The translations under genes and the position numbers were made by a program. Shown piece after piece: positions 1-34,911 of a stretch of 34,911 bases of DNA. The stretch is from Myxococcota bacterium. Its GTDB lineage: Bacteria; Myxococcota; UBA727; JAHDBA01. Below the pieces are notes generated by a model. The model did no database searches. It had not been told where the DNA came from and was given only the letters and a program-made list of their open reading frames with translations. How positions within the stretch are numbered: the stretch's first letter is position 1; the number at the start of each line of letters is the position of its first letter. Where the stretch lies: contig JAHDGS010000015.1 in assembly GCA_020627505.1 (NCBI GenBank), positions 1-34,911 on the forward strand. The letters are read 5' to 3'.

Positions 1-55
1 AACCGACGACCCCCTGCTTGCAAAGCAGGTGCTCTCCCAGCTGAGCTATGGCCCC
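1..55 (-). tRNA. tRNA-Ala (TGC), 3' end cut by window start
   Basis: On the minus strand the sequence starts GGGGCCATAGCTCAG and carries a D-arm and an anticodon arm with loop TTTGCAA, giving anticodon TGC (Ala). The T-arm, acceptor 3' half and CCA lie outside the window, so the gene is partial. It follows tRNA-Ile after 79 bp. Ile-Ala is the order usually found between 16S and 23S rRNA genes, so a 23S gene may lie just left of the window. Confidence 0.95.
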
Positions 56-134
56 TTCTGGGTATCCCGATCTCTCGGGAAGAAGATGTTAACTCTCGCA
101 CTTCGGGGTGTCAATGCATCATGACACTCAAAAG
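56..134 (-). other. Ile-Ala tRNA spacer with two hairpins
   Basis: This 79-bp spacer between the two tRNAs holds two short perfect inverted repeats: TCCCGA/TCGGGA (65-70 with 75-80) and GTGTCA/TGACAC (108-113 with 122-127). In a joint precursor RNA these could form processing stems. No open reading frame is seen. Confidence 0.5.
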
Positions 135-211
<77 letters not shown>

Positions 212-245
212 TAGAGTTTTCCTCTCGGAAACATCCAGTTCGATC

Positions 246-273
246 TCTTTACATCAAAAAAATCACTTCGCAA
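246..273 (-). promoter_or_regulatory. candidate sigma-70 promoter of the tRNA-Ile/Ala unit
   Basis: On the minus strand, TTGCGA (268-273) and TAAAGA (246-251) are separated by 16 nt, and the -10 box lies 35 nt upstream of the tRNA-Ile 5' end. The boxes are imperfect. The leader between them and the tRNA contains a GTTTCC/GGAAAAC-type dyad. A very similar string (TTGCGAAG followed by a T-run) lies upstream of ssb at about 10370-10390. Supported only by motif and position. Confidence 0.35.
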
Positions 274-370
274 AGTGTATTTTGCACGGAATTGTCATTT
301 TTATCGAAGGTCGTCACGGCGCGACAATTTTCAAGTGAACTCAAACGGTTGAGCTGATAATGCGTATCAT

Positions 371-3091
371 ATGTACAAAAATCAACGATCATTCAGGACC
401 ATCATCGGATTGACGCTCACACTTCTATTCTGCGCCTGTGCCGGGCAACAAAAATCCGAAACATCTGCTATCCAGCTGGCTGCAACTGATGCAGCGGCAG
501 TCAAGACAGAAACACAACAAGCTGTGCCTGAAGGTCAGCTCGATGAGGATGTCATCCCAACAGCATATCGAATTGAGTTAGATATCAACCCTGAACTCGA
601 GGAATTTGTCGGTGCGGTCGAGATCGATATTGATATTCGAAATCCTTACACCACAATTTACCTTCACGGTGCAGATCTCAATGTAGATGGCTGTGTATTT
701 GAGCAAAATAAGACGCCCATCGCGGCAAGTTATAAACAACTCAACGAACATGGTTTAGCTGCAGTCACATTGCCGGTCGTCCCCAAAGAAGGCGCTGCGA
801 CACTCAAATTTCACTATCATGCCCCTTTCACCAAAGGCTTGCGTGGTCTCTATAAAGTGATGTCACGAAAGAACGCATATGCCTTTACACAATTTGAAGC
901 GACATCAGCCCGCTATGCTTTTCCATCTTTTGACGAACCACGTTTTAAAACACCATTTCAAATCAGTGTGCTTTCGAATTTAAATCACCGTGTTGTGACC
1001 ACGACACCACTCAAAAATGTGACAGAACGTGAAGATGGTAAAAAAATGCATGTATTCGAAACAACGACGCCTCTACCAACCTATCTCCTCTCTTTTTCTG
1101 TGGGTGAGCTCGAGATCGTCAACGCGCCTGATATCCCAGCGAATGCATTACGCCATCGCGCTATTCCATTCAGGGCCGTGACCGTCAAAGGTCAGAGTGA
1201 ACATGTTAAATATGCATTAAAAGAAACGCCACAAATACTCGAAGCGATCGAACGATACTTCAACGTCCCGTACCCTTTTAAAAAACTCGATATTATTGCG
1301 GTCCCAGACTTTAGAGCTGGTGCGATGGAGAATGTTGGTGCGATTACCTTCCGAGAAATATTTCTATTGATTGATGCGCCGCATGCATCAGCGAACCAAA
1401 AAAGACGATTCGCGAATATCATGGCCCACGAACTTGGCCACATGTGGTTTGGCAACCTTGTCACCACGGCATGGTGGGATGATATCTGGTTGAATGAAGC
1501 TTTTGCGACCTGGCTTGCCGCAAAGATTGTTCATCAAGTCTATCCGCAATATGATTATCCCGTCTTACAATGGAGCAATACACGATGGGCGATGGGTGAA
1601 GACTCGCTGACACATGCACGACAAATTCGTGAACCGATTCAAAGTGAACATGATATTTCAAGCGCATTTGATGCCATTACTTACCAAAAGGGTGCACAGT
1701 TTTTGAGTATGTTAGAGACATGGATGGGCGAAGACGCCTTTCGCCAAGGCATGACACATTATATGAACAAGCATGCGTTTGGGAACACAACATATCAAGA
1801 TTTGATCGATGCCCTTGAAACACAAACGACAAAATCGATTACACCGGTTGCTAAATCATTCTTATTCCAACCTGGTGTCCCTTACGTCACGCTGTCAGAA
1901 AAAGGGTTATCACAAGAACGTTATCGTCCGCTTGGTGTGAACTATTCCACTGAATACACCTGGCACATTCCAGTTTGTGGTGCGCATACGAAAGGGTGCA
2001 CAGTGCTTAACCAACCGACGCACGCATTTCATTCATCTGCTCAAGATCAAGAAAACACAACAACAACACTTTCTAAATTATCGAATGAAAAGCACCTCAA
2101 TTTGAATGGTGCAGGTTATTATCGCTTTTGGCCAGGTGATGACGTCTTTATGTCAACAAAGCAAAGTCCGACATTATCTGTCCTTGAACGGATGAGTTTC
2201 GTAGACTCGGTGATTGCCCGTTTTGAAATGGGGCGGTTGCCGGTCTCAGACTTCATTCCATTTGCCGCACGCATTGTTGAATCGGAAGAGAATCTACGTA
2301 TTTCGAGTCAAGTGATCGAACCGCTCACGTTCATTCTGAGAAATGTACCCGAAGAAAAACGACTTGAACGCATTCAACAACTCAAGCCATCGTTTCGAAA
2401 ATTATTTGATCGCATCGGACTTTTTCAAAAAGCAGATGAGTCTGCAACCATCACGATGGTTCGGCCATACATGGTTGATTTCTTCACATTTGAACTCAAT
2501 GATAACAAGTCCCAGCGTCGGCTCGCTGAAAAAGCGTGGGACTATCTCGGGTTCACACTCAATGGAGATGTTATTAAAGATGCGGTGCCGGCGGATCTCG
2601 TCCCACAAATTTTACGGGCAGGCCTTAGACAACACGGTCAACAGTTTAATGAGATTGCGATCAACCGCTTTAAATCAACATACGATCCGCTCACGCGTTC
2701 TAATTTATTGTCAGCTTTGTCGACTCAACAATCGCTCGCGGAACGAAAACGTTTTCTAGAATTGACACGCACAGAGGATACCCGCGAAAATGAAGTGATG
2801 ATGATTCTCATGTATTCTGCCTCACAACAACCTGATTGGACCTGGCAATTTGTTGTCGAGAACTATGATGCCATCAGCCAGCGCATTCCAGTTCGCCAAC
2901 AAGCGCGTCTGACGAAAATACTGTCCTATGCTTCGGACTTAATTCACTTAGACACACTTGATCAATTTTTTGGCTCGAAGATAGAGCAGATGTCTGGTGG
3001 TCCACGTCAACTTTCTTTATCGAAAGAAAAGATTAAAATTAATCATGCGCTGAAGTCATATATCAACACACCTGCCAGCGGAGAACGTTAA
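371..3091 (+). CDS. M1 family zinc aminopeptidase, predicted lipoprotein
   Basis: This 906-residue protein is an M1 (PepN-like) metallopeptidase that should remove N-terminal residues from peptides. The exopeptidase signature GAMEN is at residues 317-321. The zinc motif HELGH is at 353-357, with the third zinc ligand E376 at the canonical spacing of 18 residues in between. The N-terminus is a short basic stretch, a hydrophobic run and a Cys-rich end (LLFCAC), which fits a signal peptide with lipid attachment at about C23. It therefore probably acts in the periplasm, anchored to a membrane, rather than in the cytoplasm like E. coli PepN. The start is the ATG at 371; no good Shine-Dalgarno is visible. 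A CTCAA/TTGAG dyad (340-353) and a GATAAT box lie just upstream. Three bases separate it from the next gene, suggesting cotranscription. Family assignment is firm; the lipoprotein call is likely. Confidence 0.93.
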   Translation: MYKNQRSFRTIIGLTLTLLFCACAGQQKSETSAIQLAATDAAAVKTETQQAVPEGQLDEDVIPTAYRIELDINPELEEFVGAVEIDIDIRNPYTTIYLHGADLNVDGCVFEQNKTPIAASYKQLNEHGLAAVTLPVVPKEGAATLKFHYHAPFTKGLRGLYKVMSRKNAYAFTQFEATSARYAFPSFDEPRFKTPFQISVLSNLNHRVVTTTPLKNVTEREDGKKMHVFETTTPLPTYLLSFSVGELEIVNAPDIPANALRHRAIPFRAVTVKGQSEHVKYALKETPQILEAIERYFNVPYPFKKLDIIAVPDFRAGAMENVGAITFREIFLLIDAPHASANQKRRFANIMAHELGHMWFGNLVTTAWWDDIWLNEAFATWLAAKIVHQVYPQYDYPVLQWSNTRWAMGEDSLTHARQIREPIQSEHDISSAFDAITYQKGAQFLSMLETWMGEDAFRQGMTHYMNKHAFGNTTYQDLIDALETQTTKSITPVAKSFLFQPGVPYVTLSEKGLSQERYRPLGVNYSTEYTWHIPVCGAHTKGCTVLNQPTHAFHSSAQDQENTTTTLSKLSNEKHLNLNGAGYYRFWPGDDVFMSTKQSPTLSVLERMSFVDSVIARFEMGRLPVSDFIPFAARIVESEENLRISSQVIEPLTFILRNVPEEKRLERIQQLKPSFRKLFDRIGLFQKADESATITMVRPYMVDFFTFELNDNKSQRRLAEKAWDYLGFTLNGDVIKDAVPADLVPQILRAGLRQHGQQFNEIAINRFKSTYDPLTRSNLLSALSTQQSLAERKRFLELTRTEDTRENEVMMILMYSASQQPDWTWQFVVENYDAISQRIPVRQQARLTKILSYASDLIHLDTLDQFFGSKIEQMSGGPRQLSLSKEKIKINHALKSYINTPASGER

Positions 3092-3094
3092 TCC

Positions 3095-3706
3095 ATGTTC
3101 ATGTTTCTTGGACTCACGCTGATCTCAATTGCGACTGTCGCAAGCTTGGCGAGATACCGTAAAGAGCGTAAAGAATTGATGTCAAATGCGGTTCAACAAC
3201 TGAATGCCAAGCAGCGACTTCTCCCTGCCAAACAGCAGCAGGCATCCGTCTCTGATATATCAAATATCCAGCTGGGAGATATTGTTGATGAAGATGGTCA
3301 AGATTATGAAGTGATCGGAATCAGACAATCAGATGACTTAAAAACACGATATACCTTCTTTGTATTAGATACTGGTGTCCAGCACCGTATTCTCATGAGA
3401 AGCTCAGCCGAGTGGCTTTACTGGCTTGAAGAAGTCTTTATCTTACCGACAGCCGGTCTTATCCCGACGACATTGCGTTATCAAAATCAGGTTTATCATC
3501 GTGAGCTCAATAGTTTTTGGAAACATCAATTCCAAGGAAAGGTGACCGACGACAATCTGCTCTCAACCGGGCAGTCTAATTACTTTTTTTACCGCACCCA
3601 AGATGGACAGCAGCTATTGATTGATGGTGCATCTGAGAGAAGGACATTCCAAATGCAAAAAGTCCACAAAGATATGCTCACGATCTTCTCTCCGACGTTA
3701 TCATGA
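3095..3706 (+). CDS. DUF4178-like membrane-anchored protein
   Basis: A 203-residue protein with one N-terminal hydrophobic segment (about residues 1-17), a basic coiled stretch rich in Gln/Lys (20-50), and then a compact beta-rich region. That region begins LGDIVDEDGQDYEVIGI and continues through YTFFVLD and EWLYWLEEV. The pattern recalls the DUF4178 domain, a family without an established function. I make that link from memory of the motif style, so it is tentative. The gene starts 3 bp after the aminopeptidase stop and overlaps the FHA-like gene by 4 bp (ATGA), so the three are probably one transcription unit. Confidence 0.7.
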   Translation: MFMFLGLTLISIATVASLARYRKERKELMSNAVQQLNAKQRLLPAKQQQASVSDISNIQLGDIVDEDGQDYEVIGIRQSDDLKTRYTFFVLDTGVQHRILMRSSAEWLYWLEEVFILPTAGLIPTTLRYQNQVYHRELNSFWKHQFQGKVTDDNLLSTGQSNYFFYRTQDGQQLLIDGASERRTFQMQKVHKDMLTIFSPTLS

Positions 3707-4842
3707 CACGTATCAAACGTAGGCGCCTCAAGAGTCGTTCTGCGATTCGTCGTCGACAGCAGCGTCGTTATGATGATACCGGTGCATCAAATGACACCAA
3801 GACCTCAACAGGTCTCTACACGGAATTAATCAGAACATCGATCGAAAAGCTGCCTTGGAATGAAGACGAACAATCATCATCGATCGATGATATCAAGTCT
3901 GACCTAGAACGTCTCAAAGACATTGAGCGGCTTGGCAGCACAGCCCTTCGGCTGAATGCCCTCCATCTCGCTTTAGAACAAGATGCTTCAATATTTTCTC
4001 ACCAACTGATGGCACAAGCATTATCATTGGAGTTAATGCGTCTCACGCCAAATCAAGCCCGTCTACTCGATACGTATATTGATGCGTGCTTGAACGCACT
4101 CATCAAATATGACGTGATTGAAGAAGCCATTGAACTGAATGCGCATCTTGGGCTCCTCGACGAAGCATACCGACTCGCAGAAACATATGGTTTTATGAAA
4201 AAAGCCGACATGTTTGCTGCCGAACTCAATTTTGAAACGCAGCTTTGGGAACATGGTGAAGACTGGCATGCACTGGTGCAAGAACGGCGTCGTGTCGGAG
4301 ATTTGGCACAAGCTCGCCTTTTTGCTGAACAATGGTGGCAAGAAACACATTCACCGGAGGCCAAAGCATTCATCGATCAATTGGAAAGCACGAGGCTCTC
4401 CCCGCATTGCCAAATTAAATTGAATACGCACACCGCCAACATTCGTGTATCACAGTCCGTCACATTAGGACGGGGCCGAGATAATCACATTCATTTGAAA
4501 AGTTTAAAGGCTCCCTTGAATGTGGCCACACTCAGTTGGACACCCGAACACAATTGGCAAATGATAAATCAACTTGATAACACAAACGCATTGTTTCGAT
4601 TCACAGTCAATAAACAAAGCCTATATATTCATCTAACGAACGCGGAACAGACATATATTATCATTCCCACGCATGATGAGACGTTTCAAATTGGTCCTTG
4701 GACAGCCTCATTTCAGTCTGACGGCCGCCTTCAGCTTTTGAATCAGAGCGCAGATCAAGCAGCACACTATTTATTAGGGCATCAAGAACGTATCACGCAA
4801 GATGGACATCATATTGTCGCATCTCGCATAGACGATGCATAA
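3703..4842 (+). CDS. FHA-like domain protein with helical repeat region
   Basis: A 379-residue protein. The N-terminus is strongly basic (RIKRRRLKSRSAIRRRQQRR). Residues about 65-230 are helical with TPR-like character (alternating Leu/Ala, for example ALRLNALHLALEQ and YRLAETYGFMKKADMFAAEL). Residues about 235-360 are beta-rich and contain LGRGRDNHI (255-263), which resembles the phosphothreonine-binding FHA signature GR..xxxI. The usual second FHA motif (SxxH) is not obvious, so the domain may be degenerate. It overlaps the upstream gene by 4 bp and precedes tolR by 75 bp. Scaffold or signalling function is inference; no enzymatic motif is seen. Confidence 0.75.
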   Translation: MTRIKRRRLKSRSAIRRRQQRRYDDTGASNDTKTSTGLYTELIRTSIEKLPWNEDEQSSSIDDIKSDLERLKDIERLGSTALRLNALHLALEQDASIFSHQLMAQALSLELMRLTPNQARLLDTYIDACLNALIKYDVIEEAIELNAHLGLLDEAYRLAETYGFMKKADMFAAELNFETQLWEHGEDWHALVQERRRVGDLAQARLFAEQWWQETHSPEAKAFIDQLESTRLSPHCQIKLNTHTANIRVSQSVTLGRGRDNHIHLKSLKAPLNVATLSWTPEHNWQMINQLDNTNALFRFTVNKQSLYIHLTNAEQTYIIIPTHDETFQIGPWTASFQSDGRLQLLNQSADQAAHYLLGHQERITQDGHHIVASRIDDA

Positions 4843-4843
4843 A

Positions 4844-4871
4844 TTGCGATCATGTCGACATGATCTATTTT
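4844..4871 (+). promoter_or_regulatory. candidate promoter of tolRAB with palindromic spacer
   Basis: TTGCGA (4844-4849) and TATTTT (4866-4871) are spaced 16 nt apart, directly after the stop codon of the FHA-like gene and about 47 bp before the tolR ATG. The spacer is almost entirely occupied by a perfect palindrome. The boxes are moderate matches, so promoter activity is inferred. Confidence 0.4.
4848..4865. promoter_or_regulatory. perfect 18-bp palindrome, candidate operator
   Basis: GATCATGTCGACATGATC is a perfect dyad without a loop. It lies between the -35 and -10 candidates upstream of tolR, a place where a dimeric repressor would block RNA polymerase. It could also be a weak stem. 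The palindrome is directly visible; the regulator is unknown. Confidence 0.5.
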
Positions 4872-4917
4872 GGACTCTTCTATTGAGCTTCCCCCATGAA
4901 TCCGTTAACCACCAAAC

Positions 4918-5337
4918 ATGGCATTTCAGGTTGATAACAATCGCAAAATGGTTTCAGAGATAAATGTAACACCGCTCGTCGATGTGATGCTTGTGCTGTT
5001 GGTTATTTTTATGATCACAGCCCCAATGCTTGCGGAAGGTGTCGAAGTCAATTTACCATATGCAGCAGATGCAGAGACCATTGATATCGATGAAGATCTC
5101 CTTATCGTCACCATGAAGAAAGATGGTCAAGTCTTCCTTGGAGAAACACGACTCCCAACGGATCGTGTTAAAGAGATTTTGTCGAATAATCCGCGCCTCA
5201 AACGGGAAAAATTACTATATCTACATGCAGACCAAGACTTGCCTTATCGACAGATCGTTCAAATCATGGCGACATTAAAGGCTGCTGGTGCAGAAAGTAT
5301 CAATCTTGTCACCGATCCGGTTGATCAAAGTAATTGA
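4918..5337 (+). CDS. tolR: TolR/ExbD family proton-channel protein
   Basis: This 139-residue protein has the family layout. A short cytoplasmic N-terminus (about 1-16) is followed by one transmembrane helix (about 17-40) preceded by the conserved MVSEINVTPLVDVMLVLLVI stretch, whose Asp (in PLVD) is the proton-conducting residue. A periplasmic domain ends at the C-terminus. In the Tol-Pal system TolR works with TolQ to power TolA. Here tolA and tolB follow (9 bp to tolA), which favours TolR over ExbD. No tolQ gene precedes it; the upstream neighbour is the FHA-like gene. The start is the ATG at 4918; no clear Shine-Dalgarno is visible. Confidence 0.92.
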   Translation: MAFQVDNNRKMVSEINVTPLVDVMLVLLVIFMITAPMLAEGVEVNLPYAADAETIDIDEDLLIVTMKKDGQVFLGETRLPTDRVKEILSNNPRLKREKLLYLHADQDLPYRQIVQIMATLKAAGAESINLVTDPVDQSN

Positions 5338-5346
5338 GAACGATCT

Positions 5347-6141
5347 ATGCAATTTCGCTCGAATAAAGATCGATTAACTCAGTTTATTCTGCTCAGTGTC
5401 ATCGCACATGTTCTTTTTGCGGCCGTGACACTCACGATGAGCCGATTTCAGAAGCCACAACAGCCTATTCCGACACACGTCGCAACCAAATTGGTTAAGC
5501 TGGGGCAAAAAAGAGATCCGAAGCTGATGCCTCGTCTCGATACTGCGCCTCAACAAGCGCCACAGCCCCAAGCAGCTGCTCAAGAAAAGAAACCCGTAGA
5601 AGCCTCGCCGCCGACGCCTGAGTCAAAAAATAGCCCGCCGCCTCAAAAAGCCAAAACCGCATCAGAAAAAGCTGTGTCACGGCCAGAAAAGAACACCGAT
5701 AAAAAGGTCGAAAAAAAAACGACAACCTCAAATACACCACAAAAAAAATCTCGTCAGGAATTGCTGAAAGAACGACTTGGAAAACTTCAAAAAGAAGAAG
5801 GCGATAAAAACGGCTCTGCCCTGGGCCGAGACCTAGACGGCCAACTGCGGGCGACGTACAATTCAAAAGTAATTGCCCTGGTTCAGCAATCGCTAACAGC
5901 CCCACAAACATTAACCCAAAGTGAACGCATTCGGCTGAAGTCTGTCGTGTTCTTCCAAATTGACGCATCAGGTCAAATCCAGGGTCTCTCCATTCGTCAA
6001 TCATCGTCAAATACAGCGTTCGATAATACCGTTTTAGCGGCTGTTAAGAAGGCTGCTCCATTTCCACCACCACCATTTACCGCCCGTGATTTCTACGCCA
6101 AAGGAATTGGTATTAATGTGTGTCCAATTCGCTGCCGCTAA
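5347..6141 (+). CDS. tolA: TolA/TonB-family energy transducer
   Basis: A 264-residue protein. A short basic N-terminus (NKDRLTQF) precedes one transmembrane segment (about residues 12-31). Then comes a long Pro/Lys/Ala/Glu-rich linker (about 45-150), expected to span the periplasm, and a C-terminal domain (about 170-264) with TonB/TolA C-terminal features such as the VVFFQIDASGQI strand, a conserved helix and a proline-rich FPPPPF stretch. TolA transmits the TolQR-generated force to TolB/Pal at the outer membrane. Its position between tolR and tolB supports TolA rather than TonB. The C-terminus contains two Cys (NVCPIRC), which could form a disulphide. The linker is shorter than in E. coli TolA. 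Confidence 0.85.
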   Translation: MQFRSNKDRLTQFILLSVIAHVLFAAVTLTMSRFQKPQQPIPTHVATKLVKLGQKRDPKLMPRLDTAPQQAPQPQAAAQEKKPVEASPPTPESKNSPPPQKAKTASEKAVSRPEKNTDKKVEKKTTTSNTPQKKSRQELLKERLGKLQKEEGDKNGSALGRDLDGQLRATYNSKVIALVQQSLTAPQTLTQSERIRLKSVVFFQIDASGQIQGLSIRQSSSNTAFDNTVLAAVKKAAPFPPPPFTARDFYAKGIGINVCPIRCR

Positions 6142-6207
6142 GCTCATTTTATGACAAATCCTAGTAAAAATATTGTCAAAGCGGCATTTTTTGGCAAATA
6201 TCACGAT

Positions 6208-7554
6208 ATGACGGTTTTCGCTGGAACACATTACTATAAACAATTTGCACGGGCGCTATGCTGCACGCTGCTTATCACTTCTATCTCACTTGATGCACAA
6301 GAAGCGGATAACAATGGGCAAGTCATCGGCGATGTTGGTGGTGCTGTTTTCACAGCATTCCCAATCGCGATACCAGATTTTCAAACAGAGGGCTTGATTA
6401 ACTCTCGACTTCTGGGGCCAATGACGATTATCGCTAAAATCGTTCGTTCAGATCTGGCACTTTCAGGTGTGTTCCAGGTGCTTGATAAAAAAAGCTTCAT
6501 CGATACAGATGGTGCGCGTCCAACCGATGTTCGTTTTGCTGACTGGTCACAGGTCGGCGCAAATGCATTGCTCAAGACCATTATCGTTGTTAACAACAAG
6601 AAAAAAATAGAGCTGACAGCTTACCTCTATGATGTTGGGCTTGGGCGGCTTCGCTTTCAAAAAACATATCAGGTTCCCGAGAAAGAAGTCCGACATATTG
6701 GACATACGATCAGTAATGACATCTATGAGAACTACACCAAAGAACCTGGCGTGTTCACAACGCGTATTGCGGCAGTGAAACGCACAGGTGGTGCAAAACA
6801 TATCGTGACTTTTGATGTCGACGGCCAAAGCGTTTCGAAACATACAAATAAGGGCATCTTTAATCTCTTTCCTGCGTGGTCTCGCGATGGACAGAAGTTG
6901 TTATTTACAAGTTTAAGAGATGATAATCCTGATCTCTATCAGATAAATTTATCAACAAAAAAGCTCTCCAAAGTCTCAACCCGCCCTGGCTTAAATATCG
7001 GAGGAAAATATTCCCCAATCAGTGACCAGATTGCACTCACGCTTTCCAAAGACGGAAACAGTAACCTGTATATTATTAAACCAAATGGTCAAATTATTCG
7101 ACAGCTGACCAAGCACTATAAAACAGACACATCTGCCGCGTGGAGTCCTGATGGCGGACAAATCGTATTTGTCTCTTCGCGACGAGCGACGCCTGATATC
7201 TATCTACTCACGCTGGCGACGAAAGAGATTAAGCGACTGACATTTCAAGGTGACTATCACCAAACACCAACATTCTCGCCACGCGGTGATAAGATCGCGT
7301 TTACTTCTCGCGATGAATATAATGTCCTCGATATTTTTATCATGGATCTCTTAACCGGTGACACAACCAGATTGACACAAAATCAGGGTAATAATGAAGA
7401 GCCAACCTTCTCTCCAAACGGGAATTTGATTGCATTCACGTCTGACCGAGCGGGGCAGAAAAGTATTTACATCACAACCCTCGACGGAAAAGTACAAACA
7501 CGTATTACGAAGGGGGCTGAATATACATCTCCTTCTTGGCGGCCCTTTAAATAA
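6208..7554 (+). CDS. tolB: TolB periplasmic beta-propeller protein
   Basis: The product matches TolB. An N-terminal alpha/beta domain (FPIAIPDFQTEG, then KIVRSDLALSGVFQVLDKKSF) is followed by a C-terminal propeller with repeated PD40-type blades: FPAWSRDGQKLLFTS, SAAWSPDGGQIVFVSSR, TPTFSPRGDKIAFTS and EPTFSPNGNLIAFTS. TolB binds Pal and the TolA C-terminus in the periplasm. I prefer the ATG at 6208 because it places a hydrophobic signal core (ALCCTLLITSISL, cut near LDAQ) close to the N-terminus. An in-frame ATG at 6151, 10 bp after tolA, would add 19 residues. Pal, the normal next gene, is absent. The stop codon lies inside the first copy of a repeated hairpin module. Confidence 0.93.
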   Translation: MTVFAGTHYYKQFARALCCTLLITSISLDAQEADNNGQVIGDVGGAVFTAFPIAIPDFQTEGLINSRLLGPMTIIAKIVRSDLALSGVFQVLDKKSFIDTDGARPTDVRFADWSQVGANALLKTIIVVNNKKKIELTAYLYDVGLGRLRFQKTYQVPEKEVRHIGHTISNDIYENYTKEPGVFTTRIAAVKRTGGAKHIVTFDVDGQSVSKHTNKGIFNLFPAWSRDGQKLLFTSLRDDNPDLYQINLSTKKLSKVSTRPGLNIGGKYSPISDQIALTLSKDGNSNLYIIKPNGQIIRQLTKHYKTDTSAAWSPDGGQIVFVSSRRATPDIYLLTLATKEIKRLTFQGDYHQTPTFSPRGDKIAFTSRDEYNVLDIFIMDLLTGDTTRLTQNQGNNEEPTFSPNGNLIAFTSDRAGQKSIYITTLDGKVQTRITKGAEYTSPSWRPFK

Positions 7555-7601
7555 AGGGGCTGTCCCAGCCCCTCGTTGTCACCGCACATGTCGCTGACAA
7601 C
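7546..7601. repeat. two-hairpin module, copy 1 (tolB 3' end)
   Basis: The first 21 bp (7546-7566, TTTAAATAAAGGGG and onward) recur exactly at 7695-7715. The copy contains hairpin GGGGCTG/CAGCCCC (7556-7572, 3-nt loop) and a second dyad GTTGTCA/TGACAAC (7575-7581 with 7595-7601) around the shared loop start CCGCACAT. The first hairpin could terminate tolB, although no T-run follows it. Confidence 0.7.
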
Positions 7602-7694
7602 TCACCCAATCGCACAACGCGCGGCTACCACACTTTGATGACACGATGAGCTCAAAGTTAAGTGCAAGAATGTCAAAACAATTATTGGTAGTCT

Positions 7695-7773
7695 TTTAAA
7701 TAAAGGGGCTGTCCCCAAAAAATTATTGGGCCCCGCGTCGTCACCGCACATCATTTTCAATTATTCGACGACA
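7695..7773. repeat. two-hairpin module, copy 2
   Basis: Begins with the same 21 bp as copy 1. It has GC-rich dyads around CCCCAA/TTGGG, then GTCGTC/GACGAC (7737-7742 with 7767-7772) around the shared ACCGCACAT. Relative to copy 1 the second stem changes GTTGTC/GACAAC to GTCGTC/GACGAC, a compensatory change that keeps pairing. The sequence between the copies (7602-7694) has no gene that I can see. Confidence 0.65.
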
Positions 7774-7774
7774 T

Positions 7775-7800
7775 AAAAAAGGGAAGCGAAACGGCTTCCC
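7775..7800 (-). terminator. rho-independent terminator of the Cys-rich lipoprotein gene
   Basis: Read on the minus strand, GGGAAGC and GCTTCCC (7794-7800 with 7781-7787) form a 7-bp stem with a 6-nt loop, followed by six T. It lies 24 bp past the stop codon at 7824. Confidence 0.85.
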
Positions 7801-7823
7801 TATTTGATGATCTGTGATGATCA

Positions 7824-8165
7824 CTATAGATTATTTTCGCAAGCAAACATCGCATCTTCGACGCGATCGCAGGCATCACTTTCTTGAGCAAGGTCAAAAT
7901 ATCGTCCTGCTGCATCAGTTAGACATGTACCATTATCGAGAATACATTGCATAAAAGCTTCATTTTCTTCTGCACACGCTTTGTATGGTGATCCGACAGG
8001 TAGTGTACAAGCGTCATCCCCACCACGACATGCCTTATCGGCTTCACATAGAGCTGATTCGATGTTGAGTAGATTTTGTGTCACACCTTTCGCGATATCA
8101 GCGTCAGTGATTTGGCGGTCGCATGCAGACAATAAGAATAGTGTAGATAGTAATAATTTTTTCAT
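7824..8165 (-). CDS. small Cys-rich lipoprotein, unknown function
   Basis: A 113-residue protein with a clear lipoprotein signal (MKKLLLSTLFLLSAC, lipid Cys at residue 15). The mature part is acidic and has eight further Cys spread through it, in contexts such as SALC, KAC, DAC, MQC, GTC and FAC. An even number suggests disulphides in the periplasm or at the cell surface. I do not recognise the family. The start at 8165 is supported by a strong Shine-Dalgarno (AAGGAGG). The gene is a single-gene unit with its own promoter candidate, a palindrome in the 5' leader and a good terminator. Confidence 0.8.
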   Translation of the reverse strand: MKKLLLSTLFLLSACDRQITDADIAKGVTQNLLNIESALCEADKACRGGDDACTLPVGSPYKACAEENEAFMQCILDNGTCLTDAAGRYFDLAQESDACDRVEDAMFACENNL

Positions 8166-8182
8166 TCCAGCCTCCTTGAGAA

Positions 8183-8202
8183 ATGTAAGACATGTCTTAC
8201 AT
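8183..8202. promoter_or_regulatory. perfect 20-bp palindrome, candidate operator
   Basis: ATGTAAGACATGTCTTACAT is a perfect dyad with no loop, 18 bp upstream of the lipoprotein ATG at 8165 and just downstream of the predicted transcription start. The position suits repressor binding. The regulator is unknown. Confidence 0.6.
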
Positions 8203-8217
8203 CATCAACAAATACTT

Positions 8218-8247
8218 AATATACTGATATCGTAATTCGATTTTCAA
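8218..8247 (-). promoter_or_regulatory. candidate sigma-70 promoter of the Cys-rich lipoprotein gene
   Basis: On the minus strand, TTGAAA (8242-8247) and TATATT (8218-8223) are spaced 18 nt apart. Transcription would start near 8211 and give a leader of about 46 nt containing the 20-bp palindrome and the Shine-Dalgarno. Confidence 0.5.
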
Positions 8248-8460
8248 GATTGACAAGTGGTTACACTAAAATTCATTAACAATTCTAATTATTATAATTA
8301 AAAACATGTTCTATCAATATCAACACAATAAAATGTACCCTTATCCACAAAGATCTACCCGTAACAATACAAAGAAAAGCATCCAGGTGTGACGAAAGAA
8401 CCTACATGGTGACATATTTTCTCGAACGATGGTCAATCGATCATTTAGAAGGAGGACATA
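8248..8460 (+). other. AT-rich leader region upstream of the paralogue pair
   Basis: No gene is seen here. The region is strikingly AT-rich around 8266-8340, with a TATAAT at 8293-8298 and a TTGACA at 8250-8255; the two are too far apart to form one promoter. It ends in a strong Shine-Dalgarno (AGAAGGAGGA) for the gene at 8461. A leader of over 100 nt is possible. Confidence 0.4.
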
Positions 8461-9066
8461 ATGACAACATCAACAACAACGAACGCCCATTTACTGCGCA
8501 CAAATTTTTCAAACAAAGAAAGATTTTTTAAAGATTTGGTAAAGGAAACAGGCATACTCATCAACGATGCCGAATTGCAAGCTTTACAGAATGTCTACCG
8601 CGACATCCAGCAAACAAATGAGCACGCAAGCTTTACTTGGGACGAATTTTATAACGAAGGCTTTTTACCTGCATATCAGGAAAATTTTCGACAAGAAATG
8701 ATTGCGCGTGGGCGTCAACATTCACATTCACTTCTAAATGAGCTGGATGCTTATGAAGCAGGTGTTCAGTCCCTATCTGAGGCAATGTTTGGCACCCAGG
8801 CAGAAGATCTCGATACATGGCGCATCGGTAAACTTGTCGGACAAGCGTCTTGTATATTTGGCGGAATTTCTATGTTCAAATATGCAATAGATCCGGCTTC
8901 ATATGCATTGGCTGGTCTCGGCAGCATTCTTGCAGTGGTTCTGACTGTTGTTTCTGACAACGAAGTGTCTCTCGAAAAACAACGTGCAGCGGACGCCGAA
9001 GCGCTTTTACGCATGATCTCAGAAAATAAGCCACTCAGATTTAATGGCTATGAAGAAATCAATTAA
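8461..9066 (+). CDS. unknown protein, paralogue 1 of tandem pair
   Basis: A 201-residue protein of a family I do not recognise. Its partner is the next gene; the two align along most of their length. Shared blocks are ALQNVY, FTWDEFY (LTWQEFY in the partner), the PAY.ENFRQEMI block, AYEAGV.SL, IFGG, and a C-terminal KPLxFNGY. The N-terminal domain (about 1-120) is soluble and helical, with no signal peptide. Residues about 130-165 hold hydrophobic segments (YALAGLGSILAVVLTVV), so the protein is probably membrane-inserted near its C-terminus. The block ending in TWDEF has the spacing of a degenerate EF-hand loop. Start supported by a strong Shine-Dalgarno. Separated by 42 bp from its partner. 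Confidence 0.82.
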   Translation: MTTSTTTNAHLLRTNFSNKERFFKDLVKETGILINDAELQALQNVYRDIQQTNEHASFTWDEFYNEGFLPAYQENFRQEMIARGRQHSHSLLNELDAYEAGVQSLSEAMFGTQAEDLDTWRIGKLVGQASCIFGGISMFKYAIDPASYALAGLGSILAVVLTVVSDNEVSLEKQRAADAEALLRMISENKPLRFNGYEEIN

Positions 9067-9108
9067 CAAAACATAATTTTAACCGTTCATTAAGAAGGAG
9101 AAGAACAA

Positions 9109-9735
9109 ATGACAGCAACAGCAATTAATCTACAGACACAAACGGGTGACTTTTCGAATAGGCTCGAATTTTTTGAAAGTCTGGCAAAAGCGACAGGTGT
9201 GATTATCGACGATCAAGAATGTGAAGCACTACAAAATGTTTATGAGCATGTTCGCAGTGAAGATGGTAACTGTGGTCTCACATGGCAGGAATTTTATGAA
9301 GATGGATTTATCCCTGCCTATCATGAAAATTTCCGGCAAGAGATGATTCGTCGTGGATACAAATCCTGTGATCCGTGTGCGATCACAAGCCAAGAAGAAG
9401 CATATGAAGCTGGTGTGAAATCACTGGTCGGTAGTATGGTTGGCGCCCCATCAGATTACGAGTTAAATGCACCGGTGATGGCATTCCCTGCAACTTTATC
9501 CGCAGGATTACTCGCCACAGATTGTACAGGCATCTTCGGGGGCAATCATTTTTTTAACTATAGCCTTGAAAGCAAGATCATGGGCTCCTTAGTGGTCGGA
9601 CTTACCCTCCTAGCAGGAGGCCTCACGCTCAAAGGAATGCGAGAAAGGTACAAGCGTACTTCGGATGCGAATAAAATACTTGAGGCGATAAAAAATGATA
9701 AACCTCTAATGTTCAATGGTTATGCTGTAGATTAA
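9109..9735 (+). CDS. unknown protein, paralogue 2 of tandem pair
   Basis: A 208-residue paralogue of the preceding gene, sharing the helical N-terminal domain, the PAYHENFRQEMI block and the C-terminal KPLMFNGY. The region SEDGNCGLTWQEF is closer to an EF-hand loop than in copy 1 (Asp, Asn, Leu and Glu at suitable spacing) but lacks the first Asp and the central Gly is displaced. Its middle is longer and has two hydrophobic segments (VMAFPATLSAGLLA and IMGSLVVGLTLLAGGLTL). The start follows AAGGAGA. A strong terminator lies 16 bp after the stop, so the pair looks like a self-contained operon produced by gene duplication. Confidence 0.82.
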   Translation: MTATAINLQTQTGDFSNRLEFFESLAKATGVIIDDQECEALQNVYEHVRSEDGNCGLTWQEFYEDGFIPAYHENFRQEMIRRGYKSCDPCAITSQEEAYEAGVKSLVGSMVGAPSDYELNAPVMAFPATLSAGLLATDCTGIFGGNHFFNYSLESKIMGSLVVGLTLLAGGLTLKGMRERYKRTSDANKILEAIKNDKPLMFNGYAVD

Positions 9736-9750
9736 AAATCTATAGCATGC

Positions 9751-9780
9751 AAAAAAGCCTCCATTATCGGAGGCTTTTTA
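9751..9780. terminator. bidirectional rho-independent terminator
   Basis: AAAAGCCTCC/GGAGGCTTTT stem with loop ATTATC and flanking A- and T-runs. It lies between the paralogue pair on the plus strand and ssb on the minus strand, and can serve both. Confidence 0.9.
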
Positions 9781-9800
9781 TTTATGAGCTCACAACAATA

Positions 9801-10274
9801 CTAGAACGGTAAGTCGTCATCATATAGGTCTGGGCCATTCCCGCCGCCTGAATTTCCACCACTGAAATTGTTTTGGTTATTACTAGAGAAGTTATTATTA
9901 TTCCCACCACCAAAATCACCGCGTGATGAATTATCGCTGCTGCCTTTGTTACCAAGGAACAAGACTTGATTTGCAACAACCTCAGTCGTCCAACGGTCTT
10001 GACCGTTTTTATCTTGGTACTTACGTGTTTGCATACGCCCATCGACATAGACTTGTCGGCCTTTTGAAAGATATTGCCCAACGTTCTCAGCTGTCTTACC
10101 AAAACAAACACAGTTGACCCATTCGGTGTGTTCTTTCCATTCATCGCCATCTTTCCGTCGTTCACCGATGGCAACCGTAATATTACAGACAGCTGTACCT
10201 GATTGCGTATATCGAACTTCTGGATCACGTCCCAAGTTACCTATCAATGTCACTTTATTTACACCATTTGCCAT
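9801..10274 (-). CDS. ssb: single-stranded DNA-binding protein SSB
   Basis: A 157-residue SSB. The N-terminal OB-fold (about 1-110) has the typical [17 protein letters not shown] start and [14 protein letters not shown] core. A Gly/Asn/Ser-rich flexible linker follows, and the acidic C-terminal tip DDDLPF recruits partner proteins of replication, repair and recombination. The start is the ATG at 10274, preceded by GAGGT at good spacing. An upstream in-frame ATG at 10406 would add 44 residues unlike any SSB and is rejected. The gene stands alone, with a terminator downstream and structured leader DNA upstream. Confidence 0.97.
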
Positions 10275-10307
10275 GTTTTTTACCTCATTCTCGTTGTTTA
10301 TATATGG

Positions 10308-10345
10308 ACGCTCACCATGAGCGTGTGGTCTGATCTCGACCAGAC
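10308..10345 (-). promoter_or_regulatory. two adjacent hairpins in the ssb leader
   Basis: ACGCTCA/TGAGCGT (10308-10324, 3-nt loop) and TGGTC/GACCA (10326-10342) lie back to back, 34 bp upstream of the ssb ATG. They could be leader RNA structure or an operator. Function is not established. Confidence 0.4.
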
Positions 10346-10408
10346 AAAAGCTTGGATCGAAAAAAACATCTTCGCAAGAGGTAAAATGATGCTTTGCGAT
10401 TGTCATAC

Positions 10409-10532
10409 GGTCCTTCGCCCCTTCGACAGACTCAGGGGAGCCAGGCTCAGGGACCTTGATATGCCGTCTGCTTAGAGCGTGATTCGGCGTGGGATTTTTT
10501 TAAAGGTCCCTGAGCTCGCCGAAGGACCGAAG
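10409..10532. repeat. 124-bp dispersed repeat, copy 1
   Basis: About 97% identical (4 mismatches by eye) to 11617-11740 in the same orientation. It is built from nested dyads: outer GGTCCTTCG/CGAAGGACC, middle GCTCAGGGACCTT/AAGGTCCCTGAGC (perfect in this copy), and inner ATGCCG/CGGCGT (one mismatch here). The CCCTTCGACAGACTCAGG stretch resembles a motif common in dispersed repeats of many bacteria, as I recall. There is no coding capacity; it may be a MITE or REP-like element. Confidence 0.88.
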
Positions 10533-10613
10533 GAGCGCATAACTGATGACCGACAAAACTGTCTCAGTCTTCTTCAAATTTGTATGGATATCATCATCAC
10601 TGTAACATTTCCC

Positions 10614-11576
10614 ATGACTAAAACTTACGAACCACAATTCCTCAACAAAAATACCTTTGTCACAATTTGGTGCTTGCTGATGACATTGACGACCGCATGG
10701 GTTGTTTATTTTGCCTTACATCTTCTTGCAGCATATACGGGCGCTGACTCGACAGATATCGTCCCATTTGTCAGAAGACAAATATCTGAGAATACGCCAC
10801 TTGTTATCATTCTTTTTGGCGCCTCATTCGCGATTCCAAAACAAATTGTCACATCACCTTTTATTTCTTCGAAAGTTGTTGTGAGTATACAGAACACACT
10901 TGGCGCTATGATTGTATTACTCGCGAATGTCAGTTCTCAAAGTTATAGTGATTGGATGATTTTTGGGGGCTTGATTGGCGCTTTCTCAATTTTTATTCGA
11001 CAAGTCATTTTTGCCAGCAGCTCGCGGGTTATCAAATCTTGGAACTTGCTTGGTTTAGGTAGCCTTTTGATAGGCGCAGCCATAGCCTTAGTCACATATA
11101 ACTTAGCGGAACAAAGTCTGTACATTGTAGAGCCTCTTATCGAAAAACACGTATTCACAAATCTCTTTGGTGAGCACTCCCCTGCTTATCCAGGATTTTT
11201 TAACTCTTTGGGATTTTTCGAGCAACATTTCAAAGAACTCGCCCAGAATGCGCGTGCTGAATTTTTTATCCAAACGAGCGAAAACATCGTTAGATATTTA
11301 TGGTGTTTTCTCTTACTGAGTTCAGGTGTGTTGATTTTCACAGCTTCTCAGTGTCTAAAGCGAATCCTTCCATCCTTACAAAATCGTTCTACCCTTCACG
11401 CCACTGCGCTAATGATGGCAATGCCAACTTTGATTGCATGCATCACACTTCATTATGAGACAAGTTCATTATCGACAATATCTGCGCGAAGCCTCCTTGC
11501 TTTTGCATGGCTGCCCTTATGCGTACTACTATTTCTAAATATCCGGCGAGTTGAGAAGAACGCGCTGAGCAGTTGA
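10614..11576 (+). CDS. multi-pass membrane protein, unknown function
   Basis: About 320 residues with roughly eight hydrophobic segments, for example FVTIWCLLMTLTTAWVVYF, a second in PLVIILFGASFAIP, then MIVLLANV, LLIGAAIALVTY, YLWCFLLLSSGVLIF and LLAFAWLPLCVLLFL. A hydrophilic loop of about 60 residues (EPLIEKHVFTNLFGEHSP and onward) sits between segments 5 and 6. I do not recognise the family. The start is uncertain: ATG 10614 (MTKTYEPQF) is preferred, and ATG 10584 or a GTG at 10479 inside the repeat are in frame. No Shine-Dalgarno is evident. The gene is bracketed by two direct copies of the 124-bp repeat, which suggests acquisition or mobility. Confidence 0.75.
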   Translation: MTKTYEPQFLNKNTFVTIWCLLMTLTTAWVVYFALHLLAAYTGADSTDIVPFVRRQISENTPLVIILFGASFAIPKQIVTSPFISSKVVVSIQNTLGAMIVLLANVSSQSYSDWMIFGGLIGAFSIFIRQVIFASSSRVIKSWNLLGLGSLLIGAAIALVTYNLAEQSLYIVEPLIEKHVFTNLFGEHSPAYPGFFNSLGFFEQHFKELAQNARAEFFIQTSENIVRYLWCFLLLSSGVLIFTASQCLKRILPSLQNRSTLHATALMMAMPTLIACITLHYETSSLSTISARSLLAFAWLPLCVLLFLNIRRVEKNALSS

Positions 11577-11616
11577 AGTATACAGGCGCTTGGCGAAAAG
11601 GTCATATTTCAATTAA

Positions 11617-11740
11617 GGTCCTTCGACCCTTCGACAGACTCAGGGGAGCCAGGCTCAGGGACCTTGATATGCCGTCTGCTTAGAGCGTGACTCGGCATGG
11701 GATTTTTTTAAAGGTCCCAGAGCTCGCCGAAGGACCGAAG
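11617..11740. repeat. 124-bp dispersed repeat, copy 2
   Basis: Direct repeat of 10409-10532. In this copy the inner dyad ATGCCG/CGGCAT is perfect while the middle dyad has one mismatch, the reverse of copy 1. It ends about 33 bp before the bL25 terminator. Confidence 0.88.
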
Positions 11741-11772
11741 AGGCAAGTACAAAAATGAAGTTAAGGTGAATT

Positions 11773-11799
11773 AAAAAAGCCCCCGACATCGGAGGCTTC
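11773..11799 (-). terminator. rho-independent terminator of the bL25 gene
   Basis: On the minus strand, GCCTCCGA/TCGGGGGC form a stem with one internal mismatch and a very short loop, followed by six T, about 20 bp past the bL25 stop codon. Confidence 0.82.
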
Positions 11800-11820
11800 T
11801 TCAATCTATACGACGTGCAA

Positions 11821-12429
11821 CTAGGCTGCAGGTGTCGCTGCGGCTTCTTCACCTTCTGTCGCAGTTGTTTCAGCTTTCTGACCACGTGGGGTTGATACAG
11901 TCAACACAGTGATGTGGCCTTCCATGGCAAGTTCACAACCTTGAGGTAATGTCACCTGTTTCGCACGGAATGCACCTTTACCGATATCTGTGACATCAAC
12001 CTCAATCCCAACAGGGATGGCATCTGCCTTGACACGAACAGGGATTTCACGTCGGACAACTTCAAGTTTTGCACCGAGTTGAACAGCTTTAGAACGGCCT
12101 GTTCGTACAAGCGGTACACTCACGACAACTTCTGAGCCTGCCTTTGGCGCCCAAAAGTCGACATGAAGTGCTTCACGTCGAACAGGGTCGATTTGAATAT
12201 CTTTCACAAGAACATTGGTCTTTTCACCACCGGCGACATTGAGCTCGATCAATGTATTCCGTCGTGTTGGTGATAACATCGCTTTCACCAATGGACGTGG
12301 ATCGAGTTGAACAGCAACTGGATTTTTTTCAATACCATAAATCACGCCAGGAATATGGCCTTGTTTTCTAATTTTACGAGCAGCACCTTTACCGGTGTTT
12401 TCTCTCACTTGTGCGTCTATCTTAAACAT
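11821..12429 (-). CDS. rplY: ribosomal protein bL25 (CTC family)
   Basis: A 202-residue long-form L25/CTC protein that binds 5S rRNA in the large subunit. The N-terminal L25 domain (about 1-90) contains RENTGKGAARKIRKQGHIPGVIYG and LVKDIQIDPVRREALHVDF; those stretches are typical of the family. A C-terminal CTC beta domain and an Ala/Glu-rich tail follow. The start is the ATG at 12429 behind GGGAGG; the longer in-frame extension to 12543 is unlike the family. The usual partner pth (peptidyl-tRNA hydrolase) is not adjacent. It is divergent from the lipoprotein gene at 12507, with 77 bp between starts. Confidence 0.95.
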   Translation of the reverse strand: MFKIDAQVRENTGKGAARKIRKQGHIPGVIYGIEKNPVAVQLDPRPLVKAMLSPTRRNTLIELNVAGGEKTNVLVKDIQIDPVRREALHVDFWAPKAGSEVVVSVPLVRTGRSKAVQLGAKLEVVRREIPVRVKADAIPVGIEVDVTDIGKGAFRAKQVTLPQGCELAMEGHITVLTVSTPRGQKAETTATEGEEAAATPAA

Positions 12430-12506
12430 ATTATCCTCCCTCGATAACGCGGTCGATCTCATATCGCCGCCTCGCAGGATGGCCAGCTTAACCAAAGGAC
12501 AGCACA

Positions 12507-13304
12507 ATGCAAGTGAGCCGATATCAGAATATTCTTCATTCATACTTATTATTAATCACAGTTTGTCTGGCATCCAGCTGCCGTCATAAGCCTGCGGTCA
12601 ATGCTGAAATGGATATGTCTTTGGCTGAAGAAGCAAAAGCCCATTTTGATGCCAGAAAAGCTGTTATTTTACCATTATCTGGCCAGATTCATATCAGGCA
12701 GGACGGCGTTGCCGGGCTGATCATGCAAGCTGATGTCGATACAGTGCTTGGTGAAGATGACCACTACTACTTTGCTGTTCAATCACCATTTAGTCAGCCT
12801 CTCAAAGTACTCACGATCGCAAAAACAAAAGTTCAACTACTTGATTTAGTTGATGGTTTAAGATTTTATGAGGGCACCCTAAACGACAATACACTCAGCT
12901 ATCTGCTCCCGATTCCGTTGACATTGGTTGAACTCAAAGCCATTTTACTCGCCGATATCCCCAATGATTGGCAGGCACAGACGCTCAAGCCGCACCCCGA
13001 AGGCGCATTATTGCAGTATCGTCCTGAACATTCGCCCCACCTCATCTACGAGTTGGTTTTCGCGCCGAATGGCCGTATTCAGAAGTGGCGGTTTATATCC
13101 GGGCACACCGTTCGGCTGGAAGTAGAATTGTCATGGGATGAGGACTTGACGCAGACATTACCCAACAAGTGGCATGTGATGTCTGAGATGTATGATATTT
13201 CATTTTCAATGCGGAATAAAGGTCTTGAACAACCTGAAATATCGCTGAATCCGATGATTTTTCATCAAACGCCGCCACCAAATACACCTGTCAGTGCTTT
13301 TTGA
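12507..13304 (+). CDS. LolB/DUF4292-like lipoprotein
   Basis: A 265-residue protein with a lipoprotein signal (LLLITVCLASSC, lipid Cys at about residue 25). The rest is beta-rich, with alternating strands such as AVILPLSGQIHIRQDGVAGLI, LIYELVFAPNGRIQKWRF and RLEVELSWDED, the half-barrel pattern of LolB and DUF4292 lipoproteins that bind lipid or lipoprotein. LolB would deliver lipoproteins to the outer membrane. The similarity is at fold-pattern level only, so the name is tentative. Start supported by AAAGGA. It is followed after 45 bp by the MshEN protein and may be cotranscribed with it. Confidence 0.72.
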   Translation: MQVSRYQNILHSYLLLITVCLASSCRHKPAVNAEMDMSLAEEAKAHFDARKAVILPLSGQIHIRQDGVAGLIMQADVDTVLGEDDHYYFAVQSPFSQPLKVLTIAKTKVQLLDLVDGLRFYEGTLNDNTLSYLLPIPLTLVELKAILLADIPNDWQAQTLKPHPEGALLQYRPEHSPHLIYELVFAPNGRIQKWRFISGHTVRLEVELSWDEDLTQTLPNKWHVMSEMYDISFSMRNKGLEQPEISLNPMIFHQTPPPNTPVSAF

Positions 13305-13349
13305 GCTTTATCGATTCGCATTTATTGGCCATTTTCCGTAAAAGATGAC

Positions 13350-14126
13350 ATGTCGATTGAGATCGCTGAATCCGAAAACCGTCCCCGTTTAGGTGAATTA
13401 TTGGTTCATGCGGGACTGATTCCAGAACAAGTCCTCGAAGACTGTTTGCGTCATCAATGGCGGTGGGGCGGTCGTATCGGTGAAATTTTGGTCGAGCAAG
13501 GTCATGTTACCCCAGCTCAGCTCATTTGGGCTTTAGCGATTCAGCTCAATTTAGAATCAATCGATCTTGATTCTTATCTCATCGACAATGATGCTGTCGC
13601 GATGTTGCCAAACTCATTTGCAAGAGCACATCGCTGTATTGCAATTCAGTTTGAAGAACGTGCTGGGAAGCGACACCTCGTTGTGGCAACAGCCGACCCC
13701 ACAATCCAAAATCTCGCGGGGCAAATTGAGCACACGACACAGCTGCCAACGATATTTAAAATCGCTTCAGAAGATGCCATCTGGGACGCCATCGGCGCAT
13801 ACTATCGTCATCAAGAAAGCATAATTCCACAGGCAGTACATGCCGACCAGAACCGAACCGACATCACATCCCTTTTGACCGTCCCACCCGATATCGCTTC
13901 CCGAATCTATACGGCCGAAGCACCTCAACCAAACGCTGATGACAGCATCACACAGCCGACACAAGTCGCACTTGAACGAACGCAAGAGCTCCAAATCGAG
14001 TTCACACCTGAAATGATTCTTTCGCTCGAACCACACCAACTCGTTGAGCTGGCTAGAAAATTAATCGCTGAACGGCGCCTATTCGCTGATGACTTAAAAG
14101 TGATCAAGAATAATTGGTTCACTTAG
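13350..14126 (+). CDS. stand-alone MshEN (GspE N-terminal) domain protein
   Basis: A 258-residue protein whose N-terminal half is an MshEN/T2SSE-N domain. It holds two copies of the RLGxLL..GLI....L signature, RLGELLVHAGLIPEQVLEDC (from residue 13) and RIGEILVEQGHVTPAQL (from residue 42). A second lobe has AMLPNSFARAHRCIAI and HLVVATADP, as in PilB. There is no ATPase domain. Residues about 160-258 are a linker and a helical tail (ELVELARKLIAERRLF). In MshE-type ATPases this domain binds cyclic-di-GMP, so the protein may be a c-di-GMP sensor for the pilus system at 19414-26702, which is inference. Its TAG stop is the first three bases inside the inverted-repeat element that follows. Confidence 0.82.
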   Translation: MSIEIAESENRPRLGELLVHAGLIPEQVLEDCLRHQWRWGGRIGEILVEQGHVTPAQLIWALAIQLNLESIDLDSYLIDNDAVAMLPNSFARAHRCIAIQFEERAGKRHLVVATADPTIQNLAGQIEHTTQLPTIFKIASEDAIWDAIGAYYRHQESIIPQAVHADQNRTDITSLLTVPPDIASRIYTAEAPQPNADDSITQPTQVALERTQELQIEFTPEMILSLEPHQLVELARKLIAERRLFADDLKVIKNNWFT

Positions 14127-14291
14127 AGTGAGTTCCAACAGCCCCGACCTGATTATTGTCTAAAACATTTGTTTTCATATCATGGCGCCGTGTAGCCGCA
14201 TATCTGGATATCCGGCGAGCACGCAACGCAGAGATAATGCAAATGAGCAAATAGGAAACGATCGGGTCAGGTCTGTTGGAACTCACTCTAA
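14123..14291. mobile_element. MITE-like long-hairpin element E1
   Basis: Perfect 19-bp terminal inverted repeats (14123-14141 and 14273-14291; left arm TTAGAGTGAGTTCCAACAG). A further pairing block is CATTTG/CAAATG (14166-14171 with 14240-14245). The centre (14194-14224) contains GCATATCTGGATAT within the stem GCCG..CGGC and is shared with element E2 at 32884-33044 (26 of 31 positions). Both elements begin TAGAGT and end ACTCTA, and both start at the TAG stop of a plus-strand gene that converges on a minus-strand gene. There is no coding capacity. It may also act as a bidirectional terminator. Confidence 0.75.
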
Positions 14292-14293
14292 TA

Positions 14294-15871
14294 TTAAAGA
14301 CTCTCCCCTCTTATCTTTTTATGGTACGCATACCAGTCCACTTTAACTTGGTTGATTTTCTCTCTGACTTTTTCAGGATTCGAACCATATTCTCGCGCCA
14401 AGAAATCAGGAAGCTCTTGCTCAATAACGGATTGCCCTATTGTTAGACCAGCCAAGTTGTCAGCTGGATAATGCACACCAGCAACCGTTCTAAAAAAGGC
14501 AACAGCATAATCAGTCTCAATAATATCCTGCATTTGCTCGGGCGTTAGATCCATGACCACTGCAAGATATAAAGAAGCAGAAGATGCAGCAGAATGCATT
14601 GCTGGCCAACTTGGATGAACCGGCGAACCCTCACTATATGCAGTAAAGTCTTCAGCTGAACTTAGGCCCATATTTTGAACGCGTTGTTCAATATCTGCCG
14701 GAGCGACAATTTCTCCTTGAGCAATTTTCCAGGCGATCTCTTCTGGGCGAGGGTAACCAACAGCCCATTTTGTCGCAAAAGCGGTGGGGGAAACCTCTGA
14801 TACAGCCCAACCGATCAAACGACTGAGTAGAACCCGACCTCGAACAAAGTCATCCTGGCTTCTGAGTGGAATGATATTGGGATCGATCCGAGCACCTTCT
14901 TTATCCAGCTTGGTCGCTAAGGTGAGGGGATGCAGTGCCGGAAAATCATTCCGAACAGATTCTGCAGCTTCGTCTTGCGAGAATCCTGAAAAAATATCAG
15001 GAATCTCAAAACCAAAGTCCCTGGAATTATTTAATCGGGCGTCTCTTGCGTCAAGCACATCACGAAACTCAGCCCAGAATTCTGCCGCTCCAACTTTATC
15101 TAATTTAAGAGAGTGAATGAATTCATTTGGGTCAATTCTAATGCCTATCTCGCCCGGTAAGGTTGGACTAACACCTAGCGTTTCTTCAAGCAGTTTCTTG
15201 CCCTCGGTGTTTAATGGATAGACCACTTCATCAACACCATGTTTTGAAAATTTAATCTCTTCCTGTAAAGTTTGTGATGCCTTTATTTTTTCAAAAATTT
15301 CACCAATCCCATAGTGATATGTAGCCTTCTCCTCTTCTGCCGAAACAAATCCATCGGCATTTCGATCGATTTCTTCTACGATCTCATCAACAAAAGTATT
15401 ATATAACTTAAGAAAATTCTGTTTCGTTAATGTCGTTTGCGTACTCTCATCCAAAGCATCACGATAAAAATTCAACAAATCTTCTGGCACATCAGATATG
15501 GCCAATTCGTCAACGACCTCATTTTTATCCAAAGTATTAAGAAATCCTGCTGCCCTTTCCTTCAGCCATTGCTGAATTTCTTTCGTGTTCACGTCTTGTG
15601 GATATGTATCGACATCAGCACCTTGACAAAAGAAATACTCAACAATAAGATTTACAATTGCCGGAATACCGATACCAATAGGCACCGAGGCGATAGCGAG
15701 GGCGTCACTTAAGCGAATCGTATCCTCAGCCGTTCGTATATCTGTCGAGCGAATATTTTGATGCGACTTCTCTAGCTTATGATGTTCCGGTTGATTCAAG
15801 TTTTTTTTGATTCCAAGTCCCACACCGGTCAATACAGCCATTGAGGCAATTGTTAGCTTCGTCTTAATCAT
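14294..15871 (-). CDS. vanadium-haloperoxidase/PAP2-type protein with EF-hand
   Basis: A 525-residue protein. The C-terminal part carries the three vanadate/phosphate-binding motifs of the PAP2/vanadium haloperoxidase superfamily: KWAVGYPRP (K368, R375), PSWPAMHS (H426) and RTVAGVHYPADN (R461, H467). The spacings Lys-7-Arg and Arg-6-His match fungal chloroperoxidase. The usual PSGH reads PAMH here, so the Ser-Gly pair that contacts the metal oxyanion is replaced. An EF-hand-like calcium loop DRNADGFVSAEE occupies residues 169-180. The N-terminus has hydrophobic segments (about 5-21 and 57-78), suggesting export or membrane anchoring. It could be an acid phosphatase or a haloperoxidase; the substrate is unknown. 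The gene's 5' end has been duplicated upstream. Confidence 0.82.
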   Translation of the reverse strand: MIKTKLTIASMAVLTGVGLGIKKNLNQPEHHKLEKSHQNIRSTDIRTAEDTIRLSDALAIASVPIGIGIPAIVNLIVEYFFCQGADVDTYPQDVNTKEIQQWLKERAAGFLNTLDKNEVVDELAISDVPEDLLNFYRDALDESTQTTLTKQNFLKLYNTFVDEIVEEIDRNADGFVSAEEEKATYHYGIGEIFEKIKASQTLQEEIKFSKHGVDEVVYPLNTEGKKLLEETLGVSPTLPGEIGIRIDPNEFIHSLKLDKVGAAEFWAEFRDVLDARDARLNNSRDFGFEIPDIFSGFSQDEAAESVRNDFPALHPLTLATKLDKEGARIDPNIIPLRSQDDFVRGRVLLSRLIGWAVSEVSPTAFATKWAVGYPRPEEIAWKIAQGEIVAPADIEQRVQNMGLSSAEDFTAYSEGSPVHPSWPAMHSAASSASLYLAVVMDLTPEQMQDIIETDYAVAFFRTVAGVHYPADNLAGLTIGQSVIEQELPDFLAREYGSNPEKVREKINQVKVDWYAYHKKIRGESL

Positions 15872-15884
15872 CTTTTTCCCTTCT
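15521..15884. repeat. tandem partial duplication, unit A (5' end of the haloperoxidase-like gene)
   Basis: Covers the leader and the first about 117 codons of the intact gene. It is repeated at 15971-16248. Unit A retains 87 bp (15642-15728) missing from unit B; the missing block is flanked by CTCA at both ends, consistent with a short-homology deletion. Confidence 0.85.
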
Positions 15885-15955
15885 ACAGTTTTTGTTATTA
15901 TTCATACATCTAATGGATCGCGGCAGATATATTGTTGACACCTACATCATTTTTT

Positions 15956-16234
15956 CTACGTAAGGGCCTTATTTTTATCCAAAGTATTAAGAAATCCTGC
16001 TGCCCTTTCCTTTAGCCATTGCTGAATTTCTTTCGTGTTCACGTCTTGTGGATATGTATCGACATCAGCACCTTGGCAAAAGAAATACTCAGCCGTTCGC
16101 ATATCTGTCGAGCGAATATTTTGATGCGACTTCTCTAGCTTATGATGCGCCGGTTGATTCAAGTTTTTTTTGATTCCAAGCCCAACACCAGTCAATACCG
16201 CCATTGAAGCAACTGTGAGTTTTGTTTTGTTCAT
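15956..16234 (-). pseudogene. truncated duplicate of the haloperoxidase-like gene
   Basis: A 92-codon fragment starting MNKTKLTVASMAVLTGVGLG, nearly identical to the N-terminus of the neighbouring 525-residue protein. It has lost 29 codons (DTIRLSDALAI through to VNLIVE) in frame, then runs to LDKN and ends in an unrelated KALT and a TAG stop. None of the catalytic motifs remains. The start at 16234 has a purine-rich Shine-Dalgarno (GAAGGGA) also present in the intact gene, so a short peptide could still be made, with one hydrophobic segment and a Cys. It is most simply a decaying duplication remnant. Confidence 0.82.
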
Positions 16235-16248
16235 ATCTTTTCCCTTCT
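15971..16248. repeat. tandem partial duplication, unit B
   Basis: Direct copy of 15521-15884 with an 87-bp internal deletion and scattered substitutions. The left junction falls at codon 117 of the parent gene; the right edge lies in the leader just past the Shine-Dalgarno. Confidence 0.83.
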
Positions 16249-16304
16249 TAATGCCACCTCTCAAACGGTGAGCTTCTTCACATGGCAATATGTCATCATA
16301 TAAG

Positions 16305-16371
16305 ATATTTCGTCACACGTCGTCTTTCGTCACGACGCGCTGGCACAAAATATGTGATTTTGACGATATAT
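16305..16371. repeat. nested imperfect palindrome
   Basis: Outer dyad ATATTTCGTCA/TGACGATATAT (16305-16315 with 16361-16371, 10 of 11 pairs) encloses CGTCGT/ACGACG (16318-16323 with 16332-16337). It lies in the 189 bp between the pseudogene start and the aminotransferase stop. Terminator or repeat element; function unclear. Confidence 0.4.
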
Positions 16372-16423
16372 TTCCCAACCTGAACGCCGAGAATTCATTC
16401 TTTAGGTTGTGCTAGAATCGATT

Positions 16424-17563
16424 CTAAATATTCCCAATCGCCTCACACACTGCTTTGATTTCTTCTTGTGTCGAAGATGCATGCGGCGCTAGACGAAATC
16501 CACCAGCACGTTTATTAAAAAAAACATTCAGCTCAGCTAAAGCAGCTTCAAGTCGCTTTGTTTTATCGAGGCTAAATGACACACCCGTCACAATAGGTGA
16601 CGCACATATTTCATTTGTCCCAAAAACTTTAAAACCATTTTCTAAAAACGCTTCTTTCAGCTGCTGCGCAAAAGAAAGCGCGCGTTTAGACACATCTTTG
16701 ATCGGATATTCAGCCCAGAGCTTTAAGGCACCATAAAGTCCAATCGCTGCCAACATCGGAGGGGCACCTGGCTCAAAACGATAAGGTGATGATCGCAAGC
16801 TTTTGTCATACACAGCATGGTCATCTGGAGTGCCGTAAGACATTGCGCCCAAAGTCAATGGAGATAACGCTTCCCGCAAGGTAGGACTGAGCCACCCAAA
16901 ACCGAGCCCAATTGGACCTGTCATCCATTTCTGTGATCCGCCCAGCACAGCATCGACCCCCATCTCTGCAAAGTGTTGAGGCAATACGCCCAGGCCTTGA
17001 ATACCATCAATACAAACACGCGCACCATACGATTTCGCTTTATTGACAATTTGTTCAACTGGCGCGATGGCCCCTGCTTCATATTGCACCCAAGAAAACG
17101 CAGCCACAGCGGTGTGTTGTTCGATCGCACTCAAGAAGAGTTCCGTTGGAAATTCTCCAGGTGTCGTCGACGGAATTAACCTTAATTCACAGCCAGCTCG
17201 CCGGGCAGCCTCGAACCAGGGATATTGATTCGATGGGTACTCGAGGTCACACACAACAATATTTTGATTGGGCCGATAGGACATCCCAAAAGCAACTTGT
17301 GAAATGGCCTTTGAACATGTTTGCGTTAGGAAAAGTCCTTCGACATCAAATAAACAACGCTCGGCAATCGCCGTTCGGCAAGCCTCTACTTCGCCAAATG
17401 TGTATTCAAGTGCTTGAAGTCCACCAATGGTCATCTGCTCGACCGCTGTGTTCAATCCAGCCTGTGCAACAACAGGTAGAGGCGATACACCTGCATGATT
17501 GAGGTGAATAATACCATCACGTCTAAAAGCACTTGTGAGATTGTCCCAATTGTTGGCATTCAT
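16424..17563 (-). CDS. class V aminotransferase (cysteine desulfurase/selenocysteine lyase-like)
   Basis: A 379-residue PLP enzyme of the class V fold. The N-terminus has the typical IIHLNHAGVSPLP. The cofactor-binding Asp is in CIDGIQGLG (D186), and the Schiff-base Lys is K212 in GGSQKWMTGPIGLGFGWL. The late motifs YRFEPGAPPMLA and GFRLAPHASSTQEEI are also family-like. Such enzymes include cysteine desulfurases, kynureninase-like enzymes and isopenicillin-N-epimerase-like proteins; the loop motifs here do not decide the substrate. The start is the ATG at 17563; the upstream extension to 17584 would use TTG. It is divergent from ribF with 44 bp between starts, so the promoters must overlap. 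Confidence 0.87.
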   Translation of the reverse strand: MNANNWDNLTSAFRRDGIIHLNHAGVSPLPVVAQAGLNTAVEQMTIGGLQALEYTFGEVEACRTAIAERCLFDVEGLFLTQTCSKAISQVAFGMSYRPNQNIVVCDLEYPSNQYPWFEAARRAGCELRLIPSTTPGEFPTELFLSAIEQHTAVAAFSWVQYEAGAIAPVEQIVNKAKSYGARVCIDGIQGLGVLPQHFAEMGVDAVLGGSQKWMTGPIGLGFGWLSPTLREALSPLTLGAMSYGTPDDHAVYDKSLRSSPYRFEPGAPPMLAAIGLYGALKLWAEYPIKDVSKRALSFAQQLKEAFLENGFKVFGTNEICASPIVTGVSFSLDKTKRLEAALAELNVFFNKRAGGFRLAPHASSTQEEIKAVCEAIGNI

Positions 17564-17607
17564 AATTAGCGCTTTATCAATCAAAAGATTGAGAGTAAAC
17601 AGGCTTC

Positions 17608-18510
17608 ATGAAACATCGCTTTTCGGATATTGATGCGATCGTCATCGGCAATCTCGATGGTGTTCATCGAGGACATCAAACACTACTCAAACGGGCACAA
17701 ACATTGTGTCAGGATGGTCATGTCCTCGCCCTCACATTCTGGCCTCACCCGACTTGTGTCGTTCGGCCGCGCCTCGCCCCGCAACTGCTGCAAACCCAAG
17801 CGCAACGAGCACAAAGCCTTCAACAATATGGCGCCGACCATGTCCACTTTATCGACTTTGATGTCGACTTTGCAGCCTTATCACCCAATGATTTCGTCGC
17901 ATATATTTTTGAGCACATTGCATCTCCACAACATATCGTGGTTGGCTTTAATTTTCGTTTCGGCGCGAAGGGCCAAGGGACAACAACAGTGCTCAAAACA
18001 CTTGCTGCGCAGCATGGTGCGACGGCCCATATCACGGAAGCTGTCACACTCGACGACCTCCCAATTAGTTCATCGACGATTCGTCGCCTGTTACTGAAAG
18101 GCGATCTGCAACTTGCCGCTCAACTACTTGGTCGACCATATACAATTGATGGCGACGTTATTCATGGGCATGGTCGCGGACATGCGCTTGGTTTTCCAAC
18201 AGCCAATATTCAGACCCCGAATGCCTTGCTGCCACCTTATGGTGTGTATGCCACAAAGCTTCATTTTGATAATGGCACGTCTTATCAAGCTGTGACCAAT
18301 ATTGGGTTACAACCGACTTTCCAGACACAAACCTTTCAAATCGAAACACATATCATGGACTTTGATGGCGACTTCTATGGTGAACATGTTCGGGTCGAGT
18401 TGATGAAACATATGCGTGCAGAAAGGCGCTTTCCAAGTAAAGAAAAACTCATCGAACAAATTCGAAATGATGTTGACGACGTTCGCAATTTTTTCATACA
18501 TGGCGAGTGA
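17608..18510 (+). CDS. ribF: bifunctional riboflavin kinase/FAD synthetase
   Basis: A 300-residue RibF, which phosphorylates riboflavin to FMN and adenylylates FMN to FAD. The N-terminal nucleotidyltransferase has GNLDGVHRGH (14-23), FDVDFAALSP and ISSSTIRRLL (from about 153). The C-terminal riboflavin kinase domain has GRGHALGFPTANI (about 189-201) and the GVYATKLHF and TNIGLQPTF strands. Length is normal for the family. The conserved early FDGVHxGH-type motif here reads LDGVHRGH. The 3' end overlaps the aroE-like gene by 11 bp in another frame, pointing to translational coupling. Confidence 0.95.
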   Translation: MKHRFSDIDAIVIGNLDGVHRGHQTLLKRAQTLCQDGHVLALTFWPHPTCVVRPRLAPQLLQTQAQRAQSLQQYGADHVHFIDFDVDFAALSPNDFVAYIFEHIASPQHIVVGFNFRFGAKGQGTTTVLKTLAAQHGATAHITEAVTLDDLPISSSTIRRLLLKGDLQLAAQLLGRPYTIDGDVIHGHGRGHALGFPTANIQTPNALLPPYGVYATKLHFDNGTSYQAVTNIGLQPTFQTQTFQIETHIMDFDGDFYGEHVRVELMKHMRAERRFPSKEKLIEQIRNDVDDVRNFFIHGE

Positions 18511-19315
18511 ACGTATCAGTCCAGAAAAGCATTACGTGCTCATCGGCCAAAATATTGAAAACAGTCGGTCTCCAGACATCTATGCATATCTCGATTCTTT
18601 TTTTGAGAAGCGCATCGATTATCAACTCGTGCCGATCGATCCGATACAATTATCGCGAATATATATCCATCGACTCAGTGCGACCGCTTTGGGCGGAAAC
18701 ATCACCATCCCTTATAAAGGTCATTCATTATTCAATGCCCAACAAGGCGCTTCACTGACAGTCAGAAGACTCAAAGCCATGAATGTCTTCAAGATCGTAG
18801 AACAGCGTTGGCTTGTCGACAATACAGATACCAAGGCCATCGCAGACATGCTTCGTCCTCACATGCGTCGCGCATCTTATATTCACCCCATTTTAATCGG
18901 CGCAGGTGGTGCCGCGCGCGCAGCCGCTTTCGCGTTATCTCAACTCGGATTTGCACGACCTGAGATATGGAACAGGCGATACACACGACGGCGGCAGTTT
19001 ATGCAATGGATGACAGCATTGCACTTTAAGCGACCAAAGCGGGCCTGCCACCAGCGGCTGTTTCTCATCGCAAGCCCAACGATTTCACCATTCAAAACGC
19101 AGTTCAACATCCTCCATCAACCGGGTGATTTGGTTCTGGATATGCGGGTTGCCACTAAGACATGGGGAGAACGACCACCATTTCCGACGACATTATCTGG
19201 TGAGCATATGCTTTTTCGACAAGCTTTATATAATTACATATGGTGGAATGACATTTATCTATCTCCAAAAGCTATACAATCATTTCGAGGCATACTTGAC
19301 TTCAGTTTACGCTAA
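18500..19315 (+). CDS. aroE: shikimate dehydrogenase-like protein
   Basis: A 271-residue AroE-type protein that would reduce 3-dehydroshikimate with NADPH in aromatic amino acid synthesis. Visible motifs are the substrate-binding NSRSPD (21-26), GNITIPYK with catalytic Lys K73, DNTD with catalytic Asp D110, the nucleotide loop GAGGAARAAA (from 134), and the C-terminal GEHMLFRQA. It is divergent: DNTD is followed by T rather than G, and the NADPH half contains an Arg-rich stretch (RRYTRRR, KRPKR). The start ATG at 18500 overlaps ribF; the longer in-frame start at 18416 lies deep in ribF and is unlikely. It precedes pilB, an order I recall from other delta-type genomes. Confidence 0.82.
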   Translation: MASERISPEKHYVLIGQNIENSRSPDIYAYLDSFFEKRIDYQLVPIDPIQLSRIYIHRLSATALGGNITIPYKGHSLFNAQQGASLTVRRLKAMNVFKIVEQRWLVDNTDTKAIADMLRPHMRRASYIHPILIGAGGAARAAAFALSQLGFARPEIWNRRYTRRRQFMQWMTALHFKRPKRACHQRLFLIASPTISPFKTQFNILHQPGDLVLDMRVATKTWGERPPFPTTLSGEHMLFRQALYNYIWWNDIYLSPKAIQSFRGILDFSLR

Positions 19316-19413
19316 TGGGTTGAATTGGAACACGTTCATCTTTTCACCCAGAAGATGTGACTTTTGATGTGATTCAAGGCTAAGATTCCAATGAAAGATC
19401 ATTCGGAGGACAA

Positions 19414-21144
19414 GTGGCGGCTCGATTAGGTGAATTGCTCATTCGTGAGAACATCATATCGTTGCAACAATTGCATAAAGCGCAGACTGCTCAACAAACA
19501 GAGGGGGGCAAGCTTGGCTTTCATTTGACCAAATTAGGATTTGTGTCAGAACAAGAACTAACAAAGTTCTTGTCTCGTCAGTATGGTGTTCCGGCTATTA
19601 ATTTAGATGACTTCCAGATTCCTGAAGATGTCATTGAATTAATACCAAAAGAACTTGCGAATAAACACCGCTTGATCCCAGTTAACCGGGCAGGTGCAGC
19701 ATTGATTGTTGCTATGAGCGACCCATCGAATATTTTCGCAATCGATGATATTAAGTTTAAAACAGGTTACAACGTTGAGCCTGTCGTGGCTGCTGAAGCA
19801 TCCATCTTAAAGGCCATCACATACTATTATGATGAAGCGGCCAAAGCACGTTCAAAATATGTGATCAACCTCGAAGAGCTACTTGAAGATCTCGAAGGCG
19901 CGGATGATGAGCTGATTTCTCCTGAAGAGGAGGAAGAAGCAGAACTCATCGATCTTGAAGATGCTGCATCTCAATCCCCTGTCATTCGATTTGTCAATGC
20001 TATCCTTGTTGATGCGATGCGCAAAGGCACAAGTGATATTCACATCGAGCCATATGAAAAAGAATTCCGCATTCGCTACCGAATTGATGGAAGTCTACAA
20101 GAAGTCATGCAGCCACCGATTAAATATGCGAATGCCCTCACATCACGTATTAAAATTTTAGCAAACCTAGACATCGCTGAACGCCGACTGCCACAAGATG
20201 GTCGTATTAAGATTAAACTTGCTGGTGGCGGTGAAATGGACTTTCGTGTGTCTATATGTCCGACCCTTTTCGGCGAAAAAACAGTGCTACGCTTGCTTGA
20301 TAGTTCAAACCTCCAACTTGATATGACCAAGCTCGGTTTTGACGAAGATCAGATCGATATTTGGATGCGTAACATCGTCAAACCGTATGGCATGTGCCTT
20401 GTCACGGGCCCAACAGGTTCAGGAAAAACAACGACATTATACTCTGCGTTGGCGTCTCTCAATAATGAAGATGTCAATATTTCAACGGCAGAAGATCCAG
20501 TCGAATTTAACTTTGCAGGTATTAATCAAGTTCAAATGCATGAAGATATTGGCTTGAACTTTGCCTCGGCCTTGCGCAGCTTCTTGCGTCAAGATCCTGA
20601 CATCATCATGGTCGGGGAGATTCGTGACTTCGAAACCGGTGAAATTGCGATTAAAGCAGCTCTTACAGGTCATATGGTGCTTTCAACACTCCATACAAAT
20701 GACGCCCCTGCAACAGTCACCCGACTTTTGAATATGGGTATCGAACCATTCCTCGTGACCGCAGCAGTAAACGTTGTTGTTGCTCAGCGTCTCGGTAAAC
20801 GCATCTGTAAAGACTGTAAAATCCCTGCCGATGTTGATAAATCTGTTCTATTAAAAGCAGAAGTTCCTGAGAATTTAATCGGGACATTCCAACCTATGCA
20901 AGGTCGTGGTTGCCCCACATGCAATAATACAGGTTACAAAGGCCGCGTCGCTTTTTATGAAGTCCTCGAAATGAAAGATGCCTTAAAGGAGCTCGTTCTC
21001 AATGGTGTTTCAACACTCGAGCTGAAAGCAGAGGCGATCAAACTTGGTTTTAAAACCCTGCGGATGAGTGCGATTAGTCACCTGATCAATGGTGTGACAA
21101 CCGTCGATGAAGTCCTTGGCCGCACAGTATCTGATTATGATTAG
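19414..21144 (+). CDS. pilB: type IV pilus assembly ATPase PilB
   Basis: A 576-residue PilB, the hexameric ATPase that powers pilus extension from the cytoplasm. Its N-terminal MshEN domain (RLGELLIRENI, then KLGFHLTKLGFV) is a possible c-di-GMP site. The central T2SSE domain has Walker A GPTGSGKT (332-339), the Asp box near SDIHIEP, Walker B-type RQDPDIIMVGEIRD and the His box TGHMVLSTLHTND. A zinc-binding region has two CxxC pairs (CKDC and CPTC). The start is the GTG at 19414, fixed by TCGGAGGA just upstream. It is separated by 9 bp from pilT. Confidence 0.97.
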   Translation: MAARLGELLIRENIISLQQLHKAQTAQQTEGGKLGFHLTKLGFVSEQELTKFLSRQYGVPAINLDDFQIPEDVIELIPKELANKHRLIPVNRAGAALIVAMSDPSNIFAIDDIKFKTGYNVEPVVAAEASILKAITYYYDEAAKARSKYVINLEELLEDLEGADDELISPEEEEEAELIDLEDAASQSPVIRFVNAILVDAMRKGTSDIHIEPYEKEFRIRYRIDGSLQEVMQPPIKYANALTSRIKILANLDIAERRLPQDGRIKIKLAGGGEMDFRVSICPTLFGEKTVLRLLDSSNLQLDMTKLGFDEDQIDIWMRNIVKPYGMCLVTGPTGSGKTTTLYSALASLNNEDVNISTAEDPVEFNFAGINQVQMHEDIGLNFASALRSFLRQDPDIIMVGEIRDFETGEIAIKAALTGHMVLSTLHTNDAPATVTRLLNMGIEPFLVTAAVNVVVAQRLGKRICKDCKIPADVDKSVLLKAEVPENLIGTFQPMQGRGCPTCNNTGYKGRVAFYEVLEMKDALKELVLNGVSTLELKAEAIKLGFKTLRMSAISHLINGVTTVDEVLGRTVSDYD

Positions 21145-21153
21145 AGAGGCGAC

Positions 21154-22254
21154 ATGGCTGTTTCTTTACAACTGTTGCTAAGAACGATGCACGAACAAGG
21201 TGGCTCTGACTTACATGTCACTGCACTATCACCCCCTCAAATCCGTATCGATGGAAAACTAACCCCACTTCGGGTTCCGGCACTGACTCCTGATGAAACG
21301 CGACGCATGTGTTATTCCATGATCAATGAGAAACAGCGTAAGAAATTTGAAAGCACCAATGAACTCGACTTCAGTTTTGGACTTAAAGGTTTATGTCGGT
21401 TCCGTGGTAATATGTTTGTTCAAAAAGGTGCTGTCGCAGCCGTTTTCAGAACCATTCCATATGATATTAAACAATTTGAACAGCTCGGTTTGCCACCCGT
21501 CGTAGCACAAATAGCAGAGCGTCCACGCGGGTTGGTTCTTGTGACCGGGCCAACAGGTTCAGGTAAAACAACAACGCTCGCCGCAATCATCGATAAGATT
21601 AATCGTGAACGTCGGGAACATATCATCACGATTGAAGATCCCATCGAATATATTCACGAACACAAAAGATGTGTCGTCAACCAACGTGAGATTGGCGCCG
21701 ACTCATTTTCGTTTCATGACTCCCTTCGTGCTGTTCTGAGACAAGACCCTGATGTTGTTCTCATCGGAGAGCTTCGCGACCTTGAAACAATGGAGGCCGC
21801 GATGACCTTGGCGGAGACAGGTCATTTGTGTTTTGCGACCCTTCATACCAACGGTGCAGTTCAAACGATTAACCGGGTCATCGATTCATTCCCGATGGGT
21901 CAACAAGCACAAATCCGGACCACCTTTAGTTTGGTCCTCGAAGGTGTGTTATCACAACAATTGGTCCCGAAAATTGGTGGTGGTCGCGCACTCGCACTCG
22001 AAGTTATGGTTCCCAATGCCGCAATTCGTAACCTCATCCGTGAGGACAAGATTCATCAAGTTCAATCCGCGATGCAGACAGGTCAAGCGACAACAGGAAT
22101 GACCACATTAAACCAAGCACTCATTAATCTCATTCGTGGTGGCAAAATCAACTTAAAAGATGCCGAAATCCGTTGTACAGATCTCGATGAATTCCATAGA
22201 CTGTGCGAAAACAATGGGATTACGATTCAGCGGATACAACATACGGTCGGATAA
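21154..22254 (+). CDS. pilT: pilus retraction ATPase PilT
   Basis: A 366-residue PilT, which drives pilus retraction for twitching motility and DNA uptake. The PAS-like N-terminal domain begins with a GGSDLHVTALSPPQIRIDGK run. Walker A GPTGSGKT is at residues 132-139, and RQDPDVVLIGELRD is the Walker B region. The PilT-specific C-terminal signature AIRNLIRE is at 290-297, which separates it from PilB and GspE. Preceded by GAGGCGAC. A 172-bp gap before pilC contains no gene that I can see. Confidence 0.97.
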   Translation: MAVSLQLLLRTMHEQGGSDLHVTALSPPQIRIDGKLTPLRVPALTPDETRRMCYSMINEKQRKKFESTNELDFSFGLKGLCRFRGNMFVQKGAVAAVFRTIPYDIKQFEQLGLPPVVAQIAERPRGLVLVTGPTGSGKTTTLAAIIDKINRERREHIITIEDPIEYIHEHKRCVVNQREIGADSFSFHDSLRAVLRQDPDVVLIGELRDLETMEAAMTLAETGHLCFATLHTNGAVQTINRVIDSFPMGQQAQIRTTFSLVLEGVLSQQLVPKIGGGRALALEVMVPNAAIRNLIREDKIHQVQSAMQTGQATTGMTTLNQALINLIRGGKINLKDAEIRCTDLDEFHRLCENNGITIQRIQHTVG

Positions 22255-22426
22255 GTCTCTGCTTATTATCGCCTCAATTAATCATAAGAAGGCGGCCTTT
22301 GACAGCACAGTTGCTCCACGACCACTTTATCACCGTATCGTCCTAAATTTATACATCAATTTGTCTCAATTCATGCACTTCTTGCCCTTCGATCCGATTC
22401 AATCATAAACTATAGATGAGGACGCA

Positions 22427-23632
22427 ATGACGATCTATCAGTGGAAAGGGATTAACCGGCTTGGACAAAAGCGCAAGGGTGAGATGGATGCACCCAGTCC
22501 GGAAGCTGTGGAAAAAAAGCTACGGACACAAGGTATTCAACCCAAAAAGGTCAAGAAAAAGCCCAAAGACATCAACTTGACAATGCCAGGCTCAAGCGGC
22601 GTTAAACCACGTGAGTTGATGATTTTTGTGCGACAATTCTCGACAATGATCGATGCAGGACTTCCACTTGTTCAAGCGCTAGATATTCTTGCGCCTCAGC
22701 AAGAAAACCTCATATTCAGAGACATTGTCTCTGCTATTCGAGATGATGTTCAAACTGGTAAAACGTTTGCGGAAGCATTGACCAAGCATCCGAAAGTTTT
22801 TGATTCTCTATTCGTGAATTTATGCGCGGCGGGTGAAGCAGGCGGTATTCTCGATACAATCCTTCAACGACTTGCAGGACAAATTGAGAAGTCCGTGAAA
22901 TTAATGAAACAGCTTAAAGGCGCTCTAGTTTACCCCATTTCTGTCTTAGTTGTTGCTATCGCCTGTGTCGCCATTCTCTTGATTTTTGTGATTCCAGTCT
23001 TTGAAGAAATGTTTGCAGGCTTTGGTGCAGAACTACCAGCTTTTACGCAGGCTGTGATCGATCTATCCCACGCTGCAATCGATAAATGGTATTTGTTTAT
23101 CGTCATTCCTGTGACACTGATGATTACATGGAAGAGAATACGTGCCTCAAAGAAAGGCAAATATCAAACAGATAAGATCTTTCTAAAAATGCCAATCTTT
23201 GGTCCGCTCATTCAGAAAGCAACCGTCGCTCAATTTACGCGAACCATGAGTACAATGATATCATCCGGTGTTCCCATTATGGATGCACTTGAAATCGTCT
23301 CCAAAGCCAACAGTAATGCTGTGATCTCTGAAGCGATTTTATATGTACGCAAGAAGGTAGGTGAAGGTCGCCCCATGGCCGAGCCGCTTGAAGACACTGG
23401 CATCTTTCCGAATATGGTGACGCAAATGGTTTCGATTGGGGAAAGCACAGGCGCCATGGATGCGATGCTCGGAAAAATCGCCGACTTCTATGAAGAAGAA
23501 GTTGATGCGGCAGTTGCAGGCCTGACCGCATTACTCGAACCACTAATTATGGTTTTTCTCGCGGGCGTCGTCGGCTCCTTCTTGATTGCCATGTACCTAC
23601 CTATCTTCAGTATTGCAGGTAGCATCACGTGA
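22427..23632 (+). CDS. pilC: type IV pilus inner-membrane platform protein PilC
   Basis: A 401-residue PilC/GspF-family protein. A short N-terminal domain (MTIYQWKGINRLGQKRKGEM) leads to two tandem T2SSF domains. The first has the FVRQFSTMIDAGLPLVQALD signature near residue 66, the second FTRTMSTMISSGVPIMDALE. Hydrophobic segments lie near 175-190 (LVVAIACVAILLIFVIPVF), 224-240 and the C-terminus (MVFLAGVVGSFLIAMYLP). It couples the pilus ATPases to the pilin rod in the inner membrane. The start follows GAGGACGCA. Its stop overlaps the pilS GTG start (GTGA). Confidence 0.96.
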   Translation: MTIYQWKGINRLGQKRKGEMDAPSPEAVEKKLRTQGIQPKKVKKKPKDINLTMPGSSGVKPRELMIFVRQFSTMIDAGLPLVQALDILAPQQENLIFRDIVSAIRDDVQTGKTFAEALTKHPKVFDSLFVNLCAAGEAGGILDTILQRLAGQIEKSVKLMKQLKGALVYPISVLVVAIACVAILLIFVIPVFEEMFAGFGAELPAFTQAVIDLSHAAIDKWYLFIVIPVTLMITWKRIRASKKGKYQTDKIFLKMPIFGPLIQKATVAQFTRTMSTMISSGVPIMDALEIVSKANSNAVISEAILYVRKKVGEGRPMAEPLEDTGIFPNMVTQMVSIGESTGAMDAMLGKIADFYEEEVDAAVAGLTALLEPLIMVFLAGVVGSFLIAMYLPIFSIAGSIT

Positions 23633-25323
23633 ACACACACGCGCATGCAACAAAACAACAAAATGGGGATACGACAGATGAGCAGAAAGCCCTATTTTAC
23701 TACCGTGTCCCACTCAGCTTTATTGTCTTGGCGCTGTGCACAGAAAGTCTATTTACCTATCAGTTGATTTCTGCGCCAAATATCCTACTCATTTCTCTTC
23801 TAACGATGTTGGGATTGAGCTATGCCATCGAGCCATTTTTCTTTCGACGGCTTGACCTCAAAATTCCTCAATTGCATTTCATCTTACTCGTCTTCGATCT
23901 CTTTGTCGTCATCAATGTCGTTTTACTCACCTATCGTCGGTTTCCGTCATTGGTCGTTCTTTTTCATGTGCACATTTTGCTTTCGTCACTCTTACTGACA
24001 TGGATCCAACTTAAACGCATGTTTGTATTGAGCAGTATTGCATTTATTCTTGTCTTCTTTTTAATCAATTCATCGCATCATCAAATCGTTTGGCCAATTC
24101 TTTGGCAGCGCCTCCCTGTTGCATTGATTCAAATGTTCACATTGATTTTGGTCGGCTATTTGGGTGCCCATCTCGTGCGACGAATTCAAACAACGCGTCA
24201 AGAATCGAAAGAAGTCACAGCGCACCTGGAACGGGTTGAACTCAACCACGACGCCATTCTTAACGCACTTCCCAGCGGTGTGATGGGCTTCGACCATACA
24301 CAGCACTTGACAATGTTGAACCCGGCGGCACTCGATTTGCTACAAGACTTCGAGCCAGATAATTGGCTTGGCTTGCATATCGATGCGATTCGAATGACGT
24401 TGGGACCCGTTTTTTTACCCATACAACAAGACAAAGAAAATTACTTATTTGAAGTCGCCCTTCACAGTCAATCAGGAGAACGCTGGTTCGCCGGACGTCA
24501 TCGAATGATTTCAAACGCGGCTGGCACGATCATCATCTTCCAGGACGTCACTCAAGCACGTGAGCTTCGACGTCGTGTCCAAATCGAAGAGCACGTTGAA
24601 CGCATGGGCCGAATTGCGGCCAATATGGCACACGAGATTCGCAACCCGCTCGCGGGCCTTATGGGCTCTATTGAGCTCCTCTCATCATCGTTTTCGGCCC
24701 CTGAATCGACGAAAGAACAACGGCTACTTAAGATTATTTCTCGTGAGTCGGCTCGGATCAATCGGCTCGTGACAGACTTTTTAAAATATGCACAAGTTCG
24801 CCCTCCACAATTAAAATATCATCAAGTCAATGAACTCCTCTCTGATTTGATGGCAACACATTCGACATCATTGTCATCATCAATTCGCTTAAATTTTATC
24901 TGTCCGCCCAATGTTAAAATCTATACGGATCGTGATTTTTTAGAACAAATTATGTGGAATCTGATCAACAATGCCAAAGATGCGGCGCTAGAACATCACA
25001 GCAATGCACAGATTGATATTGTGGTTCAGGATCAAAGTGACTCAATCAACATTGAGATTCACGATAATGGTCCGGGATTTGATGAGAATATTCTACATAA
25101 AATACAAGAACCATTCTACACTACTAAAGTTTCTGGCAATGGTCTTGGTCTTGCGATTGTCGATACGCTTATCAGACGGTTAGGCGGCGCTGTCTCTTTC
25201 AACAATAGTCAGCGTCTGCCAGGGGCTTGCGTGTCTCTTTCTTTCGATAATCATAACCAATTATTTACCGAGTCATCAGAAATTGTTCACTCAGTCAATC
25301 AAGCAGGAGAGCTATTATCATGA
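23629..25323 (+). CDS. pilS: sensor histidine kinase PilS
   Basis: A 564-residue kinase. Five or six transmembrane helices (about 25-190) are followed by a PAS-like domain (about 205-310, from LNALPSGVMGFDHTQHLTML). The HisKA domain has phospho-acceptor H335 in NMAHEIRNPLAGL. The HATPase has an N-box (MWNLINNAKDAALEH), G1 box (DNGPGFDE) and G2 box (GNGLGLAIVDTL). It would sense pilin or membrane state and phosphorylate PilR. The start is a GTG overlapping the pilC stop by 4 bp, and its end overlaps pilR by 4 bp (ATGA), so pilC-pilS-pilR are translationally coupled. Confidence 0.95.
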   Translation: MNTHAHATKQQNGDTTDEQKALFYYRVPLSFIVLALCTESLFTYQLISAPNILLISLLTMLGLSYAIEPFFFRRLDLKIPQLHFILLVFDLFVVINVVLLTYRRFPSLVVLFHVHILLSSLLLTWIQLKRMFVLSSIAFILVFFLINSSHHQIVWPILWQRLPVALIQMFTLILVGYLGAHLVRRIQTTRQESKEVTAHLERVELNHDAILNALPSGVMGFDHTQHLTMLNPAALDLLQDFEPDNWLGLHIDAIRMTLGPVFLPIQQDKENYLFEVALHSQSGERWFAGRHRMISNAAGTIIIFQDVTQARELRRRVQIEEHVERMGRIAANMAHEIRNPLAGLMGSIELLSSSFSAPESTKEQRLLKIISRESARINRLVTDFLKYAQVRPPQLKYHQVNELLSDLMATHSTSLSSSIRLNFICPPNVKIYTDRDFLEQIMWNLINNAKDAALEHHSNAQIDIVVQDQSDSINIEIHDNGPGFDENILHKIQEPFYTTKVSGNGLGLAIVDTLIRRLGGAVSFNNSQRLPGACVSLSFDNHNQLFTESSEIVHSVNQAGELLS

Positions 25324-26702
25324 GTCATATACTGATCGTCGATGATGAACCCTCACTTCGAGAAATGCTGACAATTTTTTTCGAAACACAGAATTTCTCT
25401 CTCACCGCTGCATCAACAGTCGAAACGGCAATCAAGCATCTCGACAAAGAAAATTATGATATTGTAGTGAGCGATCTCAGATTACCAGATGGACTTGGCT
25501 TACAAATATTAGAGCATATTCGTCATCAAGAACGAGACACCCCCTTCATTATGATGACAGCACATGCATCGGCAGAGACAGCCATTGAGGCTATGAAAAA
25601 TGGCGCATATGACTATGTGACCAAACCGTTTCAATTAGATGAAATTGGTCTGCTCGTCGGTCGGGCACTTGAGCATCGACAGTTAAAGACAGAAAATGCT
25701 GAGCTCAAAGCGCTTGTTCATACAAAGCGAGAGCAGCTCACAGGTATCTCTCAAGCTATTCAAGATATTCGAGCACTTGTTAAACAAGTGGCACCGACTC
25801 GGTCGACCATTCTCATCACAGGAGAAAGTGGAACAGGCAAAGAACAGGTTGCACGTGCCATTCATCGCCAAAGCCAGGTTGCGAATGGGCCCTTCATTGC
25901 AGTTAACTGTGGTGCCATATCAGAGAGCCTGATCGAAGCCGAACTCTTTGGATATAAGAAAGGCGCTTTCACTGGAGCAAACACAGATCGAGCTGGTTTT
26001 TTTGAAGAAGCAGAAGGCGGCACGATTTTTCTGGATGAAATTGGAGAGCTGCCCATCAACATGCAAGTTCACTTACTGCGTGTTCTTGAAGAAAAAGCAA
26101 TTCGTCGTGTCGGCGAGTCTCAAGAGCGGTCTATCAATTGTCGTGTACTCGCTGCAACCAATGTCGATCTTGAAGAAGCTGTTCAGCAAAAGGCTTTCAG
26201 AGAAGATCTGCTTTTTCGACTCAATATCATCCAAATTGAAGTCCCGCCACTGCGTGAACGTCGAGCAGATATCCCACTCCTGACCTCTTATTTCGTCAGG
26301 CAAATCTCATCAGAAATGGATCGTCCCCCTCCAGAACTCAACGAAGCTGTGATGACAGCGCTTCAGTCTTGGCGATGGCCTGGCAATATACGAGAGCTCC
26401 GGAATGTACTTGAGCGAGCATGCGTTCTATCAAATGGGTCCCATGTTGATATTGACGCACTTCCGAAAAAGCTACTCGAACAAAGCACAAACATGTCACA
26501 TGCATCAGTTATCCAAACCGAGCTGCCTCACAATCTACCCGAAGATGGAATAGACCTTGAACAAATACTTGAAAACTTTGAAAGGCGTATGATTCGCCAA
26601 GCACTCGACCGGGCACATGGCAAAAAGATGAAAGCCGCGGAACGACTTGGTTTGAGCTTTCGTTCGTTCCGCTACCGCGCAGCGAAACTTGGCATCGATT
26701 AA
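25320..26702 (+). CDS. pilR: sigma-54-dependent response regulator PilR
   Basis: A 460-residue NtrC-type regulator. The receiver domain has phospho-acceptor D52 in [10 protein letters not shown]. The AAA+ domain has Walker A GESGTGKE (168-175), the sigma-54 contact loop GAFTGA (215-220) and Walker B-type [13 protein letters not shown]. The C-terminal Fis-type helix-turn-helix ends in [20 protein letters not shown]. PilR normally activates the sigma-54 promoter of pilA. No pilA follows in this window. Its stop codon directly abuts the stop codon of the convergent lipoprotein gene, with no bases between and no terminator visible. Confidence 0.96.
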
Positions 26703-27044
26703 CTACTCCGCTTTGCCAAGTTGTTTGATCACATCTTCTTTCTGATCAACGAGCTGCCCATTTTGATTGAATGAGTAAACCAAAACAGAGAGCTTCTCTC
26801 CAAAAACAGAGCCACGCTGCGTTTGATAAAACCAATCAAGTCCGCCATGAACATTTTTCTCAATACGAAAAGGCGAACGCATATCTTTATACGTCTTTTT
26901 TTGAGCATATGATAACGCACTCGGCGCACTCTGCCTTGGATCTTTCAGTCCACATCCAGCCGGACCCGGGATATCTTCAGGGCGTTGGGCAGGCTGACAA
27001 CAAGATAAACCTGCGATGATCCATAGGGTTAATAAATATTTCAT
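26703..27044 (-). CDS. small lipoprotein, unknown function
   Basis: A 113-residue protein with a lipoprotein signal (MKYLLTLWIIAGLSCC; lipid Cys at residue 15 or 16). The mature part has GGLDWFYQTQRG and LSVLVYSFNQNGQLVDQ, a strand-turn-strand pattern that recalls BamE/SmpA-type small lipoproteins, which sit in the outer-membrane assembly machine. The similarity is weak and by eye only. It ends directly against pilR. Upstream of its start only a weak purine-rich site is seen. Confidence 0.72.
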   Translation of the reverse strand: MKYLLTLWIIAGLSCCQPAQRPEDIPGPAGCGLKDPRQSAPSALSYAQKKTYKDMRSPFRIEKNVHGGLDWFYQTQRGSVFGEKLSVLVYSFNQNGQLVDQKEDVIKQLGKAE

Positions 27045-27190
27045 ATATCGATTCTTGCCGAAAAAATATACTCAGACAAGCCCTGCTCTTTTTCTGAAGC
27101 AGATTATATAGATATTGTCATAAAATTATCATATTGCGCCAAAATTGAATGTGTTGTCTATAGATTACCGACACATATTGGGAGGGATAT

Positions 27191-27985
27191 ATGACCATCA
27201 AAAATGCGACAGTCGGACTTCTGACAGGACTTGCAACCATCGCTTCGACCAAAGAGGCATCTGCGACAATCACGCCGGATAGCCTTGGGCACAATTTGAC
27301 GACAGAGCATGTCATGACAACCGATTCAATTGCATCAGACACCATGCCCGTCAACGAAGTACAAGATCTGCTACAACAGGACAAGCAACTCGTTGGCGGA
27401 TTCGGTTTCAGCCTAGGGCAATCTTATGCGGATGGGCTTGATGATGATTTCCTCTTTTCTGTTTCGATGAGTCATGCTGGAACAGCTGGTTTTGTTAAAG
27501 GACATGCTAGTCTCGGCATTCCACTCAATGGGCATCATCCAGATAGTGAACATCAGAACGGTCACCTACATTCAGCAGAGCTTCGCTTCGGTGACAAAGT
27601 GGGTGCCGGCTATGAATTCTCTAACGGTTTCCACAGTTTAGGTTTTGGTATTGGAGAAGGACGCGGCCTACCATACATTGGAGGCGCTTATGTCATGAAT
27701 GGAGATATCTCAGGCCCTCAACTTGAATTATTATCATTTTTGACAGGAAAAGAATTGGGTATTGATGGACTGAATATTCAAGCCAAAGTACTCCTTTCAC
27801 ATCTCACAGATAAAACAGAGCAGGATAAAGGCCTGATGCTTCGATATACAGTTGAAGCCGAATATGCAGTAACCGATAACACTAATATCTATCTGAAATG
27901 GAAAGATGGTTTCGTTGATTCAGACTTGAATGTCTCGTTTGAAGCGCAGTTCGAAATTGGCGCTCGAGGAAGTCTCTGGGAGTAA
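27191..27985 (+). CDS. exported beta-rich protein, putative outer-membrane barrel
   Basis: A 264-residue protein with a signal-like N-terminus (VGLLTGLATIASTKEASA, possible cut after ASA). It then has many alternating beta strands, for example FGFSLGQSYADG, FLFSVSMSHAGTAG, AELRFGDKVGAGYEF, LMLRYTVEAEYAV and NIYLKWKDGFVD. It ends in strands with aromatic residues (FEIGARGSLWE) but not the canonical terminal Phe. A His-rich turn (NGHHPDSEHQNGHLHS) is at about 117-132. This fits a small outer-membrane barrel; no family is recognised. A strong Shine-Dalgarno (GGGAGGGA) and a terminator make it a single-gene unit. Confidence 0.75.
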   Translation: MTIKNATVGLLTGLATIASTKEASATITPDSLGHNLTTEHVMTTDSIASDTMPVNEVQDLLQQDKQLVGGFGFSLGQSYADGLDDDFLFSVSMSHAGTAGFVKGHASLGIPLNGHHPDSEHQNGHLHSAELRFGDKVGAGYEFSNGFHSLGFGIGEGRGLPYIGGAYVMNGDISGPQLELLSFLTGKELGIDGLNIQAKVLLSHLTDKTEQDKGLMLRYTVEAEYAVTDNTNIYLKWKDGFVDSDLNVSFEAQFEIGARGSLWE

Positions 27986-28000
27986 AATCCATTACAAATA

Positions 28001-28029
28001 AAAAACACCCAGCATTGCCGGGTGTTTTT
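28001..28029. terminator. bidirectional rho-independent terminator
   Basis: A 10-bp stem AAAAACACCC/GGGTGTTTTT with a 9-nt loop, between the convergent barrel-like gene and rpsA. It has A/T runs on both sides and can serve both strands. Confidence 0.92.
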
Positions 28030-28050
28030 CACTTTTAGTGTGACTGAGAT

Positions 28051-29781
28051 TTACTCGTTATTGTCTAGGCTAAGGCCACCAAGTTGGTCACCCAGGGTAC
28101 CCATACCACCACCAGTTGATGTACTGGTTGATGCCGTCACACCTTGTGCCAAGTATGCACGGTAATCGATGCCTTGCTCCGCTTTCTCAACAGCTTTCAC
28201 AGACAAACCGATCTTACGCTCAACTTGGTCAACGTCAATAATCATGACTTCGATTTCTTGATCAAGTTTCACGATCGTACGTGGGTCAGTGACATGATCG
28301 TCAGACAACTCTGAGATATGAACAAGACCTTCAATGCCTGGCTCGACTTCAACGAACGCGCCAAAATCAGTGACCTTGGTCACCTTACCTTTCACACGTG
28401 CACCACGTGGGTATTCATTTGGAATACGTGACCACGGATCTTCATGAAGTTGTTTCAGACCGAGAGAGAAACGCTCGTTCTCTGTATCGATGTTCAACAC
28501 GACAGCTTCGACTTCATCACCTTTCTCGATCACTTCAGATGGATGTCTCACGCGAGAAGTCCATGACAAGTCAGAGATGTGAATCAAACCGTCGATGCCA
28601 TCTTCAATACCAACGAAAACACCGAAGTCTGTGATATTTCGAACTTCACCACGGATAACTGTACCGATTGGGTACTTCTCGCCGATGGCAATCCATGGGT
28701 TTGGTGCAACTTGCTTCATACCAAGACTGATTCGTTTTTCAGTAAAGTCAATATCAAGGACCATTGCTTTAACTTCATCACCAATATCAACAACTTTCGA
28801 AGGATGTTTCACACGTTTGGTCCATGACATTTCTGATACGTGGATCAAACCTTCAACACCTGGTTCAAGTTCAATAAACGCACCATAGTCAGTCAATGAG
28901 ACGACGCGGCCACCAACGTGGGCACCAACAGGATAACGTTCAGCAACCAATGTCCATGGATCTTCTTTTGTTTGTTTCAGACCGAGGCTGACGCGCTCTT
29001 CTTCTTTATCAAACTTCAAGACTTTGACATCTATTTCGTCGCCGACTTGGAAGAGCTCATTTGGATGGTTGACCCGACCCCAACTCATATCTGTGATATG
29101 TAGAAGACCGTCGATACCACCTAAGTCGACGAACGCACCGTATTCTGTCACGTTCTTCACAATGCCCTTAACAAATGCGCCTTCTTCAAGTGTTTCCAAT
29201 GTCTCTTTCTTCTTCGCATCGCGAACAGACTCAAGTAGAACACGACGACTCAACACGATGTTGCCACGCTTTTTGTTAAACTTGATGACTTTGAATTCGA
29301 ATGTTTCGCCAATCATCTTGTCAAGGTTACGAATCGGACGCAAGTCGACCTGAGAACCAGGCAAGAATGCTTTAATACCGATATCAACTGCGAGGCCACC
29401 TTTGACACGTGAAACGATTGTTCCTTTCACAGTCTCATCACGTTCGTGAATACCTGTGATTTCGTCCCAGACACGTGCGCGGTCTGCTTTTTCTTTTGAT
29501 AAAACAATAACGCCAGATTCGCTTTCACGTGCTTCAACAAACACGTCAACGCTATCACCAACTTGAACTGCTGGCTTGTCGCTGCGTCGCGAAAATTCAC
29601 TGACAGGAACCATGCCTTCTGATTTGTAACCAACATCAATTAGTGCATAGTCATTATAAATAGCAACAACCGTACCATTGACGATTTCGCCTTCTTTTAC
29701 CTCGTGATTTGTAAATGATTTTTCGAGGAGTTCGGCAAAAGAGATATTGTCCTCTTTTGGATTAATTTGTGTTTCACTCAT
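28051..29781 (-). CDS. rpsA: ribosomal protein bS1
   Basis: A 576-residue S1 with six consecutive S1 (OB-fold) domains, starting at about residues 36, 118, 205, 290, 377 and 464. Recognisable repeats are GAFVKGIVKNVTEYGAFVDL, VGGRVVSLTDYGAFIELEPG, GEVRNITDFGVFVGIEDG and KGKVTKVTDFGAFVEVEPG. S1 binds mRNA leaders on the 30S subunit and helps start translation. Length is close to the E. coli protein. The C-terminus adds a Ser/Thr/Gly-rich tail. The Shine-Dalgarno is weak (TTTAGG), common for rpsA, which is often autoregulated through its leader. Confidence 0.97.
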   Translation of the reverse strand: MSETQINPKEDNISFAELLEKSFTNHEVKEGEIVNGTVVAIYNDYALIDVGYKSEGMVPVSEFSRRSDKPAVQVGDSVDVFVEARESESGVIVLSKEKADRARVWDEITGIHERDETVKGTIVSRVKGGLAVDIGIKAFLPGSQVDLRPIRNLDKMIGETFEFKVIKFNKKRGNIVLSRRVLLESVRDAKKKETLETLEEGAFVKGIVKNVTEYGAFVDLGGIDGLLHITDMSWGRVNHPNELFQVGDEIDVKVLKFDKEEERVSLGLKQTKEDPWTLVAERYPVGAHVGGRVVSLTDYGAFIELEPGVEGLIHVSEMSWTKRVKHPSKVVDIGDEVKAMVLDIDFTEKRISLGMKQVAPNPWIAIGEKYPIGTVIRGEVRNITDFGVFVGIEDGIDGLIHISDLSWTSRVRHPSEVIEKGDEVEAVVLNIDTENERFSLGLKQLHEDPWSRIPNEYPRGARVKGKVTKVTDFGAFVEVEPGIEGLVHISELSDDHVTDPRTIVKLDQEIEVMIIDVDQVERKIGLSVKAVEKAEQGIDYRAYLAQGVTASTSTSTGGGMGTLGDQLGGLSLDNNE

Positions 29782-29805
29782 GTAAATTTACCTAAAATTT
29801 TTAAC

Positions 29806-29878
29806 GTGGTCTTCCACCACAAACCAGAACAATGTCCGGGAATAAAGTTCATCTTCGCTCGATCTCCCAACGAGATCG
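29806..29878. promoter_or_regulatory. two hairpins in the rpsA / Hsp70-like divergent region
   Basis: GTGGT/ACCAC (29806-29820) lies 25-39 nt upstream of the rpsA ATG on the minus strand and could be part of an S1 autoregulatory leader. CGATCTC/GAGATCG (29860-29878, 5-nt loop) lies further out. No confident -35/-10 pair was found for either gene. Confidence 0.35.
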
Positions 29879-30006
29879 CTCGAGCCGAAAGTTTGCTCTA
29901 GAACAGACCAAAAGTCAAAGGGGCGGAATTATTGCCCGCATTGAGGGACATTTGGTCTTGCCCATTGTGTTGATGTCCAAATCGTCGTACGGGTATATCC
30001 AAGATC

Positions 30007-31524
30007 ATGTCAAAAGCCCTAGCCCCTTATCCAATTGGTATTGATTTTGGGACGTCTTCGTCGACGGCCGCATGGATCGACTCAAATGAGCGACTACGGC
30101 AACTCGAAGGCCGCGATCTGCTCCCATTTGTCCCATCAATTGTCTGGTATGGCCCAGAAGATCAAAAGCGGGTCGGATGGGGTGCTCAACGAATGCTTGA
30201 AGACGATCCTAAAAACACTGCGACAGATTTCAAAAGACTTCTTGGCCGTTTTTTTCATGCGCCAAATATGAAGAAATATACAGCAAACCGGGCAGTACGG
30301 ACGGTCGCTGATGTTGATGGTTATATCGCCCTCGATGCTGGAATCCGTGTCCAAAGAGTCGAGCAAATTACAAGTGAAATATATCATCATATTAGGCAGT
30401 TAGCTCAAGCACAGAGCCATATGCGTTTCGATTCGGCTGTCCTGACTGTTCCGACCAATTTTGGTTTACTCCAACGAAAAGCGATTCGTCAGGCAGCGCG
30501 ATCATGCCCTTGGCAGGTGAAAGCGCTCTTAAATGAGCCCACGGCGGCGGCTTTCTCCTTCTTGGCGACACAAGATATATCAGGTCGTGTTCTTGTCTTT
30601 GACCTCGGCGGCGGCACACTTGATTTAACCATTCTCGAACGTCGGGGCGGTTCAGTGAACATTCTTGCGACAGATGGTGACGAGTTTTTGGGTGGTCGCG
30701 ACCTCGAGAATCGCGTCACGAAATGGGTGGCCTCTGAGTTTGAGCGGAAAACAGGCTTCAATATCTTTGAAAGTAAAGTTGCATTTGAACGCCTGAATGA
30801 ATCGACGCGACGCGCCATGCATCTATTAGACAAGCATTCAGAAGCCACAATTTATGTTCCTTCTATTGGCATTCATCAACGCCAAATTATCGATCTATCC
30901 ACAATATTTAGCCGGATGCACTTGGAGACCATATCTGCACCCTTTATGCGCCAGATCGAACATACTTTACATAACCTATTCACACACACAGGTATCGATA
31001 TCAAAAGTGTTGACCATGTGGTTTTTGTTGGTGCAGCGACACGTTCGCCTCTTCTAAGACGACAAGTGATTTCTTGGACTGGCGGCGCGAGTACAACCGA
31101 CATTGATCCACGTATTGCAGTCGCCTGTGGTGCAGCACTCGTCGGACGCCATCTCAATACAGATGGATTGAATATTAGTTACGACATGGTCACAAAGGAC
31201 GTCCATCTGTATACCAATGAGGGATTGAATCAAAAGATTATTCCGAACCAAACTCGAGTGCCCTTCTCCACGACCATTCGATTGTCCGCCAAACGGCACA
31301 GTGGACATGTGTTTATTGGAGAGTACGACGGAGACGGCGATGAATCACAACTAACGCCAATCGGACTGCTGGAGATACCGCAATCTGGATTTGGTCTAAG
31401 AAAGAAAGATATCAACCTATGTATTCGACTCGATAATACATACAAGCTTTCGGTCAGTCTTGTTGATGTAAATGGTCGTGAACGTCCTATTGAAGTTCAG
31501 CATCCATTCGATATTTCTTCTTAG
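30007..31524 (+). CDS. Hsp70-family (DnaK-like) protein with short C-terminus
   Basis: A 505-residue protein with a full Hsp70 ATPase domain: phosphate-1 loop IGIDFGTSSSTAAW, the connect region LNEPTAAAFSF, phosphate-2 VFDLGGGTLDLTIL and adenosine motif VFVGAATRSPLL. The remainder (about 375-505) is a short beta-sandwich-like substrate region (VPFSTTIRLSAKR and IGLLEIPQSGFG). The helical lid of DnaK is missing, so it is about 130 residues shorter than DnaK. It resembles HscC/HscA-like accessory Hsp70s. No dnaJ or grpE is adjacent. The ATG at 30007 has no clear Shine-Dalgarno. Confidence 0.9.
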   Translation: MSKALAPYPIGIDFGTSSSTAAWIDSNERLRQLEGRDLLPFVPSIVWYGPEDQKRVGWGAQRMLEDDPKNTATDFKRLLGRFFHAPNMKKYTANRAVRTVADVDGYIALDAGIRVQRVEQITSEIYHHIRQLAQAQSHMRFDSAVLTVPTNFGLLQRKAIRQAARSCPWQVKALLNEPTAAAFSFLATQDISGRVLVFDLGGGTLDLTILERRGGSVNILATDGDEFLGGRDLENRVTKWVASEFERKTGFNIFESKVAFERLNESTRRAMHLLDKHSEATIYVPSIGIHQRQIIDLSTIFSRMHLETISAPFMRQIEHTLHNLFTHTGIDIKSVDHVVFVGAATRSPLLRRQVISWTGGASTTDIDPRIAVACGAALVGRHLNTDGLNISYDMVTKDVHLYTNEGLNQKIIPNQTRVPFSTTIRLSAKRHSGHVFIGEYDGDGDESQLTPIGLLEIPQSGFGLRKKDINLCIRLDNTYKLSVSLVDVNGRERPIEVQHPFDISS

Positions 31525-31544
31525 TGTAGAACGCGAGCCCGCCG

Positions 31545-31609
31545 ACTGTCTCAATTTCAAATACTTGTGCATGAACTGGCCAAAAAGTTGAAACCCAAAA
31601 ATGGACAGT
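31545..31609 (+). repeat. nested dyad upstream of the zinc-ribbon gene
   Basis: ACTGTC/GACAGT (31545-31550 with 31604-31609) encloses TTTCAA/TTGAAA (31555-31560 with 31588-31593) in the 108 bp between the Hsp70-like gene and the next start. Possibly a leader structure or operator; weak evidence. Confidence 0.3.
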
Positions 31610-31632
31610 GGTAACCAAGGGTGGGGTTATAT

Positions 31633-32415
31633 ATGAAGATCACTTGTCCTGGCTGTCATCAAAAATACGATATTCCGACCACACGCATTCGAAGAGCGGG
31701 CTCGGCCGGCGTCAAAATGCGTTGTGTCAACTGCCAGCGATTGATGCGAGCCAGTCTTAAATCACTTCCGTCGACTGCATCATCAACAGAAGTAGGACTC
31801 ATGCTTGCGGCACCAGCTGCGAGTGGATTCGAACCCGGGATTACAAATGTTCATGATGCGGTTGCCCCAAGCGAATCTCCGGTGATGTTGTCGGAGACGG
31901 GCACATTTCGTCCTCGACCAGGCGTTCTGCCAGAGATAACCGATGTCAAATTCGCACTTCATAACGATCGTTCAGAACGCGTCTGGTACGCGAGTATCGA
32001 GAACGAAGCGAAGGGTCCATTTACCGAAGATGAGGTTTTACTTCTTGCAGAAATGGGCCGTGTTCGCGGCAGTACTTATATGTGGCGACCTGGCTTTTCA
32101 GAATGGCTCCCAATCCGGACAGGACAGAAAGAGCACGGGATGCTGGAACCATTCCGTCAGACAGTCATTCAAAGAAAGATTTACGAACAAAGTCTTGCAG
32201 AACGTGCAGCCCAAAAGGCTGGGATAAATGCCACATATATACAAACAGATGGCACTGTTCAAACGAATGCAGTGACTCAAGAAAACATGAATAGTCGTTC
32301 CTTAGCGCGTCAACAAAATGCGTGGATTCGAAAGTTGCTCATTGCCGCTGGTTTTCTTGTTGGCGGTGTCACGCTCGGTATCGCACTTTCTGCAATGATG
32401 ATGCACCTGAAATAG
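31633..32415 (+). CDS. zinc-ribbon/GYF-domain membrane protein
   Basis: A 260-residue protein. The N-terminal MJ0042-type zinc ribbon begins MKITCPGC and has CPGC and CVNC pairs, about residues 4-38. A linker follows, then a GYF_2-type domain (about 120-170: VWYASIENEAKGPFTEDEV and TYMWRPGFSEWLPI). The C-terminus has one transmembrane helix (LLIAAGFLVGGVTLGIALSA) and a very short tail outside. Myxobacterial GltJ/AgmX has the same zinc-ribbon plus GYF order in its cytoplasmic part, but this protein lacks the TonB-like periplasmic region. The start ATG 31633 places the first CxxC at residues 4-7; a GTG at 31621 is in frame. It is followed by greB after 9 bp. Confidence 0.83.
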   Translation: MKITCPGCHQKYDIPTTRIRRAGSAGVKMRCVNCQRLMRASLKSLPSTASSTEVGLMLAAPAASGFEPGITNVHDAVAPSESPVMLSETGTFRPRPGVLPEITDVKFALHNDRSERVWYASIENEAKGPFTEDEVLLLAEMGRVRGSTYMWRPGFSEWLPIRTGQKEHGMLEPFRQTVIQRKIYEQSLAERAAQKAGINATYIQTDGTVQTNAVTQENMNSRSLARQQNAWIRKLLIAAGFLVGGVTLGIALSAMMMHLK

Positions 32416-32424
32416 AAGTAACGT

Positions 32425-32886
32425 TTGAAACAAATGACCGCAGCCGGCCACGCATTGCTGACCGAAGAATATGAAACCCTCTTCAAAAAAGAGCGACCGA
32501 TTGTCGTTGCGCGTATTGCCGCAGCCGCTGCCGAAGGCGATCGTTCTGAAAATGCGGAATATATTTATGGAAAAAAAAGGCTTCGAGAAGTTGATAAAAG
32601 ACTCAAATATCTTGGCGCATTAATGAAAAATGTTCAGGTCGTACACCAACAAGATGTTGGCACGGCACGTGTCTCTTTTGGTGCCCGTGTCACATTGATC
32701 GATGAAGAAGGCTGTGAACGAATCTATCGCATCGTCGGCCAAGGCGAATCTGATGTGATCAAAGAAGGAATTTCTGTCGATGCGCCTTTTGCCAAAGCCC
32801 TACTTGGCAAATCCATTGGTGATGTCATCACCATTCATCGACCTGCAGGTGAACTCGAAGTCGAAATCCAACGCATCGAACGATAG
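32425..32886 (+). CDS. greB: transcription elongation factor GreB
   Basis: A 153-residue Gre factor that enters the RNA polymerase secondary channel and stimulates cleavage of backtracked RNA. The coiled-coil N-terminal domain carries the catalytic acidic tip GDRSENAEY (about 38-46). The following KKRLREVDKRLKYL is the GreB form rather than GreA. The C-terminal FKBP-like domain has RIYRIVGQGES and APFAKALLGKSIGDV. The start is a TTG at 32425 (giving MKQMTA) or an ATG three codons later. The gene ends in TAG, the first three bases of element E2. Confidence 0.92.
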   Translation: MKQMTAAGHALLTEEYETLFKKERPIVVARIAAAAAEGDRSENAEYIYGKKRLREVDKRLKYLGALMKNVQVVHQQDVGTARVSFGARVTLIDEEGCERIYRIVGQGESDVIKEGISVDAPFAKALLGKSIGDVITIHRPAGELEVEIQRIER

Positions 32887-33044
32887 AGTAACTTGACTAA
32901 CTTCTGGTTTAATGAATGCGACGAGAAAATCTTCTCAATCACGAAGCCACGCAGCAGCATATCTGGATATGGTGCGAGGACGCGACAAAGATTGGGGAGA
33001 TTTTACCGAGCAGACAAAAATCACAAGTTAGTCAAGTTACTCTA
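32884..33044. mobile_element. MITE-like long-hairpin element E2
   Basis: Perfect 20-bp terminal inverted repeats (32884-32903 and 33025-33044; left arm TAGAGTAACTTGACTAACTT). An inner stem pairs AATCTTCTCAATC with GATTGGGGAGATT (32928-32940 with 32990-33002), 13 pairs including two G-T. The centre (32953-32983) shares 26 of 31 positions with the core of E1. Apart from the TAGAGT/ACTCTA ends, arm sequences differ from E1 while pairing is kept. It lies between convergent greB and proB. There is no coding capacity. TA at both ends would fit insertion at a TA target. Confidence 0.75.
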
Positions 33045-33051
33045 GCCATTT

Positions 33052-33813
33052 CTACGGAATAATTCGGCTAAACAAACTTGTGCCAGATAAAGCATTGAGC
33101 AAAAAATCATCTGTCTGGCCATTGACGATCCAACACTCGATACCTGCCTGTTGCGCATAGCCTGCTGCTTCTAACTTCGACAACATGCCGCCGGTGCCTT
33201 GTTTTGAACGGGCGCTACCCACAAATCGTTTCACTAAAGAAAGATCTTGAATCTCTTCAATGGTCGATTTTTGTTCATCAAGAAGCCCATCTGTATTCGT
33301 CGCAAGAATAAGTATATGGGCCCCCATCAACTCAGCAACCAGACTCGATAATCGATCGTTATCACCAAACTGAATCTCATCGGTTGATACCGTATCGTTT
33401 TCATTAATGACCGGTACAACACCATGTTTCAAAAGCGTCTCAAGTGTATTTCGCATATTCAAGCGCGTTTCAGCGTGCGCAAAATCTTGATACGATAGCA
33501 AACACTGGCCTGTGTGAAGTCGATGCTCTCTAAAAATGTCTTCGAACACACGCATGAGATATGGTTGACCAATTGCTGCCAAAGCTTGCTTTTGCTCTAA
33601 AGCATCATCCATATGTTCCAGTTGAATCACTTGATGTGCAGCCGCAATCGCACCAGAACAAACAATCACGATTTGATAGCGATCTTGGAGATTCGCGATC
33701 TGGGCTGCAATATCTTCAACTTTGCCTTTTCGTATGCGGTGACCACCACCCGTCAGTGTCGCCGTCCCGATTTTCAGCACCACTATTTTTCTATCGTGTC
33801 TGCCCGTCGCCAT
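33052..33813 (-). CDS. proB: glutamate 5-kinase, kinase domain only
   Basis: A 253-residue amino-acid kinase-fold protein that phosphorylates glutamate as the first step of proline synthesis. Motifs are VVLKIGTATLT (ATP phosphate loop), IVCSGAIAAAH, VPVINENDTVSTDEIQFGDN (substrate loop) and GTGGMLSKLEAA. It ends after the kinase domain and lacks the C-terminal PUA domain of E. coli ProB (367 residues), as in some other bacteria. The start codon lies inside the 3' end of proA (23-bp overlap), so proB is translated after proA. Start at ATG 33813. Confidence 0.93.
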   Translation of the reverse strand: MATGRHDRKIVVLKIGTATLTGGGHRIRKGKVEDIAAQIANLQDRYQIVIVCSGAIAAAHQVIQLEHMDDALEQKQALAAIGQPYLMRVFEDIFREHRLHTGQCLLSYQDFAHAETRLNMRNTLETLLKHGVVPVINENDTVSTDEIQFGDNDRLSSLVAELMGAHILILATNTDGLLDEQKSTIEEIQDLSLVKRFVGSARSKQGTGGMLSKLEAAGYAQQAGIECWIVNGQTDDFLLNALSGTSLFSRIIP

Positions 33814-34911
33814 ATATATACCATTTATTTGTCACAAGATGTTGAAGCCCTAAAGGACCTCGATGATGAAGCTTATCGGTACTAATCGCAATCTCTGCGC
33901 CAAGCCCAAATTGCCCACCATCTGTAAATCGCGTTGACGCATTATGATAAACAGCCGCCGCATCAACATATGTCATAAAATATGATGCTTCGTTCGGATC
34001 TTCTGTCATAATCGTTGCCGAGTGCCCTCCCGAGTATCGATTGATGCACTTGATGGCAGTATCAATATCATCCATGTCGTCGATCACAATTTTTCGTGCT
34101 AGAAATTCCGCTTTCCAGATGGCCGCTGTTGGCTCTTTCAAGACAGCTATGTCTTTACTTTCAAGCATATGGGTCAGCTCTTCTTTAAAATGAGGCGGTA
34201 CATCTTTATCGATCAGTACCTTATCGAGCGCATTGCAGGCTGATATTTTGGCGAGCTTCGCATTTAATATCACTTCCTTGGCTTTTTTAAGATCGGCCGA
34301 TGCTGCAACATAGAGAAAGTTATTCCCACGCCCACTGACAAGAACAGGACATCGAGCAACAGATTTAACATACGCAATCAAACGTTCACCACCTCGCGGA
34401 ATGATCAGATCAATATCTGTTTCGGGGGTGTTGAGAACTTCTTGAAAATCAGAACGTGACATGTCTAAGAACTCAATCATATCAGTCTGATATCCACTCG
34501 CTTCGAGTGCTTTATGCCAACAAGACACGAGGACAAGATTCGTAAGTCGCGCTTCTTTACCGCCTTTCAACATAATTCGATTGCCTGATTTGAGTGCCGT
34601 CGAAACAGCTTCGACAGTCACATCTGGTCGAGATTCATAGATAATTAAAATCGTGCCAAACGGTGCGGTTCGATTCTCAATGCGCAACCCATTCTCATGC
34701 ACATGTGAATAAAGAACACGGCCAACTGGTGTCGGGCACGCGTTGACTTGTTGAAGAGAACGAATCATCTCGTCGATCTTCGACGCATTGATATAGAGCC
34801 TATCTTTGAGGGCTTCATCATCATGAACAAAGGCGTCAACATCACGCAGATTTGCTTCAAGTATCTCCTCTTGACGCTGCTCAAGCTGTCGTATCATATG
34901 TTCGAAGATCG
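33791..34911 (-). CDS. proA: glutamate-5-semialdehyde dehydrogenase, 5' end cut
   Basis: ProA reduces glutamyl-5-phosphate to the semialdehyde, the step after ProB. Visible are APFGTILIIYESRPDVTVEA, LKGGKEA, LIIPRGGERL, the catalytic Cys in KISACNALDKVLI, and the C-terminal FGLGAEIAISTDKLHHRGP. The reading frame stays open upstream of the ATG at 34897 to the window end (codons for IFEH precede it), and the helix continuing into QLEQRQEEILEANLRDV suggests the real start lies outside. The gene order proA-proB is the reverse of the enterobacterial proBA operon. Confidence 0.94.
   Translation of the reverse strand, partial: IFEHMIRQLEQRQEEILEANLRDVDAFVHDDEALKDRLYINASKIDEMIRSLQQVNACPTPVGRVLYSHVHENGLRIENRTAPFGTILIIYESRPDVTVEAVSTALKSGNRIMLKGGKEARLTNLVLVSCWHKALEASGYQTDMIEFLDMSRSDFQEVLNTPETDIDLIIPRGGERLIAYVKSVARCPVLVSGRGNNFLYVAASADLKKAKEVILNAKLAKISACNALDKVLIDKDVPPHFKEELTHMLESKDIAVLKEPTAAIWKAEFLARKIVIDDMDDIDTAIKCINRYSGGHSATIMTEDPNEASYFMTYVDAAAVYHNASTRFTDGGQFGLGAEIAISTDKLHHRGPLGLQHLVTNKWYIYGDGQTR

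What the first reader, a model, noticed from the sequence alone, without database searches (positions are those of the whole stretch)
14123..14291. E1: intergenic long hairpin with its own arms and a conserved loop core
Perfect 19-bp terminal inverted repeats surround a core (14194-14224) that matches the core of a second element 18.8 kb away, while the arms do not match. Within each element the arms remain exactly complementary. This is what selection on pairing, rather than on sequence, would produce. The element starts on the stop codon of the upstream gene and ends 2 bp before the stop of the convergent gene. It may be a non-autonomous element inserted at TA, a structured RNA, or a bidirectional terminator family.
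Basis: partly seen in the sequence, partly recalled or inferred. Interest (0 to 1): 0.75.

Follow-up and report, generated by a model that had tools for sequence, protein, structure and literature searches.

The report
Widespread mobile hairpin, ERIC-like, inserted at TA
The hairpin after this gene is one copy of a large, apparently undescribed family of small mobile DNA repeats found in several bacterial phyla: their arms can have almost any sequence as long as they pair, a small folded core stays fixed, and they often sit exactly in the stop codon of a gene.

Summary
E1 is 14124-14290 (TA to TA, 167 bp; the outermost base on each side belongs to the target site) and folds far better than shuffles (z -9). 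It is not one of only two copies. This genome has at least 14, seven of them near-identical. Covariance models built from them find the same element in other Myxococcota-like genomes, an Acidobacteria MAG, Pseudomonas oryzihabitans and 63 of 369 sampled genomes of that Pseudomonas's class.

Arms and tip stem covary strongly: 22 of 27 pairs show two-sided changes. The constant part is an asymmetric internal loop (5' AAGG[A/C]GCNCCGCAG / 3' GAGGACGC[G/A]ACG). A non-canonical pair inside it covaries too (A-G with C-A; 146 cells against 3). Arm mismatches are G.T far more often than A.C on one strand (74:21), so the folded form is a single strand of fixed polarity, RNA or ssDNA.

E1 and E2 sit in the stop codons of their upstream genes. 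Family-wide, 25 of 60 end-mapped copies do so, where about 9 are expected.

Best reading: a non-autonomous, TA-inserting mobile hairpin of the ERIC/MITE kind, recognised through a folded core. Its mobilising enzyme was not found. Kinship with ERIC is suggestive, not proven.

The parts
14124..14290 (+). E1 element, TA to TA (core strand = +)
   Evidence: terminal inverted repeats, TA at both ends, z -9.0
14124..14141 (+). E1 left outer arm TAGAGTGAGTTCCAACAG; its TAG is the stop codon of the upstream gene
14182..14195 (+). E1 left strand of the conserved internal loop (ATGGCGCCGTGTAG; family AAGG[A/C]GCNCCGCAG)
14196..14215 (+). E1 tip stem-loop (CCGCATATCTGGATATCCGG)
14216..14230 (+). E1 right strand of the conserved internal loop (CGAGCACGCAACGCA; family GAGGACGC[G/A]ACG)
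14273..14290 (+). E1 right outer arm CTGTTGGAACTCACTCTA
32884..33044 (+). E2 element, TA to TA; starts on the TAG stop codon of the greA-like gene (32425-32886)
32928..33002 (+). E2 core region matching models R1-R3
13350..14126 (+). upstream gene (MshEN domain) whose stop codon holds the E1 insertion
14294..15871 (-). convergent PAP2-family gene; its stop is 2 bp from the reconstructed empty site's upstream stop

Best explanation
E1 is one copy of a non-autonomous mobile hairpin element of about 160-170 bp (MITE-like in size and habit, ERIC-like in form) that inserts at TA dinucleotides, very often the TA of a stop codon. Its single-stranded form (RNA or ssDNA, of fixed polarity) folds into one long hairpin. 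A trans-acting factor, probably the mobilising enzyme, recognises the conserved asymmetric internal loop near the tip. The arms need only pair, so they drift as complementary strands and split into subfamilies. Each end begins TAG/CTA, so insertion into a stop codon leaves the gene's reading frame and stop intact. Shown here: the family, covariation, fixed core, strand polarity, TA ends, stop-codon enrichment, recent within-genome amplification. Inferred: recognition of the core by a protein, transposition through a single strand, and a duplicated TA. Not identified: the enzyme.
For: At least 14 copies in the genome, seven near-identical (96-100% by BLAST) at unrelated loci with the same boundaries. 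Models R1-R3 extend it to other genomes of the order, an Acidobacteria MAG, P. oryzihabitans and beta-proteobacterial contigs, and 63/369 genomes of the Pseudomonas class. Covariation: 22/27 pairs with two-sided change in 20 copies; 501 cells against 159 in 68 copies, with no slid register near it. Non-canonical coupling inside the loop: A-G 44, C-A 102, the two mixed A/C-by-G/A classes 3. Polarity: 74 G.T against 21 A.C in arms outside the model, 44 dissimilar representatives, p = 4e-8, sign test p = 0.0015. Stop codons: 25/60 end-mapped copies sit in a stop codon of an ORF of at least 120 codons, 9.1 expected for a random TA within 150 bp; against non-coding TAs only, 19/37 vs 13.5, P = 0.003. 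Neighbours convergent:divergent 15:3. The Pseudomonas site carries full or part-deleted copies in five species and none in eight.
Against: No transposase with matching ends was found: DDE_3 is absent from the genome, which is only about 70% complete, and no Y1 transposase gene looked at has a copy beside it. No clean single-TA empty site was recovered; Pseudomonas sites without the element have otherwise changed sequence. Polarity and pairing do not separate RNA from ssDNA. A strand-biased C-to-T mutational process could mimic part of the G.T excess.
Confidence: 0.62

Rival explanations
1. A cellular 3'-UTR RNA module: the hairpin is kept between convergent genes because it stops or trims both transcripts (a bidirectional attenuator or RNase-processed barrier), and the conserved loop binds an RNA-binding protein.
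For: Convergent neighbours 15 against 3 divergent, and very short gaps (2-12 bp for E1, E2, C78, C159, C60). Single-strand polarity and a coupled non-canonical pair are typical of RNA. ERIC RNA is reported to alter mRNA stability in Yersinia (review PMC2229807).
Against: No T-tract or terminator signal. Seven near-identical copies at seven unrelated genes in one genome need a copying process. Seven A copies lie with the gene's mRNA antisense to the core strand, E1 and E2 sense, so the target gene's transcript does not always carry the folded strand.
Confidence: 0.2
2. An ordinary IS630/Tc1-like MITE: a DDE transposase recognises terminal sequences, and the conserved core is just descent.
For: TA ends, palindromic form, small size and multiple copies; RUP in pneumococcus is such a case by literature (PMC2229807).
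Against: Terminal sequences differ between co-resident subfamilies (TAGAGTAAAC, TAGAGTGAG, TAGAGGTGG, TAGACCGAC) while the interior core is the conserved part, the reverse of a terminal-repeat-driven element. No DDE_3 gene in the genome. DNA-level recognition would not give G.T over A.C polarity.
Confidence: 0.1
3. Arms are kept alike mutationally, by template switching or palindrome correction, with no selection on pairing.
For: Near-perfect arms of about 20-50 bp whose sequences differ completely between copies.
Against: Strand-blind correction predicts equal G.T and A.C; 74:21 was found. It also does not explain conservation of the unpaired loop or its coupled positions.
Confidence: 0.05

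Closest known systems
ERIC / IRU / RU-1 (enterobacteria, Vibrio; 127 bp)
   Same: Single long imperfect hairpin, TA ends, dispersed intergenic copies. In E. coli ERIC the arm-loop junction reads AAGGCG on the left and ACGCARACGCAG on the right, in the same place as our AAGG[A/C]GC and GC[A/G]ACGCAG; ERIC is R3's best place in two of three ERIC loci examined, in the same register.
   Different: Shorter, different arms, extra bases in the loop. The R3 score is not significant (8.4 bits, E 0.28) and R2 does not find it. The loop resemblance beats nearly all shuffles, but only just (3/300 for the best pair; mean above all 300). The ERIC copies looked at are not in stop codons.
MITEs such as NEMIS/Correia and RUP
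   Same: Small, no coding capacity, inverted ends, TA target, many copies.
   Different: Those are defined by conserved terminal repeats, and RUP has a proposed IS630 partner (PMC2229807); here the ends vary and the inner loop is fixed.
REP/REPIN with RAYT (Y1 transposase)
   Same: Mobile hairpins, single-strand logic. Y1 genes are commoner in carriers (20/23) than in non-carriers (8/16).
   Different: REPs are 20-40 bp with a GTAG or CGTC tag (PMC3733652); no copy lies beside any of 22 Y1 loci.
YPAL / RU-2 (Yersinia, 168 bp)
   Same: Length and palindromic form.
   Different: No TA ends, variable 3-26 bp target duplications, internal repeats (PMC2229807).

Membership tests
ERIC / IRU | TA at both ends | tested here: met
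   E1, E2 and most well-preserved copies run TA to TA
ERIC / IRU | TA target duplication shown by empty sites | tested here: inconclusive
   Pseudomonas sites without the element have diverged; only reconstructed empty sites
ERIC / IRU | Recognisable similarity to the 127-bp consensus | tested here: inconclusive
   R2 none; R3 8.4 bits, E 0.28; loop shuffle test 3/300
ERIC / IRU | About 127 bp, in Enterobacteriaceae/Vibrio | tested here: not met
   161-167 bp in this genome; Myxococcota-like host
MITE (general) | Short, non-coding, inverted ends, multiple near-identical copies | tested here: met
MITE (general) | Ends shared with an autonomous element | tested here: inconclusive
   no credible pair of ends around a gene and no DDE_3, in a genome about 70% complete
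REP/RAYT | 20-40 bp hairpin with GTAG/CGTC tag | tested here: not met
REP/RAYT | Copies flank the Y1 transposase gene | tested here: not met
Intrinsic terminator | GC-rich stem followed by a T run | tested here: not met
   none in 13900-14500
Any Rfam 15 family | Score at or above the gathering threshold | tested here: not met

The most novel reading that the evidence does not exclude
A bacterial mobile element, spread over several phyla, that is recognised not by its DNA ends but by a three-dimensional motif in its folded single strand (possibly its RNA), and that preferentially enters stop codons, so that insertion is linked to sites of translation termination and leaves the genes unharmed. 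ERIC would be its enterobacterial branch.
Probability: 0.2. Interest if true: 0.88.

Novelty: new variant of a known kind. Interest (0 to 1): 0.66.

Why it matters
How ERIC-type repeats move is still described as not elucidated in the reviews read here (PMC2759123). Here is a far larger family with the same habit, in which the conserved part is a folded internal loop rather than the ends. That points to a concrete search target (a factor that binds this loop) and to a testable substrate (a single strand of known polarity). If stop-codon entry is a true target preference, it would be an unusual way for a mobile element to avoid harming its host.

Tried and rejected
(1) IS630-type partner: PF13358 gave nothing in the genome. 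(2) Autonomous copy found by its ends: 2-mismatch end hits occur no more often than the reversed-pattern control, and the one pair in suitable orientation (C7, 1.9 kb apart) encloses ordinary-looking genes. (3) RAYT: three Y1 genes in the genome, but 22 Y1 loci from many genomes have no significant copy beside them. (4) Rfam: nothing above gathering and only chance-level microRNA/snoRNA matches to E1. (5) Exact-core scans with the first motif found no other genome; the core had to be relaxed using the covariance-model hits. (6) L083, L088, L093 and L094 match the pattern but lie in coding-like sequence without the hairpin and were discarded. (7) My first own-genome end pattern had a gap range too short and was wasted. 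(8) An automatic end-finder that extended the arms too far gave unusable ends and was replaced. (9) YPAL: excluded by its lack of TA ends. (10) Phages and plasmids: no BLAST match to the queries tried, apart from one 37-base match; of 16 pattern hits in viral contigs only three contigs carry clear copies.

Full report
WHAT IS THERE. E1 has a perfect 19-bp terminal inverted repeat inside 40-nt arms that are 83% complementary. Folded as RNA it reaches -76.3 kcal/mol, z -9.0; E2 gives -69.2, z -10.2. Trimmed to the TA dinucleotides the elements are 14124-14290 (167 bp) and 32884-33044 (161 bp). An alignment of the core with six other copies from the genome is ungapped apart from two extra bases in E1.

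IT IS A FAMILY. BLAST and a covariance model (R1, 8 copies) find in this 2.77-Mb, 167-contig, about 70% complete assembly: E1; E2; seven near-identical copies (C119, C78, C84, C16, C159, C60, C131; ends TAGAGTAAACC); three copies with ends TAGAGG (C50, C117, C122); one with TTAGACC ends (C147); one on C45 with a decayed right arm; and fragments. Subfamilies share the core and differ in the arms. R1 then found nine copies in another genome of the order (G006) and one in a third (G008). A relaxed pattern in named genomes added an Acidobacteria MAG, P. oryzihabitans, a betaproteobacterial MAG and a MAG labelled Pedobacter. R2 found about eight to ten copies in the Acidobacteria MAG and 13-15 in G008. 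R3 found copies at E <= 1e-4 in 63 of 369 genomes of the Pseudomonas class, with only 13 candidates scored per genome, so counts are lower bounds. Many gammaproteobacterial copies are paired, about 265 bp, two cores facing each other inside one outer stem.

WHAT IS CONSERVED. In 20 aligned copies 22 of 27 pairs show changes on both sides, 91.6% of cells pair, and sliding the partner by one to three bases drops this to 32-45%. With 68 copies, two-sided cells are 501 against 159 +/- 11 in shuffles. These alignments are fitted to the model, but the hairpins are also found by unconstrained folding of single copies. The constant part is the asymmetric internal loop, 5' AAGG[A/C]GCNCCGCAG and 3' GAGGACGC[G/A]ACG. 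Within it the pair CC/GG changes on both sides in E1, G006 and G008 copies (pair 30-147, CG 36 and GC 18). The unpaired left A-or-C is coupled to the right G-or-A: A-G 44, C-A 102, the mixed A/C-by-G/A classes 3, plus three cells with other right-hand letters. Both states occur within single genomes. This looks like a non-canonical pair; that A-G and C-A are nearly isosteric is from general knowledge, not tested.

WHICH STRAND FOLDS. In arms outside the 75-position model, taking 44 dissimilar representatives oriented by the core motif, G.T mismatches outnumber A.C 74 to 21 (p = 4e-8; by element 22 to 5, p = 0.0015). The core strand is therefore the one that must pair, as RNA or as ssDNA. Cruciform DNA, strand-blind arm correction and terminal-repeat-driven DNA transposition do not predict this. 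In the best-paired 27 representatives the counts are 16 to 10, so the signal comes mainly from less perfect copies. A strand-biased deamination process is a possible partial alternative.

WHERE IT SITS. E1 begins in the stop codon of the MshEN gene (TAG 14124-14126). Removing the element and one TA gives an in-frame TAA, two base pairs from the convergent PAP2 gene's stop. E2 does the same at greA. All seven A copies end exactly in the stop codon of an ORF of at least 253 codons. Across genomes, 25 of 60 copies with mapped ends do so for an ORF of at least 120 codons, while 5.6% of other TAs within 150 bp are in such codons (expected 9.1; no simulation above 21). A stricter control using only non-coding TAs gives 19 of 37 against 13.5, P = 0.003; for the own genome alone P = 5e-4. 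Neighbours are convergent 15 times and divergent 3 times. So part of the pattern is what purifying selection would leave in compact genomes, and part is an excess at stop codons. In the genus of P. oryzihabitans, four species besides KNF2016 carry the element at the dipeptidase stop (L170 and L171 whole; L172 and L173 part-deleted) and eight lack it; some of those carry a different hairpin repeat in the same gap.

HOW IT PROBABLY WORKS. The most economical account is a non-autonomous mobile hairpin that is recognised as a folded single strand through its internal loop and enters TA. Arms are free to change as long as they pair, and ends that read TAG keep a stop codon intact. The enzyme is not known: DDE_3 is absent; Y1 transposases are commoner in carriers (20/23) than in non-carriers (8/16) but have no copies beside them. 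Whether the recognised form is RNA or ssDNA is open.

RELATION TO ERIC. In E. coli ERIC the arm-loop junction is AAGGCG...GAG on the left and GAGCGAACGCARACGCAG on the right, in the same position as here. R3's best place in two of three ERIC loci, and second best or nearly so in the third, is the ERIC itself in the same register, but weakly (8.4 bits, E 0.28). Loop similarity exceeds shuffles (mean above all 300; best pair 3/300). A gammaproteobacterial member, L213, ends TATACCCGTC...GACGGGTATA, close to the ERIC end TATAC(T)CGTC. I put common descent at roughly even odds and do not file E1 as an ERIC. No source found describes this family or stop-codon insertion of such repeats, though only open-licence papers were searchable.

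LIMITS. The genomes are mostly MAGs (mis-binning possible; the Pedobacter label is doubtful). E-values are rough. Copies within a genome are not independent. Ends could be mapped for only 60 copies.

Noticed in passing
L197:1462-1727, L232, L194 and other gammaproteobacterial loci: Paired version of the element, about 260-268 bp: two cores in opposite orientation inside one outer stem (Y-shaped fold); several also start on a TAG stop codon.
   Followed up: partly
L003 (G000 C20:36484-36539): A 44-bp near-perfect palindrome made of E1-type arms with no core, directly after a right end of the A subfamily: a core-less or nested remnant.
   Followed up: partly
L070 (G000 C165 around 10120): A stop codon TAG followed by a lone A-type right end (ATGAGGTTTACTCTA): a deletion remnant still in the stop codon.
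   Followed up: partly
L053 (G000 C50:36480-36660): Copy with about 20 extra bases forming a small hairpin between tip stem and right loop strand.
   Followed up: no
L174, L176, L177, L178 (Pseudomonas species, same intergenic site as L090): A different palindromic repeat (TAGGTCGGG...CCCGACCTA) occupies the gap where P. oryzihabitans has this element; the gap looks like a hot spot.
   Followed up: no
L262:2700-3650 (G000 C104): Y1 transposase gene flanked by a perfect 22-bp inverted repeat (GGGACACGCTCACGTTTCACGA); a separate mobile unit. Two further Y1 genes lie at C145 and C138.
   Followed up: partly
window 1-55 and 138-211, minus strand: Two tRNA genes at the contig edge, the first cut off.
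   Followed up: no
IMGVR_UViG_2671180042_000002 (L288, L294), 2551306410 (L284), 3300046528 (L293): Clear copies in viral-labelled contigs, probably host flanks or prophage neighbourhoods.
   Followed up: no
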